Part shown: piece after piece, positions 1-62,907 of the stretch
Layout of the letters: every line of letters begins with the position of its first letter
Numbering within the stretch: the first letter of the stretch is position 1
Source: Spirobacillus cienkowskii
GTDB taxonomy: Bacteria > Bdellovibrionota_B > Oligoflexia > Silvanigrellales > Silvanigrellaceae
DNA: 62,907 nucleotides
Reading direction: 5' to 3'
Assembly (NCBI GenBank): GCA_003339605.1
Contig: QOVW01000001.1
Span: 1-62,907 of the forward strand
The notes under the pieces: generated by a model
The model's input: the letters and a program-made list of their open reading frames with translations, nothing else
What the model was told of the DNA's origin: nothing
Databases searched by the model: none
Position numbers and translations under genes: made by a program

Positions 1-42
1 ACGCTAAAACCTTAGTTCAAGCACGCTAAAACCTTAGTTGAG
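1..42. repeat. Iterons of the plasmid origin (left end)
   Basis: Two copies of a 22-bp direct repeat, core ACGCTAAAACCTTAG. The first lacks its leading GC because the window begins inside it; the second is at 21-42. Two more copies end the window, so the array spans the closure point of a circle. Tandem 22-bp repeats beside a Rep gene are the hallmark of iteron-controlled theta origins. The AT-rich stretch at about 60-150 would suit strand opening, but I see no clear DnaA box. Confidence 0.85.
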
Positions 43-95
43 TAATTACGTTTGAGCGCTGAAGTTAGAAATTGAAAAAATTTTATATTTCATGT

Positions 96-138
96 TTTAC
101 ATTTTACGTATTGTATGATAGTATGAATTAACTATACT
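96..138 (+). promoter_or_regulatory. Possible promoter and operator of the AbrB-like gene
   Basis: TTTACA at 96-101 and TAGTAT at 119-124 are separated by 17 bp, a plausible but imperfect sigma-70 pair. An imperfect palindrome with AGTAT/ATACT arms (120-138) overlaps the -10 box and would suit autoregulation by the AbrB-like protein or control by Rep. No data beyond the sequence pattern. Confidence 0.35.
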
Positions 139-154
139 TAGAGCAGGAGAAAGT

Positions 155-343
155 ATGATTTCAAAAGAAAAGTTTAGTTTATCAAAATTGGGCGAACGAG
201 GACAAATAACAATTCCCGTTGAAATTAGAAAATTTCTTGAAATTGAGTCCGGCGACTATGTTACTTTTGAAGTTATAAACGGAAATATTTGTTTAAAAAA
301 AGTAGAAATTGAATTCAAAATTAAGAAAGTGCAAAAAGACTAA
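155..343 (+). CDS. AbrB/SpoVT-type DNA-binding regulator
   Basis: Small 62-residue protein with the swapped-hinge beta-barrel signature of the AbrB/MazE/SpoVT superfamily: LGERGQITIP followed by VEIRKFLEIESGD. Such dimers bind palindromic promoters as antitoxins or transition-state regulators. A GGAGA Shine-Dalgarno lies upstream of the ATG. It is the first gene after the iterons and sits 16 bp before the primase-helicase gene, so it probably controls the replication operon and its own promoter. No toxin gene follows, which argues against an antitoxin role. Confidence 0.8.
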   Translation: MISKEKFSLSKLGERGQITIPVEIRKFLEIESGDYVTFEVINGNICLKKVEIEFKIKKVQKD

Positions 344-359
344 AAGAAAGTGAATTTGT

Positions 360-2486
360 ATGAAAATTAGTGATGAAACTTTAGCAAATATAAAAAAAAC
401 AATCGATTGTAGAATTTTAATGAAATCATTTGGAATAAATATTAATAATTCTAACATATCGTGTTCGAATCTAAACACTAATCATGTTGATAAAAATCCT
501 TCAATGGCTGTTTATCAAGATCACGCATTGTGTTTTGGGTGTGGGTTTAATGCCGATGCTATAAAGATAGTTCAAGTTTTAAGCAACAAAAGTTTTCAGG
601 AATCTGTGGAGTATCTTTGTAATTGTTATAATGTTCAATTAAAATATAATGAAAAAATAGGACAAAATAACATCTTAAAAAGAATATGGAACTTAGTCAA
701 AGATCAAAAAGAATCTAACGAGTTTATAAGTTGGATGAATAATAGAAATATTGATTATATTGTTGCTACTAAATATGGTTGCAGAGATATATTTACAAAA
801 AGTGAAAAAATAAGACAAATATTATCTGAATATTCTGAAGATGATTTGAACCGTTCTAGTTTGATAAATGAAAAGAAAGAACTTTGGAAACCTTTAGCAG
901 AAGTAATAAAAAGAAATACTAAGTATAAAGGTTTTTTGATTCCTGTTTTTGATGAGAATAATAACATTATTTGTTTTAGATACAGACTTTATAATAACAT
1001 ATTTTATAAAGCTGAAAAAAACGGAAAATTGATTGAAAGAAATATAAAAGTTTATGCTCAATCAAAATCAAATAGTTTTATTTTGGGTTTAAATGATTTA
1101 AATCCAAATAAGAATAAATCTTTATATATATGTGAAGGAGAGCCTGATTTTTTATCATTAAAATCATATTTTTATATGAATGGTATAGATAATGATGTAA
1201 TTGGTTTGTGTGTTCTAATTAGAGAATGGCCTAATAAATATAATAATATATTAAAGAATTATAAATCGATTAATATTTTTTTACATGATACTGAAAAAGC
1301 TAAAAAATTATCTGACAATATTCAGTTTTCTTTGGTTACTAGTTGTGAGATAGCAGAAGAAAAGAATTATTGGAAAAATAATTTTTTTGAATATTATTTT
1401 AATGAGAAATATGATTTAAATGATCGACTAGTTAAAAATGATTTTGATATAAAAGAAATAAAAGTTATTAATAAATTATTTAAAGAAAATCATGTTGATA
1501 AAGATAACATTGAAATTCTTACGAACGATAAAATCTTTAAAATATCATCATTAAATTTAAATAATAAATGGATTCACGAATCTCCAAATAAAGAAAAATC
1601 TCTTTTAAACTCAATTAATAATGATTTAGTAATACCTCAGGGAGATGTTGGATTATTTGTTGCTGCTGGAGGCACAGGAAAAACTCAACTTTTAATGCAA
1701 TTAGTTGTATCATTATCAACTAATAATTACTGGTTAAATTCATTTAAGCGAGACAGTTCTTCGAAAGGAAAGATTCTTTATGCTTTTGGAGAAGAAAATT
1801 TTGATAGGATTCAAAGAAGATTTCAAAAAATATTTGAAGATTTAAAGTTAAATTCTGAGCAAAGAGAAAAATTTTTAAAAGAAGTTGTTTTTTTATCTCT
1901 TCATAAAGTGCCTGCAACTTTTACAAATGAAAAAGATTCATTTCAAAATAATCTTAAAGACTTTATGTTAAATAATAATTCAGAAAATGGTTGGAGTTTG
2001 ATTATTCTTGATCCAGCTTCAAGATTTCTTCCAAAAGATGCAGAAATAGACAACGCATCTGCAACAGCATTTATAAGAGAATGCGAAAAATTTACGGATT
2101 TACCTGGAAATCCTACAATTTTAATTTCACATCACGTAAATAAATCAGCTATTTCTGGTGCAAAATTATTTTCTGAAGAATTTGATTCGAATCAAACAGC
2201 ATCAAGAGGAGCTTCTGGTTTAGTAGATGGTGCAAGATTTGTAATTAATGTAGATACTATTTTAAAAGAAGACTGGTTAAAAAACACAAAATTTCGTAAT
2301 AATAAATTATTAAAAATTAAACATAGTAAAATTAATTGTGGTCCGCAAATGACTCCGATTAATGCAGCAGTTGATGAACATGGTATTATTTTTCCTCTTT
2401 CTGAATCTGAAGAAGAAGAATTAAAAGAAATTAGATCACTTCAAAATTCTGGAAAGAATTATTCTAATAAAAATTTAGTTATTTAG
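360..2486 (+). CDS. Bifunctional primase-helicase (CHC2 zinc finger, TOPRIM, RepA-like ATPase)
   Basis: 708 residues. The N-terminus has a CHC2-type zinc finger (C35, H42, C58, C61). A TOPRIM segment follows around residue 257 (CEGEPDFL), the metal site of bacterial-type primases. The C-terminal half is a RecA-fold hexameric helicase domain with Walker A GGTGKT near 437, Walker B IILDPASRF and the SHHVNKSA motif typical of the RSF1010 RepA/DnaB-like ATPases. Together these should prime and unwind DNA at the replication fork, as in phage T7 gp4 or plasmid primase-helicases. It lies between the AbrB-like gene and the Rep gene in one + strand operon next to the iterons. Confidence 0.88.
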   Translation: MKISDETLANIKKTIDCRILMKSFGININNSNISCSNLNTNHVDKNPSMAVYQDHALCFGCGFNADAIKIVQVLSNKSFQESVEYLCNCYNVQLKYNEKIGQNNILKRIWNLVKDQKESNEFISWMNNRNIDYIVATKYGCRDIFTKSEKIRQILSEYSEDDLNRSSLINEKKELWKPLAEVIKRNTKYKGFLIPVFDENNNIICFRYRLYNNIFYKAEKNGKLIERNIKVYAQSKSNSFILGLNDLNPNKNKSLYICEGEPDFLSLKSYFYMNGIDNDVIGLCVLIREWPNKYNNILKNYKSINIFLHDTEKAKKLSDNIQFSLVTSCEIAEEKNYWKNNFFEYYFNEKYDLNDRLVKNDFDIKEIKVINKLFKENHVDKDNIEILTNDKIFKISSLNLNNKWIHESPNKEKSLLNSINNDLVIPQGDVGLFVAAGGTGKTQLLMQLVVSLSTNNYWLNSFKRDSSSKGKILYAFGEENFDRIQRRFQKIFEDLKLNSEQREKFLKEVVFLSLHKVPATFTNEKDSFQNNLKDFMLNNNSENGWSLIILDPASRFLPKDAEIDNASATAFIRECEKFTDLPGNPTILISHHVNKSAISGAKLFSEEFDSNQTASRGASGLVDGARFVINVDTILKEDWLKNTKFRNNKLLKIKHSKINCGPQMTPINAAVDEHGIIFPLSESEEEELKEIRSLQNSGKNYSNKNLVI

Positions 2487-2508
2487 TTATATGAAGGATT
2501 AGATTAAT

Positions 2509-3702
2509 ATGTCAAAACTAAAAAACACGTTAAGTTGTGGAAACTGTTTTAATACAAAATATGTTACTACTTTAAGTGAGAATAGTAGATTAAAAATTGA
2601 CGTTTGTACTGATTGTCTTCCTAAAGGTTATTCCAAAGAAATTGTAGAATATTCAAAAACTAAATGTTTAGAAATAAATTCTAAAGAAATAGACCCTGAA
2701 AATGATAAAGATTTTAATATATTATTAAAAGAATTAAAGTCTGACAGTTCATTATTTAACATAGTTAATTCTATTGAGCTGTTCAAAAAAAATTATAACG
2801 ACATAAAAAAAGCAATTAAACATAAAGAAATATTAGAAAATCCAGACAAACACAGTATAGTCAGGACAGTTGATGCTCACCAATTTACTGCTCTCCATTT
2901 ATTTACTAGAAATCAAGTTTTTCAGATTATAAGCAAACCTAATAGAGCAAAAAAAACAAGAGTCGATGAATACGGTAAAGTGATTGATATTTCTGAAGAT
3001 CGAACTTTTTTAGGATGGGGTGGAAATATACATTTTACAATATCTGGACCAGTACTTTGTGATTATGATCAACAAGTTTTTGATGCTTGCGTTAAGATTT
3101 GGCATACAAAATCAAAAACAGGAATTATTGTTGAAACGAATCTTTCAGAGATCTGGAAAAATCTTGGAAACACAAGCACAATCGGTAAAGTAAACAGAGA
3201 ATCACTAAGACGTTCGTTGAGTAGACTTCATAAAGTAAGTATCGAAGTAAGATCAATGGATAAAAAAAATAAAAGTTTTTGGGGCGGTGGTCTTTTTGAC
3301 ACTATAAGATATATTGATACAAATGAAAATAAAATTTTTATTAAATTTAATTTATATATGGCATCAAATTACCTAGATGGATCTTATGCGACACTTAATC
3401 ATAATTTATATAATAATTTAACTTCTTATGCTAAAAAAATATATATGTTTATTATGAGCCACAGAGACTCAGATCGATTTATATCGATAGATAAATTAAG
3501 ACCGTTGATCGGTGTTTCTGATGAAGTTTCTTCCAAAAGATTTAAAGATCAAATTTCAAGTGCTTTATCAGAATTAAAAGAAAAAGAAGTTTTAGATCCG
3601 ATCAGTAAAATTGAAAATAATATACTTTATACAACTGTTTTATCTAAAGCGTGGGATGCGTGCGCTATACATAATCAAATGAGTAGTTCAAGTTGTTTAT
3701 AG
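2509..3702 (+). CDS. Iteron-binding replication initiator with N-terminal zinc ribbon
   Basis: 397 residues. The central and C-terminal parts resemble plasmid Rep/TrfA-like initiators: LFTRNQVFQI, then ISGPVLCDYDQQVFDAC and two winged-helix-like segments, ending with a helix-rich domain (RPLIGVSDEVSSKRFKDQI). These proteins bind iterons and open the origin, and iterons lie just upstream of the operon. The first 40 residues hold two CxxC knuckles (CGNC at 10-13, CTDC at 33-36), a small zinc ribbon not usual in this family. It follows the primase-helicase by 22 bp with an AAGGA ribosome site. Function is inferred from weak family resemblance plus context. Confidence 0.7.
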   Translation: MSKLKNTLSCGNCFNTKYVTTLSENSRLKIDVCTDCLPKGYSKEIVEYSKTKCLEINSKEIDPENDKDFNILLKELKSDSSLFNIVNSIELFKKNYNDIKKAIKHKEILENPDKHSIVRTVDAHQFTALHLFTRNQVFQIISKPNRAKKTRVDEYGKVIDISEDRTFLGWGGNIHFTISGPVLCDYDQQVFDACVKIWHTKSKTGIIVETNLSEIWKNLGNTSTIGKVNRESLRRSLSRLHKVSIEVRSMDKKNKSFWGGGLFDTIRYIDTNENKIFIKFNLYMASNYLDGSYATLNHNLYNNLTSYAKKIYMFIMSHRDSDRFISIDKLRPLIGVSDEVSSKRFKDQISSALSELKEKEVLDPISKIENNILYTTVLSKAWDACAIHNQMSSSSCL

Positions 3703-3798
3703 ATAATTAATAAAAAATTTTTATGAAATAAAAATAAATTGATAAAAAATTAAAATAAAAAATTAATTATTACGAATTTTTTTGTATGATAAATATTT

Positions 3799-3814
3799 AA
3801 ATTAGACAATCTGT
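3799..3814 (+). promoter_or_regulatory. Late-operon motif upstream of terminase
   Basis: TTAGACAATCTGT at 3802-3814, 39 bases before the terminase start. The same motif recurs on the other strand upstream of portal, baseplate and other late genes (62119-62131, 43874-43886 and degenerate copies), so it marks late transcription or late mRNA leaders. Confidence 0.6.
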
Positions 3815-3852
3815 TTTTTTAATATCAAAATATAAATATTAAGGAGGATTAG

Positions 3853-4308
3853 ATGTCTAAAGAAAATAAACAACAATACACATTTAAAAAAGAAGCAGGA
3901 AGAAAAACACTATATCTTAAAAAATATAATGCAAAAATCATTGATCATATGAAAAAAGGCAACAGTTTAGCATCATTTGCTGCCGAAATTAACGTTTCAA
4001 AACAAACCGTGTATAATTGGATAAATGAACATGAAGATTTTAAAGAATCTTTTGAAATAGCGGTAACAGCTAGTCAAGCATTTTGGGAAAGAATAGCATT
4101 AAAAAATGCTACTACATCAAAAGGAAATGGAACACAAATTCAATACCAACTATCGAAAAGATTTAGAGATGAATATGGTGATCTACCGCAAATAAATATA
4201 ATTAATAACAACCAAAATATAAACAAGGACATTCACGATATGTCGAGAGAAGAACTTGAAAAATATGAAAATGAGTTATTGCAAAAGTTAGAACAAAATG
4301 AGCATTGA
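3853..4308 (+). CDS. terS: Phage terminase small subunit
   Basis: 151 residues. A helix-turn-helix near residues 40-65 (GNSLASFAAEINVSKQTVYN) is followed by an amphipathic oligomerisation region, the usual layout of small terminase subunits that recognise the packaging site. It has a near-perfect AAGGAGG ribosome site and overlaps the large-subunit gene by 11 bases, so the two are translated together. The late motif lies upstream. It is on the + strand, far from the portal in gene order although close across the circle. Confidence 0.8.
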   Translation: MSKENKQQYTFKKEAGRKTLYLKKYNAKIIDHMKKGNSLASFAAEINVSKQTVYNWINEHEDFKESFEIAVTASQAFWERIALKNATTSKGNGTQIQYQLSKRFRDEYGDLPQINIINNNQNINKDIHDMSREELEKYENELLQKLEQNEH

Positions 4309-5710
4309 TTTAAAAGAAAGAATTTTAATTCTTGAAAAATTAAATCAAATAAAAAAAAGAAAAAATGAACAAGATGATTTTTTATTGTTTTGTAAAAAAA
4401 GCAGCAAAGATTACGTTTCTAGTTGGGTTCATATTGATATTTGCAGAAGACTAGAAAAATTTGCTCGTGATGTTCGTGAAAAAAAATCTCCGAGATTAAT
4501 GATGTTCATGCCGCCAAGACATGGTAAATCCTTTCATTTTAGTGAAAGATTCCCTGCTTGGGTCATGGGAAAATATAGTAATTTAGAATATATTTCTACT
4601 TCTTATGGACAGACATTGTCTGAGGAATTTTCAGGAAAATGTAGGGATTTAATTAAAGAAGATTTTATTCGAGATATTTTTCCAGATTTTAATTTAAGAA
4701 AAGATTATAAATCACTACAAAAATGGAAAACAACTAACGGCGGTTCTTTTATTGCTGGTAGTGTTGATTCTGGGATTACTGGAAAAGGTGGCCACATAAT
4801 TTCTATTGATGATCCACACAAAAATGGTCAAGAAGCTTTATCAGATACAATGCGAAATAAAGTGATCGAATGGTATAAGTCAACTGTGTTTACAAGAAGA
4901 TATGCTGGTGGTGGGATTTTAATTATACAAACTCGTTGGCACGAAGATGATTTAGCTGGATATTTATTGAGAACTCAGAAGAATGTATGGGAAGTAGTTT
5001 GTTATCCTGCTATAGCAACTCAAGATGAAAAATTTAGAAAAAAAGGAGAAGCGTTATTTCCAGAATTATATCCTCTTGAATTTCTTAAAGAGCAAAAAGA
5101 AACACTTGGAGAATATAATTGGAATGCGCAATATCAACAAGATCCTCTCCCTGTTTCTGGTACTTTATTTAAAGCAGAAGATTGGCGTTATTATCAAAAT
5201 TATTTTGATAATTATGATCGTGTTATTCAGGTTTGGGATTTTAGTTTCAAGGGAGATGATGATAGCGACTACACAGTTGGTCAAGTGTGGGCTAAAAAAG
5301 GTGCAAACTTTTATTTGCTAGATCAAGTTCGGGGAAAATGGGAATTTCCTGAACAAATTGTTCAAGTTCAACTTTTATCAAAAAAACATCCACAATCTTA
5401 TGCAAAATATATAGAAGATAAAGCTAACGGAAGCGCGGTTATTTCTCTTCTTAAAAACAAAATTTCTGGTTTAATTCCGTTTAATCCAAGAACCGATAAA
5501 ATTTCTCGTGCGCTTGTAGTACAGCCGTTTCAGCAAGCGGGAAATCTCTTTCTTCCGAATTCTCAATTGAATCCTTGGGTGAACGAATACGTTTCAGAAC
5601 ATTCTAAATTTCCACGCGCAAAACACGACGATCAAGTCGATTGCACGGCTTTAGCTATTATTCAGTTGTCTAAAGGTTCAATTGATAATTTACGTTCTCT
5701 AGTGAGCTAA
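4298..5710 (+). CDS. terL: Phage terminase large subunit (ATPase and nuclease)
   Basis: 470 residues. Walker A is PPRHGKS (72-78), Walker B IISIDDP with a coupling motif, and IIQTRWHEDDLAG is the conserved motif III region. The C-terminal RNase H-like nuclease shows acidic residues in VWDFSFKGDDDSD, YIEDKANG and HDDQVDCTALA. It pumps phage DNA into proheads through the portal and cuts concatemers. Length and motifs are intact, so packaging should be functional. Overlaps terS. Confidence 0.93.
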   Translation: MSIDLKERILILEKLNQIKKRKNEQDDFLLFCKKSSKDYVSSWVHIDICRRLEKFARDVREKKSPRLMMFMPPRHGKSFHFSERFPAWVMGKYSNLEYISTSYGQTLSEEFSGKCRDLIKEDFIRDIFPDFNLRKDYKSLQKWKTTNGGSFIAGSVDSGITGKGGHIISIDDPHKNGQEALSDTMRNKVIEWYKSTVFTRRYAGGGILIIQTRWHEDDLAGYLLRTQKNVWEVVCYPAIATQDEKFRKKGEALFPELYPLEFLKEQKETLGEYNWNAQYQQDPLPVSGTLFKAEDWRYYQNYFDNYDRVIQVWDFSFKGDDDSDYTVGQVWAKKGANFYLLDQVRGKWEFPEQIVQVQLLSKKHPQSYAKYIEDKANGSAVISLLKNKISGLIPFNPRTDKISRALVVQPFQQAGNLFLPNSQLNPWVNEYVSEHSKFPRAKHDDQVDCTALAIIQLSKGSIDNLRSLVS

Positions 5711-5862
5711 AAAACGTTCGCAAAAGTGTTTCACAACTTCGTTCACAAGAACATTTTAAAAAGCGCGCACATGCACAAATATCACAACTGCCAAAAAAAC
5801 AATCAGTTTCAAAACAACATAAAAACTTTGTGCGTTAGAATTTGGAATGGAGGTAACACAAT
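5711..5862. other. Intergenic region before parA, possible partition site
   Basis: 152 bases with no gene. It contains loosely repeated CACAA/GTTCACAA/TTCGCAAA elements around 5715-5760 and a GGAGG ribosome site at 5848-5853. The position upstream of parA is where a parS centromere or ParA/partner operator is expected. No clear perfect repeat, so the assignment is positional. Confidence 0.35.
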
Positions 5863-6663
5863 ATGTCTCGAACTATTGCAGTATTGAACGAAAAAGGGGG
5901 CGTGGGCAAGACCACAACTATAATTGAATTAGCGTTTCAACTTGGGAACGAAGGTAAAAACGTTTTAGTAGTTGATCTTGATTCTCAAGAGAATTGCACA
6001 AAAATGCTCTTAGGCAAAAAAATGAGTGATACTTTAGAAGAAGGCGAGCAGACAGTTTTTGATGTTTTTATTGATCAGAAGAATAAAATTAATCTAGTTG
6101 ATTTATTAATTCCAGCTATTGAAGCGTGGCAAAATACACTTGTTTTACCAAGCGACTGTAGATTAGCAACAGTAAGTGATCATTTACACAGTCGTTTAAA
6201 CAAAGAACACATATTAAAAAATATACTGAGTAAAATAAAAGATAACTTTGATTATATTTTGATTGATTTAAGTCCTCTTATGAATGTTTTGACAATTAAT
6301 GCGCTAGTTGCTGCTGACTATTACTTAGTGCCGACAGATCTTAGTGTTTATAGTCAAAAAGGTATGCGAACGATTCATGATGTTGCACACATGATAAAAG
6401 AATCAAGAAATAATCCAAATTTAGAACTCTTGGGTGTTTTTGTTACTTCTTTTCAAAAAGGTGGTTCAATTGCTGTCAGAGCTTTATTAGAAGAATTAGA
6501 AGAAGAATACAAAGACAAACTTTTATCTGTAAAAATTCCAGATTCTGTAAAAGTTATAGAAAGCCAGCGTCAAAAATCTCCTGTGGGTTTATTCGCTCCA
6601 GATTCTAACGTTGCTTTAGCATATAAAGAATTATCAAATATTATAGAAGGAGTGCAAGCATGA
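5863..6663 (+). CDS. parA: ParA-type partition ATPase
   Basis: 266 residues. Deviant Walker A KGGVGKTT (11-18), Walker A' VVDLDSQ and Walker B YILIDLSP are typical of the ParA/MinD superfamily. There is no long N-terminal DNA-binding extension, so it is the short (type Ib-like) ParA. It should bind nucleoid DNA with ATP and move plasmid copies apart with the downstream partner. The stop overlaps the start of the partner gene (ATGA). Confidence 0.93.
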   Translation: MSRTIAVLNEKGGVGKTTTIIELAFQLGNEGKNVLVVDLDSQENCTKMLLGKKMSDTLEEGEQTVFDVFIDQKNKINLVDLLIPAIEAWQNTLVLPSDCRLATVSDHLHSRLNKEHILKNILSKIKDNFDYILIDLSPLMNVLTINALVAADYYLVPTDLSVYSQKGMRTIHDVAHMIKESRNNPNLELLGVFVTSFQKGGSIAVRALLEELEEEYKDKLLSVKIPDSVKVIESQRQKSPVGLFAPDSNVALAYKELSNIIEGVQA

Positions 6664-6977
6664 GTTTATCAAATAATACAAATAATAAATTAAAAGAATC
6701 GTTAAAAATAAAATCAATTTCTGAAGAGCCTCAATCTCAAATTAATTATGTCAATAATTCATCTAATCAAGAAATAAAAAATCATGCACAAATGGAATCA
6801 ATAGTAGACGAGTTAAAAGAATTAAAAAAGAAACAAAAAAAATTACGTTTAGAGCCTGTGATGACTCATTTAAGATCAGATGTTAATCAAGCTCTAGAAG
6901 ATTTAGTCGAGAAAACAGGATTGACAAAAAGTAAAGTGGTGGCTCAAATTTTGATGAAAGGTTTGGGTATTAAATAA
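6660..6977 (+). CDS. Ribbon-helix-helix partition partner (ParB/ParG-like)
   Basis: 105 residues. A polar, flexible N-terminal half is followed by a C-terminal ribbon-helix-helix (MTHLRSDVNQALEDLVEKTG then TKSKVVAQIL). Small ParA systems of type Ib use such proteins to bind the centromere and repress the operon, with the mobile tail stimulating ParA. It overlaps parA by four bases and has an AGAAGGAG ribosome site. Function is inferred from position and fold. Confidence 0.7.
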   Translation: MSLSNNTNNKLKESLKIKSISEEPQSQINYVNNSSNQEIKNHAQMESIVDELKELKKKQKKLRLEPVMTHLRSDVNQALEDLVEKTGLTKSKVVAQILMKGLGIK

Positions 6978-7006
6978 ATATAATTCAAAATTAAAGAAAG
7001 AATAAT

Positions 7007-7264
7007 ATGTTAAAATTTTTAAATTTTATTTTATTATTAAGTATTACATCATGTTCTTTTATGAATAAAAATGTATACACTCTTTATCGTAGTAGTCCTG
7101 TGGCAATTGATTTAAGAATTCATGTAGCGACTTTTGATTCAAAAGACGATTCTGATGACTATAATTTAAGAATATGTAATATGGCACAAGAACTTTTTCA
7201 AAATTATACTTTAGCAGGTAAGAATTCTAAATATTGGTGTGAAAAAGGAAGATATAAAGAATGA
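7007..7264 (+). CDS. Small lipoprotein, unknown function
   Basis: 85 residues with a clear lipoprotein signal peptide: basic start, hydrophobic core and lipobox SITSC with Cys16. The mature part has two further cysteines and no recognised domain. It overlaps the next exported protein by four bases (ATGA), so the two are probably made together. A small lipoprotein plus an exported partner next to maintenance genes could alter the cell surface, for example in superinfection or entry exclusion; that role is a guess. Confidence 0.65.
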   Translation: MLKFLNFILLLSITSCSFMNKNVYTLYRSSPVAIDLRIHVATFDSKDDSDDYNLRICNMAQELFQNYTLAGKNSKYWCEKGRYKE

Positions 7265-8178
7265 AATATTTTAGATTTTTTTTAATTTTATATTTCTTAA
7301 TATTTAACTTCAGTAGCTACTCAGTTCAATGGTTTTGTAAAGAAGGCTCTTCTAAAAGATTTGACAACACATTTGAAGTTTGCGGAATCGGAAATGACTC
7401 AAATGAAGATAATGCAAGAAAAAATGCTTTAAATAATGCTTTTAATGAATTCGATTTAGTTTGTAATAAATCGGATGACTGTAAAGGAAAGTTTAAACAA
7501 GTTTCACCATTAAGAATTGATTGTGAAAAAAGTAATAATAAGTATATTTGTTATCGTGCATTTTATATAGTTGTGGATCCAAGTAAAGAGCAAAACAAAA
7601 CAGAAAATATTTCTTTAGCCAATGAGTTAAATGATAAGGAAAATCAGATAAAAGAAAACCAGAAAAAATATGGAGTTATTTTATCAGAAAAATTTAAGCT
7701 TCAAAAGGAACTAGAGAGAATTAGAATACAAAATCAAGAATTATCTAATAAAATTAGAGAAAAAGAAAATTATATTAACGAAAACAAAAAACTAAAGCAG
7801 CGTCTTGCTGAATCAGAGAGAGTTTCTAAAGAAATAAAAGGCGGAATTGATGCTACAATAAAAAAAGAATTTTCATTTTTTAGTCTAATAACTCCAGGAA
7901 TGTCTGTTAAAAACATCGATAAGATATTAGGTACAAAAAACTACGATTCGATAATGAAAGATTTTAAGAACAAAAAAATCTTTCATTATAATGAATTAGA
8001 TTATGGCACAATATTCTATTATAAAATAAAATTTTCTGATACTATTTATTCAATAAAAGATATTGATAAATTGATTGTCTCTGAAATGTGTATAGGAAAA
8101 ACGATAGGTAAAAAACCTTATGATTGCTCTCATAAGTTAATAGTATGGGATGATCTTATGAGTATATTACAAAAATAA
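7261..8178 (+). CDS. Exported protein with coiled coil, unknown function
   Basis: 305 residues. A Sec signal peptide (residues 1 to about 21) is followed by a Cys-rich domain (Cys near 26, 41, 73, 79, 90 and 97). A strongly charged coiled coil spans about residues 115-200, and a C-terminal globular domain has two more cysteines. Disulfide-capable cysteines and the coiled coil suggest a periplasmic or envelope-spanning protein. It is coupled to the upstream lipoprotein. I do not recognise the family; a role in envelope exclusion or lysis is possible but unsupported. Confidence 0.6.
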   Translation: MKYFRFFLILYFLIFNFSSYSVQWFCKEGSSKRFDNTFEVCGIGNDSNEDNARKNALNNAFNEFDLVCNKSDDCKGKFKQVSPLRIDCEKSNNKYICYRAFYIVVDPSKEQNKTENISLANELNDKENQIKENQKKYGVILSEKFKLQKELERIRIQNQELSNKIREKENYINENKKLKQRLAESERVSKEIKGGIDATIKKEFSFFSLITPGMSVKNIDKILGTKNYDSIMKDFKNKKIFHYNELDYGTIFYYKIKFSDTIYSIKDIDKLIVSEMCIGKTIGKKPYDCSHKLIVWDDLMSILQK

Positions 8179-8393
8179 TTTAGTTTACTTTTATAAATAT
8201 CCATTTGAACTACTTTTTAACTAGCATCAAAATTATACGCCTTCCAAAAAATTACTTCCAATTTTTAGATAATAAATACATTTATTATCTGATAGTTACA
8301 CTTTTTTTGTATGGAACAAATTTAATTAAAAAAACTTTTTTTATAAAAATTAAATAATTACACGATTTTTATTCCATAAAATTCCAATATTAT
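8179..8393. terminator. Convergent intergenic region with palindrome
   Basis: 215 bases between convergent genes. At 8267-8290 a perfect palindrome has arms AGATAATAAAT/ATTTATTATCT around two bases. It could be a weak bidirectional terminator or an operator; it has little GC, so termination would depend on the flanking A/T runs. No gene seen. Confidence 0.4.
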
Positions 8394-8627
8394 TTATGTT
8401 AATTTCAATCCTAAATCATTGTTAGCATATTCTATATAAAAGCATTTTGAAGATTTTTCAATAAGAGATTTTTTAGACCAGCGGCCTTTACCCCTTCTTT
8501 TTTGAACATAGCAGTAGTATATATCATCAACTTTTTCAATTAAATATCTTGACTCATAGCATATTTCATTGATGATTTTTTTTACTACTGCACTCAAACC
8601 AAAAAGATCTAACTGAACTAAATTCAT
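8394..8627 (-). CDS. Small protein, unknown function
   Basis: 77 residues starting MNLVQLDLFG. I chose this start because AAGGAGG lies just before it; an upstream in-frame ATG at 8663 has no ribosome site. The N-terminal VQLDLFG resembles the short beta-clamp-binding peptide (QLxLF), so the protein may contact the DNA polymerase sliding clamp; that is inference from a short motif. The rest is basic (KRRGKGRWSKKS). Last gene of a - strand cluster from 10.4 kb. Confidence 0.55.
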   Translation of the reverse strand: MNLVQLDLFGLSAVVKKIINEICYESRYLIEKVDDIYYCYVQKRRGKGRWSKKSLIEKSSKCFYIEYANNDLGLKLT

Positions 8628-8685
8628 AATAAACCTCCTTTTTATTAAGGAAAATAATAACATTAATAAAAAATAAATTCAATAT

Positions 8686-9312
8686 TTAGTCAATATTTTG
8701 TTTTAGTTTTAACTTTTTTTTTGCTTCTAATATTTCTTTTTCTGATATTTTTTTAAATTGAGATGTGTGAAAATAAGCGTAATAGTAACCATTGATATAT
8801 TTTTTTCCTAACGGTTCTATACCACGTTTTTTTAAAACTATTTTAAAATTTATATCTGAAACTCCAATAATTTTTGATAAATCTTTTGATAAATATTCTC
8901 CTTCTTTTATATCAAATAATTTAGCAAACCAAGAAGGAGCTTTTTTTATTACTTTAAGTTTTGGTCTATTTACTCTGTTACGAGCCAAATATTTTTCTTT
9001 TTCTTCTGGATTTAAATTTTTATAATTTTCTCTTCGTTTTTTTAGTTTTAATTCTTCTTCATCGCTTCTTATTACTAACTTAATTATTCTTTCGATATTG
9101 TAACTATTTTTATCAAATTTTTTTATATGTATAAAAACTTTTTCTTTATATTTAGAGCTTAATTTTTTATTTTTAAAATATCTAATAGCTGCTTCCATAT
9201 TTGATCTCACATACGTTTCAAATATTTCTGCATTTTCCCAATCTTTTTCATTTGCTTTAAAGCTTTTATCTTCGCTTGTAATAATAAGATACTTATAAGT
9301 TTTTTTATCCAC
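8686..9312 (-). CDS. Basic protein with possible C-terminal helix-turn-helix
   Basis: 208 residues, very Lys-rich. Residues about 140-170 (YLSKDLSKIIGVSDINFKIV) look like a helix-turn-helix, followed by an aromatic segment NGYYYAYFHTSQF. I do not recognise the family. It lies 12 bp downstream of the exonuclease gene in the same - strand cluster, which suggests a DNA-metabolism or host-takeover role without proving one. Confidence 0.5.
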   Translation of the reverse strand: MDKKTYKYLIITSEDKSFKANEKDWENAEIFETYVRSNMEAAIRYFKNKKLSSKYKEKVFIHIKKFDKNSYNIERIIKLVIRSDEEELKLKKRRENYKNLNPEEKEKYLARNRVNRPKLKVIKKAPSWFAKLFDIKEGEYLSKDLSKIIGVSDINFKIVLKKRGIEPLGKKYINGYYYAYFHTSQFKKISEKEILEAKKKLKLKQNID

Positions 9313-9324
9313 ACATTCCTCTTG

Positions 9325-10041
9325 TCATTCTAAAACCTTTACTTTAAAGTTAAAACCTAAAACTAAATTAATAAATTCATCGTCATCTTTTGCGCGTATT
9401 TTTTTAAACCAGTGTTTTTTAATTCCATCCCATCTAAAACCAGCTTTTTTTACTTCATTTTTTTTATCAAAAGGAGCTAATGATATTATTTTGTATTCTG
9501 GTTTTTTCTTATCTAAAAGTATAGAAGTTAATTGCTCATTAATATTACTTAATTTATATAATATATTTAATAACATTTGCACATCTGTTAATGCTCTGTG
9601 CGCTTCTGAATTATTAACACTATAAGCATTAGCAATTGTCGAAAGTTTTTTATTTTCAAGTTCTCTGTCGTATATAATATCATAACAAGAACACACCCAT
9701 TCTAAACTTTCAAGTTTTTTATTTTTAAATTTATAGCCTAAAAATTCTACAAAATTCTTATCAAATTCTGCGTTATGTGCAATAATACAATCAGCATGCT
9801 CAGACATTATTTTAATTTGATTAAAAGGATCATCCTGACTATTTTTTACATAGTCTAACATATCTTGAGTAATTCCCGTTATTTTTTCAGACTCTTGATT
9901 TGTTACTGCATATATTAAACTAGCTCTTTGCGCTAAAATCATCTGATTATCTAAATCTGCTAGCACAGCAGCAATTTCTATTATTGAATCTTTTTTATAA
10001 TCTAATCCTGTAGTTTCGGTGTCAATAATTAATGCTTTCAT
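9325..10041 (-). CDS. DEDDh 3'-5' exonuclease (DnaQ-like) with DUF5710-like tail
   Basis: 238 residues from ATG 10041, preceded by GAGGT; an alternative ATG at 10053 overlaps that ribosome site. Exo I is IIDTETTGLD, exo II AHNAEFDKNF and exo III EAHRALTDVQ, the DEDDh set of DNA polymerase III epsilon and oligoribonuclease relatives. The last 60 residues (APFDKKNEVKKAGFRWDG...KHWF) match the small DUF5710-type domain found in nucleic-acid enzymes. It could proofread or process phage DNA, or supply the exonuclease that usually partners a Bet/RecT annealase. Confidence 0.82.
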   Translation of the reverse strand: MKALIIDTETTGLDYKKDSIIEIAAVLADLDNQMILAQRASLIYAVTNQESEKITGITQDMLDYVKNSQDDPFNQIKIMSEHADCIIAHNAEFDKNFVEFLGYKFKNKKLESLEWVCSCYDIIYDRELENKKLSTIANAYSVNNSEAHRALTDVQMLLNILYKLSNINEQLTSILLDKKKPEYKIISLAPFDKKNEVKKAGFRWDGIKKHWFKKIRAKDDDEFINLVLGFNFKVKVLE

Positions 10042-10068
10042 AATATACCTCATTTGTTTTTTAATATT

Positions 10069-10440
10069 TTAATTTGAAGCATATTTTTTGAAATATTTAA
10101 AAAAACTTTCTACATTAAAATTTGGAATTTTTTGATAATAAAAAAAACATTTTTTTAAAAATGACTTCCTTATTTTTTTATTATCAATTTGAACTATGTT
10201 ATTACAATTATTATTTATATCTTCAATATATTTTCCATCCATAAAAAATAAATAGTTATTTGATAATATCTTTGATTCTCTGCAAACTTCAATTGACTTG
10301 TAAAATTCAAGATCAAAATAATATATACCCTTATAATTTTCAAAATTTAATTTTTTAACTTTTCTTTTCTGACCATCAGAAAAAAATACAATATCATTTG
10401 GATTAAGATTAAATAAGCTAATATTTTCTGCTTTTTTCAT
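10069..10440 (-). CDS. Small protein under a duplicated early promoter, unknown function
   Basis: 123 residues starting MKKAENISLF. This start is fixed by the ribosome site AAAAGGAGTCCAAC, identical to the leaders at 32313 and 32503. The N-terminal part (LNPNDIVFFSDGQKRKVKKL) looks like a small beta-barrel; the rest is basic and aromatic. No family recognised. Its promoter/operator is a copy of the one driving the Gp157-like gene at 32.5 kb, so it is probably expressed with the recombination genes. Confidence 0.55.
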   Translation of the reverse strand: MKKAENISLFNLNPNDIVFFSDGQKRKVKKLNFENYKGIYYFDLEFYKSIEVCRESKILSNNYLFFMDGKYIEDINNNCNNIVQIDNKKIRKSFLKKCFFYYQKIPNFNVESFFKYFKKYASN

Positions 10441-10600
10441 GTTGGACTCCTTTTGGAATGTTTTGCTAGTTAACATTAACTAACTTATATAGACTATGTT
10501 AGATATAAATTTTTGTCAATCGTTTGAAATATAAAAATTTATCTTTTAAAATTTAATTATTAAAAAATGTATATTATATGTATATTTGCTCGAAATAGAT
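10441..10600 (-). promoter_or_regulatory. Early promoter with palindromic operator, copy 1
   Basis: On the - strand, TTGACA (10514-10519) is followed at about 17 bp by a TAGTCT-like box. A palindrome with arms TAGTTAA/TTAACTA around two bases (10467-10482) follows, then the leader AAAAGGAGTCCAAC. The whole block is clearly similar to 32335-32502. The divergent side is only half conserved: TTGCTC at 10586-10591 without its inverted partner, and no gene is seen in the remaining stretch up to 10763. Confidence 0.7.
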
Positions 10601-10763
10601 GGATCAAGTAAATTTTATAATAAAGAATAACTCAGCTTTACTATACAATTTCGGGGGTCTTGCAAAAATCTCTATATACAATTAAACAAGCTGATTACCA
10701 ATTTAAATTATTTTTTGCATTTCTTCAAAAGTATATATAAGACTGAAGTCTGAATTTTAATTG

Positions 10764-11318
10764 CTAATAAAATATTTTTTTCATATCAAATTCATACTCT
10801 TTTAATTTAAAAAAATTATCCGATTTATGGTGCATTTCAAATGATACATCTGATACAGAATAATTAGATTTGAAATTTATGATTGTCTTTGCAGAAACGT
10901 CTATAAAACAATAATTAAAAGAATTACCAAACTTTCTTAATTTGTTAAATATTTTTAAATAAAATTCTCTTTCATTTTCACTAATCGCGACTATTAAATA
11001 TGCATCAGCGCATGTAAAAATTCGATGTTCACTTGGACTATTAAAATTCACAGCTAAATCAAATGTGATATTGTCATCATCGATAAAATAAATTTGTGAA
11101 AAAATTTCTACTTTATTTTTTCCATCATTTAAAACACTATGTAAGTATTTTATAATGTTATGTTTTTTCTTTGAGTAAATTGGCATCTCAATGATTTCAT
11201 CATTTACAATACTAAATTGAGTATTATTTTCGTTATTTTGTCTCAAAAATATTAGCTTGTTAGCATTTGAAAGCGCAGGAAATCTTTTATTAATCAACGT
11301 TATTTCTTCGTTTATCAT
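10764..11318 (-). CDS. Hypothetical protein
   Basis: 184 residues, no signal peptide or membrane segment, mixed alpha/beta composition. The middle (IFTCADAYLIVAISENEREFY) is hydrophobic and looks like a core strand-helix. I recognise no family. The gene is followed by a gap of nearly 290 bases before the next - strand gene, so it may be the end of the unit that begins with the recombinase and KfrA-like genes. Confidence 0.5.
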   Translation of the reverse strand: MINEEITLINKRFPALSNANKLIFLRQNNENNTQFSIVNDEIIEMPIYSKKKHNIIKYLHSVLNDGKNKVEIFSQIYFIDDDNITFDLAVNFNSPSEHRIFTCADAYLIVAISENEREFYLKIFNKLRKFGNSFNYCFIDVSAKTIINFKSNYSVSDVSFEMHHKSDNFFKLKEYEFDMKKIFY

Positions 11319-11395
11319 TTTAACTTCCTTTTCTTAAAATTTATCTCTAAATCACAGTTTATAAACCTTTTTTATTGTGCCAAGCCTCTATTAAA

Positions 11396-11689
11396 TCAAA
11401 GTTTACCGCTTTCTATTTGTTTTCTTATTGCAAAATCATGGGCTAACATAATACCATGAATTTGACCATCTAAAAAAATTGCAATTAAATTTTCTGGCGT
11501 GTAAATTTTTTCAACTTCAAATTCTACTGTATTATCTTCAGAGTTAACTTGTAAAACAGTGTCTCTTCTCTCAACAATGAAAAATATGGAATTTTCATAT
11601 AAAATGATGCGATCATTTTCTTGTTTTTCATACTTTTCACTTTTGTATTTTTTATGCAACATATGATCGTATTTTTCTAAATCATTCAT
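11396..11689 (-). CDS. Hypothetical protein downstream of the KfrA-like gene
   Basis: 97 residues, acidic-basic mixed. A beta-rich middle (IILYENSIFFIVERRDTVLQ) is followed by a C-terminal helix. No recognised family. It starts 12 bp after the KfrA-like stop codon in the same direction and is probably cotranscribed with it and the recombinase, so a plasmid-maintenance role is likely by context only. Confidence 0.55.
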   Translation of the reverse strand: MNDLEKYDHMLHKKYKSEKYEKQENDRIILYENSIFFIVERRDTVLQVNSEDNTVEFEVEKIYTPENLIAIFLDGQIHGIMLAHDFAIRKQIESGKL

Positions 11690-11701
11690 GAAATAATCCT
11701 T

Positions 11702-12496
11702 TTAATCAAGTTCAATAATACTCTTTTTATCATTCATTTTAATTTGCAACTCAATCATTTGTTGTTTGAGTTTGTCTTCATTTTTTAGCGCTTCGATGCG
11801 TTCTTGCAAGACGGCATTTTCGATTTCAAGTTTTTGGATTCTCAGTGTATCAATATCATGCTTTTTGACTTTTTCTTCTAAGTCAATCACTTTTTTCTTT
11901 AAATCAAACTCTTGCTCTTCGTGTTTAATTAATAGCTTGATTTTATCTTCCAGCTGCTTTTTAAACACAGTCAATTCTTGAAAAACTTTGTTATATTTTG
12001 CTTGTATCTCTTCGAGTTGTTCTTTGAGATCTAATTTTTCATTTTCGCACTCCGCAATTTTCTCAGAAAAACTTTGTTGTTTTTGTAGTTCTTTTTGTAA
12101 AGATATCTCTTGTAATTGAGAGACTTTTTGTTCAAACTCCCGCTTTAATTTTTCTTCAAGACCTAATTTTTCTTGTTCTAATTCTTCTTTTAACTTTTCA
12201 ATATCTTGTAGTTTTTCTTGAGCTTGTTTTTCTAATTCAAGTGCTGCTAATGCTTCACTCCGCAGCATGTGATTCAAGCGTTGTGTCAGATCGTCAATTT
12301 TTGCGATCACTTTTTTTGCTTTTGAGTTGCCATCTTGTTGTTGTAATAACAAAGAATCCACGGCGTTTTTAATAAAAATACCAGGAGAAATTCCTGATTT
12401 TAAAATGCTTTCTTGAATATAATTTTTTTCATCGTTTGATGTAAAACGAATTGTATAGCGATTATTTGTTGTTGTTATATCTTCTGTTGCTGTCAT
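11702..12496 (-). CDS. KfrA-like long coiled-coil DNA-binding protein
   Basis: 264 residues. The N-terminal 50 residues look like a small DNA-binding unit (YTIRFTSNDEKNYIQESILK, then SGISPGIFIKNAVDSLL, ribbon-helix-helix in style). About 190 residues of almost uninterrupted heptad coiled coil follow, rich in Glu, Lys and Gln. This layout is that of KfrA/alpha-helical plasmid stability proteins that form filaments and repress their own promoter. It lies 20 bp downstream of the recombinase gene. Base composition is less AT-rich than the phage genes, consistent with a plasmid-derived module. Confidence 0.6.
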   Translation of the reverse strand: MTATEDITTTNNRYTIRFTSNDEKNYIQESILKSGISPGIFIKNAVDSLLLQQQDGNSKAKKVIAKIDDLTQRLNHMLRSEALAALELEKQAQEKLQDIEKLKEELEQEKLGLEEKLKREFEQKVSQLQEISLQKELQKQQSFSEKIAECENEKLDLKEQLEEIQAKYNKVFQELTVFKKQLEDKIKLLIKHEEQEFDLKKKVIDLEEKVKKHDIDTLRIQKLEIENAVLQERIEALKNEDKLKQQMIELQIKMNDKKSIIELD

Positions 12497-12516
12497 CGCA
12501 TGTTTCCTTTTTTTAT

Positions 12517-13536
12517 TTATTGATTGAGCAAATTCAGTTTACGCCCTGCGCTTTGTTTTTCTTCATCAGTCATGCGCACATACATCATTGTTGTGAGAAT
12601 GGATTTGTGGCCAAGCAGTTGTTGAATTTCGCCAATGGGTACATTTTTCTGATGCAATAATGATGCAACAGTAGCACGCAAAGAGTGTGGCGTGATGTCT
12701 TTGTCAATGTGATGTTCTGTTGCAATCTCTCTGATATATATTGCAATTTGATGACGTGTGATGGCTTTTTTTGCGTAAGAATTTAATGTAAAGAGCGGAT
12801 CTGAATCACACGCATAATGCCTGACTTCTTTGAGATATGTTTGCAGCAACTGAGAAAGACCATCACTAATCAGTGGCGCATGAATTTCCCCACCCTTTAA
12901 TTTGATTTGAATTCTTGGGTGTTTGCCGCTTAAGTCGAGATCTTTAATCTTTAAATGCGCAAGTTCACTCGCACGCAAGCCTGTTTCTGCTAAAGTCGCA
13001 ACAATTGCGTATTTGAGCCATGCTCTAAAATCCGCTCTGTTTTTTACGGGTTCTTTTGCTGCATCGCACTGCGCTTTTAAGCTTGCAAGGATAGTCAGCA
13101 GCTCATCTTCAGAGAGTGCTTCTGTTTTTCCCTTGTGCTTGCTCAAGCGTGGCATTTTAACACTTGCAGCAACATTGCGTTCTGTCCAGCACTGCTCGTG
13201 TGCGAATTTTAAAAACGACAAAATGGGAGCAAGTTTAGCAATAGCTGTTGCAGGCACATGCGCGTAGCGTTGCGTCAGGGTGCTTTTATACAGATCAAGA
13301 TGTGAGCGCTGAATATCTCTAGAAGATTCAAACGCTTGATTTTTGCTTCTGCAAAAATCAGAAAACTCGCGCAGCGAGCGTTCGTAGTTTTTAATTGTAT
13401 TGATGCTCGTGTAGCTTCCCAAAAACATAATTTGTTCTTGTTCGATTTGCGACGCGAAATTTTTCAGAGAGATGCCCAAGCTACCCCTGTTTTCAATTTG
13501 TGTGTGTTCTCGATCCACTTCAACAATTGCGTTCAT
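12517..13536 (-). CDS. Tyrosine recombinase (XerC/D-like)
   Basis: 339 residues. An N-terminal SAM-like core-binding domain (YTSINTIKNYERSLREFSDF) precedes a catalytic domain. The catalytic set is visible: Arg in ETGLRASELAHL, Lys in the KLKGGEIHAP hairpin, HSLR, GHKS and the tyrosine in TTMMYVRM. It probably resolves plasmid multimers at a nearby site (TCAGACA repeats upstream) rather than integrating the phage, since the element carries full plasmid functions. Ribosome site AAGGATGAG. The gene is noticeably richer in G+C than its surroundings. Confidence 0.9.
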   Translation of the reverse strand: MNAIVEVDREHTQIENRGSLGISLKNFASQIEQEQIMFLGSYTSINTIKNYERSLREFSDFCRSKNQAFESSRDIQRSHLDLYKSTLTQRYAHVPATAIAKLAPILSFLKFAHEQCWTERNVAASVKMPRLSKHKGKTEALSEDELLTILASLKAQCDAAKEPVKNRADFRAWLKYAIVATLAETGLRASELAHLKIKDLDLSGKHPRIQIKLKGGEIHAPLISDGLSQLLQTYLKEVRHYACDSDPLFTLNSYAKKAITRHQIAIYIREIATEHHIDKDITPHSLRATVASLLHQKNVPIGEIQQLLGHKSILTTMMYVRMTDEEKQSAGRKLNLLNQ

Positions 13537-13587
13537 TTTCTCATCCTTTGCGAAAATTTGTGAAAAAAACCCTTGGCGCTAAAAATT

Positions 13588-13675
13588 TGTCAGACACATG
13601 ATATATTAAAAAACAGTTGTCACAATTAGTAAAGTCTCTGTCAGACAAACTTTTTAACGTCAGACAATTGTCTGA
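13588..13675. repeat. TCAGACA repeats: operator or recombination site
   Basis: TGTCAGACA occurs at 13588-13596 and 13639-13647, and a perfect 16-bp palindrome TCAGACAATTGTCTGA lies at 13660-13675. They fill the 320-base gap (13537-13856) between the divergent recombinase and ParB-like genes. Candidates are the core/accessory site of the recombinase or operators for the ParB-like or KfrA-like protein. No gene is seen in the rest of the gap. Confidence 0.6.
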
Positions 13676-13856
13676 TATTCTCCCATAAGTAACATTATGC
13701 GTACAATTTTCTACTTTCTCTCAGAAAAAAACCTTAAGAGAAAATCTAACAGTAAAAAATATTGTCACTTCTCTTTATTTTATAAATATTTATTGTATAC
13801 TTTGAGAGTAAAAAGACGTTTAAAAGACGCGATTAAAGCAAAAAAGTGGGTGTGAT

Positions 13857-14417
13857 ATGAGTAAAGCAGCGTTAGCAGGAATCAAAATTTTAGAAAAAGG
13901 GGAGATGTGGCGCCAAGAGTTACTCAAAGGCAGTCCTATTTTTGTGATTGCTCAAAAATACAATGAAAATCTGCAAGTTGTCAGTCGTGCGGTTTGGCTT
14001 GCGAAGATTCCGCAAGATTTAAGACAAACAATAAAACAGCATCCCGAAATTTTTACACGCAATGTATTGATCAATGGGTTTGCTGCAAAACGCAGACGCT
14101 GTGAAAAAGAGAATTTTAAGCTGTTACGCACTGAAATTGAAAGACTAATTTTTGAAGGTTCCGGAAGCAAACCTAAGCTTCCAAAAAAACAAAGAAAAAA
14201 AATATTGGTTAATAAAAAGCAAAATTTGCTGACAAATCCCATTGTTAACTTAGAGCGTGCGATAGAAGCTGAATATCAATTAAAACAACATCTTGGCTAT
14301 CATTGTCGAGTGTCATTTACAAAAGATGAAAATGGTGAGATTAGAATATTTTTTAAAAATAACAAGGAACTACAAGATATTATCGAAATGACAAAGCCAA
14401 CTAGTCCGCTATTTTAA
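13857..14417 (+). CDS. Orphan ParB-like protein lacking the N-terminal CTPase domain
   Basis: 186 residues. Residues about 25-80 resemble the KorB/ParB helix-turn-helix (IFVIAQKYNENLQVVSRAV then IPQDLRQTIKQHPE). Residues about 130-180 resemble the ParB C-terminal dimerisation domain (NLERAIEAEYQLKQHLGYHC, then DENGEIRIFFKNNKELQDII). The N-terminal Srx/CTP-binding domain with its GERR motif is missing, and the gene has a start and ribosome region, so it is not simply cut by the recombinase. It may act as a simple dimeric repressor or centromere binder at the TCAGACA sites. Assignment is by eye and moderate. Confidence 0.5.
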   Translation: MSKAALAGIKILEKGEMWRQELLKGSPIFVIAQKYNENLQVVSRAVWLAKIPQDLRQTIKQHPEIFTRNVLINGFAAKRRRCEKENFKLLRTEIERLIFEGSGSKPKLPKKQRKKILVNKKQNLLTNPIVNLERAIEAEYQLKQHLGYHCRVSFTKDENGEIRIFFKNNKELQDIIEMTKPTSPLF

Positions 14418-14583
14418 ACAAAAAAATGCCCACGAGCCCTCTTTCGAGACCTACCGTGGAATTGCATTTATAAGACATCAAATCTTAATTATTTCAAGTG
14501 CTTACATAGAGTAGTTTTTTCAGACTCTCATATTGAGTTTCAATGGTTTTAAATACTTAAGAGATTTCAATTACAGCTTCGAA
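14418..14583. other. Convergent intergenic region, weak hairpin
   Basis: 166 bases between the ParB-like gene and VapC. CCACG (14431-14435) can pair with CGTGG (14455-14459), with an inner partial complement, but no T-run follows directly. It may be a terminator or structured 3' end. Nothing else seen. Confidence 0.3.
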
Positions 14584-14973
14584 TTAAAATAAAATAGACT
14601 TCTCATATTTAACAGCTTGATCTTTGTCGCATGTTAATAACTCACATTTATATTTGTCAGCTAATTTAACAAATAAAGAATCAGCACCTCTTGTTTTATA
14701 TTTATATATTGTATCCAAAACATCTTCATATCTATTATAACTTGTATGTATATTAATTAATGATTTTATTTCATTAATATGTTCATTTAATTGTTTTAAA
14801 TTTAAATTAAGAACCCTAACAAAATAAGAAGCAATTTCTATCAAAATAAAATCGGGGGCTATAAACTCACACATTGACTCGTAAAAATATTCTTCGCATT
14901 TTTTATGTTTAGGTTCAGTAGTAATCATTAAATTAATTAAGAAACTAGTATCAATAACAACTTTTAAAATCAT
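14584..14973 (-). CDS. vapC: VapC-type PIN-domain toxin
   Basis: 129 residues with PIN-domain acidic residues D8 (VVIDTSFL), E46 (DFILIEIAS), D98 (TRGADSLFVKLAD) and D116 (LLTCDKD). PIN toxins cleave tRNA or rRNA until neutralised by the antitoxin. The ATG overlaps the last base of the antitoxin stop codon, giving tight coupling. On a plasmid it acts as an addiction module. Confidence 0.88.
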   Translation of the reverse strand: MILKVVIDTSFLINLMITTEPKHKKCEEYFYESMCEFIAPDFILIEIASYFVRVLNLNLKQLNEHINEIKSLINIHTSYNRYEDVLDTIYKYKTRGADSLFVKLADKYKCELLTCDKDQAVKYEKSILF

Positions 14974-15263
14974 TAAAATCTTCTTTCTTTTTTAATAAAC
15001 TCTTCTGAAGTAACATCTTCTTTTTTAGATAAGTCAATATCTTTAAAGTGATTTAAAAATTTTTTTTTCTTTTCAAGTAGTTCTTTTTTTATAATTTTAT
15101 CATCTTTTTTGATTAAGTATAAATTCCCATCGCTGTCTGGTTTCACGATAAAAATTGCGCCTTTGGATATGTTAAACTTCTCTCTAATCTCTTGAGGTAG
15201 TCTTATAGATTCTCTTGAGTCAACTATTACTTCATATTTTTCTAAATTTTTAGCTGTATTCAT
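14973..15263 (-). CDS. vapB: VapB-type AbrB-fold antitoxin
   Basis: 96 residues. The AbrB/MazE swapped-hairpin motif is VIVDSRESIRLPQEIREKFN, followed by a Lys-rich C-terminal tail that would wrap the toxin. GGGAGG lies just before the ATG. On the - strand upstream, TTGACA and TAAAAT are spaced 17 bp within 15300-15345, so the pair has its own promoter, presumably autorepressed. Confidence 0.85.
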   Translation of the reverse strand: MNTAKNLEKYEVIVDSRESIRLPQEIREKFNISKGAIFIVKPDSDGNLYLIKKDDKIIKKELLEKKKKFLNHFKDIDLSKKEDVTSEEFIKKERRF

Positions 15264-15401
15264 TCATGACCTCCCTTGTTTTTTCAACAAGTTAAATATT
15301 GCTTAATTTTATATCAATATCAGGAAATTGTCAATAAATTTTATGTCATACACATTAATGACAATTTTATAATATACTGATTTTATATAGATAATTTTTT
15401 C

Positions 15402-15430
15402 TTGACACAGTCTAAGACTATCCCTATAAT
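15402..15430 (+). promoter_or_regulatory. Consensus sigma-70 promoter of the hairpin array
   Basis: TTGACA at 15402-15407 and TATAAT at 15425-15430 with exactly 17 bp between them: a perfect consensus promoter, unusual in this window. Transcription would start near 15437 and run straight into the five hairpin units. No protein gene lies downstream in this direction before the cas2-3 3' end. Confidence 0.85.
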
Positions 15431-15435
15431 ATAGT

Positions 15436-15673
15436 CTTATCCATTTATAATGGTTGAGAAAAATTATTTAGTTTTCTTTTAATAGTCTTGTCCGCTATTT
15501 AGGTGGTTGAAAAATTATGGATATTTATTAATGGTTTTATCCGCCTCCGGCGGTTGAGAAATTATGATTATAGGTATTTTTTATACTTTATCCGCTCCAT
15601 AAGCGGTTGAGAAATTATGGATATATATAAAACAAAGTAATTGTTTATTCCGCTGTAATAAGTGGCTGATTTT
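15436..15673 (+). CRISPR. Five-unit type I-F-like hairpin array, atypical spacers
   Basis: Five units at 15436-15461, 15487-15514, 15536-15561, 15587-15614 and 15645-15673. Each has 5 flank bases, a 5-bp stem around a 3-6 base loop, then a tail. The best, 15587-15614, is exactly 28 nt: TTTAT, CCGCT-CCATA-AGCGG, TTGAGAAA. Canonical I-F repeats have the same architecture and end CTAAGAAA. Stems covary between units (CCATT/AATGG, CCGCC/GGCGG, CCGCT/AGCGG, CCGCT/AGTGG). Intervening stretches are 25, 21, 25 and 30 bases instead of about 32, and most begin TTATG, so they are not ordinary independent spacers. The last unit is degenerate. Adjacent to cas2-3. Confidence 0.6.
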
Positions 15674-15694
15674 TAAAAAAATAATAAAATCCCT

Positions 15695-18600
15695 TTAAGT
15701 TTCCCGAATACCCAAACCTAATATAGGGTGATAATTAAGTTTTTTATTTTTCCAATAATATGGTACTTTTATTGATGCAAGTTTTTTTAATTTTTTAGAA
15801 TTGTCATCATCGTTTTTTTCTTTTAGTAATATTTTTTCTAATTCTTTTAATTCTAGGCTTAAATTATAGTCAATAAAAAAATTTCTTTTACTTTTTATAA
15901 CATTGTTATGCTCTATAATACTCATGGACACAGCAAAATCATTGTTATGAGTGGGTAAATTTGACTTAGTTTTTAATAACCATCTATCCCATTTTTTTTC
16001 ATTTAAATATGCAGGAAAGTACTCATCTTCAATTGCAAAATTATTGTTTCTAAATCTTGTTTTTATAAAAAAATTTTGTGTCAAACGATGTTTTTTATTT
16101 TTTATAAATTCTTCTAAACTATATTTATTCTTAAAATTTTTAAGCAAATGCTCTCTCAGCTCTATCAGTTCTACTGCGGTTAATGGAGAATCAAGATAAT
16201 TTTTTAATTCTAGCAAACAAAAACTCGAGTCAATTTTTTTGGCAACTTCAGCAAAGATTGCTTTTTCTGCATCTCGAATACGCGTAATTACAATATCTTT
16301 TTTTATTTCCAACTCAATTCCAGCATTTAATAATTGTTCTTCGACTTTTCTATATACTTCATAATCAATATTATCTTTTTTAGGATAATCAGCCTTTCGC
16401 AGTGCACGCCAACCAAAATGTGAAAACACCCCAAGTTTTGCATCCGTTTCTACGCCAGGATATGCCCAACTATTTGGTTTTTCTTTTTTGCTGTGACTCT
16501 CAAACCAAGTTTGCGAAGAAAATCTTAATATTCCTATGTTTGGTCCGGTTGGCAAACACTGAGGGCGATGCCGTAACACCCTTCCCGAAGCCTGCACAAT
16601 AGAACGGGTTGAGCACGGATCAAGAATTGTCCAATCGTAATCATGATCACGACCCGTTTCTTGAATACTTGTTGTAGAAACAAGCATCATCACATTTTTT
16701 GGAAAATCATTTTGTTCATACCATTTTTGAAATTCAGGAGAATTCAAAAGTATTTCTGGATCGTTGCAATTTTCAGATCTTTTTAAACCTTTATCTAAAA
16801 AGCTTTCGACACGTCTTCTATCAACAAAATTTAAATAACTATGATAACAAAACACTGCAATTTTTAACTCACTTTTTGATTTTTCTTCATCCATTAACCA
16901 TTTTGCAAAATCACGACAAATATGCGTGCGATTCCACCTGACAAAACCAATTGAAAATCTAAAAGAGTTGTTTTTTACCATATATGAATGTCTTAAATGC
17001 ATGCGCTCTGCGGCATTCAGCACAATGTTAAAATTTTCTTCCTCAAAATTTTTCTTATCTTTTACTTCAATAAATTCAGCATAATGTTTTTCTGGTGATT
17101 TTTTTAAATAATTGCAGTGATTTAATAAAAATTCATTGTAATATTTGTTAAATTCATCATTATTATTTATAGGCATTAATTTTGCAGAGCTGCATGAACT
17201 ATAATTACTACCTAAGCAGACAATTATATTTTGTTCATTGTTATTTTTTAAATTTCTATCTTTAACGCCATCTAAAAAAGCTTCATACAATTTTTGCACA
17301 ATAATATTTTGGACACTTGCAGACGATAACACAATATTTCTTCCGTAAAACCCCGTTAAGTAAACCAACCGACCAATACTTACCAAATCAGATGCTGCAA
17401 AAGAATCTATCTCATCAATTGCCAAATCCGAAGTCATCAAGCGCAATGCCATAAATGATTCACTGCCTCGTATAATTTCTGCGCCTGAAATTAAATGATC
17501 TATTGTTGCCACAACAATAGGTGTAGATAAAATTACTTCTTGGGTTTTATTTAAAAATGGGATGCTTTTATTATTACTTTTTCCACCAATTACAAAATTA
17601 GCGTCATCGAGTTCTGCTAAAAGCTGCGGAGAATTTGAGCTGCCATCTTGTGGATCATACATCAAATCATTATTTTCAGCTTGAGACTCCCAAATTTCTC
17701 GAGTTAAACGATCACCAACCACCACAGCAACGTCGGATTCATCATACAATTTTTTATATTCACTACCAGTTTTTAACGTTAAGCTTCGTAAACCTAATCC
17801 TAAAGAATATCTCAGTTTATGATCTTGTGCTGCGGCAGAACATGCTAAAGCAATGGCACGTGTTTTTCCACTTCCAGAAGATGAAGTCAACACACAAAAA
17901 ACTTGCGCAGATGCATTTTCTTTTTTTAATTGATCAATTTTATGATACACTTCATGCTGCCATAAAAATCGTGCATTCTCAGGTTTTGTAGATTTTAATG
18001 GCATTGCCGCAGAAAACGCTTCACTGTTTAAAAAAATGCTGTTAAAATAAACTTTAGTGTAATGCGCTACTTTATTTAAATGAACGTCTAAAGTGTCTGC
18101 ATAATATTTTTCATCATTTTGCAAAATTGTATTTGTAAAAATTGTAGAATTTAATGATAAAGAATCACCTAAAAATTTTTCTTTTTTTTCTGATCCCATG
18201 TAGTCAGAAATAATAAGAAGTGGTCTTAAATAATTTGGAACATAGGTATCAATAAAACTTTTATTATTTAAATTGTTTTGCAAATATTTTGCAATAAAAC
18301 CACATTCTTTTGCAACCAATGCACACCAAGATTGCGTTCCTGTATTATCCCAAGGTTTTTTACCTTCTTTTAATGTTAAAAAATTTAAAAATTCTTCAAG
18401 CAACTCTTTTTCTAAAATTTTTGAAGAGTCAACAAATTCTGCACGCCAAAAGTTTTTAACACCAGAGCAAACTCGCAAATCTTTTGCTTCTGGTAATTTG
18501 TGATGAGTGAGCACAAGCCATAAAACATATTCAATAACTTTTGATTGATGAGAATTACTCAATAAAAAGTTACTAAATTGTGGCCAAGGATCACGAATTG

Positions 18601-19228
18601 CTGTTTTGCAATACTTATTTAAACTACTTTTAATAATATTAAGATAATTATCGGAATTTTCAGAAAAACATTTGTGCACATTCTCTTCGTTTGATAGTTG
18701 CTGAAATATAAAATTATCATCCATATTATTTTTTATAATACCATAAATAATTAAACATGATACAAGCTCATGTCGAACCACATCTTTTTTAATTTTATAG
18801 TTACCGTTTTTAGAAAGTGCGTTATTGAGCTTTTCTTGAAAGCCAACTGTTGCCTGGCCAAGATCATGGAATAAAGCAGACAATTTTAAAATAGAAAGCA
18901 AAAACTGCTCTTCATCTGATTTAAAATACAATTCCACTTCATGCTGCATTTTTGTTATAGAATAACTGTATTCACCATTTTCATTATAATGTATTTTATT
19001 TCCAACATGAAAAAGAAGTTTTATATCATTATATTTATCAATTTTGTAACAAGTAATTGCTGTTTTTTTACTTGAATTTTTTATAAGTAAATCGCGAAAA
19101 TCTTGTAATTCCTCATCAGATATATTACCGATCCATGTACGTCTAGCAATTTGTTTTAATTTTGACAAATTTTTTTTCGTGTCAGGTAATGAATCTTTGG
19201 TGCATTCGCTCACGCACAAAATTAACAT
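15695..19228 (-). CDS. cas3f: Type I-F Cas2-3 fusion (helicase-nuclease)
   Basis: 1177 residues. The first about 95 match the Cas2-like domain of I-F Cas2-3 (ILCVSECTKDSLPDTKK, ARRTWIG, KKTAITCYKI). HD nuclease: H121-D122 in LFHDLGQATVGFQ, H153 in RHELVS, HH in VLTHHKLP; the usual Lys of HDxGK is Gln125. Superfamily 2 helicase: Walker A SSSGSGKT near 450, the family block LGLGLRSLTLKTG, DEID near 604, LSSAS, and motif VI QASGRVLRHRP near 882. Length fits the family and no frameshift is seen. It normally degrades DNA marked by the Csy complex and partners Cas1; neither Cas1 nor Csy1-3 is encoded here. Ribosome site AAGGAGAT. Confidence 0.92.
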   Translation of the reverse strand: MLILCVSECTKDSLPDTKKNLSKLKQIARRTWIGNISDEELQDFRDLLIKNSSKKTAITCYKIDKYNDIKLLFHVGNKIHYNENGEYSYSITKMQHEVELYFKSDEEQFLLSILKLSALFHDLGQATVGFQEKLNNALSKNGNYKIKKDVVRHELVSCLIIYGIIKNNMDDNFIFQQLSNEENVHKCFSENSDNYLNIIKSSLNKYCKTAIRDPWPQFSNFLLSNSHQSKVIEYVLWLVLTHHKLPEAKDLRVCSGVKNFWRAEFVDSSKILEKELLEEFLNFLTLKEGKKPWDNTGTQSWCALVAKECGFIAKYLQNNLNNKSFIDTYVPNYLRPLLIISDYMGSEKKEKFLGDSLSLNSTIFTNTILQNDEKYYADTLDVHLNKVAHYTKVYFNSIFLNSEAFSAAMPLKSTKPENARFLWQHEVYHKIDQLKKENASAQVFCVLTSSSGSGKTRAIALACSAAAQDHKLRYSLGLGLRSLTLKTGSEYKKLYDESDVAVVVGDRLTREIWESQAENNDLMYDPQDGSSNSPQLLAELDDANFVIGGKSNNKSIPFLNKTQEVILSTPIVVATIDHLISGAEIIRGSESFMALRLMTSDLAIDEIDSFAASDLVSIGRLVYLTGFYGRNIVLSSASVQNIIVQKLYEAFLDGVKDRNLKNNNEQNIIVCLGSNYSSCSSAKLMPINNNDEFNKYYNEFLLNHCNYLKKSPEKHYAEFIEVKDKKNFEEENFNIVLNAAERMHLRHSYMVKNNSFRFSIGFVRWNRTHICRDFAKWLMDEEKSKSELKIAVFCYHSYLNFVDRRRVESFLDKGLKRSENCNDPEILLNSPEFQKWYEQNDFPKNVMMLVSTTSIQETGRDHDYDWTILDPCSTRSIVQASGRVLRHRPQCLPTGPNIGILRFSSQTWFESHSKKEKPNSWAYPGVETDAKLGVFSHFGWRALRKADYPKKDNIDYEVYRKVEEQLLNAGIELEIKKDIVITRIRDAEKAIFAEVAKKIDSSFCLLELKNYLDSPLTAVELIELREHLLKNFKNKYSLEEFIKNKKHRLTQNFFIKTRFRNNNFAIEDEYFPAYLNEKKWDRWLLKTKSNLPTHNNDFAVSMSIIEHNNVIKSKRNFFIDYNLSLELKELEKILLKEKNDDDNSKKLKKLASIKVPYYWKNKKLNYHPILGLGIRET

Positions 19229-19265
19229 ATTTTATCTCCTTAAACACTATACCCATTTTAAAAAA

Positions 19266-19529
19266 TTAATTTTTATTTTTCGATATTTTTCGCAAGAAAT
19301 CCTCTTTATTCCATGTATAATATGCCTTAAATTTTTTGTTTATTACTGTGTATTTAATTTCCGCGCAATATTTTTGCATTAAAAAACGAACTGTTGATTT
19401 TGTTTTTTCTGATAATTTTACGAGTTCTTCTGTAGAGTACACTTGATTATTTAAATCAAATAACCAATCAGATGGCGGACGACCCATTTTTCCATTATTT
19501 CTTCCCAGATTTTTTTTCTTTTTTTCCAT
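19266..19529 (-). CDS. Small GRP/helix-turn-helix protein in the cas operon
   Basis: 87 residues. A basic AT-hook-like start (KMGRPPSDWLFDLNN) is followed by a helix-turn-helix candidate (YSTEELVKLSEKTKSTVRFL) and an aromatic tail. It resembles the protein at 55141-55443 (RGRKLSQW...YSMKDLQ), so the two are paralogues. It lies between the 183-residue gene and cas2-3 with short spacers, and may regulate the operon or bind DNA. No family name known to me. Confidence 0.6.
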   Translation of the reverse strand: MEKKKKNLGRNNGKMGRPPSDWLFDLNNQVYSTEELVKLSEKTKSTVRFLMQKYCAEIKYTVINKKFKAYYTWNKEDFLRKISKNKN

Positions 19530-19540
19530 GAAACTAGCCT

Positions 19541-20092
19541 TTATTTTTTAATATTTTTGTATAGTTCACAAAATTTTGAGAGTGCAGCAAATTTTGCGTT
19601 AGCGCAATTTGTAAATTTTTGGAATGAGTCATCTTCTTTGCAATAATCAATATTATACTCTTCAAGTAACTCAATAAAGTCATTAGAATTATGAACCTGT
19701 TTATTTAATTCATCAAGAGCAGATTCTAAAAAATTATCTTTTAATTCATGATACGGCTTTTTTGAGTATTGTTCACATAAAAAATCATACGCATATTGTT
19801 TATCAAATTCTAGCAAACTTTGCTTAATAGAAAGAGGAACTTTACTATATAGATATGGCAAATTATCAATTGTGTTCAAAAGCCATTTCAGCATATTATC
19901 TCGATCATTTATTAAAATAAGCTCTCCCAAATCTCCCGTTAAAAAAACATGATTTTTTATAAAAGTTAATCTAAAATAATAATAAAAACTATCTGGATTT
20001 TTACACACAAAAGTTTTAGAATTTTCATGATCGCATTCGACTGTTAATATATGATTCTCAAAACACTTTATAATATCAATATTATTGCTCAT
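19541..20092 (-). CDS. Phage protein of unknown function in the cas operon
   Basis: 183 residues. The segment FYYYFRLTFIKNHVFLTGDL followed by GELIL resembles a motif I know from uncharacterised phage proteins (aromatic, R-hydrophobic, then TGDxG). The C-terminal part is acidic and helical with Cys residues. It sits 31 bp downstream of cas6f and 11 bp upstream of the small GRP/HTH gene, with an AAGGAAG ribosome site, so it is cotranscribed with the Cas genes. It is not a recognisable Csy protein. Confidence 0.6.
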   Translation of the reverse strand: MSNNIDIIKCFENHILTVECDHENSKTFVCKNPDSFYYYFRLTFIKNHVFLTGDLGELILINDRDNMLKWLLNTIDNLPYLYSKVPLSIKQSLLEFDKQYAYDFLCEQYSKKPYHELKDNFLESALDELNKQVHNSNDFIELLEEYNIDYCKEDDSFQKFTNCANAKFAALSKFCELYKNIKK

Positions 20093-20123
20093 TCTTTATC
20101 TTCCTTTTTTAAATTTTTAATCC

Positions 20124-20711
20124 TTAAAAATGCGGAACGCCCAAACCTTTAGGTGCAAGACCATAACCTGAAAATTTTAATTCTTCTTGGGAATTAAAAT
20201 CAATTTCTGCTAGTTCTCGTGCAATAAAAAGCGTATAATTTCCTAAGTATATAGTATGAATATCCTTTTTTTGCACGATACTTTCGATTGATTTTTTAAG
20301 CTTTTCTCTGTCAAAAGGGAGATTTTTTCGAGTAGCTCTTCTTTTCATCCTATCTAAATAATTGGGGCTTAGTTTTTCCGTTACGCGATCTCTGTAAAAT
20401 CTATAATAAGTATTTACATCATCCGGCACTAAATCAATATTGCTTATTTCAATTAAATTACGATCTGAAAAATTTTTTAATAATTCCGCATTTCGCATGA
20501 ATAATAAAACTCCCCAATCATTTTCATTTGCAAAAAAACGGATTGAATTTCCAATGTTTTTTTCGTTCCAATTTGGAAATGAAACCGCAATTTTTCCTTC
20601 AGATTGATTGATAGTATTGAAAAAAAACTTAAAAATATTTCTAATATCTACATTGTTTTTAAAATCTGGAAGCATAAATATTTTAATTTCAAAATAACAA
20701 TCTAAAAACAT
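20124..20711 (-). CDS. cas6f: Cas6f (Csy4)-like protein, catalytic residues apparently lost
   Basis: 195 residues, the family length (about 187). Matching features: KIAVSFP at 40-46 (IGVSFP in Csy4), the Arg-rich helix SPNYLDRMKRRATRK at 115-129 that holds the repeat hairpin, and the C-terminal SGYGLAPKGLGVPHF (YGLSKGGFVPWF in Csy4). By hand alignment the catalytic histidine (Csy4 His29) falls in KFFFN, with no His. The loop carrying Csy4 Ser148 is shortened to IYLGNY, with no Ser. It may therefore bind but not cut the hairpins; nearby residues could substitute. Csy4 normally cleaves pre-crRNA at the base of the stem. Confidence 0.8.
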   Translation of the reverse strand: MFLDCYFEIKIFMLPDFKNNVDIRNIFKFFFNTINQSEGKIAVSFPNWNEKNIGNSIRFFANENDWGVLLFMRNAELLKNFSDRNLIEISNIDLVPDDVNTYYRFYRDRVTEKLSPNYLDRMKRRATRKNLPFDREKLKKSIESIVQKKDIHTIYLGNYTLFIARELAEIDFNSQEELKFSGYGLAPKGLGVPHF

Positions 20712-20804
20712 ACTTTTTCCTTTTTTAATTAACTTTAAAATTAAAATTTAGTGATAATTGCTAATTCTTGGGATCTGTTTACAAACCCCAATTAAAATAT
20801 TTAA

Positions 20805-21827
20805 TTACAACTCTTTATTAAAATTTCTATAATTATCATCAATCATTTTTCGTAAATTTTGTTTGATATAATTACAACGTTTTTCATCATTATTAAAATC
20901 AGAGCATTGCATTCTATAAGCAAAAGGTTCTATTAAATTAGAATCAGAATATGCGCTTATTAATTCAGAAAAATCTGAAAATAATTTATCATCATTATCA
21001 ACTGCTGCTGCTATGAAAACTTTTTTAATATTTTCGTCATCTTCAGATTCTAAAAAATCTTTAAAAGCGGTTTCGTAGTCTCTAATTAAATTGCTTAGAT
21101 CTTTTTCTACTAAATTAGATAAAGATGGAAAAATAATTTTAAAATCCCAGTAATTAAATTCATGAACACTAAAAAGACGTTCTAAATTGTAAAAGTCTTC
21201 ACTTCTTTTATTTGTTTCTAGATCTAATTCGTTTTGCGACAAACAATAGTGCTTATTTTTAAAATCACATTTATCTTCAAGTTTTTTTCGTTTTTCAAAT
21301 TCATAATAATCAACTATAATGCATTCCTTTTTATCAATATTAATAAAAAAATTAATATATTCAAATTCATAAGACCATTTTTCTGGGTTTTCATGATTAA
21401 ATGAATCAAAATATGCGTTATTTTCTCTTTGTATTCTTAAAAATAAAGACTCTGCGTAAGCTAAAGGTTTCATTATTTCTTGATAATCTTTGACCAATAA
21501 ATTTGCAATTTTTTGACATTTATCTAAATGTTCTTTAGATTTTGGATCAAAATTAATTTGTAAATTTTCTGATTCTAAATCGTCTTCATTTTTAAAATTT
21601 AATTCAGACAATTTATGTTGCATTAAAAAATTTACTTCTTCTAAAACTTTTTTTGAGTCAACTATTTCTCCAAAATCTGAATTGATACTATTTATAAAAT
21701 CATCTTGACGCTCTGCTTCGCTATAATAATTAGATAATACATCGTAAACAATTTCGTCTGATAATTCCAAAAAATCTTTCTCTATAAATTTTAAATCGTT
21801 AGATGGGTTTTTTATCAAAATTTCCAT
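20805..21827 (-). CDS. Acidic protein at the head of the cas operon, unknown function
   Basis: 340 residues, strikingly rich in Asp and Glu throughout with few Arg, mostly helical by composition and with no signal peptide. It shows none of the RNA-binding or Gly-rich features of Cas7/Csy3, nor the Csy1/Csy2 patterns. Such acidity is common in DNA-mimic and anti-defence proteins, or it could bind the basic Cas6f. AAAGGAATT ribosome site; second gene of the operon starting at 22.5 kb. No family recognised. Confidence 0.55.
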   Translation of the reverse strand: MEILIKNPSNDLKFIEKDFLELSDEIVYDVLSNYYSEAERQDDFINSINSDFGEIVDSKKVLEEVNFLMQHKLSELNFKNEDDLESENLQINFDPKSKEHLDKCQKIANLLVKDYQEIMKPLAYAESLFLRIQRENNAYFDSFNHENPEKWSYEFEYINFFINIDKKECIIVDYYEFEKRKKLEDKCDFKNKHYCLSQNELDLETNKRSEDFYNLERLFSVHEFNYWDFKIIFPSLSNLVEKDLSNLIRDYETAFKDFLESEDDENIKKVFIAAAVDNDDKLFSDFSELISAYSDSNLIEPFAYRMQCSDFNNDEKRCNYIKQNLRKMIDDNYRNFNKEL

Positions 21828-21922
21828 AATTTAATTCCTTTATTATATAATTTTTTAATTAATTATTTCTATATTTTATACAAAACTTAAAAATATACAA
21901 AATTCACCCTAAAATTTGGGCA

Positions 21923-22351
21923 TTATTTTAATTTATAGAAATCTAAGATATGTTGAATTTCATTTTTATCAACTTTGTACTTATTTTTAATATATTTAAT
22001 CACGCTTTTCTTTAAATCTTTACCATTATTTTTATAAAAATCATTGATATTATTATCTACATCTTTTGGAATTATGTAGTAATTTAAACCTTCTTTTATT
22101 AAAGCAACATCATAATCTTCTGAACATAATTGTCCTTCGTCGTTCATTGACCAACCTTGAAAGAATGTAAACATTGCTACTAAATTTGAATTTGCTAATT
22201 TTGGAGCAGACGTAAAATTTGCGATTGGTGTTACGTATACAATATTACTGGGATTATCAACTTTATTTTTTATATAAATCAAAACTTCTGGAACAGAGTT
22301 AATTTCAAGAATTGCACAACGTGAAGCTTCAACATTATTTAAACTAATCAT
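21923..22351 (-). CDS. First gene of the cas operon, unknown function
   Basis: 142 residues, alpha/beta composition, no signal or membrane segment. The C-terminal 45 residues are Lys-rich helices (SVIKYIKNKYKVDKNEIQHI). No family recognised. Its AAAGGGG ribosome site and a leader of roughly 137 bases follow a promoter at 22495-22523, so it is the first translated product of the Cas2-3/Cas6f operon. Confidence 0.55.
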   Translation of the reverse strand: MISLNNVEASRCAILEINSVPEVLIYIKNKVDNPSNIVYVTPIANFTSAPKLANSNLVAMFTFFQGWSMNDEGQLCSEDYDVALIKEGLNYYIIPKDVDNNINDFYKNNGKDLKKSVIKYIKNKYKVDKNEIQHILDFYKLK

Positions 22352-22488
22352 AAAAAAACCCCTTTAAAATAAAAAAAAATTATGCTAAAAGATAAAAAAA
22401 CGCTTTCGGTTGACCGTTTTGCTCGAGATTAACTGCATTAGTCTCGAGCTTTTTTTGTACCAGCCTTTCTGTTCAGCAGTTGCTCTCT
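22352..22488 (-). other. Structured leader of the cas operon
   Basis: Leader between the predicted start of transcription near 22488 and the first gene. It contains a stem GCTCGAGA/TCTCGAGC (22421-22428 with 22442-22449) and a smaller CGGTTGACCG hairpin at 22407-22416. On the - strand the small hairpin precedes a T-run after a few bases, so an attenuator is possible. Confidence 0.45.
22421..22456 (+). terminator. Intrinsic terminator on the + strand
   Basis: Perfect 8-bp stem GCTCGAGA/TCTCGAGC with a 13-base loop, followed directly by seven T (22450-22456): a textbook rho-independent terminator on the + strand. No + strand gene lies just upstream, so it may end an antisense or small RNA, or protect the cas promoter from read-through. 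Confidence 0.65.
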
Positions 22489-22494
22489 TAATAT

Positions 22495-22523
22495 ACTTTA
22501 TCTTCTGTAACAGATAAAGTCAA
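22495..22523 (-). promoter_or_regulatory. Promoter and palindromic operator of the cas operon
   Basis: On the - strand, TTGACT (22518-22523) and TAAAGT (22495-22500) are spaced 17 bp. The interval is spanned by a perfect inverted repeat ACTTTATCT/AGATAAAGT with an 8-base centre (22495-22520). A repressor bound there would cover both promoter boxes, so the operon is probably tightly controlled. Confidence 0.65.
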
Positions 22524-23039
22524 GCAGTGAAGAAAAAAATTTAATGACTTTCAGTTGTTTAACTGTGCGTTGAGTTTTTCTTAATTTTTTAAAATTGGGG
22601 TACAGTGGGCTTGGGCGCTTTGAAGAGAAAGCTATCTGTATAGACTAGTTGACATGATATGCTATATAAATTTTAAAGTTAAAAAATAATTTTCATTTTT
22701 CAGGAGGTATTTAGAAGAATATATCAAGTATTTCAAGTAAAAAAAAGTTTAATTATTAATAATTGTAGTTAAAAATTTTTAAATATAGTGAGATGGTATT
22801 GAGATGTAAAAACGGAGCCTGCTCTTACTATGCATTTGTAATTACAGGCTCCACACTTCGCGGGGGTTTATACTATTAAACAACTTTAAAAATAAAACTG
22901 CTTTCGAGAAAAAGTATACAACTGCAGTATCATATGGATGATAGTTTAAATCTTAAGAATAGTCAACAAAAATTTAAAAACATATAGTAAAAAAATTGTA
23001 TAAATCATTTCTTTAAATTACAACATATTTTTTATTTTT
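22524..23039. other. Long non-coding region with hairpin, possible ncRNA
   Basis: 516 bases without a credible gene. Seen: TTGACA at 22649-22654 with only a weak -10 region; a strong orphan ribosome site AGGAGGT at 22702-22708 with no start codon in reach, suggesting a decayed gene; and a perfect 8-bp stem GGAGCCTG/CAGGCTCC (22814-22821 with 22845-22852) extended by an inner TTAC/GTAA. The hairpin is the most GC-rich structure here and could be part of a small RNA. Confidence 0.45.
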
Positions 23040-23507
23040 TTAATTTGCAATTAATTTCTTAAAATTGTCTTGATGTATTATTTGCTTGATTTGCTTGCTT
23101 AAGTCTTTCTTTAACAAATGTAAATATTTTGTGTCTGTAAAATAGCACATATTCTGCCATCCTCCGTTCTTTTGTACTATTTTCCAACCGATTTCTCCAA
23201 TAAATTTTTTTGCGTCATCATTCTTGTAAGAGCCGAACAATGACATAGCTTGAATAATTTTATCAGCTATAAATAAGTTAGATTCTTCTTGTTCGTTTGC
23301 TAACTGCTCAAATTCGTAGATTGATGGTATTTGATAGCCTTGTTTGGCTTTTCTATATATTTGAGTAAGCGCATTAATAGCTTTTTTTTCATCTAATTTT
23401 TTACAGCTTTTAAGCCATGATTTTATATAGTTTTCTGATAATGTTTTTTCAGATCTTTGACAGATTTCACGAATGAGAACTACGCATTTTTTTTCAAAAT
23501 CATTCAT
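23040..23507 (-). CDS. Phage replication accessory / helicase-loader-like protein
   Basis: 155 residues. The N-terminal helical region (INALTQIYRKAKQGYQIPSI, then YEFEQLA) resembles the fold of phage helicase-loader or inhibitor proteins. The later IGEIGWKIVQKNGGWQNMC resembles the GW...GGW signature of phage replication proteins. It overlaps the metallopeptidase gene by eight bases and is the last gene of the early - strand operon. Assignment is by pattern and context. Confidence 0.5.
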   Translation of the reverse strand: MNDFEKKCVVLIREICQRSEKTLSENYIKSWLKSCKKLDEKKAINALTQIYRKAKQGYQIPSIYEFEQLANEQEESNLFIADKIIQAMSLFGSYKNDDAKKFIGEIGWKIVQKNGGWQNMCYFTDTKYLHLLKKDLSKQIKQIIHQDNFKKLIAN

Positions 23508-23940
23508 ATGTTCCCTTTTTTAAAATATATTGTAAATATTTAAATAAAACATTAAATTCTATATTATTATATCGATTAAATTCTTCTATCATATACTCCG
23601 AAATTTCTAAATCTAATATCGTTGCTAGAGAAAATGCGATACAATTTGCAGATATTTCTTCGCTTTTTTTATCTATTTTAAAACCTTTAATCTTATGATG
23701 TTGAATAATAGCATGCCCAATTTCATGCAACGCAACTAAATTAAAGTCATCATTATTATAAAATGTATAAGATTTTAAAAATATAATTCCGTTAGTATAT
23801 AAAGCTAAATTTTCATTTGCTTCTTCTGGTAACCAGTCAATTTTTGAATCTTTTAAAGAATCTGCAACTATTATTTCAAGTCCAAAACAATCAGCTAATC
23901 TAAAAATTTTTTTATTAATTTTTGTCTTGTAAATTTTCAT
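23500..23940 (-). CDS. ImmA/IrrE-type metallopeptidase
   Basis: 146 residues with the zinc motif LVALHEIGHAII and a downstream EEISANCIAFSLA helix supplying the third ligand, as in ImmA/IrrE family proteases. Relatives cut XRE-type repressors to induce mobile elements or stress responses. The companion XRE repressor is not adjacent but a CI-like repressor is at 30.2 kb, a possible substrate. It overlaps both neighbours. Confidence 0.82.
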   Translation of the reverse strand: MKIYKTKINKKIFRLADCFGLEIIVADSLKDSKIDWLPEEANENLALYTNGIIFLKSYTFYNNDDFNLVALHEIGHAIIQHHKIKGFKIDKKSEEISANCIAFSLATILDLEISEYMIEEFNRYNNIEFNVLFKYLQYILKKGTYE

Positions 23941-24137
23941 TTAATTTCCTTAATTTTCTCATCACATTTAATGACAAATTTTTCTAACTCTACAATTGCT
24001 TCAGAAAGTTCCATAATTTTTTTTAAAGCTTTTTCTTTATATAAAATGGTCAAATCATAATTCGGTGATCTTGTAGTGCCGATTTTGCTGCCATTATTTA
24101 AAATATTTGCTATGTATTGTTTTCCTAATCCGCTCAT
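23937..24137 (-). CDS. Small helical protein, possibly HTH remnant
   Basis: 66 residues. The start (GLGKQYIANILNNGSKIG) resembles recognition helix and turn of Cro/CI-type domains; the rest is one long helix with heptads. Too short for a full XRE domain. CGGAGTA precedes the ATG and the stop overlaps the metallopeptidase start. It may be a partner of that protease, by analogy with ImmR-ImmA pairs. Confidence 0.5.
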   Translation of the reverse strand: MSGLGKQYIANILNNGSKIGTTRSPNYDLTILYKEKALKKIMELSEAIVELEKFVIKCDEKIKEIK

Positions 24138-24160
24138 AAAAATACTCCGATATTAATAAT

Positions 24161-24958
24161 CTAAATTTCCAAAATTTCGTCATTTTCGTTTTTGAGAGAA
24201 TTGATAGCATTAATAATGTTTGAGTCTATTGATTGCGATATGTCAGCTTTAAAAGCTTGTGTCTGAGTTTTGATTTGTTGATTATTTTGAACAGTCGCAA
24301 AAATTCCTTGTATATCTGCAGCTAAATAAAGTGACGAGTGATTTTTAGTAATGTGCCAAGAATTTTGAGAACGTAAATAACAATTTATGCAATCGATTAA
24401 ATTTTGCTCAGAAAAAGAAGAACCCATTTTTTTTATAATTTGTTTTATACAGCGAGTTAAAGTTGCAAAATCAAGAAATTTTGCTTTATAGCGTGTTTCG
24501 TATGCTTTGACATACGTTTCAATTCCAATTTTAAGTAGATGCGATGTTTTTTTATCGCTAGAAAAATTCTTCTTATTTTTATCATTGTATTTAGTTAATT
24601 CTTTATTATTAGAATCTTGTTTATTAGTTTTTGTTGATTCCCAGTCTTTCAATGCTTCATTTATTTTTTTAATATTTAAGCTATATTTGCTTTTTATATC
24701 AAAATATTTTTTATTAGAACTTTCGCTTATTATCCATTTGTCTCTAATAAATAAATTTAGACTTCTTTCGATGTAACGTTCTGATAAATTACCATTTAAT
24801 TTTTCAGCTATTTCTTTAATGCTAATATTCAACATTTTTTTTTCTGTAATTTTAACACAGTCTAAATAATCAATAATACATTGCAAAATCAATGCTCTTT
24901 GTATACCAATTTTAGCACTTAAATAAAATGATAACTTAAAATAATTAGTTTTTTCCAT
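24161..24958 (-). CDS. Phage replication protein with winged helix
   Basis: 265 residues. Residues about 1-95 form a winged-helix-like unit (NISIKEIAEKLNGNLSERYI, then RSLNLFIRDKWI), followed by a polar linker and a helical C-terminal domain with SQNSWHITKNHSSLYLA. This order is typical of phage replication initiator or DnaD-like proteins. Lies in the early - strand operon with a second such protein at 27.0-28.2 kb. Confidence 0.55.
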   Translation of the reverse strand: MEKTNYFKLSFYLSAKIGIQRALILQCIIDYLDCVKITEKKMLNISIKEIAEKLNGNLSERYIERSLNLFIRDKWIISESSNKKYFDIKSKYSLNIKKINEALKDWESTKTNKQDSNNKELTKYNDKNKKNFSSDKKTSHLLKIGIETYVKAYETRYKAKFLDFATLTRCIKQIIKKMGSSFSEQNLIDCINCYLRSQNSWHITKNHSSLYLAADIQGIFATVQNNQQIKTQTQAFKADISQSIDSNIINAINSLKNENDEILEI

Positions 24959-24970
24959 AATTAATCCGTA

Positions 24971-25357
24971 CTAAAATAATATGTATTCATCTTCATCTAA
25001 AAAAATCGGATCCCAAAATATTTTTAATTTAAACCCTAAAACCTCCTCTTTAAATAAAAATTTATATTTAATTATATGAGAATGTTTTGTATGGTAACCA
25101 AGCTTTTCTAAATATTTTAATAATATACATAATTTTTTTTCTTTTTTTAATAATAATAACTGTTCTTTTAAGTTTAAATCTTCTATTATTGTGTTATTAT
25201 TGCAATAATCTTTAAAATATATTTTGTATTCTATGTATGGAAGTCCTGCTTCAGCGGTCTTTTTAATGTCTTTATTTATAAGACTTATAGTATAGTTGTT
25301 TATACTTTTATGTGAATTATTTTCATAGATTGAAAAAGCTTCATTTTTAGTCATCAT
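24971..25357 (-). CDS. Hypothetical early phage protein
   Basis: 128 residues, mixed composition, ending in an acidic patch (PIFLDEDEYILF). GGGAGAAC lies upstream of two tandem ATG codons. No family recognised. It lies 12 bp upstream of the winged-helix replication gene and downstream of a hairpin and a possible 24-codon leader reading frame. Confidence 0.5.
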   Translation of the reverse strand: MMTKNEAFSIYENNSHKSINNYTISLINKDIKKTAEAGLPYIEYKIYFKDYCNNNTIIEDLNLKEQLLLLKKEKKLCILLKYLEKLGYHTKHSHIIKYKFLFKEEVLGFKLKIFWDPIFLDEDEYILF

Positions 25358-25359
25358 TT

Positions 25360-25434
25360 TTAAGTTCTCCCTTCTTGCGCTCTGTCTTTAACAATGTTAG
25401 CATGAGATTGACATGTAACACTTGCGTGTTTCAT
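25360..25434 (-). CDS. Possible 24-residue leader peptide
   Basis: A short open frame (MKHASVTCQ...) ends two bases before the next gene's ATG and contains that gene's ribosome site, an arrangement suited to translational coupling. It has no strong ribosome site of its own, though it shares the CCAACATG start context seen at 10440, 26661, 32313 and 32503. Weak evidence. Confidence 0.25.
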   Translation of the reverse strand: MKHASVTCQSHANIVKDRAQEGRT

Positions 25435-25449
25435 GTTGGAATCGGTAGG

Positions 25450-25470
25450 GGCTAGCATAAATTGCTAGCC
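25450..25470. other. Hairpin between early genes
   Basis: Perfect 8-bp stem GGCTAGCA/TGCTAGCC with a five-base loop. No T-run directly follows on either strand. It may be an mRNA-processing or stability element within the early operon. Confidence 0.45.
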
Positions 25471-25481
25471 GCTCTAGTACT

Positions 25482-25883
25482 TTACTTTTTGTAAAATACT
25501 AATGTCTTATCTATTTCTGATAGTGCAAAACTTAGCTTTTTGCTTAAGCTGTCTAAACTCTTAAGTAGTTTTTTTCTGTCTGTTTTTAAATTATCAATCT
25601 GAATTTTAAGCTCAAATACGCTGTCTTCTAGTTCTGATTTTGTTTTTGATTTATCAATTTCATCACAAATCATATCCATGTTTGCAACCTTTCTGCATTT
25701 TCCGCACATTCTAAATTGTATTGATTTGAACACTTCTCTACAGTTCATGCATTTTCTAAATTTTTCTTTTAACTCGTATAAGCCAACCCGCTTCCTGATT
25801 GTATTAATTTCATCAAGAGAAATGTCGGGATAATCAGTTTCTGGTGTCTCATATTTTTTTATAGAATAAATTATGTCTGTCAT
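25482..25883 (-). CDS. Zinc-ribbon and coiled-coil protein
   Basis: 133 residues. A four-cysteine zinc ribbon (CMNC...CGKC near residues 42-61) follows a short N-terminal arm, and the last 60 residues form a coiled coil (KSELEDSVFELKIQIDNLKT). Such proteins usually bind DNA or act as adaptors. Overlaps the preceding gene by four bases. Confidence 0.6.
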   Translation of the reverse strand: MTDIIYSIKKYETPETDYPDISLDEINTIRKRVGLYELKEKFRKCMNCREVFKSIQFRMCGKCRKVANMDMICDEIDKSKTKSELEDSVFELKIQIDNLKTDRKKLLKSLDSLSKKLSFALSEIDKTLVFYKK

Positions 25884-26143
25884 GAAATTATTCTTTTTTC
25901 AATATACATTTCTAATAATTTATTTGTTGATTCTTTGATTTTTATTAGTGAATTATAGATATTCCTATTGTATATAATATTTTTTTGAACATAATTTTCT
26001 CTCACTAATTTTTTAAAATTTGCATAAGATTTTGTAACTTCATTATCAATTACTTTAATAAATCTGTTATGTTCAGAATCTAATACACTTACAAATTTTT
26101 TATTTTCATCATCCGCATCAAAATTTTTATATTTTTTTGTCAT
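25880..26143 (-). CDS. Small helical protein, unknown function
   Basis: 87 residues starting MTKKYKNFDADD. I prefer this ATG because it follows CAGGAA and overlaps the dUTPase stop as ATGA; an upstream ATG at 26170 lies inside the dUTPase gene without a better ribosome site. Basic and helical, no family recognised. Confidence 0.5.
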   Translation of the reverse strand: MTKKYKNFDADDENKKFVSVLDSEHNRFIKVIDNEVTKSYANFKKLVRENYVQKNIIYNRNIYNSLIKIKESTNKLLEMYIEKRIIS

Positions 26144-26661
26144 TTTCCTGTACTCCCTAATCCATTGCAATTTCTTTTAATATTTTTACATGATATGCTT
26201 GAGTCTTTAATTATTTTTGATAATACTCCCTGAGCAATACGTTGACCTTTTTTTATTTTTTTAGGAAGTATTGAAACATTTTGAACTATAACGTGAATTT
26301 CACCGTCATAATCAGGATCAATTGTACTGAGTTCTACACTGAGTTTATTTTTTAATAGTGATGAAATTCTTGGTCTTATTTGTAGCTCGTATGAATAGTA
26401 AATTTCATTTTTAAGCTTAATATCTTTTATTAGTAAATCGCTGGAATAAATGAAGTATTTTTCATCTAAAGAAAGTGAAAGCTCAGGAAATGTTAGTTTA
26501 TTAAGAACTTTATTAATATTAAAAAACAAACCTGTTTTTATAGCTTTAACTTCAAAAGGAAACAAAAGAACATTTTCATTCGAAGAAATATCAAATCCGA
26601 CGGATTGAGTAGTAGCGTAAAACAAATCATTTTTAGATTTGTTAATTAATGTATTTATCAT
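26140..26661 (-). CDS. dut: dUTPase (deoxyuridine triphosphatase)
   Basis: 173 residues with dUTPase motifs: SVGFDISS (motif 1), RPRISSLL (2), STIDPDYDGEIHVIVQN (3), IKKGQRIAQGVL (4) and NGLGSTGK (5). The catalytic Asp is in TIDPDY. It hydrolyses dUTP to dUMP and pyrophosphate, keeping uracil out of replicating phage DNA. It is somewhat long because of an insertion after motif 1. The leader GGGAGACCAAC resembles that of the Bet operon. Confidence 0.85.
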   Translation of the reverse strand: MINTLINKSKNDLFYATTQSVGFDISSNENVLLFPFEVKAIKTGLFFNINKVLNKLTFPELSLSLDEKYFIYSSDLLIKDIKLKNEIYYSYELQIRPRISSLLKNKLSVELSTIDPDYDGEIHVIVQNVSILPKKIKKGQRIAQGVLSKIIKDSSISCKNIKRNCNGLGSTGK

Positions 26662-26755
26662 GTTGGTCTCCCTTATGGGATGTTGTAAAGTGAACTCAAA
26701 AATTTTGGCAATCCTTATGGATTTTATTAATTTAATGAGTTCGATTTAAGATAAC

Positions 26756-27046
26756 TCATAAAACTTTTTGTGTCGATTTTTTTGCTTGAAATTCTAGTCG
26801 ACTAGATCTATTCTTAGAAAGAACAAAATTTTTATAATAGAATTTATTATAAGTTTTTTGCTTTTCTTTTCGTAGCTCTAAACTCATTATTTTCTCTTCT
26901 GCTGTCAGTCGTTTTCGCCCTCTTTTTTTTAATACTTTAGCTTTTTTGTTAGAGTAATTATGATGATCGTAGCAAAAGTATTTCATATCTCTTGTGCGCG
27001 AGTAAGTATTTTGAATTGCACAGATAACACATTTTTTATTAATCAT
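26756..27046 (-). CDS. Small zinc-binding basic protein
   Basis: 96 residues. CVIC near the start plus CYDHH 20 residues on form a likely zinc site, followed by a very basic AT-hook-like segment KKRGRKRLTAEEK. Probably binds nucleic acid. Its start overlaps the stop of the upstream replication gene. Confidence 0.5.
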   Translation of the reverse strand: MINKKCVICAIQNTYSRTRDMKYFCYDHHNYSNKKAKVLKKRGRKRLTAEEKIMSLELRKEKQKTYNKFYYKNFVLSKNRSSRLEFQAKKSTQKVL

Positions 27047-28209
27047 GCGATAGCTCCAAAATCGACTTTATTAATAAAAGGTTTATACGAATTAATAGAT
27101 GGTAATACATAATTTAAAAACTTATCTTTTCCAAAATTTTTTATTTCTTTTTTTACATTTCTTTTACAAATTGATGGAAGTTGATTGTACCAATTTTTAA
27201 AAGATACTGGAAAATCATTAATATTTATATTATGATTATATTCTGAAATTACACTTTTTATATTTACTTCTAACTTTTTTTCTGTTTTTTTATTGATTGA
27301 ATGGTCGTCTTTATAATCTAGCTTCTCTTTTGAAATAATTGTTTCAATCTTTGATTCAAAAGAATCTAAATATTTATTATTGTTTATAAATATTTCAAGT
27401 TCATTAATAAAAATTGATTCAATATTATTATAGTTGTTTATTTTGTTATAAGCATTATTTTTTAATGCAGCTTTACAAAATGAAAGTATAATACTTACTT
27501 TATCAATCTTTAATTTATCTACAGCTTTTTTAATAATGTCTTCGCACTCAAAATTCGGAATAAATCTCTTATTAAGTTTCTGCTTTAAAAGCTCGCAAAC
27601 AATGATTGATGCTTGTTTTATAGATTTAAAACATTTTTTGTCAACTACTGTGTCTGTGTGTGAATTTTTTTCTACACAATAATTATTAGGAATTAGATTT
27701 AAGGAAGAATAAGAAGGAAGAATGTTAGCATCTCGTGCATCCTTGGGGCGATCATGATGCACTACGGCACTGCTTTTAATACATTGCTGTAACTTATTTG
27801 AGTCGCATGTGACTTTGCTATCTTTAATATTATAACTATGAACATGGGAGTCGTGTAGCTGCTTTCTTGTTCTTATTAAGTACTCAAAATATTTATTAAA
27901 TATTTTATCAGTGAAGCAGAAGCTGTTTTCTTCTTGTAAAAAAGTTTTGAATGAAAAATTTTCTTTTTTATTGATATAGCCTAAATCAATTAATTCTTTT
28001 AAAACTTTTTGAACAGTTCTTTTTGCAAAGCTTGTTTCTGACGAAATTTTTGAGATTGAAATTTTTAACCAATTTTTAAAGTCTGATCTAAAATCTAAAT
28101 GAGATGCTATACAATGTAAAATTAATTTTTGAGATGAATTTAATATTTCATTTTTCCATATTGCATTTAATGATCTGCCACCAGAATTAACATCATATAA
28201 TTTTTCCAT
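27043..28209 (-). CDS. Phage replication initiator with helix-turn-helix domain
   Basis: 388 residues. The N-terminal winged helix (LKISISKISSETSFAKRTVQ, then LKELIDLGYI) is that of phage O-like or plasmid helix-turn-helix replication proteins. A long polar linker and a helical C-terminal domain follow. First gene of the early - strand operon (28.2 to 23.0 kb), with AAAGGAT before the ATG and operator repeats beyond. It would start lytic replication, separate from the Rep/iteron plasmid mode. Confidence 0.6.
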   Translation of the reverse strand: MEKLYDVNSGGRSLNAIWKNEILNSSQKLILHCIASHLDFRSDFKNWLKISISKISSETSFAKRTVQKVLKELIDLGYINKKENFSFKTFLQEENSFCFTDKIFNKYFEYLIRTRKQLHDSHVHSYNIKDSKVTCDSNKLQQCIKSSAVVHHDRPKDARDANILPSYSSLNLIPNNYCVEKNSHTDTVVDKKCFKSIKQASIIVCELLKQKLNKRFIPNFECEDIIKKAVDKLKIDKVSIILSFCKAALKNNAYNKINNYNNIESIFINELEIFINNNKYLDSFESKIETIISKEKLDYKDDHSINKKTEKKLEVNIKSVISEYNHNININDFPVSFKNWYNQLPSICKRNVKKEIKNFGKDKFLNYVLPSINSYKPFINKVDFGAIA

Positions 28210-28505
28210 AAAAAATCCTTTCTAAATTAAATAATAAATAATTTTAACTAGAATGAAATAATAATTTATTTTTTTTAAAGTATCGTTATAAAGTATATAA
28301 TATTTATGTTTAAAATTATGATCAAAAAACATTACATACCTTTTAAAAATAAAATAATGTTTACTATATATACCAAATATTTTTCTGCAAAAAATTACAC
28401 ATAGTAAAAAAAATGTGTTACTGTAAATTTTAACAGTGTAAAAAATTTACACTTTTTGGTTTTGTTGTCAATTGTTATTTTTTTATTTAATTTTTGGGAG
28501 GCTAA
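28210..28505. promoter_or_regulatory. Divergent control region with three inverted repeats
   Basis: 296 bases between the early replication operon and the + strand immunity operon. Three related inverted repeats cluster at 28395-28453: ACACAT/ATGTGT (28397-28418), TTACTGT with ACAGTGTAA (28419-28441), and AGTGTAAA/TTTACACT around three bases (28435-28453). A shared half-site like TTACACT suggests a lambda-type OR/OL operator for the repressor at 30.2 kb. GGGAGG precedes the MFS gene. Confidence 0.65.
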
Positions 28506-29684
28506 ATGAATCGTAAGAATTTTGTTAAAAGTTATGCATCTAGTATATTTATATCATTTATTGAATGGTTTGAATTCCTAATTTTTGTTTACATATTTTT
28601 ACAAATATTTGATAACTCATTTTTAAGTTTTTTTCAAAAAAGTGGTATTTTATTAAGTTTTTTTGCAAGACCAATTGGAGCTTTAATTTTTGGAAAACTT
28701 TCTGTAAAAAAGGGGAGAATATATAGTTTAATTTCAACAGTAAATTTAATGATAATTTCTTCATTTTTGATTATTCTTGCTACAGTATTTATGAAAAATA
28801 TTTATTTATGCGCTTCATTGGCTATTATTGCAAGAATTATTCAAGGCGCAGCAATTGGCGCGGAAACGACAACTTCATTGCTTTATATCTTTGAAATATC
28901 AAAGAATAAAGCCACAGCAATAGCATGGGGAGGTCTTGGATCAGCTTTAGGTATGGCTTTAGCTTCTTATGCACCAACTCTTTTAAGTGGAATTGAATCA
29001 ATTGAAATTAAAATATATCTCGCGTATTCATTATCAATTGTAATTTCATTTATTGCTTTGTTTGTTAGAAAATCATTAATTGAAACAAAGAGTACAAATA
29101 CTAAAGTTAATTTTAATAAGGAGTATTTATCTTTATCTCTTAATATTTTTAAGTATTCATTCCCTTTCGTATTTATTGTGTACTATGTGTTTTTAATATT
29201 TCCAGATTACATACAAAATACATACAATTTAACTAATGAAGTTTCAGAAAAATATATAACTTATTTCAGTATTTTTACTGGATTCGCACCAATATTTATT
29301 GGAATGATTGCTGATAAGTATGGTTTAGATAAAGTATTAAGAAGTTCTGTAATATTATCTATTTTATATATACCAATTTTTGTTTTAGTTAAAGATCCAT
29401 TTATTCATATTACTTTTATATCTTTAATTATGTCTTTATTCTTTACTGTTGGGCTTACAAAACTATTTAAATCTAATTCAATTGATATGTTATATATAGG
29501 TTTTCCATTTCTTTATAATTTAATGGTAGCTATAATTTCTTCTCAAATAGTATTGTTCTTTAATATTGGTCTTAGCCATGATTTCATTTTTATATCATCT
29601 TTAGTTTTTCTAGCAATTTTATATATTAAAGATTTATACAATATGATTTATCAATTTATTGAAAGGAAAGTCTATGTTAATTGA
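28506..29684 (+). CDS. MFS transporter (metabolite:H+ symporter-like)
   Basis: 392 residues, about 12 predicted membrane segments. Signatures of the MHS/ProP-like MFS branch: FIEWFEFLIFVYIF in helix 1, FFARPIGALIFGKL before the loop-2/3 basic motif, and ARIIQGAAIGAETTTSLLY in helix 4. Transport direction and substrate are unknown. MFS pumps are rare in phages; this one is first in an operon with a LuxR-like receptor, a repressor and an acetyltransferase, and overlaps the receptor gene by 11 bases. It could import or export the ligand of that receptor. Confidence 0.85.
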   Translation: MNRKNFVKSYASSIFISFIEWFEFLIFVYIFLQIFDNSFLSFFQKSGILLSFFARPIGALIFGKLSVKKGRIYSLISTVNLMIISSFLIILATVFMKNIYLCASLAIIARIIQGAAIGAETTTSLLYIFEISKNKATAIAWGGLGSALGMALASYAPTLLSGIESIEIKIYLAYSLSIVISFIALFVRKSLIETKSTNTKVNFNKEYLSLSLNIFKYSFPFVFIVYYVFLIFPDYIQNTYNLTNEVSEKYITYFSIFTGFAPIFIGMIADKYGLDKVLRSSVILSILYIPIFVLVKDPFIHITFISLIMSLFFTVGLTKLFKSNSIDMLYIGFPFLYNLMVAIISSQIVLFFNIGLSHDFIFISSLVFLAILYIKDLYNMIYQFIERKVYVN

Positions 29685-30201
29685 AAGAGTTACAAAATCA
29701 ATCGAACAAGAGTCTGCTTTAAAAGTAAAATATTTTGAAAAAATTTTTAAGGAAACTAGTGGAACAATATTTGATAAATTGTCTTTTTCAATATCAGAAT
29801 TAAATGAAAATAAATCTGTGCTTATTACTAAAAATATGGCATGGCTTGAGAAATATATTAGCAATAAATTATATCTTTACGACCCAGTTTGCGATTGGGA
29901 AGATAACGCAACATATTATTTAAAGAATAGTGCAAAAATTGCGACAGAATTTATTGACATTGAAAGAATTCATGATAATAAAAATGGAAATATGTTTAGA
30001 GATATTAGACGTAGCTTTAAAATAGAAAGCGGCGGTGTCAGTGTTACTTATTTTAATGGAACGGTTTTATTTGTAGGCTGGTGGTCGTCTCAAAAATGTG
30101 TTAAAGATTATTACTCGCACGAAAATAGAAAAATTAGCGAGAATATTATTAAAGACATTTTATCTATTTATTGTGAAGAAAAAGGGGAAATTTTAGCTTA
30201 A
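29674..30201 (+). CDS. LuxR-type ligand-binding domain protein lacking the HTH
   Basis: 175 residues from ATG 29674 with GAAAGGAAAG upstream. Residues 49-71 (VLITKNMAWLEKYI then LYLYDPV) fit the autoinducer-binding domain of LuxR proteins: W57, Y61, D70 and P71 occupy the positions of the residues invariant in TraR. ESGGVSVTYF (118-127) matches the conserved glycine region, and a Trp-rich strand follows. The tryptophan equivalent to TraR W85 is not evident, and the C-terminal LuxR helix-turn-helix is absent. It may bind a small acyl-type signal and act by touching the repressor encoded next. Confidence 0.55.
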   Translation: MLIERVTKSIEQESALKVKYFEKIFKETSGTIFDKLSFSISELNENKSVLITKNMAWLEKYISNKLYLYDPVCDWEDNATYYLKNSAKIATEFIDIERIHDNKNGNMFRDIRRSFKIESGGVSVTYFNGTVLFVGWWSSQKCVKDYYSHENRKISENIIKDILSIYCEEKGEILA

Positions 30202-30204
30202 ATT

Positions 30205-30858
30205 ATGGAGTTTATTAATAAAATGAAAACACTGGGAGATAGAATAAAGTTTTGTATTGAACTCACAAAATTAACAAAACCTAAGCTAGCAAAGAAGTAC
30301 TTAATTAGCATATCATCGCTTCATTGTTATGAGAATAACACTAAAAAGCCATCAGAAAAGCGATTAAAAATGCTACTTGATATATTTAAAAAAGAAAATG
30401 TTATTACTAGTTACCAATGGTTAAAACAAGGTGTTGGTGATTTACCAAGAGAGTTTAAATGTATCGATTATAATAAAACTATTAATAATGAAATGAATTT
30501 TGATAGTATAGAATTAATAAATTATGAATTAAAAAATGCGGCAAATAAGTATAAAAATTCAGTTCATTTTATTTGTAATACATTTGAACTTGAACCCTCT
30601 ATTTTTTTTGGTGATTGGGTTTTAGGTATTAAAATAAATAGTTCTGACGTTAATAAATATGAAAAATACCCATTTTTATTTAAAATAAATAATATAACTT
30701 ACTTAAAGTATATTGCTAAAATAAATGAAAATGGTAGTTTAAATTTAATCGGAATTAATCAGAAGTTTTCTAAAAAAGACTATTTTATTCCAAACGTATT
30801 TCCTGAGGTTATAGCCCCAATTTTTTGGATTAGACGAAATCCAGACCATTTTATTTAA
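30205..30858 (+). CDS. CI-like repressor (XRE HTH plus degenerate S24 domain)
   Basis: 217 residues. An N-terminal XRE-type domain (LTKPKLAKKYLISISSLHCY, then KKPSEKRLKMLLDIF) is followed by a C-terminal LexA/S24-like domain: LEPSIFFGDWVLGIKI aligns with the SMEPTIxxGDxVLV block and PEVIAPIFWIRR with the last strands. The catalytic serine is not obvious, so RecA-stimulated self-cleavage may be lost; induction could instead come from the adjacent receptor or from the ImmA-like protease. Start at 30205 or 30223 is uncertain. Divergent operators lie upstream of the operon. Confidence 0.72.
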   Translation: MEFINKMKTLGDRIKFCIELTKLTKPKLAKKYLISISSLHCYENNTKKPSEKRLKMLLDIFKKENVITSYQWLKQGVGDLPREFKCIDYNKTINNEMNFDSIELINYELKNAANKYKNSVHFICNTFELEPSIFFGDWVLGIKINSSDVNKYEKYPFLFKINNITYLKYIAKINENGSLNLIGINQKFSKKDYFIPNVFPEVIAPIFWIRRNPDHFI

Positions 30859-30874
30859 AAGAATAGAGATTTTT

Positions 30875-31342
30875 ATGAGCATTATAATAGCAAATGAAGA
30901 GCAAATTAAACAATTTATTAATATAACTCAAGATGCAAGAACAAGTCTTGATTATCCATTAAGTTATGTTGAATTATTTGAGAAATTTTTATTCGACTCT
31001 TTTGTCACAAAAAGAATATTAAACAATAAAATTAATTTGCTTGATATAGAAGATAACAAACAAAGAGGTTATATTTCTTTTGGATTATTTAATGAATCAA
31101 TTGTTGAAGTTGGTTTTTTATTTGTTTGTGCTGATTTTCAAAATAAAGGAGTTGGTACTAATTTATTAAAACATTGCGAAATTATCTCAAAAAATTTTAA
31201 TAAAAGCATAATAAAAATAGCCGCAGAACCTCAATCAATTGATTTTTATCTTAAACATAATTATATTTTAACTGATGAAAGCAAAGCATCATCTGTAGTA
31301 TCTAATTTAAAATATCCATATGTTATTAAGTATTTAAATTAA
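30875..31342 (+). CDS. GNAT-family acetyltransferase
   Basis: 155 residues with the acetyl-CoA loop FVCADFQNKGVGTNLL (Q-x-x-G-x-G) and the following EPQSIDFYLKHNYI typical of GNAT motifs A and B. Substrate unknown. It ends the MFS-receptor-repressor operon and converges with the Bet gene (four-base overlap of 3' ends). LuxI-type signal synthases share the GNAT fold, but this sequence looks like an ordinary small GNAT. Confidence 0.8.
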   Translation: MSIIIANEEQIKQFINITQDARTSLDYPLSYVELFEKFLFDSFVTKRILNNKINLLDIEDNKQRGYISFGLFNESIVEVGFLFVCADFQNKGVGTNLLKHCEIISKNFNKSIIKIAAEPQSIDFYLKHNYILTDESKASSVVSNLKYPYVIKYLN

Positions 31343-32313
31343 CATGCGCTCGCATATACAAACTCTTTTTCAATACTCAAAATATGATCTTTTAATTTTG
31401 ATAATGGAACTCCCGCGCTTTTTTCGCTAAAAAAAACATATACTTGTAACAGTTTATCTTTTTTCTCCGCATCTGTGATTTGTTCTTGCTTTATTTTTAT
31501 AACTGTTTCAATTTCTTGCATAAACTTTTTAAAAATTTCTTTTTGAACGGCATTTTTTTTGTTAAATTTTTCGTTGTTATTATTAATATTTTTTAGTGTT
31601 TCAATTACTTCATTTTGAACTATAATTTTTGAGTTATTTTCTTTTTGTTTATTTTCAACAACAACTTCAGCTACGTAAACTTTTTCTTCATTTTGTTCTT
31701 GTACTTTATTTATTTGTTTTTCATTTTTACTTTCTTCGTTATTATAAGCTTGCGACATTTCTTCGTTTGAATAAAGTCCAGATAAATCATTTGGAAATGC
31801 TTTTCTTAACGCTAAAGCTTCCGCGCATTTTCCCAGCATTAATTCTGGAAATTTTTTCCACATGTCAGAAATTATTCCGCTAGTATATTTTTGAACATAT
31901 GAGTCCCATTTCGCTATAGCGTATGTTGGTTCTGTGTATCCTGTTCTGTAAATACCAACTTTTGCAGCAAATGGATATTCTGCTTTAGAAGACTCTCCTA
32001 ACCAAATTTCGCTCCAAACCCCATCTTTTCCACAGAATAAAGTAGTAGTTTGACCGGCATATTCGGGATTTCTTGACGCAATCGCTCTAAAACCATCGAT
32101 CGATACAATTACTGTTCTACTCTTTCCGAATTGCACAGAATAGATTTGTTTTGAAAATGGATCTAATCCTGTTCTCTTACAAGTATAAAGGAACATCTCT
32201 AGTTCTTCGTTAGTCGCTCCTTTCGCTATCGAATTCTTAATTACATTGATTTGATCTTCTGTAAAATTGCTTTGCAAAGAAACAGTCGATGTTTTTTTTA
32301 CTAATGCTGTCAT
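31339..32313 (-). CDS. bet: Phage single-strand annealing protein (Bet/RecT)
   Basis: 324 residues from ATG 32313, fixed by AAAAGGAGTCCAAC. Bet-family core: FLYTCKRTGLDPFSKQIY, IVSIDGFRAIASRNPEYAG and a C-terminal MLGKCAEALALRKAFPNDL. It anneals complementary single strands in phage recombination and replication restart, binding SSB. The last 110 residues are a low-complexity, charged tail. Divergent from the Gp157-like gene across a shared control region. Confidence 0.9.
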   Translation of the reverse strand: MTALVKKTSTVSLQSNFTEDQINVIKNSIAKGATNEELEMFLYTCKRTGLDPFSKQIYSVQFGKSRTVIVSIDGFRAIASRNPEYAGQTTTLFCGKDGVWSEIWLGESSKAEYPFAAKVGIYRTGYTEPTYAIAKWDSYVQKYTSGIISDMWKKFPELMLGKCAEALALRKAFPNDLSGLYSNEEMSQAYNNEESKNEKQINKVQEQNEEKVYVAEVVVENKQKENNSKIIVQNEVIETLKNINNNNEKFNKKNAVQKEIFKKFMQEIETVIKIKQEQITDAEKKDKLLQVYVFFSEKSAGVPLSKLKDHILSIEKEFVYASAC

Positions 32314-32502
32314 GTTGGACTCCTTTTGGAATTTGTGCTTGCTCACTATCGAGCAAATATACATATAATATAAATTTTTTAACAAGTCAATTTTAAAAGA
32401 AAAATATTTTTTATTACAAACGATTGACAAAAATTTATATCTATTATAGTATATAAGAGCTAGTTAATGTTTAGCTAGTAAACATTCCAAAAGGAGTCCA
32501 AC
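32314..32502. promoter_or_regulatory. Divergent early promoters with two operators, copy 2
   Basis: Rightward: TTGACA (32424-32429), 17 bp, TAGTAT (32447-32452), then a palindrome CTAGTTAA/TTAGCTAG around three bases (32460-32478). Leftward: TTGACT near 32390 and a different inverted repeat TTGCTC/GAGCAA (32339-32356). Both sides end in the same ribosome leader AAAAGGAGTCCAAC. The block is duplicated at 10441-10600. Two distinct operators imply two regulators or two states. Confidence 0.75.
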
Positions 32503-33075
32503 ATGAAAAGTTCTAATTCTATTGTTACTGTCAAAGTTCCTTTAGTTGAAGCTCAAAAAACTCTCACAAATTTTCTTGAGTATTTTGATACTATGGATGG
32601 CGAAATTCCGGACGATTTAATTCCTGAATTTAATTTAGCAGAAAAAAATTTGGCACAAGCAGCAGACAGACGTTTGTTTCTAATTGATTGTTTAGATAAT
32701 CAAATTGAATATTTTGACAAATTAATTAAACACATTAAAGATAAAAAATCTAAAATTGAAAATGCTAAAGATAAAATCATGAACAATACTTTTGAAATCA
32801 TGAAAGGGTTAGAAGTAAAAGAAATAAAAGGTTCTGCGAAGTCTTTTAAAATTAAGAACAAGGGAGGAGTAGAAGCAATTAAATGGACAATTGAATTTAA
32901 TAAAATTGACAATGTTTTAAATGAAGCAGATGAATTTTTTGTTCCAATCGAATTTATAGAAGAAAAAACAATTCGAGTTGTTAATAAAAAAGCTCTGGCA
33001 GAACGCATCAGAAAAGAAAATGATTTGAATTGCGGAAAAAAAGTGGATCGAGAAGAAGTGTTATCAATTATATAA
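32503..33075 (+). CDS. Gp157-like phage protein
   Basis: 190 residues. An N-terminal helix with FLEYFDTMDGEIPDDL, a long central coiled coil (about 60-105) and a C-terminal beta-rich part with KSFKIKNKGG and PIEFIEEKTIRVVNKKAL match the Siphovirus Gp157 type in length and layout. The family accompanies phage recombination and SSB genes and has been linked to phage resistance. Leads the SSB operon. Confidence 0.65.
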   Translation: MKSSNSIVTVKVPLVEAQKTLTNFLEYFDTMDGEIPDDLIPEFNLAEKNLAQAADRRLFLIDCLDNQIEYFDKLIKHIKDKKSKIENAKDKIMNNTFEIMKGLEVKEIKGSAKSFKIKNKGGVEAIKWTIEFNKIDNVLNEADEFFVPIEFIEEKTIRVVNKKALAERIRKENDLNCGKKVDREEVLSII

Positions 33076-33116
33076 TAATTTAAATTATACAATCTATAAA
33101 TTTTATTGGAATAATT

Positions 33117-33326
33117 ATGATTAATAATAAAAAAATTTTAGAATCTTTATATGTTTTACACAAAGAAGCTGGTTTTAATATTTCAGAAATACTTGCAAAT
33201 AATGGCTATGACGATGATGAAGTTATTAAAATAATAGCTAAAATTAATAGTATTTTTGAGAGCAAATTTAAATTAATTCTTCTTGAAGATGACAACGAAA
33301 TTTATGAAAGAATGATCGGTATATAA
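33117..33326 (+). CDS. Hypothetical protein upstream of ssb
   Basis: 69 residues, acidic, mostly helical. No domain recognised. It lies between the Gp157-like gene and ssb in the same direction, 25 bp before ssb, and is presumably an early gene. Confidence 0.55.
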   Translation: MINNKKILESLYVLHKEAGFNISEILANNGYDDDEVIKIIAKINSIFESKFKLILLEDDNEIYERMIGI

Positions 33327-33351
33327 TTAATATAAAATTAAGGAGATTTTT

Positions 33352-33783
33352 ATGTCAAGTGTTAATAAAGTTATCCTTGTCGGTAGGTTAGGGCAAGAGC
33401 CTGAACTACGCAGCACAGCCAGCGGACAACAGGTCTGCAGCTTAAGTCTTGCTACAAGTGAAACATGGGTTAAAGATGGCAACAAAGAAGAAAAAACCGA
33501 ATGGCATCGTGTTGTATTATGGGAAAAAAGAGCCGAAATTGCTGCTAAATATTTAAAAAAGGGAAGATTAGTGTATATCGAAGGAAAATTACAAACTAAT
33601 TCATGGGTAGATCAGCAAGGTCAAAAGAGATATGCAACACAAATTTTAGCTAATTCATTAATATTTTTAAAAAGCGCAAATAATAAAAATGAAAATAATA
33701 ATTACTCAGATAATGTAGATAATTCTGACGAATACAGGGTAGGTGATATTGATGCTTCAAACTATGAAGATATTATTTTTTAA
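33352..33783 (+). CDS. ssb: Single-stranded DNA-binding protein
   Basis: 143 residues. OB-fold start [16 protein letters not shown], then [20 protein letters not shown] and [12 protein letters not shown] are characteristic of bacterial SSB. After a short Asn/Asp-rich linker it ends EDIIF, close to the DDIPF tail that recruits partner proteins. It should coat single strands for replication and the Bet annealase. The gene is a little less AT-rich at its 5' end than its neighbours. Ribosome site AAGGAG. Confidence 0.95.
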
Positions 33784-33804
33784 AAAAATAAAAAGAATTG
33801 GATT

Positions 33805-34076
33805 ATGAATAAAAAAATTAAAGCAATTATTGTTGATATTAGCAAACTGTGATCATAGAAAACATTTTGTAGAAAATTCAAAAAAGGATTGGAAATATTT
33901 TTTTCATGATGAAAACATAATTAATGATAAATTAAATTTTGGTTTTCAACAATTATTAATAAATTTTAGAGTCAAAATTTGACGTGCTTTTTTGTTTAGA
34001 TGATCGTAAACAAGCAGTAGACGCGTGGTGCAAGCTGGAGCTTGTTTGTTTGCAATGTGCAGATGGGCAATTTTAA
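33805..34076 (+). pseudogene. Decayed HAD-type phosphatase (polynucleotide kinase-phosphatase-like)
   Basis: Starts MNKKIKAIIVDI, then loses the DGTL-coding bases and shifts frame. A second frame continues DHRKHFVENSKKDWKYFF...LNFGFQQLLINF to a stop, and a third frame gives FDVLFCLDDRKQAVDAW...VCLQCADGQF. These pieces match the start, cap and DDR...W...Q end of phage HAD 5'/3'-phosphatases. The catalytic DxDGT and the middle third are gone, so the gene is dead. Confidence 0.75.
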
Positions 34077-34097
34077 AATATTGGAAATTAAATCAAA

Positions 34098-34721
34098 ATG
34101 AGCAAAAAAAAATCTTTTTATCTTAGATATCAAAAACATGATTTCAAAGAACGATTACGTTCTTTGAAAATACAGCAAACAGTTAAAGAAGTTGATGCTA
34201 ATTTCGTTGAAACAGTTAGTTCTGTTCTTTCAACTTTAGAAAATGCTGAAAAATTATCTCAAGGCCAAAAAAAAGGTTTAAGTATCATGTTAATAAAGCT
34301 AAATAAGATAAACGATCAAGCTTTTGCCCAAAATGAAATTAACAATATTTTGAATAGACAAAATAAAATCAAGTCTGAAAAAAGAGGCAAGGATTCTACT
34401 TTGCCGTCCGCTCCCAATTTTCTTTTACATCATATTGATAAAAGGTTAGGAGCATGGACTCGCAGAATGCTTTCTAAGTGCTTAAAAGAACCAAAATTAG
34501 CTAAAGCCGCGTTTATTGCTCACGCATGCGGCGCTCTGAGAGCTATTGGAAAAGAGAAAGCAGAAAGTCTTTTAAACATCTCACCAGAATCGCTTTATAA
34601 AGAAATATTTAAACAAGAAAATTATGAAAAAGGGTACAGAGATAGAATCTTTTATCTTCGCATGCAAGCGCTGGGTAATGTTCAAAGAAAATTGATACGT
34701 GAAAAAAAATCAAAGCAATAG
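34098..34721 (+). CDS. Basic protein of unknown function
   Basis: 207 residues, strongly basic at both ends. The middle (SAPNFLLHHIDKRLGAWTRR, then AFIAHACGALRAIGKEKAES) is the best-folded part and somewhat richer in G+C, and the C-terminus is a charged helix. It follows the dead phosphatase by 21 bp. I recognise no family; the basic surface suggests nucleic-acid binding. Confidence 0.5.
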   Translation: MSKKKSFYLRYQKHDFKERLRSLKIQQTVKEVDANFVETVSSVLSTLENAEKLSQGQKKGLSIMLIKLNKINDQAFAQNEINNILNRQNKIKSEKRGKDSTLPSAPNFLLHHIDKRLGAWTRRMLSKCLKEPKLAKAAFIAHACGALRAIGKEKAESLLNISPESLYKEIFKQENYEKGYRDRIFYLRMQALGNVQRKLIREKKSKQ

Positions 34722-34801
34722 TTTATACTGAGAATAAATTCATTGACATAATTTAATTATAATGTAGTAATTAAAAGAATATTTAGAAGGGTTATGATTT
34801 T

Positions 34802-35347
34802 TTGGAAAAGAATAATGATGACGATAAAATTTTAGATATTAAAATTAAATCTATCGAATTTAACGAGTCTGAATTAAAAGAACAAATGCTTTCGCTAGAT
34901 AAAAAAAGAGATCGTGTTTGGATTATGCTTACTTTGTTTAGTTCTTTTGTTTTTATTCAGTTAAAAAAACATGATTTAAACATAATTTTCAATTCTTTTT
35001 TTAACATATTATTTTTAATTCTTACTATATTTTATTTTGTAAATATAATTATAATTTTTTTGTATACTTACAAATATGAGCAAGTAGAGAATTCACCATG
35101 TTTAAGCAAAGACCAGATATTTCCTGAAATATCTAAAAATAAAGATATTTTAATTTTTAAAGACAAATTCAAAAGTTTATCTTATTTTAAAAGATTTACC
35201 ATTAATTTAAAGTATGAAATTGCCGACGATAAAATTAAACGTAATAATACAAAGTCAGCATATATTAAGATTATGCAAAAAATAGTTTTTTTTCATTTCT
35301 TTTTGTCTTTAACAATTATATTTATAGGTGAGTTTTATGTCAGATAA
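34802..35347 (+). CDS. Membrane protein, SLATT/PycTM-like layout
   Basis: 181 residues from a TTG start; AGAAGGG lies upstream. An ATG at 34794 is out of frame by one base in a six-T run, so a sequencing or real one-base change may hide the true start. Hydrophobic segments at about 45-60, 65-95 and 155-175 flank a cytoplasmic part. The helix before the last segment (IADDKIKRNNTKSAYIKIMQ) follows the N-x-x-K pattern of SLATT-type and Pycsar TM effectors. Could be a defence or exclusion effector; the match is weak. Confidence 0.45.
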   Translation: MEKNNDDDKILDIKIKSIEFNESELKEQMLSLDKKRDRVWIMLTLFSSFVFIQLKKHDLNIIFNSFFNILFLILTIFYFVNIIIIFLYTYKYEQVENSPCLSKDQIFPEISKNKDILIFKDKFKSLSYFKRFTINLKYEIADDKIKRNNTKSAYIKIMQKIVFFHFFLSLTIIFIGEFYVR

Positions 35348-35498
35348 TGAAAATGATAAGATAGAAAAAGATACCGTCTCTTTAAAAACTGAAGATGATA
35401 CTGAATTAGAATTTCCTAAAACTAAATTCGTGTATATTAAAAAGTCTATCTCACCAGAAGAGTTAAAAAAATTAATGTTAAGAGAAAGAGAAAAATAA
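35337..35498 (+). CDS. Small acidic protein
   Basis: 53 residues starting MSDNENDKIEKD, overlapping the end of the membrane-protein gene by 11 bases with AGGTGAG upstream. Highly charged, no domain. The overlap suggests translational coupling with the membrane protein, perhaps as a regulator or partner. It is followed by the long terminator hairpin. Confidence 0.5.
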   Translation: MSDNENDKIEKDTVSLKTEDDTELEFPKTKFVYIKKSISPEELKKLMLREREK

Positions 35499-35525
35499 AA
35501 TAACTTTTTAAAAACTAAAAATTGC

Positions 35526-35579
35526 AAGATAAAAAATGTTTATTTATGCTTTATAGCATAAATAAACATTTTTTATCTT
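35526..35579. terminator. Perfect 25-bp hairpin, bidirectional terminator
   Basis: A 25-bp stem from AAGATAAAAAATG to its exact complement ending ATTTTTTATCTT, with TTAT at the tip. A/T runs are present on both strands, so it can terminate in both directions. Its inner arms contain TATTTATGCT/AGCATAAATA, the same unit as in the palindrome before parM, so it may also be part of the partition site. Confidence 0.7.
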
Positions 35580-35664
35580 TTAAATATGTTTTAAAATATT
35601 TTTATTTATGTTATAAATAATATGTAACAAATTTTAGCATAAATATTTATGCTATATAAAACAA
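35580..35664. promoter_or_regulatory. Candidate centromere (parC) and parM operator
   Basis: A perfect 20-bp palindrome, TAGCATAAAT joined to ATTTATGCTA, lies at 35635-35654. Related half-sites occur at 35542-35563 inside the hairpin and degenerate ones near 35610 (TTTATGTTATAAATA). Repeated sites directly upstream of a ParM/ParR operon are where ParR binds and autoregulates. Confidence 0.55.
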
Positions 35665-35676
35665 ATGGAGGATACT

Positions 35677-36675
35677 ATGGAGTTATTACCAAGTTTTATC
35701 TGTTCAGCCCCGAAAGAAAAAGAGTTGCTAAATAAACAGTCAATTCTAATAGAAGACAAAGGTATTGAAACAATTGTCGGAGAACTAGCGCAAGTGTTAA
35801 ATCCGCACAGTCCAAGAACATATGGTGGCGCACTCGAAAGCGATCACTATCAAACACTTTTAAAAGCAGGTTTAGCAAGAGCTTTGGGCGAAGGAAAACA
35901 TGTTGTGTCTCTTGCTTTAAGTGTTCCATTTCAATACATGGATCAGTTCAGAGATCAAATCGGAGACATAACTTTAGCAAAGAATAAAACAAGTCTTTTA
36001 AAAGAAATAGTTGCAAATATTAAATTTAAAGACAAATCTACAGATTCAAGTTGGAAAAATTGCGAAATTACAATTCAAGAAGAGCCAACAATTGCATATG
36101 AGTTTTTAGCATCAATGCTTAATATTCCACCAGAGGCGAAAACATTTTTGTATTGGCACATTGGACACGGGGATTGGCAGCAAGCAGCAAGAGTCGACGG
36201 AAAAAACTTGCCAGATTCTTATGCGAGAGTTGAGGGATTATCAGGCGCAATCCAAGTTTTTTCTGAACAACAAAATCTATCATCAAGCGAAGCTATCAAA
36301 TCGTGGCAGCTTGGGAATATGCCGGAAGTTAATGGCATGAATGGAAAAAGGGTTAATTGCATAAGAGAAAAAGAACTCGCAGCTAGACAATTTATAAGAT
36401 CAGTAGTTGGTGAACTATTAAACAAGAATTTACGCTACAAAGATAGAGCAAAAAATATTGTAATTTCTGGTGGTGCTTCAAAAGATGATATATTTATATC
36501 TATATTAAAAGAGATTGCCAAAGGCAACGGTTACAACGTAGTTTTAATGACAGAGCTTGTTGAAGACATTGACCCGACATTTTCTGTCGTTTCTGGTCTT
36601 TCTAAATTAAAGACTGCTTATACACATGTAAGTATCGATATAGGAAACTCTAGCGTAAAAGTGAGCGTTGTATGA
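35677..36675 (+). CDS. parM: Actin-like ParM ATPase, apparently circularly permuted
   Basis: 332 residues from ATG 35677, directly behind GGAGG; an ATG at 35665 overlaps that ribosome site and the frame is closed by a stop just upstream. The protein starts where ordinary ParM/Alp proteins reach residue 25-30 (LLPSFICSAP, TIVGELAQVL). QEEPTIAYE (134-142), phosphate-2-like YWHIGHGDW (159-167) and adenosine motif IVISGGASKDD (261-271) follow in normal order, then EDIDPTFSVVSG. Phosphate-1, normally N-terminal, is at the very end: VSIDIGNSSVKVSVV (318-332). ParM filaments push plasmid copies apart with ParR. Confidence 0.75.
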   Translation: MELLPSFICSAPKEKELLNKQSILIEDKGIETIVGELAQVLNPHSPRTYGGALESDHYQTLLKAGLARALGEGKHVVSLALSVPFQYMDQFRDQIGDITLAKNKTSLLKEIVANIKFKDKSTDSSWKNCEITIQEEPTIAYEFLASMLNIPPEAKTFLYWHIGHGDWQQAARVDGKNLPDSYARVEGLSGAIQVFSEQQNLSSSEAIKSWQLGNMPEVNGMNGKRVNCIREKELAARQFIRSVVGELLNKNLRYKDRAKNIVISGGASKDDIFISILKEIAKGNGYNVVLMTELVEDIDPTFSVVSGLSKLKTAYTHVSIDIGNSSVKVSVV

Positions 36676-36953
36676 GTACGAATGAAAAAAAATTTTATCA
36701 AATGAGATTATCAGATTCTTTAGAAAACCAAGATATATTAAACTTTATTAAATACGCTAAAACTTCTTTTGATAGCTCAAAAATCAATTATCCAAGAGGT
36801 TTAAAATCACAAGCTGATCGGGCTATCTGGTTAATGAATTACGCTTTAGAAATACTCTCTAAAAATAACAAAGTAGAAGGAGCTAGTGTTTTAAAAAGCA
36901 TAGAAAAAGAAGATAAGAACAGTAAAAACGGATTATTTGACTTATTAAGATAA
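36672..36953 (+). CDS. ParR-like partition adaptor
   Basis: 93 residues overlapping parM by four bases (ATGA). The N-terminal half (MRLSDSLENQDILNFIKYAK) fits a ribbon-helix-helix, then LKSQADRAIWLMNYALEIL, with a short charged C-terminal tail ending LFDLLR that could bind ParM filament ends, as ParR tails do. Position after an actin-like ATPase is the main evidence. Confidence 0.6.
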   Translation: MSTNEKKFYQMRLSDSLENQDILNFIKYAKTSFDSSKINYPRGLKSQADRAIWLMNYALEILSKNNKVEGASVLKSIEKEDKNSKNGLFDLLR

Positions 36954-36957
36954 ATAT

Positions 36958-37317
36958 TTATTCTTTATCATAACTATTTTCATGAAAATTTTGTACACTA
37001 ATTAATTTTGATAATTCTTGCTGGTATAAAGAAACCAAATCAAACTCTAAATCAAAAAATTGATCGTATTTAAGAAATAATTCTACAATAATATTGGATT
37101 TAATAACAAATGTATACGAAGTTTTCTCAAAGAAGTTTGCCAATGAAGTATTATAAAACTGCGATAAAAAAAATCTTTTTTTAAAAAATGAAATGAAATT
37201 TTCATCCGTCTTAAAATTTTCATCTTGTTTAGAAATTTTATCTCTTAATATTTCATCAAATTTAACATTGAAATCATTAGATGTAAATATTTTAACAATT
37301 TCAGAATTATTTTCCAT
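36958..37317 (-). CDS. Hypothetical protein after parR
   Basis: 119 residues from ATG 37317, chosen because TTGGAGC precedes it; an ATG at 37347 has no ribosome site. Phe-rich and helical, slightly acidic, no domain recognised. It converges with the ParR gene, separated by only four bases. The 200-base gap upstream (37318-37519) holds no convincing gene, only a 32-codon frame without a ribosome site. Confidence 0.45.
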   Translation of the reverse strand: MENNSEIVKIFTSNDFNVKFDEILRDKISKQDENFKTDENFISFFKKRFFLSQFYNTSLANFFEKTSYTFVIKSNIIVELFLKYDQFFDLEFDLVSLYQQELSKLISVQNFHENSYDKE

Positions 37318-37519
37318 ATGTGCTCCAAATATATTAAAAAATAGCAAAAAAAATTATTATGCATAACCCATTTAAAAAAATGGATTTTTGAAAACGGTTG
37401 TATATTATGTATAAACACATTTATTGTGATGTGTCAATTTTTAATGCAAAAAATGTAGATAACTCACTACAGACAATTAATAGATTAATTTTAACAGAAA
37501 AATAAATTCATTTTTATCT

Positions 37520-38056
37520 TCAAAATTCAATTTTAAAATTTGTTCCAATAAAAATATTAAATTTATTATCAATGTATTTTATCATCCCTGTTTCTAACCA
37601 TAAGTTATTAAAAACGTTATATTCTATCTTACTACCAAAATAAGTTTTGTAATTTTCATAGTTCAAATTTTTAATATTCTCAAAACCTGAAAACAAAATT
37701 AATTTAAAATTTTTTCTTGAATTATTTAATTCTTTTTTTTCATAGTCTAAAGTTTTAACAGAACCATTTTTAAAATTTACATCTAAAGAATTTTCCAATT
37801 TAATTTCTTCGCTTGATGTAATTTTCTGAAACTTTAATGTACCATCTTTATGTTTAATTTTATTAACGATTACTTTACTCTTAAAATCAGATCTAACATT
37901 TTTTATTGCTTGTTCTACTGCAATTTTAATTGCTTCTTCATCACGTATTTTTTCTATTTTTTTTTCAATAACAAGTTTTTCTGAAACTGATTTTCTGCCA
38001 AGAAAAAATGAGATTATAATAAATAATAAAATAAAAAATAATTTATAATTTAACAT
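37520..38056 (-). CDS. Membrane-anchored lysis-region protein
   Basis: 178 residues. A single N-terminal membrane helix (FFILLFIIISFFLG) is followed by a charged helix, the segment KVIVNKIKHKDGTLKFQKIT and a beta-rich C-terminus. Proteins with one anchor and a 'kpDGT' segment are common beside phage endolysins. A spanin-like role is possible. It is the last gene of the late - strand cluster. Confidence 0.5.
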   Translation of the reverse strand: MLNYKLFFILLFIIISFFLGRKSVSEKLVIEKKIEKIRDEEAIKIAVEQAIKNVRSDFKSKVIVNKIKHKDGTLKFQKITSSEEIKLENSLDVNFKNGSVKTLDYEKKELNNSRKNFKLILFSGFENIKNLNYENYKTYFGSKIEYNVFNNLWLETGMIKYIDNKFNIFIGTNFKIEF

Positions 38057-38057
38057 A

Positions 38058-38483
38058 TTAATTACCTAAAATTAAATCTTGTTTTCTATTTGCTTCTTTG
38101 TTAATATACGAAACATGAACCCATTTTTTGAGACCTGATTTTTCATAAATCAACTGATCATAATCAAAATTTTTTTTATTTTCTTTTATATAATTATATA
38201 AATCAATCGCAGAGTATTTATCAACATAAATATCGACAGCTTGACCATAAATGTGTTTTGAATTTTCTGTTCCTCCGACCGCTTTATTTAAATCATGACA
38301 ACGATAACCAGAAGAAATTTTGATCGGGCAATTAATTTCCTTACGTAAAACTTCAAGAAAATTAGCACATATTAATTTTAAGTTAATAATAACATTTTCA
38401 GGAGCTTTATTGCATATTTCTAAATCTTTAGCTTTGTTAGAAAATTCAAATTCTCTGAGAATGAAATTATCTGACAGTTTCAT
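38058..38483 (-). CDS. Endolysin, M15-family peptidase
   Basis: 141 residues. Zinc-binding and active-site motifs of M15 (VanY/DD-carboxypeptidase-like) peptidases: SKHIYGQAVDIYV supplies His and Asp, and KKWVHVSY the last His. ISSGYRCHDLNKAVGG is the conserved substrate-binding stretch. It cuts peptidoglycan cross-links at lysis. No signal peptide, so release needs the neighbouring holin candidate. Overlaps that gene by four bases. Confidence 0.88.
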   Translation of the reverse strand: MKLSDNFILREFEFSNKAKDLEICNKAPENVIINLKLICANFLEVLRKEINCPIKISSGYRCHDLNKAVGGTENSKHIYGQAVDIYVDKYSAIDLYNYIKENKKNFDYDQLIYEKSGLKKWVHVSYINKEANRKQDLILGN

Positions 38484-38860
38484 CTCAAATTTCCTTTCAT
38501 TTCAATTTTTATTAATCTTTTTTCGTGATCTTTGATAGAATTCTGAATTTCGCTTTGCATTATTTTAAAATCAGAAAACTGTTCTTTTAATTGACTTAAT
38601 GCAATGTTAGTGACTGCTATATTTTCGTTAAACTGTTTGACTTGTTGATTCGCTATTTGTATTTGAGAAAACAATTGTTCTGAGTAAAATTTATTACTCT
38701 GTCCTGAGTTTTGAAATACCAAATAAGTTACTAAAGAAGAGAATCCTACGCAAAATAAAACTAATAAAAAAATCAATAAGTATGGAGAAGAGCTTTCTTT
38801 TGACAATCCGCTTACAACTTCTTTGCATGTTTCGCCAAGAGAATTCTTTATATCAACCAT
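38480..38860 (-). CDS. Holin-like or spanin-like single-TM protein
   Basis: 126 residues. One strong membrane helix (PYLLIFLLVLFCVGFSSLVT, about 26-48) precedes a long periplasmic coiled coil (IQIANQQVKQFNENI...LKEQFSDF). The position directly before the endolysin suggests a holin, pinholin or i-spanin. Good AAAGGAT ribosome site. Confidence 0.6.
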   Translation of the reverse strand: MVDIKNSLGETCKEVVSGLSKESSSPYLLIFLLVLFCVGFSSLVTYLVFQNSGQSNKFYSEQLFSQIQIANQQVKQFNENIAVTNIALSQLKEQFSDFKIMQSEIQNSIKDHEKRLIKIEMKGNLR

Positions 38861-38876
38861 TGTATTATCCTTTCTA

Positions 38877-39566
38877 TTAAGAAATTTTTATTGCAGTGAT
38901 TCTGTAATATATATTATATATATCTTTTCCGTTTGGATAAGAAAAACAAATATTTTTTACATAATATTTTTTATCTTCCAGATTTGATATTATGCAAGAA
39001 AATCCTATATTTTCTACAGCAGTTCCTAGTTTACTTTGCTCATATTCTTTAGATAAATAAGAATAATAAAGTGTATTATCAATTCCTTTTGAAGTTAAAA
39101 TTTTCTTTACAATTTCAGTATTTCTCTCTGTTTGACTGAATTGACATAATGCTCCTTTTAGATCAGATACTCCAGAAACAAAAATTGGAGATTGTTCTAA
39201 ATTGCTTAGCTGTTGATCTCTTCGTATTGAATGATTAAAAGAAATATTTAATAACCATGTTCCTTTTGGAATTATAAATTCCTTTAAATCCAGCCATTTA
39301 TTTAATTCAATAGTTTTTTCTTGATCATTTATTTCTAAATATTGAATTGCAGTATTAATGCCACTAACTTTTTCATCTAAATACTTTATCCATTTGTAAG
39401 CTAAATTTCTAAACCAATTTTCATTTTTTAATGATGGCATATCCGCCAAACCTGTACTTTGATCTATCGAATAGCCTAATTTTCTTTTTTCGATTGATGG
39501 TGCTTTAATTAAAGAGTCACTATTTGTTGCCCATTCTAAAGATTCTTGAGGCTTTTCTAGCGCCAT
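38877..39566 (-). CDS. Tail-fibre-region protein
   Basis: 229 residues. The N-terminal segment (GYSIDQSTGLADMPSLKNEN, then WFRNLAYKWIKYLDEKV) resembles the attachment region of phage tail-fibre proteins (G-x-P...N...W..YL), followed by a beta-rich domain. Lies between the baseplate-end gene and the holin-like gene, the usual place for tail fibres. Confidence 0.5.
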   Translation of the reverse strand: MALEKPQESLEWATNSDSLIKAPSIEKRKLGYSIDQSTGLADMPSLKNENWFRNLAYKWIKYLDEKVSGINTAIQYLEINDQEKTIELNKWLDLKEFIIPKGTWLLNISFNHSIRRDQQLSNLEQSPIFVSGVSDLKGALCQFSQTERNTEIVKKILTSKGIDNTLYYSYLSKEYEQSKLGTAVENIGFSCIISNLEDKKYYVKNICFSYPNGKDIYNIYYRITAIKIS

Positions 39567-39568
39567 AA

Positions 39569-40147
39569 TTACTCCAATTCTATTGAAAATCTTCCACCTG
39601 ATTTTGGATCAGATTCGTCATAAAATCCCTTTGCTTCATTAAAATTAGATTCGCTGAAAAATAACAGATTGTCTAAATTAACTAAATGTATTGAAAGCTC
39701 AGTGTTTGGTAGTTTTGAACTTTTTAATGCTTTAGAAATTGTTTTTAAATCAGATAATGGTTTTGGATTTATAGCTACTAATGTTGTTTGATTTGATGAT
39801 GATTCGAGAAGTAAAACGTTTTTTGGACGAGTCAAAAGCCTGCAAATTTGAATTAAATCTTCGACTGTACCTTCAGAATTATTTTCGCATATTGTCGCTG
39901 TCAATAATTCTCTAAATTTTTGATCATCTATTCCTTGCCTTATCGTTCCAATTATATCACCAAAATCATCAAGTTTTTTTCCATCAGCATTTAAATAACT
40001 CAAATAGTATAAATCAAATAGTTCATCTTCTAATGTTTGAAATCGTTCCGCAATAGTCTCAACTAAAGCATTTAAAATACAACTATTTTTAAACTGTTTT
40101 AATAATCTTTTTTTACATTCTTGTGTGTGATTTATTATTTTTTCCAA
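39569..40147 (-). CDS. Baseplate/tail protein (DUF2612-like)
   Basis: 192 residues. GKKLDDFGDIIGTIRQGIDD, then KFRELLTATICENNSEGTVE is the pattern of tail proteins that follow baseplate J (LDxxGxxxGxxRxGxxDxxYR). It contains an exact copy of the late motif at 39664-39676 within codons. Directly abuts the baseplate J gene. Confidence 0.7.
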   Translation of the reverse strand: MEKIINHTQECKKRLLKQFKNSCILNALVETIAERFQTLEDELFDLYYLSYLNADGKKLDDFGDIIGTIRQGIDDQKFRELLTATICENNSEGTVEDLIQICRLLTRPKNVLLLESSSNQTTLVAINPKPLSDLKTISKALKSSKLPNTELSIHLVNLDNLLFFSESNFNEAKGFYDESDPKSGGRFSIELE

Positions 40148-41320
40148 TTAAAATTTACCTTTCCAATCAATAAAATTAATTCTACCTGAATCTAATTTAG
40201 CGTATTCAATCGGCTCTACTGCTATATTTAATGATTCCTTTGGATTAATAGAAATACCTTGATAAATCTGTATTCCAATAATTCCATTTATTGAATTTAT
40301 TGGTACATATAAAGAAGAATTAATTAATGATTTTCCAATTGTAAGATTTTTATTTGCATAATCAATAATAGCTGATTTAACTTGTTCAAATCCGTTAGAA
40401 GGAAAATCTGAATTTGTTTTTAATGCTATAGATAAATAAATCTGTTTTTCTTTGGGTCTTGAAAAAGACACTATTCTATTTATTTCTTGTGAATCCTTTA
40501 CTGTTATTTTTATTGATTTTTCATCTGAATAAAGGAGGCAACCAGCACCCCTTGAACTATTAATCGCATTTGCAATTGCAATTGGTTCTCCGCCTTCAAC
40601 ATATAGATGTATTGATCCTGAGGGAATATATTTAGCTATTTCGTTATTTAAAAGTATTGATGTTTTAACGCCTTCAACTTTCTGAATCGCTGCACGTATT
40701 CCTTTTTCTGTCGCAGATCCAGCTCTTTGTAAAAGCTGTATTCTTCTCATTTTTAAATCTTCTTCAGACTCTTCATTTTGACCGCTTACAGCATCTTTTT
40801 TGTTAATACATGAGTCAATTTTATAAATTGGGTTTAATATTTTAGTTATTGTTCCTGCAAGTGCTTTTACAGATCCAAGAGTTGCAGATTCAGCTTCAAC
40901 ATCAATAGTTCCATTTTGATTAATAATTGCATCATTTTTAGTATTAAATTGATATGAAGTTTCAGGAATTGAAACACATGTACCAGCAGGAATTTTTGTT
41001 CCAGATTTTCCATTAAACGTTAAAATAACTCTTGAAGCAGTAGCTTCTTGTTTTGTGATACCATTAATTGAAATAATATTTTGGAGAGGAATTCCTGTAG
41101 CATAATTTGGATTCACTGATGTACTTAACTCTTGAAGAGCCTCCCACATCAAAGCTTCTCTTTCTGAAAAAATCGCAATAATATTTCCAAAAACAGAGCT
41201 TGGCGAAGCGTCAATATTTTGATTTATTTTATTTTTAAATGTTTCAATTATCTCTGAATAACATGTCACAAAATCCTTTTTCACGAAGCCTGATTTTGTA
41301 AGCCCATAATTCTTATCCAT
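40148..41320 (-). CDS. Baseplate protein J
   Basis: 390 residues. NYATGIPLQNIISINGITKQ and SGTKIPAGTCVSIPETSYQFN match baseplate J proteins of Mu- and P2-like phages; EDLKMRRIQLLQRAGSATEK is another conserved block. It forms the baseplate ring that triggers sheath contraction. Overlaps the gp25-like gene by eight bases. Confidence 0.88.
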   Translation of the reverse strand: MDKNYGLTKSGFVKKDFVTCYSEIIETFKNKINQNIDASPSSVFGNIIAIFSEREALMWEALQELSTSVNPNYATGIPLQNIISINGITKQEATASRVILTFNGKSGTKIPAGTCVSIPETSYQFNTKNDAIINQNGTIDVEAESATLGSVKALAGTITKILNPIYKIDSCINKKDAVSGQNEESEEDLKMRRIQLLQRAGSATEKGIRAAIQKVEGVKTSILLNNEIAKYIPSGSIHLYVEGGEPIAIANAINSSRGAGCLLYSDEKSIKITVKDSQEINRIVSFSRPKEKQIYLSIALKTNSDFPSNGFEQVKSAIIDYANKNLTIGKSLINSSLYVPINSINGIIGIQIYQGISINPKESLNIAVEPIEYAKLDSGRINFIDWKGKF

Positions 41321-41687
41321 TAATAGCTCCTAAAGCTAAATTATTTAAAAATATATCACCATATTTAGATTTTATTTTTAAAGTTATAATACAAGTTTTA
41401 TTAAATCTTTTTAATTCAGATTTGAGAACTTCAACAGATTTAATGCCATCAATTAATTCAACTTTTCTTTTTATATACAAACTTAATTTGTCTTCATTAA
41501 ATTCTTTATTTCCAAGCATTTCTGTCCAAGAAACCCCGATTTCTGAATCAAGGAACCATTCGCTATAAAACATACTTAATTCTATTTTAATTTTTTGTTT
41601 TAAATAATCTATATTGTTATCAACTAATTCAAAATCACCTTTATGATTAATAATTAAATCATTATTAGAATTTATTTTTAAATCCAT
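41313..41687 (-). CDS. gp25-like baseplate wedge protein
   Basis: 124 residues. The start LKINSNNDLIINHKGDFELV and YLKQKIKIELSMFYSEWFLD...GVSWTEML match the lysozyme-fold-related gp25/W baseplate proteins in length and order. It is one base from the next upstream gene and precedes baseplate J, as in many myoviruses. Confidence 0.75.
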   Translation of the reverse strand: MDLKINSNNDLIINHKGDFELVDNNIDYLKQKIKIELSMFYSEWFLDSEIGVSWTEMLGNKEFNEDKLSLYIKRKVELIDGIKSVEVLKSELKRFNKTCIITLKIKSKYGDIFLNNLALGAING

Positions 41688-41914
41688 TAAGATAATTTTC
41701 CTATCGCTAATCCAGCTACAGCACCGTTTGGAGCAACTAGACCTGCAGAAGGAACTTGAACCAAAATTAACGGCAATATTTCTTGAATTGCTTTAGCAAA
41801 CGCCTCTGCTTGTTTATCTAACATCTGCTGGTTTGCGTCTGAATCTTTCATGTTTAATGAAGACATTAAATTTTTTTTATAAATTGCTTTTCCAATATCA
41901 ATTGTGTAAGGCAT
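41687..41914 (-). CDS. Small baseplate-region protein
   Basis: 75 residues; a helical middle rich in Gln and Ala (ANQQMLDKQAEAFAKAIQEI) and a Gly/Ala-rich end with PNGAVAGLAIG. Sits between the spike and gp25-like genes with one-base overlaps. Probably a minor baseplate component; family not recognised. Confidence 0.55.
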   Translation of the reverse strand: MPYTIDIGKAIYKKNLMSSLNMKDSDANQQMLDKQAEAFAKAIQEILPLILVQVPSAGLVAPNGAVAGLAIGKLS

Positions 41915-42687
41915 TATTTTTCTCCATAAAAGTGGTTGGAAGTGATATTTGTTTTAGGATCATCTAAATATCCTTTTTTTGTTTTATTTAATTGGATTTG
42001 TATTTGTTTTAATTCAGCTATTAAAGAAGGAGAAGATGGAACAGGAGCTCCTAAATTTCCAACGCCAATATTTTTTGTTAAAGCATCCATTAATTTATTT
42101 AATGTTTCAATTATTTTATCAGAAAATTCAATAAGCTTATTGCCTAAAACTAATGGTTCATCTGGTAGTTTTTTTTCTACTTCAACAGCCCCACGGTTAG
42201 AAAAATAAATTTTGCCATTTTCTGTCATCTTAATTTCGGATAAATTATTAACTATTTGCAATGATTTTTTATTTACACCTTTCATTGGTTCAGAAAATGG
42301 GTAAAAACCAGCAATAGCTACACAATCTGTTAGTTGATGCTTATAAATATTATTTGATTCAACTAATCCTCCTTTTTGTGTAAATTTGTCAATGCTTCTT
42401 TCATTAAATATTAATAATACATAATCATTAATTTCAACTGGTAAATGTATATAAGATGATTTAGATCTAGGAAAAATTAGAGGCACAGATTGAATAATTG
42501 GTAAAGGTTTTTCTGTCTCTAATTTAGTTTTGCTATCTATTTCTTTATTCATAAAGCAAGGCTGAACTGAAACTTTTTGTAATTTTTCATCATATGATTT
42601 TATTATAGCTGGCATTGACGTATGAATTTCGTTAATTCTTGAATCTATAGCATCAAAAATTAATTGAGAAAATGTTGGAGTTGTCAT
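41914..42687 (-). CDS. Baseplate spike protein (Gp138 N-terminal type)
   Basis: 257 residues. INEIHTSMPAIIKSYDEKLQ then KVSVQPCF and DYVLLIFNERSIDKF are characteristic of the Gp138/gpV-like OB domain at the base of membrane-piercing tail spikes. The C-terminal part is more helical than in long spikes. Confidence 0.78.
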   Translation of the reverse strand: MTTPTFSQLIFDAIDSRINEIHTSMPAIIKSYDEKLQKVSVQPCFMNKEIDSKTKLETEKPLPIIQSVPLIFPRSKSSYIHLPVEINDYVLLIFNERSIDKFTQKGGLVESNNIYKHQLTDCVAIAGFYPFSEPMKGVNKKSLQIVNNLSEIKMTENGKIYFSNRGAVEVEKKLPDEPLVLGNKLIEFSDKIIETLNKLMDALTKNIGVGNLGAPVPSSPSLIAELKQIQIQLNKTKKGYLDDPKTNITSNHFYGEK

Positions 42688-42688
42688 A

Positions 42689-43510
42689 TTAATTTATCTC
42701 TTTTGTTTCAAAAGTGGTTTGCCATTTTCCTTCATGTGTATCTCCAGAATGCGTAACTTTTATCACATTAAATACGCCTTTAATATTTATACTTTCAACA
42801 TATATTTTTTTTAAAGGAGTTATTTCTGGCTGTAGCAAACAATTTACTTTTATACCGCTTCCGGTAACTTCTGGTGAACCAATCAAACCACTTCTTGAAC
42901 TTAATTTAATGGTTTGTTTTGATTCCCCTTTTTTTTGAACTTCTAATATTCCATTATTTATTTGCCATTCGTAATTATTTGTTGTTAAAATATTATCAAT
43001 TACATTTGCTGCATTTCCATTTGCTGCATAACCATTTGAAAATAAATTATCACTATTAAATAAACCTTTTACTCCCTTAATTACTTTATCTTTTAAAAGT
43101 TCGTTTTTAGCATCATTAAATATATGAGTATGTTGAGTATTTTCAGGATACGATTTGTTTAACTTTGTTGAATTATAAGCTTCACTAGAGTCGCCTGATT
43201 CAATCTTTAGAATCCAATCTGTGTCTTTTTTTTCTTTAGAAACTCTTGTTATTTTTCCATAGAAAATTAAGTGTTCAGCAGATTCTCCCCATCCAACAAA
43301 AATTGATATTGCCATATTTTCTTTTTTAATAAAATTAAATGAATTATCGCTTACATTATATATTTGAACTTTAGCAGTATTTTGAACCTTAGTTTCATTG
43401 GTTTTTTGAATTTCAAAGCAAACTCTAAAATCATTAAAAGCAATAGCATTACCGCCATTAATAGGAGATATTATCACTGATATTTTTCTATATATTTGCA
43501 TATTTTTCAT
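42689..43510 (-). CDS. Baseplate hub protein
   Basis: 273 residues. Beta-rich, with FRVCFEIQKTNETKVQNTAK, then VQIYNVSDNS and a later TTNNYEWQINNGILEVQKKG, the pattern of phage hub proteins of the gpD/gp27 group that hold the spike. It overlaps the plug-like gene by 23 bases; GGAAC precedes the ATG. Confidence 0.65.
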   Translation of the reverse strand: MKNMQIYRKISVIISPINGGNAIAFNDFRVCFEIQKTNETKVQNTAKVQIYNVSDNSFNFIKKENMAISIFVGWGESAEHLIFYGKITRVSKEKKDTDWILKIESGDSSEAYNSTKLNKSYPENTQHTHIFNDAKNELLKDKVIKGVKGLFNSDNLFSNGYAANGNAANVIDNILTTNNYEWQINNGILEVQKKGESKQTIKLSSRSGLIGSPEVTGSGIKVNCLLQPEITPLKKIYVESINIKGVFNVIKVTHSGDTHEGKWQTTFETKEIN

Positions 43511-43829
43511 TTTTTTGTTCCAAATAATATAATTTTATTTTTGTTCCAAAATCTTCATATTTGTATGTTTTAATACTATTTGTTGTATCTATAAAAATTA
43601 GTTTTCCTTTTGGAATATTTTTATTATTTATATGATGAAAAATTGGTATTTTTAATACAATTGGTACACTACTAATAATTAGGTTATATTCTGAATCATA
43701 CAAGCTTAAAAAAAATCTACTCGCTCTTTCATTCCAATAAAACTCAAACGAAAATAAAACATTATCAAGTAATACTGAAATTTCATAATATTTTTTTTTC
43801 ATCAAAGGAATTTCATATAATAAAGACAT
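43488..43829 (-). CDS. Baseplate plug-like protein (DUF6983-like)
   Basis: 113 residues. The pattern FEFYWNERASRFFLSLYDSE, then IPKGKLIFIDTTN and FGTKIKLYYLEQ fits small phage plug proteins (N-x-R...W/F-x-l-x-i.D...PlGkL...D...LG..vkLlY). Starts 45 bases downstream of the late motif at 43874-43886, with a GAGGAG ribosome site. Confidence 0.65.
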   Translation of the reverse strand: MSLLYEIPLMKKKYYEISVLLDNVLFSFEFYWNERASRFFLSLYDSEYNLIISSVPIVLKIPIFHHINNKNIPKGKLIFIDTTNSIKTYKYEDFGTKIKLYYLEQKNEKYANI

Positions 43830-43873
43830 TTCTAATACTCCTCTGTACTTTACATAATTTAATACAGAATAGA

Positions 43874-43886
43874 ACAGATTGTCTAA
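43874..43886 (-). promoter_or_regulatory. Late-operon motif upstream of the baseplate genes
   Basis: Reads TTAGACAATCTGT on the - strand, identical over 13 bases to the copies at 3802-3814 and 62119-62131. It lies in the 63-base gap after the Dam methylase gene and 45 bases before the plug-like gene. Confidence 0.65.
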
Positions 43887-43892
43887 ATTAAC

Positions 43893-44735
43893 TCAAATAC
43901 TTCTAATTATTTCACCAAATTTTTTTGCATTTTCTTTTACTGTAATATCTTTAATATACTTAGAACGGTCTACAATACTTAAAACTTCTATTCTTGATTT
44001 ATTTGTAATTTTATTACTAAAAGTAATTTTTATTTCATGAAATTCTTTTTTCCATTTTTTTGGTAAATATTCATTTTCATATGAAGAAAGAATAAATGAC
44101 GCTTTACAGTGCTCTAGTGTGTATACTAACTCTTTAAATTGTTCGACTGTATAACCGTTGTAATGCCCACAGTCTGTGTTTAAATACGGAGGATCAACAT
44201 AAAAGAAAACTCCAAAATCATCCCACTTTTTAATACATTTCAACGCATCTTCGCAATCTATGCTAATACTCGATAATCTTGAATATATTTCATTTAAATT
44301 TATAATTTTATCTGACCATCTCCTTCCTTTATTAGCTAATACTCTTCTCAAATCCCAAACTTTATTTAAAGAGCTAGCATAAGATTGTTGAATATTAACA
44401 TAAAAACTCCAAGCTTTTTCTACATCTGAATAATTATTCAAATTTATAGCAATTTTTTTAGCAAGATCATGTTCAGATTTTGAATACAAGGTCTTTTCTA
44501 ATTTATCTATCAATTGATTACTATTATCTCTTAATTGCCTATAAAAATTTATTAGATATTCATTTGAATCATTAATAACTTCTTGATATATTCCAGATTG
44601 AATTAATTTTTTTTTAAATAAAACTGCAGCGCTTCCACAAAATGGTTCAACATATGTTACATGATTTGGTATTATTTTTAAAATTTTTTTAGACATTCTA
44701 CACTTTCCACCGTAATAAGTAAATGCTGGATTCAT
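43893..44735 (-). CDS. Dam-like N6-adenine DNA methyltransferase (D12 class)
   Basis: 280 residues. FTYYGGKCRMSKKIL, the SAM site YVEPFCGSAAVLF, a motif-III-like VINDSNEYLINFYRQL and the catalytic VDPPYLNT mark a D12-class (Dam/DpnM) enzyme. Likely target is GATC or a relative. It protects phage DNA from host enzymes or tunes promoters. It interrupts the tail operon, with late-type motifs on both sides (44777-44793 and 43874-43886), as if inserted as its own transcription unit. Confidence 0.9.
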   Translation of the reverse strand: MNPAFTYYGGKCRMSKKILKIIPNHVTYVEPFCGSAAVLFKKKLIQSGIYQEVINDSNEYLINFYRQLRDNSNQLIDKLEKTLYSKSEHDLAKKIAINLNNYSDVEKAWSFYVNIQQSYASSLNKVWDLRRVLANKGRRWSDKIINLNEIYSRLSSISIDCEDALKCIKKWDDFGVFFYVDPPYLNTDCGHYNGYTVEQFKELVYTLEHCKASFILSSYENEYLPKKWKKEFHEIKITFSNKITNKSRIEVLSIVDRSKYIKDITVKENAKKFGEIIRSI

Positions 44736-44776
44736 AATAAAAAAGACCTCCTAATAATTTTATTAGGATAAATTTT

Positions 44777-44793
44777 ACGGTTTGCCTAAATTA
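44777..44793 (-). promoter_or_regulatory. Degenerate late motif upstream of the Dam gene
   Basis: TAATTTAGGCAAACCGT on the - strand, a variant of the late motif, with TATAAT-like bases about 12 upstream and the Dam start 42 bases downstream. Confidence 0.45.
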
Positions 44794-44824
44794 TTTATTA
44801 TATTTTATAAATTTTAATAAAAGA

Positions 44825-45400
44825 CTATTTACCCAAAAGCCCAAAAAGTGAGACTGCGAGTGATTCATTTTTCTCTACAATTTTTTTTTCTTTTAAACCG
44901 CCATTTGCTTTTTTTGAAGAGTTCACTTTTTTAGAGTTAGCTTTGGGCATTTTAATGTCAATAGAAGTATATTCAACTTGAACTGTTTTAATTTGCTCAA
45001 AAACAACTTGAAACTCAAGATGATTCACATTTGATGAATCTCTGGTATTAGTTAAGCTTGTCATTATCATATCAGAATAAAAATCTAAACCAGTAAAAAT
45101 ATTTAATAGTTCTTTTGAATGTTTAATTTTTAATAATTCTTGCCACTTTTTTTGTATAAAAGTTTTTCTGGATTCAAGAGTTCCTCCAAGATATCTAAAT
45201 TTTAAAGGACTACACAAGCAGTTAATAGAAAGCCTTGGCAATTTATGAATTATGTTGTCACTAATTGGCGAACCGTCTTCAACTGGATTCTTTGTAATTT
45301 CACTTTCGTATGTGTGGGTTTCAGAAAGAGAAACATCGATTTCAAAATCATCAAATGCAAGACATCTTTCACCATTTCTAAAAAATCCTAAAAAGTTCAT
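44825..45400 (-). CDS. Dit-like / tail tip protein
   Basis: 191 residues from ATG 45400, eight bases after AAAGG; a GTG at 45403 is also possible. DFEIDVSLSETHTYESEITK, then NPVEDGSPISDNI matches distal-tail or tail-attachment proteins (sExHxxxVTxHPVEdGxxisDH). The C-terminal 40 residues are Lys/Ser-rich. Follows the tape measure gene directly. Confidence 0.7.
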   Translation of the reverse strand: MNFLGFFRNGERCLAFDDFEIDVSLSETHTYESEITKNPVEDGSPISDNIIHKLPRLSINCLCSPLKFRYLGGTLESRKTFIQKKWQELLKIKHSKELLNIFTGLDFYSDMIMTSLTNTRDSSNVNHLEFQVVFEQIKTVQVEYTSIDIKMPKANSKKVNSSKKANGGLKEKKIVEKNESLAVSLFGLLGK

Positions 45401-45416
45401 CACTCATTACCTTTAA

Positions 45417-48242
45417 TCAACTATTAAATATATTGTTTTTTGCCATTCTCATTTGATATTCCCAATGTTCATTTAGATTTTGTTGTATAATATTTGATAT
45501 TTCTTTTGGATCACTTTGAGTGTTTATATTAACATTAAGTGGAGAATTAATATTATAACTTAAATTTTTATTATTGTTTGGTGTAATAATTGGGCTTTCT
45601 GGAATATTAAATAATCTCAAATTTGTGTTTAAATTTTTATCAATCTCATCTTCAAATTCAAAAGATTTTTTGTTTCCATTTTCATCTGTAATTACAAATT
45701 TGCCATTTTCTTGCATTATTGCTCTTTGTATATGTTTTTTACTATTATTAATTCCTTTTAAATCATTTAATCCAAAAAAATTATTTAATGAACCCCAGAT
45801 TCCAATAGCACAATTCTTTAAAAAACTAAAAAAATCTGAAAATAATAATTTTAAATCAGATATGATTGCTTTAAATAATTTAAAAATATCAGATCCAACC
45901 TTTTTAAATCCATCACTTGTAGATAAAATTAGCCAATCAAAAAAATCAGTAATATATGGTTTTGCAGCTTTTAACGCAGCCTTTATTTTTTCAATACATA
46001 TATCTATATAATATGGAATTTCTGTTGCAAGAAAATTTACAAAAAGCATTATTATGTCAAAGATTAATACAATTAAAAATTTAATACAATCAGCAATCAG
46101 CTCACCAATAAATATACATATATTTATAATAGCCTCAAGCAATCCTACTAAGCCATATTGTAGAATTGGATCAATCAGTTTTTCATAAAAAAAGTTTTTT
46201 ATTTTAGTCCACATATTTTTAAAAGATTCTTCAATCTCTTTTAAAAATTCATCGATTTTTGTTTTTGCTGTTTTCCAATCACCAAAAATTCTTCCAAAAA
46301 AGGAGTCTCCACCTTCTGTCCATGTTATAAAATCATCTATTAGTAAAAAAACTCCTATCACTGCAGCTCCAATTGCTACAGCAGATGCAGATATTCCAGT
46401 CAATAATCCGAGTAAAAGTCTACCCAAAAGTCTAAAAGCACCGGCTAAACCCTGACGACCAAAAACTCGAATCAATAATCGTCCATATTTCAACATTGAT
46501 CTGAAAAGAGTGATAATAGATTTTCTAAATTTTGATATGCTTTTAAATAATGTTGAAAATATACCTTTACCTTTTGATTTACCAAGAAAAATATTTCCAA
46601 TTATTCCAAACAATTTCCAACTAGCAAAAAATAATAATATTTTAACTATTAAATCAAGAGAAATACCCATATCTTGTAAAGATTTTGTTAATTTTTTTAT
46701 TACAATATAAGCATCTTTTATTATCTGTGAAAATTTTTCTAAACAGAATGTTATATTTTTAAAAAAACTTTCCATATTTTGACGTATTATCATACCATTT
46801 GCTTCGTACCATTCTGTCAATCTTAGAATAATACTTTGCATGAATGGTAAAAGACTCATGCCAATAGATAGTTTTAAACCATTAAGCATAGAAGACAATC
46901 TTCTATAACTCGTTTGTAATAAAGATAATTTCTTTACATTATCCTCGCTTAAAACATTACCTGAATTCTCTGCTTCAATGCCAAGCTCTCTTAATTTTTC
47001 TGATCCTTCAGCTAAAAATGGTAGCAATTTTCTGCCACTATCTCCAAATAATTCATTAGCAATAGTCGCTTTCTTTATTGGGGATTCTATCTTAGATAAC
47101 TTATCAGCAACATCGCTTAATATTTCAGAAACATTTCTTGATTCTCCGTTCGCTCTTTTTAAAGCAATTCCTAAGTTCAAAAATTTTTCTTGAACTTCTG
47201 TAAGTTTACCATCTTTACCTGATTTTAAAGCTTGAAATAATCCATTTAAAGAGCTCGCCATTTCTTGCTGATTCATACCAGCTATTTTAGCTGCATATGA
47301 TAATTTTTGATATTCCGTCGCAGTCATTCCAACTATTTCTGAATTCTTTTTGATATCATCAGCATACTTAGAAGTAGATAATGACAAATAAGTAACAGCC
47401 CCCGATGCGCTTGCGATTCCAACTCCTAAACCGAATATAATTTGCTGCAATGATGCCACAGATTTTCTAACAACATCGGTTGAGTTTTGAGCGATATCCG
47501 CTAGTGACTTAAACATTTGACCAAAACCCTGTAACGCAAAAGCAAACGACATCGTCGCAGGATTTACAAACATCAATTGAGAAGTAAAAATTCTTAAATT
47601 ATCCGAAAATGAATTAATATTTCCTGAACCACTTTTTATGTTGTTATTAAATCTATTTATTGAGTTATTTGAATTATTGAACGAAGATTCGATTGATTGC
47701 GCAGAGTGTTTTATTTTTCCCGCTGTTTTTTCAAATTGATTACCAAGGGTTTTATTTAAAAGAATTTCTTTTAAAAGAAGTTTATTATTTTGTTTTTGAA
47801 TATGATTTATAGCTTCTTCTTCTTGTTTTTTGTATTCAGAATAAGAACCAAAATTTGCACCCTTTTTTAATAAATCTTTATATCTATCATAAGATTCTAT
47901 AAACTTTTGATTAACTTGGAAAACTTTTTCAGATTGTTTCGTTTGTTCTATTTTAGCTTTAATATCATTGTACAACTCTTTGTTTTTGTGTTTTAAAGAT
48001 TCTGCATGAGCTAATTCTGATTCAGATAATTTTCTATCTGAATTAATTTTTTTTTCATTTTCTAATATTGCTACAGCATATAAATTTGCAGTTTGTCTTA
48101 AGCTCTTATTAATTGAATCATGAGTATATCCTAAACCTAAAGCTTCAGATTTAACATTGTGAAGTGCGCTTTCTAAAGATTTAAGCTGTTGATCATTTAA
48201 AATAAAATCAATTTTAATTTGCAAATCTTGCAATATAGTCAT
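45417..48242 (-). CDS. Tail tape measure protein
   Basis: 941 residues, the longest structural protein. N-terminal coiled coil (about 1-160), then a glycine-rich hydrophobic segment near 250-290, conserved TMP region with GMTATEYQKLSYAAKIAGMN, and several hydrophobic helices between about 590 and 760. It sets tail length and may form the injection channel. Its start codon overlaps the stop codon of the frameshifted chaperone product. Confidence 0.88.
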   Translation of the reverse strand: MTILQDLQIKIDFILNDQQLKSLESALHNVKSEALGLGYTHDSINKSLRQTANLYAVAILENEKKINSDRKLSESELAHAESLKHKNKELYNDIKAKIEQTKQSEKVFQVNQKFIESYDRYKDLLKKGANFGSYSEYKKQEEEAINHIQKQNNKLLLKEILLNKTLGNQFEKTAGKIKHSAQSIESSFNNSNNSINRFNNNIKSGSGNINSFSDNLRIFTSQLMFVNPATMSFAFALQGFGQMFKSLADIAQNSTDVVRKSVASLQQIIFGLGVGIASASGAVTYLSLSTSKYADDIKKNSEIVGMTATEYQKLSYAAKIAGMNQQEMASSLNGLFQALKSGKDGKLTEVQEKFLNLGIALKRANGESRNVSEILSDVADKLSKIESPIKKATIANELFGDSGRKLLPFLAEGSEKLRELGIEAENSGNVLSEDNVKKLSLLQTSYRRLSSMLNGLKLSIGMSLLPFMQSIILRLTEWYEANGMIIRQNMESFFKNITFCLEKFSQIIKDAYIVIKKLTKSLQDMGISLDLIVKILLFFASWKLFGIIGNIFLGKSKGKGIFSTLFKSISKFRKSIITLFRSMLKYGRLLIRVFGRQGLAGAFRLLGRLLLGLLTGISASAVAIGAAVIGVFLLIDDFITWTEGGDSFFGRIFGDWKTAKTKIDEFLKEIEESFKNMWTKIKNFFYEKLIDPILQYGLVGLLEAIINICIFIGELIADCIKFLIVLIFDIIMLFVNFLATEIPYYIDICIEKIKAALKAAKPYITDFFDWLILSTSDGFKKVGSDIFKLFKAIISDLKLLFSDFFSFLKNCAIGIWGSLNNFFGLNDLKGINNSKKHIQRAIMQENGKFVITDENGNKKSFEFEDEIDKNLNTNLRLFNIPESPIITPNNNKNLSYNINSPLNVNINTQSDPKEISNIIQQNLNEHWEYQMRMAKNNIFNS

Positions 48243-48427
48243 TTTTTACTCTTGATATACTCATTTAATAAATAATCTTGCTCATATTTTATATCTAAAT
48301 ATTCATGCGCATCAATAACATCATAAATTGACCAATGGTTCTTAATTTCTTCAACTCGCGCAATTTTTGAAGCGACTATTCGCCAAATTCCCCATTTAAT
48401 TTCTCCGTAGTCGATGTCTCTGAGCCT
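48239..48427 (-). CDS. Frameshift extension of the tail assembly chaperone (GT-type)
   Basis: An open -1 frame of 62 codons overlaps the end of the chaperone gene. Slippage on the six-A run (CAG AAA AAA GGC, plus coordinates 48427-48432) would give a fusion of about 214 residues ending VIDAHEYLDIKYEQDYLLNE...SKK. Its TGA overlaps the tape-measure ATG. Position, open frame and coupling match the conserved G/GT frameshift of tailed phages. Without the shift this stretch has no start codon. Confidence 0.75.
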   Translation of the reverse strand, partial: RLRDIDYGEIKWGIWRIVASKIARVEEIKNHWSIYDVIDAHEYLDIKYEQDYLLNEYIKSKK

Positions 48428-48882
48428 TTTTTCTGATTCTGAGAGAGATATTTCGATACGCCTCCTCTCACGGCGTCGAAAAAATCCGATAATTGATATT
48501 CCAAAATTGCATATGCTAATTTGTGCATATGTAATAATTCACCTTTAAAGTGTTTATTAAAATTAATTGAATTACTTTTATAACTAACACCATGATCGAA
48601 AATATCTTTTAAATAATTAACATATGTAGTTTCATCTAATGAGTTTAAAAAGGAGTTAAAACCCTTTTCAATATCAATCTTAACATTTTGAAAATTTGAT
48701 TCATTATTTCCAGAAAATATAGATAAATTATTACCGATTGATGATGCGATTGGTTTTATAAATATCTCTTGACAGCGTCTAATCCATTTTGATGCTTTGT
48801 CTGGATTCCATAAATATAATACATATTCAAAACCATCAACAGTAATAGTTTTAAACGGCTCTTTTCCAAATTCTGTAAGCAT
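48376..48882 (-). CDS. Tail assembly chaperone, short form (G-type)
   Basis: 168 residues between tube and tape measure genes, the fixed place of tail assembly chaperones. The start FGKEPFKTITVDGFEYVLYL then WNPDKASKWIRRCQEIF resembles chaperones of DUF3383/DUF3277-type phages. It carries a slippery A-run near its end and can be extended in the -1 frame. It coats the tape measure before tube assembly. Confidence 0.75.
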   Translation of the reverse strand: MLTEFGKEPFKTITVDGFEYVLYLWNPDKASKWIRRCQEIFIKPIASSIGNNLSIFSGNNESNFQNVKIDIEKGFNSFLNSLDETTYVNYLKDIFDHGVSYKSNSINFNKHFKGELLHMHKLAYAILEYQLSDFFDAVRGGVSKYLSQNQKKGSETSTTEKLNGEFGE

Positions 48883-48884
48883 TT

Positions 48885-49340
48885 TTATTTATCTCCCTTA
48901 TACAATTGACCATAAACATTATTACCACCAACGTGCATTTTTATTTTAGCAGCATAAAAAACCCATTCTCTTGTTTCAATTTCTTTTCCGTAACCAAGTT
49001 TTGGAGCTTTTTCGATATAACATTCTGCAGCAAAAACTAAAGATGTTCCGTAATTATCTTTGATTGATATTGGCACGATTCCATTTCCTGTTTCTTTATC
49101 TGCAATATGTATTACTGATAGAATATCATTACATGGAGATGTTTGGCTTAATTTGATCGTAATTTTTCCGCTTTCATTTGCATTTTTTGTTCTAGCATGT
49201 TCACCATCAGAGCCAACGTATTGTTTAAATGCTTCCTCATTAAACTCTACGTCAACAAAACTTCCGTCGGCAAATCCAGTCATAGGAACTATACCAACTA
49301 CAACCAAAACATCTTTTGGAGAATACGTAGCTATTGCCAT
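48885..49340 (-). CDS. Tail tube protein (DUF3277-like)
   Basis: 151 residues. YSPKDVLVVVGIVPMTGFAD, then GSFVDVEFNEEAF, VGSDGEHARTKNANESGKIT and SQTSPCNDILSVIHIADKE follow the DUF3277 tube pattern closely. Lies just downstream of the sheath gene, as in related myoviruses. Confidence 0.82.
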   Translation of the reverse strand: MAIATYSPKDVLVVVGIVPMTGFADGSFVDVEFNEEAFKQYVGSDGEHARTKNANESGKITIKLSQTSPCNDILSVIHIADKETGNGIVPISIKDNYGTSLVFAAECYIEKAPKLGYGKEIETREWVFYAAKIKMHVGGNNVYGQLYKGDK

Positions 49341-49362
49341 TTATATTAATCCTTTTCTAAAA

Positions 49363-50448
49363 TTAGTATGATATGTCACCATTAATTTGAACTTTTTGAA
49401 TAGCTCCATTAATAGTAGCTTTAAACCAAATATTTTTTAATTCTCTTTTTTGTCGACAATTTTTATATTTATTATTAATTTCTTCTACAGTAGGTATTTT
49501 TATTTCCCAATCTTTTAAAATTGCTTTTTTCTTATCAAATTCATCAAGTACAGATTTTACTTGCGTCTCAATAATTTGTAGTCCGCTTTCTTCAAATGGA
49601 ATTTTGTCAACAGCTGCAAAAGCTCCAAATATTTTTGACTGTATTTTTGATTTTAATGCGTCTTCTGTAATTGTATTATCTAAATAATTAATCACAGTAT
49701 TTAAAACTCTGCCATCTTGAAATGTAGGAACTCCCAATATATCTGTATAAATATTACAATTACTATTTTGTAATATATTAAATTCTCTATCAGAAATATT
49801 TTGTGATGTTAGAGATAACAATTGTTTGTGTGCCAAGCAATAAGTTCCAGCTTCTTTTGACAAATATTTTCCTAAAATTGCTGCGTCGGGAAATTCATTT
49901 TTATTTGCATGATATGTTAACATACAACGATTAAAACCGACTGCTGATAATTCGCTAGAAATATTCTTCTTAGAAGTATCAAATACGCTCTTATCAGATG
50001 TTCTAAAAGAAGCGATTTTACATTTGCTAGACTCAATCCATCTGCAAGCACTCAACAAATCTTCTTTTTCAAAAAAATCTGCTAAAAACAAACAGTACCA
50101 ATCATTATTTACTTTTATAACTTCATCTAAATCATCGTTAATTTTATAAACTTGTTTTGACACATCAGAGTTTGTACTTACTTTTCTTCTTGCAACAATA
50201 AATTTTGAAATTGATGGCTGTTGTGCATAAATTTGTTGCGCAATTAAATACTCTGTGCTTGTAGATGTAAATCCAATCTCAGGACTTAATAATTCAGAAG
50301 GATTATAAAACTCAATTGCTATATTATCTTTAAATGCTGGTAATGTGTTAAAACCAAGAATTAATGGAACATTAAAATTTTGTTCTTTTAAAGCTGTACT
50401 TTGTCGATTTATATTTACTTCAACAATATTACTAACAGATATTGACAT
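49363..50448 (-). CDS. Tail sheath protein (DUF3383-like)
   Basis: 361 residues. VSNIVEVNINRQSTALKEQN and later STEYLIAQQIYAQQPSISKF are typical of DUF3383 sheath proteins, which are shorter than T4-type sheaths. The C-terminal DWEIKIPTVEEINNKYKNCR...IWFKATINGAIQ is the conserved handshake end. Its presence makes the particle contractile. GTTAAAGGAG precedes the ATG. Confidence 0.85.
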   Translation of the reverse strand: MSISVSNIVEVNINRQSTALKEQNFNVPLILGFNTLPAFKDNIAIEFYNPSELLSPEIGFTSTSTEYLIAQQIYAQQPSISKFIVARRKVSTNSDVSKQVYKINDDLDEVIKVNNDWYCLFLADFFEKEDLLSACRWIESSKCKIASFRTSDKSVFDTSKKNISSELSAVGFNRCMLTYHANKNEFPDAAILGKYLSKEAGTYCLAHKQLLSLTSQNISDREFNILQNSNCNIYTDILGVPTFQDGRVLNTVINYLDNTITEDALKSKIQSKIFGAFAAVDKIPFEESGLQIIETQVKSVLDEFDKKKAILKDWEIKIPTVEEINNKYKNCRQKRELKNIWFKATINGAIQKVQINGDISY

Positions 50449-50929
50449 TTAAAACTCCTTTAACTTCTACGTTATTTAAATCAATTACATCAATTTTATC
50501 TTTTATATTTGATGTATATTTTGCAATTATATCAAAATGTATTCTTTGCTCAAAAAAACTTTTTAGTAATGATGTTAAATCATTTGCTGTTATGTTGCTT
50601 TCAAAAACAACATTAATTTCTTTAAATAAATTTCTTACATGAATAGAATCTATTGAATCGATAATATTTTGTGATATTTGCAATGCATTTCCATCTTCTG
50701 AATCATAAATATCTAAAGATATATTAAATTCTCTCAATCCGTAATTAATAACTTCTTCATTTTGTAAGTTTAACAAGCTTTGATCAAAACCTTTTTTATT
50801 AATAGTTCTTAATGAACAGATAATAAAAGGATACTTAGAAACACCAACAGATTGATTTGAAAATCTAAATTCTGCAAACTCCGAAAGCCAATCATATAAA
50901 TAATCTTTTATTTTATTTATATTACTCAA
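50432..50929 (-). CDS. Tail terminator / neck protein
   Basis: 165 residues with a small alpha/beta fold typical of neck-tail terminators (KYPFIICSLRTINKKGFDQS, then YGLREFNISLDIYDSEDGNA). It overlaps the sheath gene by 17 bases and the upstream gene by four. Function from gene order and pattern. Confidence 0.65.
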   Translation of the reverse strand: MSNINKIKDYLYDWLSEFAEFRFSNQSVGVSKYPFIICSLRTINKKGFDQSLLNLQNEEVINYGLREFNISLDIYDSEDGNALQISQNIIDSIDSIHVRNLFKEINVVFESNITANDLTSLLKSFFEQRIHFDIIAKYTSNIKDKIDVIDLNNVEVKGVLNVNIC

Positions 50930-51264
50930 ATTTCAAGCTCTCCTTGGGAAATATAAAAAGAATAGCAATTATTGCATCCTAAAATTTTATATGTGTTGTT
51001 ATTTACTATAGCTCTATCCGCAACTTTATTTTCAGAATTATCAGTGTTTAATTTTTCAATCGTATAAATATCAATACTAGTAAACGAATAACTACCTTGA
51101 GATTGATATAGTGAGTTATTCTTTGTTGGCGCACAAAATCCTTTTACTTTAAATTTCATCTCATTTGTTTTACCAACTTTTTGGCCTTTAATAAATTTAG
51201 CTGGCTCATACCTTAATATTTCAATATCTCTTTGTAGATCTTTCATCATTTCTAAAATATTCAT
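50926..51264 (-). CDS. Head-tail joining region protein
   Basis: 112 residues, beta-rich (FKVKGFCAPTKNNSLYQSQG, then SYSFTSIDIYTIE). It lies between gp10-like and terminator-like genes with ATGA overlaps on both sides, so it is probably a connector or stopper component. Family not recognised. Confidence 0.55.
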   Translation of the reverse strand: MNILEMMKDLQRDIEILRYEPAKFIKGQKVGKTNEMKFKVKGFCAPTKNNSLYQSQGSYSFTSIDIYTIEKLNTDNSENKVADRAIVNNNTYKILGCNNCYSFYISQGELEI

Positions 51265-51779
51265 GCCAAACCACCTTTTTTAACGACTTCACTTTTAATT
51301 GAATCAAATAATTGCTCGGTATCAATTAATGGTGTGTCATGGCCTTTTTTTTCTATAGTTTCTGTTTTTAAATGTGGTGGTATCTTATTCAAAATTCTTT
51401 CTTGGACTCTTTTTAAAACATCGTTCGCAACGTTTTTAACCGCAATCTCTAAATTAGTGCCTGATCTAAGTACATTTTCAATTTGAATTGATATTGTTTT
51501 TTTTATATTTTCAGATTCTAAAATAACTGTTTCACGTAAAAAAGATCTTTCTGGAATATTTCTTGACGGACATCCAAATTCATGAATTGCCGCAACCTCT
51601 TTTAATGTAATACTTTGAGACTCTTTTAATTGTCTTCCATTTTCCTTTGATTTTGTATAATAGAGTTTTTTCTCTGCTGCATCAGTTGCATCTACTCCGA
51701 TATGCGCTTCGTAATTTAATAAATTTTTAAGATTTGATTTTAAATTTATATAAATTTTTTCTCTTATCGTAGTAGTCAT
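51261..51779 (-). CDS. HK97 gp10-like neck/tail-completion protein
   Basis: 172 residues from ATG 51779, which overlaps the preceding stop as ATGA. VAAIHEFGCPSRNIPERSFL is the hallmark 'aaihEfG...iPeRpFlr' of gp10-type proteins, followed by a helical region and DTPLIDTEQLFDSIKSEV (normally 'pLidTGqL..Si'). Helps complete the head-tail junction. Confidence 0.8.
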   Translation of the reverse strand: MTTTIREKIYINLKSNLKNLLNYEAHIGVDATDAAEKKLYYTKSKENGRQLKESQSITLKEVAAIHEFGCPSRNIPERSFLRETVILESENIKKTISIQIENVLRSGTNLEIAVKNVANDVLKRVQERILNKIPPHLKTETIEKKGHDTPLIDTEQLFDSIKSEVVKKGGLA

Positions 51780-52117
51780 GTTACAAAACACCTTGTATAA
51801 GAGTTTTCTTTTTTTATTCTTAAATACTCAAGACCATATGGAGTTGACGAATAACATTCATTACTTGAATTAATACTTTTATATGTTCTTTGAACTCCTG
51901 CTATATTTTCTGAAATAACTTCTTTGTTTAATGTTCCTTTTGATGATGTGATCAATTGATGAGCTGATAGATTCAAAACTGCTAATTCCCATTCAACGCC
52001 AAAAAAATCTTTGCTAAGTTTTTTTGAGTTTATGTTTAAAAATATTTGAATAAATTTATCCTCATTATCTTTAAACTCAGGAAATATTTTTTTAAAAAAA
52101 TCAGGAGATATTTCCAT
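51776..52117 (-). CDS. Head-tail connector (DUF4054-like)
   Basis: 113 residues. FFKKIFPEFKDNEDKFIQIF followed by FFGVEWELAVLNLSAHQLIT fits the adaptor proteins that dock on the portal (FPEF...A..LTAH). Position between capsid and gp10-like genes agrees. Confidence 0.78.
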   Translation of the reverse strand: MEISPDFFKKIFPEFKDNEDKFIQIFLNINSKKLSKDFFGVEWELAVLNLSAHQLITSSKGTLNKEVISENIAGVQRTYKSINSSNECYSSTPYGLEYLRIKKENSYTRCFVT

Positions 52118-52118
52118 T

Positions 52119-52445
52119 TTATTTTACTTTTTCTGGAGTTGTAATGTCTTTAATTCTGTTCTGTATTTCTCTTTTGACAACATCCCTAGTTTCTTTTTCT
52201 AATTCTAATTTTAAAAAGTTTACATCAATTGATTCATTTATAAATTTAATTGCCTTATTTTGATTTATTTTTTGTAAATCAATTCCTTCGTCCATTACTT
52301 GAAAAAAATCATTATCTACCTTACTTATAAATACTGGGTTATTTTTGATTGATAAGTATTGATCTTCCGTAATTTCATTTAAATTTGGAAGAATTGATAT
52401 TTCTTTAAAATATGTAATACATTTTAAATTTGACTTAATCTTCAT
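52119..52445 (-). CDS. Head-region protein, unknown
   Basis: 108 residues, charged; a beta N-terminus (SNLKCITYFKEISILPN) and helical C-terminus (NFLKLELEKETRDVVKREIQ). Lies between the capsid and the connector with a one-base overlap. Probably a minor head protein; family not recognised. Confidence 0.55.
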   Translation of the reverse strand: MKIKSNLKCITYFKEISILPNLNEITEDQYLSIKNNPVFISKVDNDFFQVMDEGIDLQKINQNKAIKFINESIDVNFLKLELEKETRDVVKREIQNRIKDITTPEKVK

Positions 52446-53344
52446 TAAAATCCCTCACCAATTAAACAAGAAAATGGCATAAAAACAACAACACCAGCAA
52501 CCCTTAATCGTGTGCAAACAAGATACTCAAGCCCATCTGTTTGAGCAGGTAAAAATTCTGTCTCGTGCGGAATTTTTAAAACTATTTTTTCAGGATCTTT
52601 TGTAAAAAACAAAACTACATCCGAACCATTCTCACCAGCTTTATTAAAGTGTGAAACCTTGTAGATATTTTTTATTTCTGGTTTTGATTCTTTAAATACC
52701 TTAATAATACGTGTAGAATCTCTGTCTGAATAGGGTCTATCGCATAGTATATTATAAAGATCTGACGCCAAAGCAATAGAATCAGGTGTTTCCATTTCGT
52801 TTGTTGTTTTTGTCATTGTATTAAACATCTGACTTAAATCATCTAATATTTCCTGAGATGTTTTTTCTTTCCATGAAATTTTACCCGAAGAATTTTGCGA
52901 TGCAGCAAATCTTGGGATATTAGGATGACTCAAAATACCTTGAATTCCAAAATTATCATCACCTTTAAATGCTAATTTCTCGATAAGTTCTTCGTTTGCT
53001 CTTAAAGCAATCGATGCTTTTTTTGCTTCTAATGAAACACCAGTGCGCTGCGCTTTTTTAATATCATCGATGCTATAACCGAAAGAATCTCCGCCAGTAA
53101 AAACTCTAATAAAATTCTTTTTTCCGCTAACATCTACGCGTGGAATATCTTTTGCAGCATAGCTTGCTAATATTTTAGCAATACCTCGTGCGTCATAAGA
53201 ATGCCATTCTATGAAATCAACACCGTCTCCATCAGAATAATCGACAGGAAAAATTTCTTTTGCTTTTAAATTCGGAAAATTCGTTTCGTACGCCTTTGAA
53301 ACAATACTCTTTAATTGCTCTTCTACAAAAATTGAGTCATGCAT
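52445..53344 (-). CDS. Major capsid protein (DUF2184-like)
   Basis: 299 residues, the length of small HK97-fold capsid proteins. KAKEIFPVDYSDGDGVDFIE, then EWHSYDARGIAKILASYAAK and IPHETEFLPAQTDGLEYLVC follow the DUF2184 pattern. An N-terminal arm, E-loop (KNFIRVFTGGDSFGYSI) and C-terminal A-domain are recognisable. AAAAGGAGA precedes the start. Confidence 0.85.
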   Translation of the reverse strand: MHDSIFVEEQLKSIVSKAYETNFPNLKAKEIFPVDYSDGDGVDFIEWHSYDARGIAKILASYAAKDIPRVDVSGKKNFIRVFTGGDSFGYSIDDIKKAQRTGVSLEAKKASIALRANEELIEKLAFKGDDNFGIQGILSHPNIPRFAASQNSSGKISWKEKTSQEILDDLSQMFNTMTKTTNEMETPDSIALASDLYNILCDRPYSDRDSTRIIKVFKESKPEIKNIYKVSHFNKAGENGSDVVLFFTKDPEKIVLKIPHETEFLPAQTDGLEYLVCTRLRVAGVVVFMPFSCLIGEGF

Positions 53345-53360
53345 TTAATTTTATCTCCTT

Positions 53361-53846
53361 TTATAGTGATTGTAGCTCTAATCTGCCAAGTAATTCTATT
53401 TGCGCAATTTTTCCAGATGATGCTGAAGTTACAAATTTAGCGTTTTTTAATTTTAATGTATTAGACTTATTAGTATCTTCTTTTCCTGAAAAACCTCCTA
53501 TTTTAAATTCCTTATCAGCAACAACTCTTACGTAAACAGATTGACCACTTTTTACATCTGATTCAACTTGAACGTAAACACTTCCAAAACTTAAAACAGC
53601 AATCGGGGTTTTTTCCTTAAAGTATTCAATACCATCATTAATTTCTGACACATTCCTCAAAGAAATTCCCAAAATTTCATCTTCAATTTTTGTTGCCAAT
53701 TTTAAAACTTCTGATCCTTGTTGTTTTCTTGCAACAAGATTACCAGCCTTAATTGCTTGACTATTTGCATAAGTTCTAATAATTGAAGGTTGAATATCTG
53801 CTAACTGCCCTGAATATCCTGTTTCTGAATACATACTATAATTCAT
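53361..53846 (-). CDS. Capsid decoration / structural cement protein
   Basis: 161 residues, beta-rich with Gly and Val. QPSIIRTYANSQAIKAGNLV, then EILGISLRNVSEI and KSGQSVYVRV fit capsid cement proteins that lie between protease and capsid genes. Ribosome site AAGGAG. Confidence 0.72.
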   Translation of the reverse strand: MNYSMYSETGYSGQLADIQPSIIRTYANSQAIKAGNLVARKQQGSEVLKLATKIEDEILGISLRNVSEINDGIEYFKEKTPIAVLSFGSVYVQVESDVKSGQSVYVRVVADKEFKIGGFSGKEDTNKSNTLKLKNAKFVTSASSGKIAQIELLGRLELQSL

Positions 53847-53855
53847 CGTTTCTCC

Positions 53856-55019
53856 TTAGTTTTCGTCATTTTTTACTAGAGAAAATTTTTGTCTAAATTT
53901 TTCCCTTGAATTTACAAAAGAATTAGTAGAACTATTTTGAAAATGATTTACTATTCCTTTTGTTTCTGCATCAGTATTTGAAATCGCGTTCATTTTTTTA
54001 AACGCATCAAACGAAGCTTTGATGTATTCAATCGATTTATCTTTAACATGTTCATTACCAAATTTTTCAGAAACAAATTGTTGACGCATTTCATCTGCGC
54101 TAAGTCCATCAATATTTAATTTAGGAAGTGCTTTTGTAATAAAAGTTTTTACTTCTAATAATTCATTAGCTTTGTCAAAGATTAATTTGTCATCTAATTT
54201 TGGAGTCTTCTTTAACTCCTCAAATTGTTTGTTTATTGAGTCAAGGTTTAGTGTTATCGCATCTTTTTCAGCTCTAATGATATCATTTTGTTTTTTTAGC
54301 TCATTATTCAAATTTTTTAATTCTGCAAACTTTACTGAATCTTTATTTATTTTATTTTGAACAGCTAACGCTAAATTAGCGTCTCCGCACTCAATTTCTA
54401 ACCCATCTAAAACTAATTTCACTGTCATTTCTCCTTTATTTTGTTTATCAACTGTTTCTAAAACTTCAAATGAAATATCTTCAATTGAATCTAAATTTAT
54501 TTTTACTCGCCTTAATTCATCGCCAAAATTTGCTCTACCTTTATCAACACAAGCTAAGTGATTGTATCGAATGTTTCTCTGAATACAGTCATAAGATTGC
54601 CCATTGTAAACTCCGCTTTTATATTCTAAATCTCTTTTATATCCTGCTGAGACTTCAATTTTACCATTAATAATATTTTCTATTGTTTGACCATCAAATA
54701 CAGTTAATTCAGTTTCTAATAAATCATTATTTTGTTTTACAACGTTCCCAGTAAGACCTTTTGTATATTTTGATGAATTAAAAGCATGAACAGCCTCAAA
54801 GGGGTGCATATCTGTGAATGAAATATTTGCAAGAGATTCCATTGAGCCTTTATTAAAAACTTCTTCTGGAAGTCTTAGTTCTCTTCGTATTTTTCCATTT
54901 TGTTCAATATAAGGAAATACACCCGTTTTTGTTGCTGTTACTTTTGCAATCAAGAAGCCGTTTTCTGTAATTTTGGGTTTATCAGTATTTAATTTTATAA
55001 AACTATAACAACTTGACAT
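53856..55019 (-). CDS. Prohead protease / scaffold (DUF2213-like)
   Basis: 387 residues. The N-terminal protease domain shows NGFLIAKVTATKTGVFPYIE, the conserved TDMHPFEAVHAFN and GKIEVSAGYKRDLEYKSGVY, NHLACVDKGRAN: His and Ser sites of DUF2213 maturation proteases. The C-terminal 200 residues form a helical scaffold-like region. One gene thus supplies protease and scaffold. A degenerate late motif lies 43 bases upstream (55062-55078). Confidence 0.82.
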   Translation of the reverse strand: MSSCYSFIKLNTDKPKITENGFLIAKVTATKTGVFPYIEQNGKIRRELRLPEEVFNKGSMESLANISFTDMHPFEAVHAFNSSKYTKGLTGNVVKQNNDLLETELTVFDGQTIENIINGKIEVSAGYKRDLEYKSGVYNGQSYDCIQRNIRYNHLACVDKGRANFGDELRRVKINLDSIEDISFEVLETVDKQNKGEMTVKLVLDGLEIECGDANLALAVQNKINKDSVKFAELKNLNNELKKQNDIIRAEKDAITLNLDSINKQFEELKKTPKLDDKLIFDKANELLEVKTFITKALPKLNIDGLSADEMRQQFVSEKFGNEHVKDKSIEYIKASFDAFKKMNAISNTDAETKGIVNHFQNSSTNSFVNSREKFRQKFSLVKNDEN

Positions 55020-55061
55020 ATTTCACCTTATTATACAAAATGAATAGTAAAGTGAAATTTA

Positions 55062-55078
55062 GCAGTTTGCTGAAATTA
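55062..55078 (-). promoter_or_regulatory. Degenerate late motif upstream of the protease gene
   Basis: TAATTTCAGCAAACTGC on the - strand, aligned with the late motif TAATTTAGACAATCTGT; 43 bases before the protease start, in the divergent gap that also serves the + strand cargo genes. Confidence 0.4.
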
Positions 55079-55140
55079 AATTTTAGAATAGATTCTTTAG
55101 AGTTAATATCTCTTCAAATTTCCACAAGGAAGGCCAACAA

Positions 55141-55443
55141 ATGAAAAGAGGTAGAAAACTATCGCAATGGACTCATTTATTTCTTATGTTAGATGAAAAT
55201 TCTGAGTACTCAATGAAAGACTTACAAACAATTTTTAAGCTAAAATATTACTGCATTTATGCAAAAATAAGAGGATTTTATGTAAATCCTGTATACTATA
55301 AAAAGTATAAATACACAAAGTTATCTTATTATTCAGGAAAAGATTTAATTGACGCTTACAAAAGAGTTGTTGCTTCTCAAACGAAAAATCCAGAAAATAT
55401 AACAAAAAATAATTATAAAAAAATTAAAAATAAGAAAGGTTAA
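55141..55443 (+). CDS. Small GRK/helix-turn-helix protein, paralogue of 19266-19529
   Basis: 100 residues. KRGRKLSQWTHLFLMLDENS, then EYSMKDLQTIFKLKYYCIYA matches the order of the cas-operon protein at 19.3 kb (basic GR turn, SxW, YSxxxL helix). Probably DNA-binding. It stands on the opposite strand to the surrounding late genes with a strong AAGGAAGG site, so it is a separately expressed cargo gene, followed by a lipoprotein. Confidence 0.6.
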   Translation: MKRGRKLSQWTHLFLMLDENSEYSMKDLQTIFKLKYYCIYAKIRGFYVNPVYYKKYKYTKLSYYSGKDLIDAYKRVVASQTKNPENITKNNYKKIKNKKG

Positions 55444-55445
55444 TC

Positions 55446-56114
55446 ATGATAAAATATTTAATTATAGCATCGATAATATCAATTAGCTGCAAGCAAGGTG
55501 GAAATAATGAATCTAATATAAAGAATAATAAAAACCCAGAATATACTGTAAATAAAGATATTGAAATTCCCTCTAATAAAAAAAATACTACACCTTTAAC
55601 AACTCCTGTTGAAAAATCTACCATTGAACAAAATTATGAAGATGTAGATGCTGTAAAAGAAATTTATGATGAAAAAAACTATATTATTGAAAACGCTATT
55701 TATAGTGACTGCAGTAAAAAAATTAATGACGATATTTGTCCTATATATATAAATTACAATAGTATAAATGGAGATTTTAAAATTAATGTTAAAAAAATTA
55801 ATTACAATACAATCAAGGTAACTTTTAGTGGTATAGCGAATCTGATTAGTATTGACAATAAATCAGCGCAGATTGATTGCACAAATGAGACTGTTTTTAA
55901 TCTGTCTTTTTATAACACAAGCTACTCACCTCATAATGTAGAATATATTAAAAATGAATGTAAAAAATCAGGATTAATATACATACCATATATTAATCCT
56001 GGAATTAATTGGTTAAATAAAGAGTATTTTATGTCTTGGATCGGAATAGCTTCTGTCGATTCATATGATTATAAAAAAGATGGCGTTGCATTTACTTTAA
56101 AAAAAATTAATTAG
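55446..56114 (+). CDS. Lipoprotein cargo, unknown function
   Basis: 222 residues with lipobox SISC (Cys15) after a short hydrophobic signal. A low-complexity Asn/Lys/Thr linker (about 18-60) tethers a beta-rich domain with paired cysteines. It converges with the - strand secreted gene (8-base overlap of ends). A phage lipoprotein made from the prophage state often blocks receptors or superinfection; that is a guess here. Confidence 0.65.
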   Translation: MIKYLIIASIISISCKQGGNNESNIKNNKNPEYTVNKDIEIPSNKKNTTPLTTPVEKSTIEQNYEDVDAVKEIYDEKNYIIENAIYSDCSKKINDDICPIYINYNSINGDFKINVKKINYNTIKVTFSGIANLISIDNKSAQIDCTNETVFNLSFYNTSYSPHNVEYIKNECKKSGLIYIPYINPGINWLNKEYFMSWIGIASVDSYDYKKDGVAFTLKKIN

Positions 56115-57063
56115 AACAAATAGGAGCTTTAAAACTAGAAGTATCCTCACCATTAAAAATGGCATATTGATATTTTAAATTACTCAAAGGTAAACTTGCA
56201 GACTTGAATTTTTTTATATCTGAAATAATTGCTCCTCGTTCATAAATACTTCTTATTGTTCCTACGCTTGTATCAATAACATCAGCCATGACTAAAGAAA
56301 TATTACTGTACAAAATATTTAAACTGTTATTCAAAACAATAGGATCTCCTAAAAACAAATGGTTATTATTTAATATATAATTAATAGTTCCAATAGAATA
56401 GTTATTATCAATTTGAGTTCCTATTATGTTTTTTATTTGATTAGTAATTTTAATATTATTTCTCTGTGATTGCGAAATATACTCGAGTACTAATTTTAAA
56501 GATCCTAACTGATATTTTAAATTATCAACAGATATAGAACCAAAGTTATTTATTAAAGTTTGAGAAACATATAATACAACTTGAGCCTGAGACGAAATTG
56601 AATTTAATGCTCCCATAATACATGCATCTTTAATTAAATTAGATACAGTTTCTCTGCTTAAATCTACTGTAATACTTTTAATATGAAGTTTACAATCTTT
56701 AACAAATTGAGCTGCAAATGTTGCTCTAGGATTGGTATCTACAATTGATAGTTTTCCATTTGAATTGATGTTAATTTTTGATTCATTATATTTGAAGTAA
56801 ACAACTTCTCCAAGACTTGATTTTATTCCTATATATTGATTATAATTATCTCTACAACTATAGTTATAATTAATACTATAATTTAGAAGTATATTATCAT
56901 TATTTAATAATAAATTATTTTCTATATCTCCTGTAATAGCAACGCAATTATCGTATGTACCATCTCTATTTGACTCACAATTCATTAATTTATCACCAAT
57001 ACTAATTCCATATGAATTAAAACAGATTAAAAGTAATAAAAAACAATAAATATTTTTTTTCAT
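56107..57063 (-). CDS. Secreted protein, unknown function
   Basis: 318 residues with a Sec signal peptide (KKNIYCFLLLLICFNSYG, cleavage near 19). The mature part starts with Cys-rich beta sequence (MNCESNRDGTYDNCVAITGD) and continues into Asn/Ile/Ser-rich helices. No family recognised. Starts behind AGAAGGA. Signal peptides are unusual for virion proteins, so it may act on the host surface or be released at lysis. Confidence 0.6.
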   Translation of the reverse strand: MKKNIYCFLLLLICFNSYGISIGDKLMNCESNRDGTYDNCVAITGDIENNLLLNNDNILLNYSINYNYSCRDNYNQYIGIKSSLGEVVYFKYNESKININSNGKLSIVDTNPRATFAAQFVKDCKLHIKSITVDLSRETVSNLIKDACIMGALNSISSQAQVVLYVSQTLINNFGSISVDNLKYQLGSLKLVLEYISQSQRNNIKITNQIKNIIGTQIDNNYSIGTINYILNNNHLFLGDPIVLNNSLNILYSNISLVMADVIDTSVGTIRSIYERGAIISDIKKFKSASLPLSNLKYQYAIFNGEDTSSFKAPICSN

Positions 57064-57138
57064 AAAATTCCTTCTTAATAAATAAATTATGCTAAACCGC
57101 TGTTTTTAGGGAAAATTAAACTTATAAATTTGTACATA

Positions 57139-58092
57139 TTAATCATCTTGAACTTGTAAATATATATTATGTATTTGCATAACTACAGGCATAAATGGTG
57201 GATGAAAACCGCGTTTATAATTTATATCAGGACCTTGCACAAATATTTCCACTTGAACTTGCAACCCAAGTAAATCATTTTTACTAACTTGTTTATAAAA
57301 TGAAAAAACTCTATTTTTGAAATACCCTAGTTCTAAACCATAAGATTGATTTACTAAAACTTTTCCAGAAGAATTTGTTATTGAAATATGAAAAAACTTT
57401 TGACTTGTAGGTGAAACCGGATAATGAGGAGGACTCCAACCTACATGATCAAGAATATTTCTATTATTTCTTAAATCAATATCAGGCATATCAAACGATA
57501 CATTCACTGTAGCTATAATAGTTCCAGTATTTGAGATAGGCTTATAATCAATTGGAGTTGTTCTTGCAATTATTGATGGATACCAAAATTGAAACATGCG
57601 TATACCAGAGTATACTTTTCTTGATGAGCAATCTGAATGATTACAACTTGCACTATGAATATTTTCTACTTCTGTACCAACATTACCAGTATCTGTACTC
57701 CAAAGAGGAGCGTTATGTGCGCAACTAAACAACCATTTATTACCATAATTGTCTAATGGCTTTTTGTTTGGTAGAAATATGGTAGAGTTAGCTGTCCAAC
57801 CATTTATCCAACTAGAAGGTCTACTTAAAAGAGAGCGTTCTTCTTTTATATAACCTTTTGGCGATAAATAATTTGAATCAAATATATAAACTGTATTACC
57901 ATTACCCCAAGAAAATTTACTAAGACAATAATTACCGCTATTAACAATATCATGATCAGTCATAGCAATACTTTTCATGCGAGAATTTACACATATTGTT
58001 CCTCCTTCTGGAACTTGCGTACAATCTGCGTATGATTTATTTGAAATTAGAATACTTAAAAAGAATATAATAGAAAATATTTTTATTATCAT
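57139..58092 (-). CDS. Secreted protein translationally coupled to a tail collar gene
   Basis: 317 residues, signal peptide ending near NKSYA (residue 22), mature domain beta-rich with six or more Cys and many Trp/Tyr (WGNGNTVYIF, MFQFWYPSI, HVGWSPPHYP). The layout suggests a disulfide-bonded lectin or adhesion domain. Its start overlaps the stop of the fibre/collar gene, so the two products are made in step. Family not recognised. Confidence 0.6.
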   Translation of the reverse strand: MIIKIFSIIFFLSILISNKSYADCTQVPEGGTICVNSRMKSIAMTDHDIVNSGNYCLSKFSWGNGNTVYIFDSNYLSPKGYIKEERSLLSRPSSWINGWTANSTIFLPNKKPLDNYGNKWLFSCAHNAPLWSTDTGNVGTEVENIHSASCNHSDCSSRKVYSGIRMFQFWYPSIIARTTPIDYKPISNTGTIIATVNVSFDMPDIDLRNNRNILDHVGWSPPHYPVSPTSQKFFHISITNSSGKVLVNQSYGLELGYFKNRVFSFYKQVSKNDLLGLQVQVEIFVQGPDINYKRGFHPPFMPVVMQIHNIYLQVQDD

Positions 58093-58748
58093 TATTTCAC
58101 CCTTATTATAAAAATAGTTGTAATATTTTGGGGTTCTATATTTAATGTCGAATTTTCTACAATATTAGATGTTTTAGCATTTCCTAAAACATCGTTAACA
58201 GAATCTCCATAAACTCCACTAGTAAATAAAGAAGTATTAAGAACAGGCGCACTTATTAAGCGCATTACATCACCACTACCGCCAGAAGAATTAATTCCAG
58301 TGTACTGCAAAATAAAGTCTGGATTCGGAGTTTTATCTTTAACAGAATTTTTAAATGAAAAAATTTCAAAAGTTTTTTGTGAGCCGTTTTGTTTTATAGA
58401 AATATTTGAAACTTGATGTGTATGAGCATAGTTATGAGTATGATCATAATTTACTTTATTAAGTTTATTACCTCCTTCAACGTTATCTTTAAAAGAACCT
58501 TTCAGAATATTATTTGCATTTAAATTTGGAACTTTTTTTCCTAAAAACGGGGATTCTTTATCTTTAATTTCCTGACCATTACATAAAACAAACCCTTTAC
58601 TATCTGCAACATCCATCGCTTCGCATTTATAACCACCTAAACTTGGAAATGTTGGCAATGCAGCGCCCAAGGGTACTTCAACTATTTTATTTAATTTTTT
58701 TTCTAAATCTTTTACTTCATTAGTTTTTGAAATTTCAATGTTTTTCAT
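58092..58748 (-). CDS. Tail collar / receptor-binding-like protein
   Basis: 218 residues. KGFVLCNGQEIKDKESPFLG then KKVPNLNANN is the phage tail-collar pattern (GwvlcdGq.y.....P.L), and DHTHNYAHTHQVS is the HxH metal-binding repeat common in trimeric fibre tips. It sits between the 357-residue fibre-like gene and secreted genes, near the portal end of the late cluster, an unusual place for tail tips. Confidence 0.7.
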   Translation of the reverse strand: MKNIEISKTNEVKDLEKKLNKIVEVPLGAALPTFPSLGGYKCEAMDVADSKGFVLCNGQEIKDKESPFLGKKVPNLNANNILKGSFKDNVEGGNKLNKVNYDHTHNYAHTHQVSNISIKQNGSQKTFEIFSFKNSVKDKTPNPDFILQYTGINSSGGSGDVMRLISAPVLNTSLFTSGVYGDSVNDVLGNAKTSNIVENSTLNIEPQNITTIFIIRVK

Positions 58749-58768
58749 ATTATTTCTCTTTATTTATC

Positions 58769-59842
58769 TTATTTTGTTTCAAATTGCGCCAATTCAATAT
58801 ATAAAGTTAATCCAATAAATACTTCATTAATATCAATTGAATATCCTACAGAATTAAAATTATTTTCTAAAAGATTAATATTATTATCAATTTCAATTTC
58901 GTTTTTATCTGATTTTACATAAAGCACAATATTGCCATTATCAGCAAGTAAATCTTGATTTATTAAATTTAAAACACTAGTAGTACCTATTTTATTAAAT
59001 CTTAAGACCCTTTTTTTATTTGCAGGAATAAAAGTTAGTTTACCATTTACTGTATATTCAGTTTTTATATGTACTGGTAATATTGTAATATCTGCATTTA
59101 TATTGTGTTTTATTGAATCTTTTTTACCTTGTTCTAATTTTCTATTAGAATAATTGAAGTTTTTATTTTGACTATCTAATAATTCTAAAATTAAACTACG
59201 ACCTTCTAATTTAGTGATACAGTAACTTGGTTTCAATGAACTATTGAATTTTATATCGATTGCATTCTTTGGATTTAGGTTATTATGACTAATAAAAATA
59301 TTCTCATACTGAAAAATTCCACCAACAAATTTTCCAAATACTGGATTTTTAATAATTGGCTTTTCTGAAAAATCAAAAATTTTAACAGTAATATTAGAAA
59401 CACTAAAATCTAAGTTATGATTAAATGTGGTAACTGAATCAGAAGGCGTGAATTCAAGAAGTGGAAATATTTTACTTAAATTTAATGAAACTTTATCAAT
59501 TTTTTCTTTTATTTCTTTTACTTCATTTTCATAAATATCTTGCCATGGAACGACTGTAATTGAATATGATATCGTATTTCTTGTTTTATTTTTTATTAAA
59601 ATATTTGAAGTGGGTTTTGTAATATCTGGAGTAATAATTAATGAATCTGTTTCAAAAAAAATTCCGCTTTCTGATCTATTAAAACGTTTGATTTTCTCAT
59701 AAACTCCATTAACATTTATAATAAAATGAACATTAGAATAATCTAAGCTAAAATTTTGTAAATTAACTGATTCAGTTTCTTCTGTAGTAAATGAAAAATT
59801 TGTAGCAAGTCTGCAATAACTCGGAAAAACCTCTGCACTCAT
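58769..59842 (-). CDS. Fibre or virion-associated protein
   Basis: 357 residues from ATG 59842, with TTGGAGAT upstream; an ATG at 59878 lacks a ribosome site. Beta-rich throughout (FSFTTEETESVNLQNFSLDY), with a central helix KEIKEKIDKVSLNLSKIF and FNHNLDFSVSNITVKIFD resembling receptor-binding modules. Partner of the collar-like protein 20 bp downstream. Confidence 0.5.
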   Translation of the reverse strand: MSAEVFPSYCRLATNFSFTTEETESVNLQNFSLDYSNVHFIINVNGVYEKIKRFNRSESGIFFETDSLIITPDITKPTSNILIKNKTRNTISYSITVVPWQDIYENEVKEIKEKIDKVSLNLSKIFPLLEFTPSDSVTTFNHNLDFSVSNITVKIFDFSEKPIIKNPVFGKFVGGIFQYENIFISHNNLNPKNAIDIKFNSSLKPSYCITKLEGRSLILELLDSQNKNFNYSNRKLEQGKKDSIKHNINADITILPVHIKTEYTVNGKLTFIPANKKRVLRFNKIGTTSVLNLINQDLLADNGNIVLYVKSDKNEIEIDNNINLLENNFNSVGYSIDINEVFIGLTLYIELAQFETK

Positions 59843-59907
59843 AAAAATCTCCAATTGATCGAGAAATAATTTTCTCAATATCAGTTGTGATTTTTAAATA
59901 CAAATTA

Positions 59908-59924
59908 ACAGATTGCTAAAATTA
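59908..59924 (-). promoter_or_regulatory. Degenerate late motif upstream of fibre genes
   Basis: AATTTTAGCAATCTGT on the - strand, one base shorter than the late motif, 66 bases before the fibre gene start at 59842. The gap also holds an imperfect hairpin near 59854-59877. Confidence 0.45.
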
Positions 59925-60746
59925 TTTGTTTGTTATAATTGGACGCGCTACACATCTGCAATTAATTTCTGAGCCTGGAAAGATATAATTTCCATTTATT
60001 ATCGGTAACTTATTCCAAGAACAAAGCTTACCATCTAATTCTCTATGCGCAGCTCTTACTCGCTCATCTCTACAAGTAATCCACACAAATTCATCGAAGC
60101 CTACTTCAGTTTGTAATGATTTTGTTACAGATCCTTCTAATCCCGAAACTTGATCACGCGCAATAAAAGCAATTGAATTTCTTAATTTTTGATCATTAAT
60201 TTTAATTTCGCTTTCTATGCTATCTTTATCTGAAATTTTTTCTAATATATTATATATTGCCATTTTATTGTTATTTACATACTTATATAAAGCTTCCTTA
60301 AAACTAAAAATATTCTTTTCTACCCACAAATTCAATTGTTTTTGATAATTATCTTTATCTAAATGTGGTTTTATTTTAAAAATTTTTTCAACTTGTTCTG
60401 TCAATTTGTTCTTTGAAAATCCATAAATTTTATTTGAATATTTTGAAAAAAATTCTTTCAAAACTTTATATGGTAAATAAATCTCTAATGCTGTTATAAC
60501 TTTTTCAAAAAAATTTTCTATATCACTTTTATCATCAGATTCATCTGAGTCTAAATTTAAAGAATAAGTTTTAATCCAATCATTTGTTTTTATTTCAATA
60601 TTTTTTTTTAGGTATTTAACAAATGGATTAGTTAGGCTAACTAATTCGCGCTGGAATTGTCTTTCTAATGCAATAGCAGGAAAAGCTTGAATTCTAGCGT
60701 TATAATTTGGTTTGGAATTTTTTTTTGCATATTCTATAAAATTCAT
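59922..60746 (-). CDS. Phage Mu F-like minor head protein
   Basis: 274 residues. The C-terminal block VWITCRDERVRAAHRELDGK, then FPGSEINCRCVARP is diagnostic for the Mu gpF/SPP1 gp7 family (D-x-R-x-R..H..ldG....P.....P..e.nCrC). It follows the portal with a four-base overlap. Such proteins enter the head with the portal and may be injected or help assembly. Confidence 0.9.
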   Translation of the reverse strand: MNFIEYAKKNSKPNYNARIQAFPAIALERQFQRELVSLTNPFVKYLKKNIEIKTNDWIKTYSLNLDSDESDDKSDIENFFEKVITALEIYLPYKVLKEFFSKYSNKIYGFSKNKLTEQVEKIFKIKPHLDKDNYQKQLNLWVEKNIFSFKEALYKYVNNNKMAIYNILEKISDKDSIESEIKINDQKLRNSIAFIARDQVSGLEGSVTKSLQTEVGFDEFVWITCRDERVRAAHRELDGKLCSWNKLPIINGNYIFPGSEINCRCVARPIITNK

Positions 60747-62083
60747 TTCGTTTTCTCTGTGTCGCTTAATTCATTATCTTCTTCATTTATTTCTTTTATT
60801 GTATTGGAATTTCTTGTTTTATTATCAAGAATAATTCTATGGCCAAATTTAAGTCCATTAAATCTTGATTCAGCAACTTCATCAGGATCTAATGTTTGAT
60901 TATTAATATATAAATTGTCCGCTTGTGCATATTTTAAATACACATCTGCTTCTTTTAATGGATCCTGTTGATACAATGAATTAAATTCGATATGAATTTC
61001 TTGCTCTTTATCCTGAGATAAATATTGTTTAAAAAATTCGCTGATTTTCTCAAGTTTTGGCTGTAAATATTGCTCTTGAACATGTGAAACAATATCATAC
61101 CATTCTGTTTGCTCAGTACGTCCGCTCGTATTTCCTTGACTTCCTTCACCTAATAACTTTGTATGCGGCATTTTTGAAACTGCTACAAGTCTTTCTGTTA
61201 TCTTGTTAAGTAGTTCTGGAATACCCGCAAGTGATAAGGCTTTTCTATCAAAGTCTTCGTTCTCTCCTAAAACCAATGCTCTAAAATTTGACCGCATATC
61301 ATCCATTATCTCAATTCTTTTTTTTACTAATTCTATGTCGTTACATGATATAGCTTCAATAAAAGAAGGGATTTTATAGATGCCTTGCCAAATTTCTGGA
61401 AATACTGCTGCGATGTTTTCGTGAGCAATATTAAAATTTTTAAGTGCTTGATATATTCCAGTAAAAATACTTTCATGCCAATAACCATTATTAACATAAC
61501 TTTCATAATCAGTTTTTACTCCATCGAAAACAATACATCGTGAAGCATGAAATTTTTTTATTATATTGTTATTATGCTTATAGTTGTTAGAAGCATTAAA
61601 CTTATAAAATTTTGGTAACCCAAAATTTAAAGATGCTAGATCTTCATCGATACATTCTCCAGAAATTTGGTATCTATTAAAAGGAATTATCCAATTTATT
61701 TTTTTTATTTTTTTTAAATCAATCTCTTTTTCTAATGAAAGACCATCATCAAATCCAAAAAGAAGAACTGATCCGCCATATTTTCTCGCATCAATCCATG
61801 CTGTTTCAATTTTATTCCTTAAATCTAATTTATTGAATTCTTTATTAAATATTTCAGTTTCTTTTTTCTTTTTTAAAACAAAGTTGAAGCCTTCACGCAA
61901 AGACTCTTCTACAACTTCGCCTAAAATTTTTTTAGCTAGCTCATCAGTTTTATATAAAATATCTGCCATAGTTTTATTTACATTAAAATCAAATAATTTC
62001 GCAGAGCTTCTTTTGTCTTTATTTGTATAAAGACCTGTTTTTATGTCTTGCCATCCATCAAGATTAAATTGATCATTGCTCAT
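60743..62083 (-). CDS. Phage portal protein (DUF1073-like)
   Basis: 446 residues from ATG 62083, which follows AAGGAGAG; an ATG at 62101 overlaps that site. AWIDARKYGGSVLLFGFDDG, WIIPFNRYQISGE and MPHTKLLGEGSQGNTSGRTE, then WYDIVSHVQEQYLQPKLEKI are the DUF1073 portal blocks. It forms the dodecameric DNA gate for the terminase encoded at 4.3 kb. First structural gene of the late cluster, 36 bases below an exact late motif. Confidence 0.88.
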   Translation of the reverse strand: MSNDQFNLDGWQDIKTGLYTNKDKRSSAKLFDFNVNKTMADILYKTDELAKKILGEVVEESLREGFNFVLKKKKETEIFNKEFNKLDLRNKIETAWIDARKYGGSVLLFGFDDGLSLEKEIDLKKIKKINWIIPFNRYQISGECIDEDLASLNFGLPKFYKFNASNNYKHNNNIIKKFHASRCIVFDGVKTDYESYVNNGYWHESIFTGIYQALKNFNIAHENIAAVFPEIWQGIYKIPSFIEAISCNDIELVKKRIEIMDDMRSNFRALVLGENEDFDRKALSLAGIPELLNKITERLVAVSKMPHTKLLGEGSQGNTSGRTEQTEWYDIVSHVQEQYLQPKLEKISEFFKQYLSQDKEQEIHIEFNSLYQQDPLKEADVYLKYAQADNLYINNQTLDPDEVAESRFNGLKFGHRIILDNKTRNSNTIKEINEEDNELSDTEKTK

Positions 62084-62118
62084 ATTCTCTCCTTTATTCA
62101 TAGAATATGAGCAACATT

Positions 62119-62131
62119 ACAGATTGTCTAA
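62119..62131 (-). promoter_or_regulatory. Late-operon motif upstream of portal
   Basis: TTAGACAATCTGT on the - strand, identical to the terminase copy, preceded by a CATAAT-like box about 10 bases upstream. The conserved bases thus fall close to the expected start of transcription. Confidence 0.65.
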
Positions 62132-62132
62132 A

Positions 62133-62417
62133 TTAATTATGATCTAACAAATAGATATGCGAAGCTAGCTCATTTTGTAAATCTATAAGTTTGTTGTTCA
62201 GCTTGTCATAAACTTCAAAAGTTACATTGCAATTCCTGCAGTTCTCTTTTAATTTTTCAATATTTTTAATAGAAGCAGATAGAAGAATATAAGAAGCTTC
62301 TAAATCGTTATTTAAATAATTTCTAAGTAAAGAAACACCGTTTACAAAATATTTCATTCTATATTTTGTTTCATTGATATTATCTTCTGTCACTTCAAAA
62401 CTATTGCTCATGTTCAT
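62133..62417 (-). CDS. Hypothetical protein upstream of portal
   Basis: 94 residues, helical; a conserved-looking CRNCNVTFEVYDKL segment near residues 66-79 may bind metal. GAGAGG precedes ATG 62417. A variant late motif at 62437-62449 lies 20 bases upstream. Family not recognised; as the first late gene it could be a regulator or a small head protein. Confidence 0.5.
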   Translation of the reverse strand: MNMSNSFEVTEDNINETKYRMKYFVNGVSLLRNYLNNDLEASYILLSASIKNIEKLKENCRNCNVTFEVYDKLNNKLIDLQNELASHIYLLDHN

Positions 62418-62436
62418 TTTCTACCTCTCGTGAATT

Positions 62437-62449
62437 ACGAATTGTCTAA
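62437..62449 (-). promoter_or_regulatory. Variant late motif at the head of the late cluster
   Basis: TTAGACAATTCGT on the - strand, 11 of 13 bases as in the exact copies, 20 bases before the start at 62417. Confidence 0.5.
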
Positions 62450-62868
62450 AATTAGCATATCAACTATAAATCAACTTTTGCTGTCATTGCTATGACAATA
62501 TTATATATCAATATCAAAACGCTTAAAAAAGCGGCAAATCATTTTAAAGATATTTTTAAAGTCATTGGCTTATTTTAAATCAGCTGTTGAGTCATTTCAC
62601 TTAACTTGCTTCTAAAAGCTTTTAAAAACAATTTAAACTATGTTGCTTTTAAAAAGAAGACTTAGGAATCGATTTAATATTATTTTTTAAATGATTAATT
62701 TTATAGCAACTACTGAATTTTACATTCTGAAAATTTAAGTCGTAGGATTTTTATCCTTACGACTTAAATTTTCAGAGTCCTCTTAGAGTCTCTATTAGAC
62801 TCTAAGAGGACTCTTAAGACTCTAGAGAAAAGTTATATAACGTATAAAACAACAATTACAGGTTTTTT
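62450..62868. other. Origin-proximal non-coding region with two long hairpins
   Basis: No gene seen. Hairpin 1 (62726-62776): about 22-bp stem from CTGAAAATTTAAGTCG with one bulge. Hairpin 2 (62774-62814): perfect 18-bp stem AGAGTCCTCTTAGAGTCT and its complement, loop CTATT. They adjoin each other and end about 55 bp before the iterons. They may insulate the origin from late transcription or serve as primase/single-strand initiation sites. Confidence 0.6.
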
Positions 62869-62907
62869 GCACGCTAAAACCTTAGTTCGAGCACGCTAAA
62901 ACCTTAG
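62869..62907. repeat. Iterons of the plasmid origin (right end)
   Basis: One complete 22-bp iteron (62869-62890) and a 17-base partial one (62891-62907). Joined to position 1 they continue the array, but with a 15-bp step at the junction instead of 22 bp. Confidence 0.85.

Follow-up and report, generated by a model that had tools for sequence, protein, structure and literature searches.

A phage-borne array of I-F-type hairpins with conserved guides that may turn the host Csy complex on its own operon

The hairpin array and its phage context

The window, by which we mean the whole stretch of 62,907 nucleotides analysed here, makes up contig C62 of the assembly G000 and carries recognisable phage genes (terminase, portal and tail) beside genes for ParA-like and ParB-like proteins and a tyrosine recombinase. 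The same assembly contains a chromosomal csy1-4 operon on contig C97 (L002), and G051 denotes a sister genome from this species. The assembly is the basis for placing the window phage in one cell with the C97 chromosome; the link between phage and host is independently supported by a guide shared with the host array (H5, see below), by near-identical cas2-3 genes and by G051 spacers against the phage.

The array occupies positions 15402-15673 on the plus strand. The initial annotation had described a perfect promoter, and the sigma-70-like TTGACA-17-TATAAT element at 15402-15430 indeed matches the consensus at 12 of 12 positions. Behind it, five hairpin units alternate with four guides: U1 (15436-15461, 26 nt, stem CCATT/AATGG, tail TTGAGAAA), guide 1 (15462-15486), U2 (15487-15514, 28 nt, CCGCT/GGTGG, tail TTGAAAAA), guide 2 (15515-15535), U3 (15536-15561, 26 nt, CCGCC/GGCGG, tail TTGAGAAA), guide 3 (15562-15586), U4 (15587-15614, 28 nt, CCGCT/AGCGG, tail TTGAGAAA), guide 4 (15615-15644) and U5 (15645-15673, 29 nt), a degenerate last repeat in which a CCGCT/AGTGG hairpin is followed by a run of T. 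A 5-bp stem with two outer C-G pairs is present in all five units, and paired (double) changes are found at stem pairs 3, 4 and 5 (GC/AT, CG/TA and TA/CG), in agreement with the compensatory changes proposed earlier. Four units folded better than most shuffled sequences (z -1.9 to -3.1), with unit 2 being less clear (z -1.4). Of the earlier description as five exact I-F units, the five hairpins and their 5-bp stems stand; the exactness does not, as the loops vary from 3 to 6 nt and U5 has no GAGAAA tail. U5 is also the sole terminator-like site of the region and may terminate the array. The array shares its C-G, C-G stem base and its TTGAGAAA tail with the repeats of the host and with the creR-like element of G051 described below. 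The spacers are as first reported: they measure 25, 21, 25 and 30 nt, are AT-rich, and three of the four start with TTATG. A search of the window against Rfam gave no match.

Divergent from the array promoter lies a pair of genes for a MazE/AbrB-like antitoxin and a PIN toxin (14584-15263), with a promoter-like site of its own (15334-15306). On the other side of the array, the minus strand encodes Cas2-3 (Cas3f; 15695-19228) and a Cas6f (Csy4) homologue (20124-20711), and no csy1-3 were recognised among the neighbours of these two genes. The cas2-3 gene shares about 90% DNA identity with the chromosomal cas2-3 of G051, and the low dN/dS between the two (0.15) suggests that the phage Cas2-3 is a maintained protein; it possesses the motif HDxGQ in place of HDxGK and is the sole Cas3f copy of the assembly G000. 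A search for Cas3f in phage records detected just relatives of about 25-30%, e.g. in ICP1. The Cas6f homologue, which is 42% identical to the host Csy4, has Phe at the column of the catalytic His, lacks the Ser-Ser/Thr loop and keeps the C-terminal Tyr. The catalytic alteration noticed at the outset was thus confirmed, and with the His and the Ser loop lost, the protein probably binds without cutting. Its structure model is poor (pLDDT 63), with Csy4 proteins as best matches, and no relatives were found in phage records and viral contigs. By analogy with Cas-homologue anti-CRISPRs, the dead Cas6f could itself act as an inhibitor. The region 19266-22351, in one line with cas6f and cas2-3 of the phage, encodes four proteins (87, 183, 340 and 142 aa) with no convincing family match, which are candidates for anti-CRISPR or accessory proteins. 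Guide 1 also matches 10 nt within the cas6f gene of the phage (minus strand, 20363), which was attributed to chance.

Guide families and their six-nucleotide periodicity

A scan of IMG/VR viral contigs revealed arrays of the same kind in L031 and in L025/L028, the latter two carrying an identical array. No detectable protein is shared between the window and the fetched stretches of L031 and L025/L028, nor were any cas genes noticed in that of L031. Further scans of viral contigs with the guide cores gave no more arrays. Weak DNA hits to the array region in G051 and G055 (L033-L035) were dismissed as AT-rich chance.

Three guide families recur in the window, L031 and L025/L028, in reshuffled order; L031 and L025 are 89-97% alike in their flanks, yet their arrays read A-B-C and C-B-A, respectively. 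Guide 1 of the window belongs to family B (AATTA.TTAGT.TTCTT), which L031 and L025/L028 have as well, with changes at 6, 12 and 18 alone. Guide 2 belongs to family C (TTATG.ATAT[TA].ATTAA) and guide 3 to family A (TTATG.TTATA.GTATT.), while guide 4 is a looser, C-like member differing also at positions 15 and 18. The earlier view that the spacers are not captured protospacers was upheld.

The start of each guide was fixed by the 8-nt I-F handle and not fitted. Within the first 18 nt, the window and L031 differ seven times, each time at position 6, 12 or 18 (the hypergeometric p values multiply to approximately 5e-7, a figure to be read with the caveat that the families were first recognised by eye). 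Over all three arrays, the variable positions in this stretch are 6, 12 and 18 in families A and B, and 6, 11 and 12 in family C. In the type I-F complex, every sixth crRNA base is flipped out of the crRNA-DNA duplex. The guides vary almost solely at these flipped-out positions, which argues for selection for DNA pairing by the Csy complex.

The promoter of the L025/L028 array contains the sequence CC-TTATTAATATAATTTAG (listed with L031:8605-8625), which resembles a target of family C: apart from a mismatch at position 5, it agrees with guide 2 of the window at 11 of the 15 positions that pair. It may reflect self-limitation of the array or chance, both being possible.

The host I-F loci and the csy1 leader

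The host I-F locus, the spacer that it shares with the phage array and the sister phages had not been seen in the initial annotation. The C97 operon encodes, in this order, Cas8f/Csy1, Cas5f/Csy2, Csy3 and Csy4, followed by five repeats (ATTAACCACCGCATAGGTGGCTGAGAAA) with spacers of 30-33 nt. The last spacer, H5 (TTATGATTATAGGTATTTTCACTAG...), is a member of family A and is identical over 19 nt to guide 3 of the window (TTATGATTATAGGTATTTTTTATAC). Neither an I-F cas1 nor a cas2-3 other than the phage copy was found in G000, the host locus having lost both and kept csy1-4. The assembly also holds a Cas9-type system on contig C95 (L010:7119-12179), with Cas1, Cas2 and a 1121-aa Cas9-like protein, the parts other than Cas1 being recognised by eye.

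In the G000 leader, CC-TTATGAATATAAGTATT is located approximately 220 bp upstream of csy1 (L002:7232-7250). H5 and guide 3 match this site at 14 of the 15 Csy pairing positions, with a mismatch at position 7, a score reached by none of 3000 shuffles; guide 4 matches at 12 of 15 (19 of 3000 shuffles). The scores of guide 2 (10/15; 379 of 3000 shuffles) and of the family B guide 1 (8/15) are no better than chance. The degenerate target pattern CCTTATGNWTATANGTATT has a single occurrence in eight genomes of the genus, at this very site, and a wider genome search found no csy operon with the target in other genomes; 95 genome-wide hits of the pattern, none near csy genes, were taken as chance. So was a CC-flanked, perfect seed of family A at G000:C3:46226, around which the 3-kb locus has no complete long ORF, and which probably lies inside a large gene. 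For family B, no target was found in either G000 or G051.

The pairing rules of the Acinetobacter I-F CreA (20-nt guide, CC PAM; positions 2-5, 7-9 and 13-17 essential; 10, 12, 19 and 20 free; PMC10097628) agree with the conserved and free guide positions in the phage arrays. At the essential positions, none of the window guides fits the G000 allele fully: mismatches occur at 7 in guide 3 and H5, at 13, 16 and 17 in guide 4, and at 13, 15, 16 and 17 in guide 2. Judged by CreA, position 7 would disable guide 3, and the third segment would disable guides 2 and 4. Three explanations are conceivable: the G000 sequence is an escape allele, pairing of lesser strength is enough, or the guides are in truth directed at leaders of other strains. 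Between the target site and csy1 there is a very hydrophobic 34-aa ORF with a Shine-Dalgarno sequence (L002:7327-7431; MKKELIWVYIIFFIFIIYIFFVKIDKFVFAINIK), for which no Pfam match was obtained.

The I-F locus of G051 consists of csy1-4, 25 repeats, cas1 and a frameshifted cas2-3, and ends with the same H5 unit. The two genomes are 92-99% identical on both sides of the csy1 leader, but the leaders themselves have unrelated sequences, and that of G051 does not match any window guide. Upstream of csy1 the G051 leader contains a creR-like element (L018:15713-15956), in which two degenerate Csy4-type repeats surround a 26-nt AT-rich spacer (TTTATACTTTAACTTTTTATTTTTAT); the first 17 nt of the spacer perfectly match a CC-PAM site between the element and csy1 (0/3000 shuffles). 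This element is built like the phage units and suggests that the I-F system uses control of the CreR type. The exchange of leaders between G000 and G051 would fit an arms race. Spacers of G051 match the window at 1774-1806 (33/33, CC PAM), 30414 (32/33) and 13573 (28/32). The protospacer of G051 spacer 17 (15632-15663, minus strand, CC PAM; first 16 nt perfect) overlaps U5, and a related phage with the same hairpin and another spacer was probably once captured.

Proposed function and comparison with known systems

We consider it probable that the array provides phage-borne guides of the CreR/CreA kind, which repress the csy operon by means of the Csy complex borrowed from the host. Among the options named in the initial annotation, an array with fixed guides is the one favoured by the evidence. 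A single transcript would start from the promoter at 15402-15430 and be cut at the hairpins by the active Csy4 of the host; the phage copy of Cas6f looks cleavage-dead. The resulting short crRNAs would be taken up by Csy1-3 of the host and form approximately 17 nt of duplex with CC-flanked DNA, each sixth base being flipped out. Families A and C would probably be directed at the csy leader of the host; the Csy complex would then repress its own operon, CRISPR immunity would be lowered and the phage favoured. We also lean, with somewhat less assurance, towards a broader proposal, that of a new class of RNA anti-CRISPRs: banks of guides copied from CreR-type repressors of the host, covering several promoter alleles, with csy leaders being replaced or mutated to escape.

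The same guide and target facts would also be expected from a mimic of a CreA/CrePA-type antitoxin, where the csy leader drives a small toxin silenced by H5, and the phage guides keep this toxin silent while CRISPR is disturbed in another way, by the dead Cas6f. The 34-aa hydrophobic ORF with its Shine-Dalgarno sequence is placed between the target site and csy1, and the Acinetobacter I-F CreTA is similarly laid out, with a mini-ORF downstream of the CreA site and before csy1 (PMC10097628). However, the ORF lacks a Pfam match and is absent from the G051 leader, which has a creR-like guide instead, and a functional Csy complex would still be required; we regard this explanation as unlikely. Still less credence is given to a decoy of the Racr type, with hairpins titrating the host Csy4 and Cas7f into dead-end complexes irrespective of guide sequence. 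Its own promoter, the repeat-like hairpins and the phage location are all as expected for a decoy, several hairpins would make a strong sponge, and a precedent is RacrIF1, a substrate of Cas6f processing that prevents Cascade from assembling (PMC10651486). A decoy, however, predicts that guides drift freely, whereas these are conserved but for every sixth base and match the csy leader. The decoy or scaffold with irrelevant guides put forward in the initial annotation is accordingly not supported as the main function, given the conservation of the guides at the Csy pairing positions and the match of families A and C to the csy1 leader; a decoy effect could exist in addition to the guide function.

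Viral mini-CRISPR arrays are known (PMC6858448, PMC11656645), and the sole Cas3f of the assembly is phage-encoded, so one could imagine an array directed through the host Csy complex against rival phages or plasmids, the phage supplying the Cas3 that its host is missing. But only about 17-18 nt are conserved within the 21-30 nt spacers, families A and C point to csy, and among the matches listed, those in viral contigs flanked by CC are at chance level (1/119 for family A, 5/120 for family B), which makes this a decidedly improbable reading. The least probable is that the host Csy complex regulates the phage's own genes through the array. Regulation by borrowed Cas proteins has precedents in CreA and CreR, but of the 15 positions that pair, CC-flanked matches cover at most 12 in the window and at most 11 in the stretches of the other phages.

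Autorepression of host CRISPR systems by CreR RNAs and decoy repeats of phages (Racrs) are already known, and work by Shmakov in 2023 reportedly also deals with cas-regulating RNAs. In the literature, including those parts of the main CreR papers that were covered, we found no report of a phage-borne CreR array or of phage guides against a cas operon leader. If repression of the csy operon by phage guides is true, anti-CRISPR action could consist in the immune complex itself silencing transcription under the guidance of RNA, and the phage would turn the self-restraint of the immune system against that system; it would also suggest a reason for the complete difference in csy leaders among strains that are otherwise near-identical. 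Conserved guides varying only at every sixth base would be a signature for regulatory CRISPR RNAs in phages, and searches for solitary repeats discard such arrays.

CreR (Liu 2023, Cell Host Microbe), as described in PMC12737573 and PMC13131331, combines a degenerate repeat with a short guide that has a PAM and partial complementarity to a cas leader, Cascade being the repressor. The window array likewise joins degenerate repeats to short, PAM-flanked partial matches in the leader of a cas operon, at 14/15 positions for family A and 12/15 for guide 4, albeit imperfectly at the essential positions. In contrast to CreR, which belongs to the host and is encoded with the cas operon that it controls, the array resides on a phage contig with its likely target on another, and its single transcript would combine four guides from three families. 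The CreR types named in the review are I-B, I-E and V-A, whereas the array is of type I-F. The latter it shares with the Acinetobacter CreA, together with the CC PAM, the 20-nt guide, the free positions 6 and 12 and, in CreA, two degenerate repeats of the Csy4 type (PMC10097628); CreA, however, is chromosomal and represses a toxin gene, while the phage-borne array has the csy leader as likely target. Cas-homologue anti-CRISPRs (Katz et al., as described in PMC13131331) offer a further parallel, since the window phage also carries homologues of Cas subunits, one with its active site lost, in a putative role of this kind.

Racrs resemble the array in being phage-encoded, with their own promoter and Csy4-type hairpins, but are solitary repeats trapping Cas6f and Cas7f, in contrast to five units with conserved targeting guides (PMC10651486); a phage repeat behind a promoter is present here, while the five units are at odds with a solitary repeat, and the six-nucleotide periodicity of the conserved guides with an irrelevant guide. 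Viral mini-CRISPR arrays, similarly located on a virus and dependent on host Cas proteins (PMC6858448, PMC11656645), have repeats identical to those of the host and spacers mostly against related viruses, whereas the window has degenerate repeats, short spacers and the host csy leader as likely target. Instead of the identical repeats and spacers of about 32 nt that define a canonical I-F array or a viral mini-array, its repeats differ from one another and its spacers measure 21-30 nt. By class, the array would be a phage-borne counterpart of CreR/CreA guides, and is neither a Racr, which is defined by a solitary repeat, nor an ordinary CRISPR array.

Follow-up and report, generated by a model that had tools for sequence, protein, structure and literature searches.

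Four adjoining genes of a phage-plasmid binned with Ca. Spirobacillus cienkowskii seem, with slightly better than even confidence on our part, to form an immunity/maintenance cassette whose repressor is controlled by a small molecule. They encode an MFS transporter, a LuxR-type receptor lacking an HTH, an XRE repressor with a dead S24-like domain and a GNAT acetyltransferase, and belong to a stretch of 62,907 nucleotides which was analysed as a whole and is hereafter called the window. The cassette and its immediate surroundings are laid out as follows:

27043–28209, minus strand: replication-initiation O-like protein (repO-like), the divergent neighbour of the cassette (phrog_270, E 5.5e-9)
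28210–28505, no strand: divergent intergenic region between the repO-like and MFS genes, candidate operator (half-sites and a palindrome; statistically weak)
28506–29684, plus strand: MFS transporter (Pfam MFS_1, E 2.4e-11)
29674–30201, plus strand: LuxR-type autoinducer-binding domain alone, 175 aa (sub-threshold Pfam match plus profile–profile comparison)
30205–30858, plus strand: XRE repressor with a dead S24-like C-terminal domain (HTH_19, E 7e-7; PHROG repressor families)
30875–31342, plus strand: GNAT acetyltransferase (Acetyltransf_1, E 1.2e-8)
31339–32313, minus strand: RecT single-strand annealing protein, the convergent neighbour (Pfam RecT, E 1.4e-31)

The four genes, predicted in the first-pass annotation to be a tightly packed operon, are real: open reading frames on the same strand occupy all four positions, with an 11-nt overlap between the MFS and receptor genes followed by gaps of 3 and 16 nt. 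The lambda-like operators proposed in the same annotation fared worse. The perfect palindrome AGTGTAAAAAATTTACACT (28435–28453), located upstream of the MFS gene, has an 8-nt arm equalled in 75 of 200 shuffles of the same AT-rich region, i.e., it is no better than chance. The GTGTAA/TTACAC half-sites at 28395, 28436 and 28447 place 3 of the window's 17 such sites inside 60 nt, its densest place; this motif was picked after it had been seen here, and its clustering is to be read accordingly. Comparison of the receptor–repressor modules revealed no operator common to them.

The window itself is best read, by its gene content, as a phage-plasmid of the myovirus type. It combines, on one element, the genes of the virion (terminase, portal, head/capsid, sheath, tape measure, baseplate and endolysin) with those of replication and partition typical of plasmids (ParA, an actin-like protein and a primase-type zinc-ribbon/AAA protein), this combination being the hallmark of phage-plasmids; a tyrosine recombinase is encoded as well. 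An exact 15-nt overlap between the ends of the window (1–15 and 62893–62907) suggests that the element is circular. The putative host is a pathogen of Daphnia (water fleas) known from a draft genome of 126 contigs and 2.74 Mb (PMC6284087) and from a complete genome of 2.81 Mb (a single contig of 2,806,830 bases, G057), in whose 2025 description the species was regarded as plasmid-free (PMC12321486).

The repressor carries an XRE HTH (Pfam HTH_19, PHROG repressor families), and its S24-like domain is recognised via two relatives (L011 and L038), both above the Pfam cut-off. In the alignment with E. coli LexA and the CI protein of ARM81ld, controls in which the catalytic Ser and Lys are both intact, the window protein displays Glu in the column of LexA Ser119 and retains the Lys. 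Thus, the degenerate S24 domain described earlier is confirmed as a broken Ser–Lys dyad, and the cleavable repressor, which had been named in advance as a finding contrary to a small-molecule switch, is not what the alignment reveals. Every tested receptor-linked repressor lacks Ser, Lys or both; the orphan XRE protein L007, which has no receptor neighbour, possesses both. Judging from the chemistry of LexA, RecA-type self-cleavage is unlikely in the receptor-linked repressors, since their dyad is broken. A search with the XRE/S24 family profile found no second CI- or XRE-like protein among the 537 window ORFs of at least 35 aa, leaving this repressor as the only evident candidate for conferring immunity.

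The receptor is, as judged by profile comparison, a LuxR-type ligand-binding domain without the DNA-binding part. As a single sequence, the window protein remains below the Pfam threshold (Autoind_bind, E 0.025); Pfam alone misses most members of the group, whose homology is seen by comparing profiles built from few and divergent sequences. HHalign alignment of a profile of 19 receptor proteins, adjoining or related to this XRE/S24 repressor family, with a profile of eight canonical LuxR-type ligand-binding domains (TraR, SdiA, the LuxR of ARM81ld and others) gave a probability of 95%, E 2.5e-8 and a score of 55 over 109 collinear columns. The real scores spanned 37–55, and the controls (the LuxR profile reversed, plus 60 column permutations of it) peaked at 12 with the same query and at 18 with any query. 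The genus-only and gammaproteobacterial subsets match separately (E 4e-5 and 7e-6, respectively), and the receptor of the Aquicella module exceeds the Pfam Autoind_bind cut-off. At the same time, no LuxR/GerE HTH was matched in any receptor examined, the window ORF stopping at 175 aa, and hence the protein is unable to act as a classical LuxR: of the LuxR-like receptor announced in the first-pass annotation, the ligand-binding domain stands but the classical regulator does not. Five of the seven residues of the TraR pocket signature are kept (W57, Y61, D70, P71 and G113); Y53 and W85 of the AHL receptors are missing, so that the pocket may accept a different ligand or none at all.

Structural comparisons give weak corroboration at most. 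The AlphaFold2 models, built from three usable sequences only, are poor (pLDDT 42 for the receptor and 55 for the repressor); Foldseek ranked LasR, RhlR and SdiA at the top for the receptor model, with a non-significant E of 0.2, and returned nothing useful for the repressor model, which is too poor to confirm the S24 fold. A direct sequence search of the PDB with the receptor yielded no match. A search for LuxI likewise had no match, its controls matching nowhere either. A strong Autoind_bind match in the genome G001 was considered as a module receptor and set aside, as it looks like a frameshifted canonical LuxR.

The complete MFS–receptor–XRE–GNAT block is repeated in an independent IMG/VR contig (L002), the closest relative, where the respective identities to the window are 62%, 51%, 56% and 48%. 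The absence of MFS and GNAT from close relatives, another finding named beforehand as adverse, is therefore not the case, although the expected conservation of the four-gene block is borne out only in part, GNAT being missing from the other cassettes. Viral-sequence scans matched only L002 and the G006:C10 record, and two scans of genome contigs produced no match. A reordered XRE–MFS–receptor set occupies the equivalent site beside recT in G004:C8 (63 kb) and G006:C10 (68 kb), related elements whose terminase is 77% identical to that of the window; in G006:C10 the set is followed by the repO-like gene. The flanks of the latter cassette (locus L038) are 45% (repO), 58.5% (recT) and 54% (a gam-like gene) identical to those of the window, and the cassette itself only 22% (XRE), 28% (MFS) and 21% (receptor), so the cassette is either exchanged or fast-evolving. 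The receptor and repressor distances correlate only weakly after the removal of close relatives (Mantel r 0.23, p 0.047).

The transporter is, by its match to NCBIfam TIGR00883 (E 3.6e-23, far below the family cut-off), seemingly a distant relative of the metabolite:H+ symporters of the ProP/KgtP/ShiA type, with 51% identity to its counterpart in L034. The GNAT accompanies receptor and XRE only in the window and L002 and is hence considered an optional accessory; its candidature for a LuxI-like synthase was rejected, there being no Autoind_synth match. Both features lend some credit to the idea that only the receptor–repressor pair is regulatory, MFS and GNAT being morons, cargo genes which the lysogeny promoter drives to the metabolic benefit of the host, all the more so as the GNAT found beside a related XRE in Legionella is not a clear homolog of the window protein (26%, score 17). 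We regard this reading as unlikely. It is opposed by the recurrence of an MFS of the same broad family with receptor and XRE at six loci in varied orders (the window, L002, G006:C10, G004:C8, G004:C5 and G006:C4). Its presence in L002, in both related phage-plasmids and close to a further two receptor–repressor pairs argues that transport, sensing and repression belong together, as the first-pass annotation had supposed.

Receptor–XRE pairs are not confined to phage-plasmids: they occur on chromosomes and plasmids of the same genus, mostly with a thioesterase and/or an SDR:

G004:C5: receptor–XRE pair with MFS
G006:C4: receptor–XRE pair with a thioesterase and a nearby MFS
G006:C1: receptor–XRE pair with a thioesterase and an SDR
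G004:C4: receptor–XRE pair with an SDR
L042, L044–L046: conserved chromosomal receptor–XRE pair with a thioesterase, adjoining ribD/rpsO

At the ribD/rpsO site (L042 and L044–L046 versus L040 and L043), the thioesterase looks decayed in G006, with XRE only in G004 and G005. In G002:C1 (L035, 6355–7578), the receptor is fused in-frame to XRE-S24 within one ORF of 407 aa, as counted from the ATG chosen. Outside the genus, tblastn with the window repressor led to Serratia marcescens plasmids, where genes for XRE, a receptor of 169–172 aa, an SDR and a thioesterase form a series oriented divergently to the tra operon. A search with the Serratia receptor led further to plasmids of Piscirickettsia and Aquicella encoding XRE, an “autoinducer binding domain-containing protein”, an SDR-type dehydrogenase and a thioesterase, and the Aquicella receptor, in turn, to a receptor–XRE–thioesterase set on a Dongshaea plasmid. 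In Serratia and Aquicella, the XRE–receptor–SDR–thioesterase modules (L086, L087 and L095) diverge from F-type tra genes or lie in their vicinity, which suggests signal control of conjugation. Legionella plasmids harbor a related XRE without an annotated receptor, adjoining GNAT or alpha/beta-hydrolase genes. On a Legionella anisa plasmid (L096) and in L085, related XRE/S24 genes adjoin tra (and csrA) genes, the receptor being replaced by an alpha/beta hydrolase, a substrate-binding protein and a sensor kinase, or by a GNAT.

The chromosomal modules by ribD and rpsO, having no phage function, recall a local metabolite-responsive regulon, in which XRE and the receptor would control only their own transporter and enzyme while lysogeny is set elsewhere; many XRE proteins are autoregulators. 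Such a restricted role appears improbable for the window, somewhat more so than the cargo reading, given that no other CI- or XRE-like protein came to light among its 537 ORFs, that the repO/recT position is common to three phage-plasmids and that the Serratia plasmid module diverges from the tra operon. Least probable of all, and very doubtful, is that the LuxR-like domain has ceased to bind a ligand and operates as a constitutive partner whose effect depends on its own dosage, for instance as an antirepressor or a dominant-negative subunit: the variation of the pocket, with D70 being Cys or Ser in several members and W85 gone throughout the genus, and the precedent of TrlR, a truncated TraR without the HTH known as dominant-negative, point that way, yet the window receptor keeps W57, D70 and G113, and the genes linked to it, for a thioesterase, an SDR and a transporter, speak for a metabolite.

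Under the preferred reading, i.e., an immunity/maintenance cassette under small-molecule control, the dead-S24 XRE protein would repress the divergent repO side as well as, probably, the operon in which it is encoded. Since it is probably non-cleavable, this protein needs another inducer, which would most likely be the neighbouring LuxR-type ligand-binding domain rather than RecA-dependent cleavage. Without a DNA-binding part of its own, the receptor needs a partner through which to act, and XRE is taken for this partner because of their association, the strongest genetic one, and their fusion in one genome (G002). Most likely, the receptor would bind the repressor, with the S24-like domain serving as a docking and dimerisation surface; when occupied by a small hydrophobic ligand, it would either strengthen or relieve repression. 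The MFS may carry the ligand or its precursor across the membrane, the thioesterase and SDR of the sister modules would probably make or modify it, and the GNAT may be an optional modifier. The physical interaction, the ligand, the direction of the effect and its output in lysogeny are what we infer here. Direct contact is a simple and testable prediction, as the receptor has no DNA binding and is fused to the repressor in one genome.

A broader generalisation, which we put forward tentatively and do not hold to be the likelier outcome, is that the HTH-less LuxR-type domain joins a non-cleavable XRE/S24 repressor as the subunit that brings it under ligand control. The signal would be a non-AHL one of the fatty-acyl type, made and moved by the linked thioesterase, SDR, GNAT and MFS, and the module would serve phage-plasmids for lysogeny, conjugative plasmids for transfer, and chromosomes as well. 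Such a family of signalling modules is not described in the open-access literature searched.

The cassette is probably a variant of the known phage XRE–LuxR switches, with a receptor devoid of DNA binding which probably acts via the repressor. In Apop and ARM81ld, both plasmid-like phages, neither XRE nor AHL-bound LuxR can be dispensed with, their mode of cooperation being stated as unknown and the question of whether the two proteins touch as open (Silpe et al. 2023, PMC10432266). As in the window, the xre and luxR-type genes of these phages adjoin each other on a plasmid-like phage, and the input is SOS-independent there (PMC10432266). In contrast to the HTH-less window receptor, their LuxR bears the HTH (p37 of ARM81ld, 252 aa), and their xre is short (375 nt); they possess a separate CI (p46, with Ser and Lys kept) and a small antirepressor as the output, whereas XRE is the sole CI-like repressor of the window. 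In Roseobacter prophages, xre–luxR–luxI operons replace cI/cro as the lysogeny switch and are swapped as a unit (Bunsick et al. 2026 preprint, PMC13345283). The window cassette is similarly divergent from the lytic side and may likewise be exchanged as a unit between related phages, but the Roseobacter operons feature LuxI and LuxR with a known AHL, whereas no luxI was seen in the window, which has an HTH-less receptor with MFS and GNAT instead. With the S24 repressors of the LexA/CI type, the window repressor shares the XRE HTH (that of CI) and the S24-like C-terminal domain, differing by the broken dyad and the adjoining receptor gene. The receptor itself resembles LuxR solos and the LBD-only TrlR, i.e., it is an autoinducer-binding domain with no partner synthase seen; unlike them, it is repeatedly paired with an XRE/S24 repressor, including one natural fusion.

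Links between the element and S. cienkowskii come from the complete genome, whose type I-F-like CRISPR array (G057:C1:2329000-2337000, L102) includes three spacers matching the window:

1774–1806: protospacer, 0 mismatches, CC PAM
30414–30446, plus strand: protospacer inside the repressor gene, 1 mismatch
13573–13604: protospacer, 4 mismatches, CC PAM

Shuffled spacer controls never fell below 8 mismatches over the three spacers, or below 10 for the spacer matching 30414–30446. Because of these matches, S. cienkowskii must meet the window element or a close relative of it, and one of its lineages appears, from the spacer sequence, to have been vaccinated against the repressor gene. A search for cassette DNA in this complete genome matched nothing beyond the spacer, so the strain lacks the cassette; none of the four spacers visible near a contig end in the draft strain's own array matches the window. 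Among the window genes are also those of a Cas2/3-like protein of type I-F and of Cas6f (15695–19228 and 20124–20711), accompanied by short I-F-like repeats at 15488–15631 with an unusual spacing of 47–53 nt. Csy1–3 were not recognised in the genes between or beside these two, and it is possible, as far as gene content tells, that the window carries a reduced or divergent I-F system.

If the proposed control is true, the dead-S24 repressor would provide mobile elements with an SOS-independent route of induction, and the distribution of the module suggests that one and the same device would govern the lysogeny of phage-plasmids as well as the transfer of conjugative plasmids. The timing of moves by mobile DNA may thus depend on a chemical signal instead of DNA damage, and the linked enzymes point towards the chemistry of that signal.

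What the first reader, a model, noticed from the sequence alone, without database searches (positions are those of the whole stretch)
35677..36675. Circularly permuted actin-like ParM
The N-terminus begins after the phosphate-1 loop, the other actin motifs follow in normal order, and an intact phosphate-1 motif (SIDIGNSSVKV, 319-329) forms the extreme C-terminus. The start codon is fixed by GGAGG and a stop lies in frame upstream, so the motif is not simply missing from a mis-called start. A natural circular permutation would move the ends into the nucleotide cleft and change how filaments contact ParR. I know of no described permuted plasmid actin.
Basis: partly seen in the sequence, partly recalled or inferred. 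Interest (0 to 1): 0.85.

Follow-up and report, generated by a model that had tools for sequence, protein, structure and literature searches.

The report
Circularly permuted plasmid actin family
A phage-plasmid carries a bacterial actin whose first piece, half of the ATP-binding site, has moved from the front of the protein to its end, and the same rearrangement is conserved in relatives on other plasmids, so a filament protein thought to have one fixed layout has a natural rearranged version.

Summary
The 332-residue protein at 35677-36675 has no phosphate-1 (P1) motif at its N-terminus and ends in SIDIGNSSVKV (319-329). This is a conserved family: 10 distinct clade A proteins (Silvanigrellaceae phage-plasmids and plasmids, Pseudobacteriovorax-like bacteria, Aeromonas plasmids) and 2 divergent clade B proteins share the order. 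All 12 end with D-x-G-N. Moving the P1 segment to the front raises the match to canonical actin profiles (ALP_N 21.5 to 29.6 bits, phrog_691 32.6 to 43.8), while moving another 19 residues does not (22.3, 27.1). An AlphaFold2 model (pLDDT 88, pTM 0.82) aligns from its residue 1 with actin or ParM residue 20-65 and stops at 312-317 in 50 of 50 rows, leaving the C-terminal hairpin as the missing part. I did not see coordinates, so P1-site occupancy is inferred. The gene overlaps a small ORF found in every relative checked and follows an upstream repeat cluster, which fits parC-parM-parR. An addition: the phosphate-2 aspartate is replaced by H, Q or S in all members tabulated. My paper searches found no described permuted actin.

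The parts
35677..36675 (+). Circularly permuted actin-like gene, 332 aa (working name cpAlp)
36631..36663 (+). C-terminal phosphate-1 motif SIDIGNSSVKV (residues 319-329), normally at the N-terminus of actins
   Evidence: aligns with canonical N-termini after rotation
36157..36183 (+). Phosphate-2 loop (about residues 161-169, HIGHGDWQQ); the canonical Asp is His here, Gln or Ser in relatives
   Evidence: Alignment, residue table
36460..36477 (+). Adenosine-binding motif (about residues 262-267, VISGGA)
36672..36953 (+). 93-aa ORF overlapping the actin stop codon by ATGA; candidate ParR-like adaptor
   Evidence: A small ORF lies at the same place in 12 of 12 loci examined; no Pfam family
35526..35666 (.). 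Candidate centromere or operator (parC-like): 4 of the window's 6 TATTTATGC sites within 105 bp, including a perfect 25-bp inverted repeat
   Evidence: same motif upstream of the gene in L001 and L002
35667..35671 (+). GGAGG ribosome-binding site

Best explanation
The gene encodes a natural circular permutant of a ParM/Alp-type bacterial actin. The beta1-beta2 hairpin carrying phosphate-1 was moved from the N-terminus to the C-terminus and is joined to the last helix by a short linker, so that it refolds into its usual place in subdomain IA. The protein most likely polymerises with ATP. It most likely works with the small co-translated downstream protein (adaptor) and the upstream repeats (centromere) to segregate low-copy plasmids and phage-plasmids. 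Shown here: the order, its conservation, the fold match and the conserved operon layout. Inferred: hairpin occupancy of the P1 site, ATP binding, filament formation and segregation. The loss of the phosphate-2 aspartate suggests that hydrolysis or metal coordination differs from classical ParM. Confidence is for the whole statement; for the circular permutation alone I would put 0.95.
For: Order conserved in 10 distinct clade A proteins and 2 clade B proteins. Rotation raises ALP_N from 21.5 (profile 28-116) to 29.6 bits (2-116), over the cut-off of 26.3, and phrog_691 from 32.6 to 43.8; control 22.3 and 27.1. L004 18.9 to 32.8 and L037 22.8 to 30.2 on ALP_N. With a local profile of 7 canonical proteins, 9 of 11 permuted proteins score higher rotated and 2 are unchanged; in 7 of 11 doubled sequences a match crosses the junction. 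Within 58 genomes of the phylum the 5 ALP_N places are two canonical (profile from 2), two permuted (from 17 and 18) and one fragment (from 97). Model pLDDT 88, pTM 0.82, C-terminal strands 316-322 and 326-331; top matches Ta0583 Z 19.8 (3.1 A over 280 residues), Dh-cParM1 19.5, pCBH ParM 19.0, pSK41 ParM 18.6, Alp7A 18.6. A small downstream ORF in 12 of 12 loci. A permuted gene lies near mobI/mobH on an Aeromonas MOBH plasmid, as canonical parM/stbA genes lie by mobI on Pseudoalteromonas and Geoalkalibacter plasmids.
Against: No coordinates were available, so hairpin placement is not directly seen. Rotation gave no gain for L009 (phrog_691 21.7 to 20.6; no ALP_N match either way) and little for L038 (28.9 to 31.7; 23.6 to 23.9). 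Only 6 of 8 clade A members match ALP_N at E 0.1 or better, and 5 of 8 match phrog_691. The phosphate-2 Asp is missing. The small ORF has no recognised ParR family. The element also encodes a ParA-type ATPase, so partition may not depend on the actin.
Confidence: 0.75

Rival explanations
1. A strand-swapped polymer: the C-terminal P1 hairpin of one subunit completes the nucleotide site of its neighbour, so permutation itself drives assembly.
For: The hairpin is at a free chain end, and some members have about 30 further residues after it (L009, L010). Coordinates were not seen.
Against: The linker from the last helix (300-308) to the hairpin (316) is short, and a monomer prediction is confident there (blocks 311-332 at 86-91).
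Confidence: 0.06
2. A degenerate actin that lost its N-terminal P1; the C-terminal motif is coincidental or an adaptor-binding tail.
For: Phosphate-2 Asp is lost and native profile scores are low.
Against: D-x-G-N is found at the C-terminus in 12 of 12 distinct proteins; rotation gains with control; the catalytic-Glu-like residue is kept.
Confidence: 0.03
3. It is a permuted actin, but its job is phage biology (positioning of replicating phage DNA, as for the CGP3 prophage actin AlpC) rather than plasmid partition.
For: The window is a phage-plasmid with terminase and integrase and a separate ParA. AlpC of prophage CGP3 is required for efficient viral DNA replication (PMC4446434, title and abstract start seen in the listings).
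Against: Relatives sit on plasmids without obvious phage context in the stretches shown, including MOBH Aeromonas plasmids and a contig with a TraI-like relaxase by eye (L037).
Confidence: 0.16

Closest known systems
ALP_N actin-like proteins (Pfam PF17989) and phrog_691 partition proteins
   Same: Co-linear match from profile position about 28 onward; rotated window sequence matches from position 2 or 6
   Different: The first 27 or so profile positions (P1 hairpin) are found at the C-terminus; phosphate-2 Asp replaced
pSK41 ParM, Dh-cParM1, pCBH ParM, Alp7A, Alp12, archaeal Ta0583 (solved structures)
   Same: Fold match with Z 17.7-19.8
   Different: Conventional chain order; their N-terminal hairpin is unmatched by the model's N-terminus
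Canonical ALP_N ParM-like proteins of the same genus and family (L039, L040, L052)
   Same: Same superfamily
   Different: Start with IDSGSSxxK in the usual place; keep the phosphate-2 Asp
Prophage actin AlpC / AlpA / alpS of Corynebacterium glutamicum CGP3
   Same: Actin plus adaptor plus DNA sites on a phage element (abstracts)
   Different: Conventional actin (recalled); not compared with it directly here

Membership tests
Actin superfamily | Two-domain actin fold | tested here: met
   Model pLDDT 88; Z 16.2-19.8 for 50 of 50 rows shown
Actin superfamily | Phosphate-1, phosphate-2 and adenosine motifs in that order along the chain | tested here: not met
   P1 is last in 12 of 12 distinct proteins
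Actin superfamily | Phosphate-2 aspartate | tested here: not met
   His, Gln or Ser in all 10 rows tabulated, two of which are identical; alignment-based
Pfam ALP_N (PF17989) | Score over curated cut-off 26.3 | tested here: not met
   Window protein 21.5 native, 29.6 rotated; relative L038 28.9 native
ParMRC type II partition system | Small adaptor gene next to parM | tested here: inconclusive
   Small ORF in 12 of 12 loci, overlapping or close downstream; no ParR family match
ParMRC type II partition system | Repeated centromere sites by the operon | tested here: inconclusive
   TATTTATGC cluster in the window, L001 and L002; no comparable repeat family in L004, L005 or L009
ParMRC type II partition system | ATP-dependent filaments that move plasmids | not testable with these tools
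   Needs protein and cell assays

The most novel reading that the evidence does not exclude
A separate branch of cytomotive actins, permuted once in its ancestry, in which moving the P1 hairpin to the C-terminus goes together with loss of the phosphate-2 aspartate, so that nucleotide hydrolysis and filament turnover are run by different chemistry or by the adaptor protein.
Probability: 0.35. Interest if true: 0.9.

Novelty: new variant of a known kind. Interest (0 to 1): 0.8.

Why it matters
Actins are treated as a fold with one fixed chain order from bacteria to humans. A natural, conserved permutant would be a ready-made test of which parts of the chain order matter for folding, nucleotide hydrolysis and polymerisation. 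It also shows that profile-based annotation misses such proteins: the members in the annotated plasmid stretches examined are called hypothetical protein. The missing phosphate-2 aspartate makes the question of how these filaments turn over directly testable, since in R1 ParM the D170A change is reported to leave static filaments (PMC5539076, passage) and D170E to raise plasmid loss about 100-fold (PMC5500522, passage). That D170 is the phosphate-2 Asp is recalled.

Tried and rejected
Sequence-only search of solved structures with the protein and with the 8-row profile gave only chance matches. tblastn found no relative of the window protein, L004 or L037 among 50,697 phage records, and none of L037 or L038 among 72,556 plasmid records. 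Viral-contig scans with L037, L038 and the Aeromonas alignment A5 found no relative. A model from six clade A rows was too weak; adding two clade B rows gave the good one. BFVD's best matches (A0A7S5SKK5, E 3.0e-16; Bacillus phage G gp506, 2.4e-14) were not checked for chain order. An annotation or assembly artefact was rejected because independent records from several genera share the order. A hidden upstream N-terminus was rejected. NCBIfam gave only weak matches. Tree: the permuted proteins group on one side with modest support (82/81, 9 versus 7 rows), with long branches warned of, so a single origin is favoured but not shown. Paper searches for a permuted actin or ParM. Listings were seen for all; for PMC12667903, PMC12270681, PMC11929497, PMC3974335, PMC4471445 and PMC4207663 I saw the passages or counts of a term search and none describes one. 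PMC7203096 is held only in part and showed no passage. The library lacks most subscription papers.

Full report
What is there. The ORF at 35677-36675 (+) encodes 332 residues. GGAGG sits five bases before the ATG. The open frame extends only 13 codons upstream, including an in-frame ATG at 35665 inside the ribosome site, and holds no P1 motif. No P1-like motif is found in any frame of window 34901-35690. The protein ends AYTHVSIDIGNSSVKVSVV, with the actin phosphate-1 motif at residues 319-329. A catalytic-Glu-like residue (E142), the phosphate-2 loop and the adenosine motif are in the usual order before it.

It is a family. Relatives of 84-85% identity occur in two IMG/VR contigs (L001, L002), which carry the same proteins as two genomes of the same genus (L007, L008). 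Relatives of about 30-43% identity occur on Pigmentibacter ruber plasmid pGTC16762-3 and on eight Aeromonas plasmid records (9 of 72,556 plasmid records), in two genomes of another family of the class (L009, L010), one of which appears as a Pseudobacteriovorax MAG (L011), and in IMG/VR contig L012. In one Aeromonas record (pE31A) the gene is split by an IS element. Within the phylum, 5 of 58 genomes have a match, and a genome of the window's own species (G057) has none, as expected for a mobile element. In every intact copy read, the N-terminus lacks P1 and the C-terminus carries [LI]D[IV]GN..[LV]K.

A second, divergent clade. A search of 58 phylum genomes with phrog_691 (a broad profile that also rings in 12 of 14 control genomes) and with ALP_N turned up two more proteins, L037 (on a contig with a TraI-like relaxase by eye) and L038, only 19-20% identical to the window protein. 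They too start after P1 and end with ALDLGNHTTIGFY (followed by 8 residues) and ADFGNSNTVYSFMI. The same genus also has canonical ALP_N proteins (L039, L040), and P. ruber has a canonical one on another plasmid (L052), so canonical and permuted forms coexist.

Rotation test. ALP_N bits, native to P1-first: window 21.5 to 29.6 (cut-off 26.3), L004 18.9 to 32.8, L037 22.8 to 30.2, L038 28.9 to 31.7, L009 none to none. phrog_691: window 32.6 to 43.8, L004 none to 21.7, L037 50.5 to 60.4, L038 23.6 to 23.9, L009 21.7 to 20.6. Moving a different 19-residue segment of the window protein gave 22.3 and 27.1. With my own profile of 7 canonical proteins, 9 of 11 permuted proteins score higher rotated and 2 are unchanged, at low scores; 7 of 11 doubled sequences have a match running across the joint. 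The gain is thus specific to P1 and places it before the rest, with L009 (which has about 30 residues after P1) as the clear exception.

Structure. A six-row clade A alignment gave a weak model (pLDDT 67.1, pTM 0.54). Adding the two clade B rows gave pLDDT 88.0, pTM 0.82, with all five models at 85.8 or better and strands 316-322 and 326-331 at the C-terminus. Foldseek's best match is Dh-cParM1 (E 8.6e-13). In VIA-align, 50 of 50 rows shown pair model residue 1 with chain residue 20-65 (28 for most actins) and end at model residue 312-317; Z 16.2-19.8. The weak model had shown a similar pattern. What is left over on both sides is one hairpin: the canonical first one in the PDB chains and the last one in the model. 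I had no coordinates, so that the hairpin fills the site is inference, supported by its confidence and its short linker.

Where the cut lies. The N-terminal MELLPSF aligns with the strand after the P1 hairpin (LPS against EPS or FPS in canonical rows). The new ends therefore lie between the second and third strands of subdomain IA.

A second departure. The residue aligned with the phosphate-2 aspartate is His (window), Gln (other clade A rows tabulated) or Ser (clade B) in all 10 rows tabulated, two of which are identical; the three canonical neighbours L039, L040 and L052 keep Asp. The aligned catalytic Glu is invariant. In other actins, changing an aspartate reported as essential (ParM D170A) leaves static filaments (PMC5539076, passage), and ParM D170E raises plasmid loss about 100-fold (PMC5500522, passage). 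That D170 is the same position is recalled. How the permuted proteins hydrolyse ATP, or whether they do, is open.

Surroundings. The stop codon overlaps the ATG of a 93-aa ORF (ATGA). A small ORF follows the actin gene in 12 of 12 loci examined, with 8-base overlaps in Aeromonas. These ORFs are poorly conserved and match no Pfam family at a meaningful score. Upstream, 4 of the window's 6 TATTTATGC sites lie within 105 bp, two of them inside a perfect 25-bp inverted repeat; 0 of 200 first-order simulations put four within 110 bp, though the motif was chosen after seeing it. The same motif clusters upstream in L001 (3 of 3 sites in the locus) and L002 (6 of 6), but L004, L005 and L009 showed no comparable repeat family. 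On one Aeromonas MOBH plasmid the gene lies near mobI and mobH, as canonical ParM/StbA genes lie by mobI on Pseudoalteromonas and Geoalkalibacter plasmids. This is the anatomy of a parC-parM-parR operon; segregation itself is inferred.

Origin. A tree of 9 rotated and 7 canonical proteins puts the permuted ones on one side (82/81; 81% of 200 bootstrap trees), which favours one permutation event but is weakened by long branches.

Verdict. A real, conserved circular permutant of the ParM/Alp actins; a new variant of a known kind. Searches for a described permuted actin found none in an open library that lacks most subscription journals.

Noticed in passing
4298-5710, 5863-6663, 12517-13536: Terminase large subunit, ParA-type P-loop ATPase (AAA_31, E 5.3e-46) and a phage integrase on the same element: a phage-plasmid with a second candidate partition system.
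   Followed up: partly
15695-19228 and 20124-20711 (-): Type I-F CRISPR genes on the phage-plasmid: a Cas2-Cas3 fusion and Csy4; ORFs 19541-20092 and 20805-21827 beside them had no Pfam match, and no CRISPR array was looked for.
   Followed up: partly
L043 1288-3624: In Aeromonas media plasmid pE31A the permuted actin gene is split by an ISKpn9-family element.
   Followed up: no
1-60 and 62848-62907: Copies of ACGCTAAAACCTTAGTT at both contig ends, perhaps iterons of a circular replicon broken at assembly.
   Followed up: no
whole window: The host is probably a Silvanigrellaceae bacterium; with a 2.74 Mb genome it may be Spirobacillus cienkowskii (2.81 Mb in the abstract of PMC12321486, seen in the listing). 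This is a guess.
   Followed up: no
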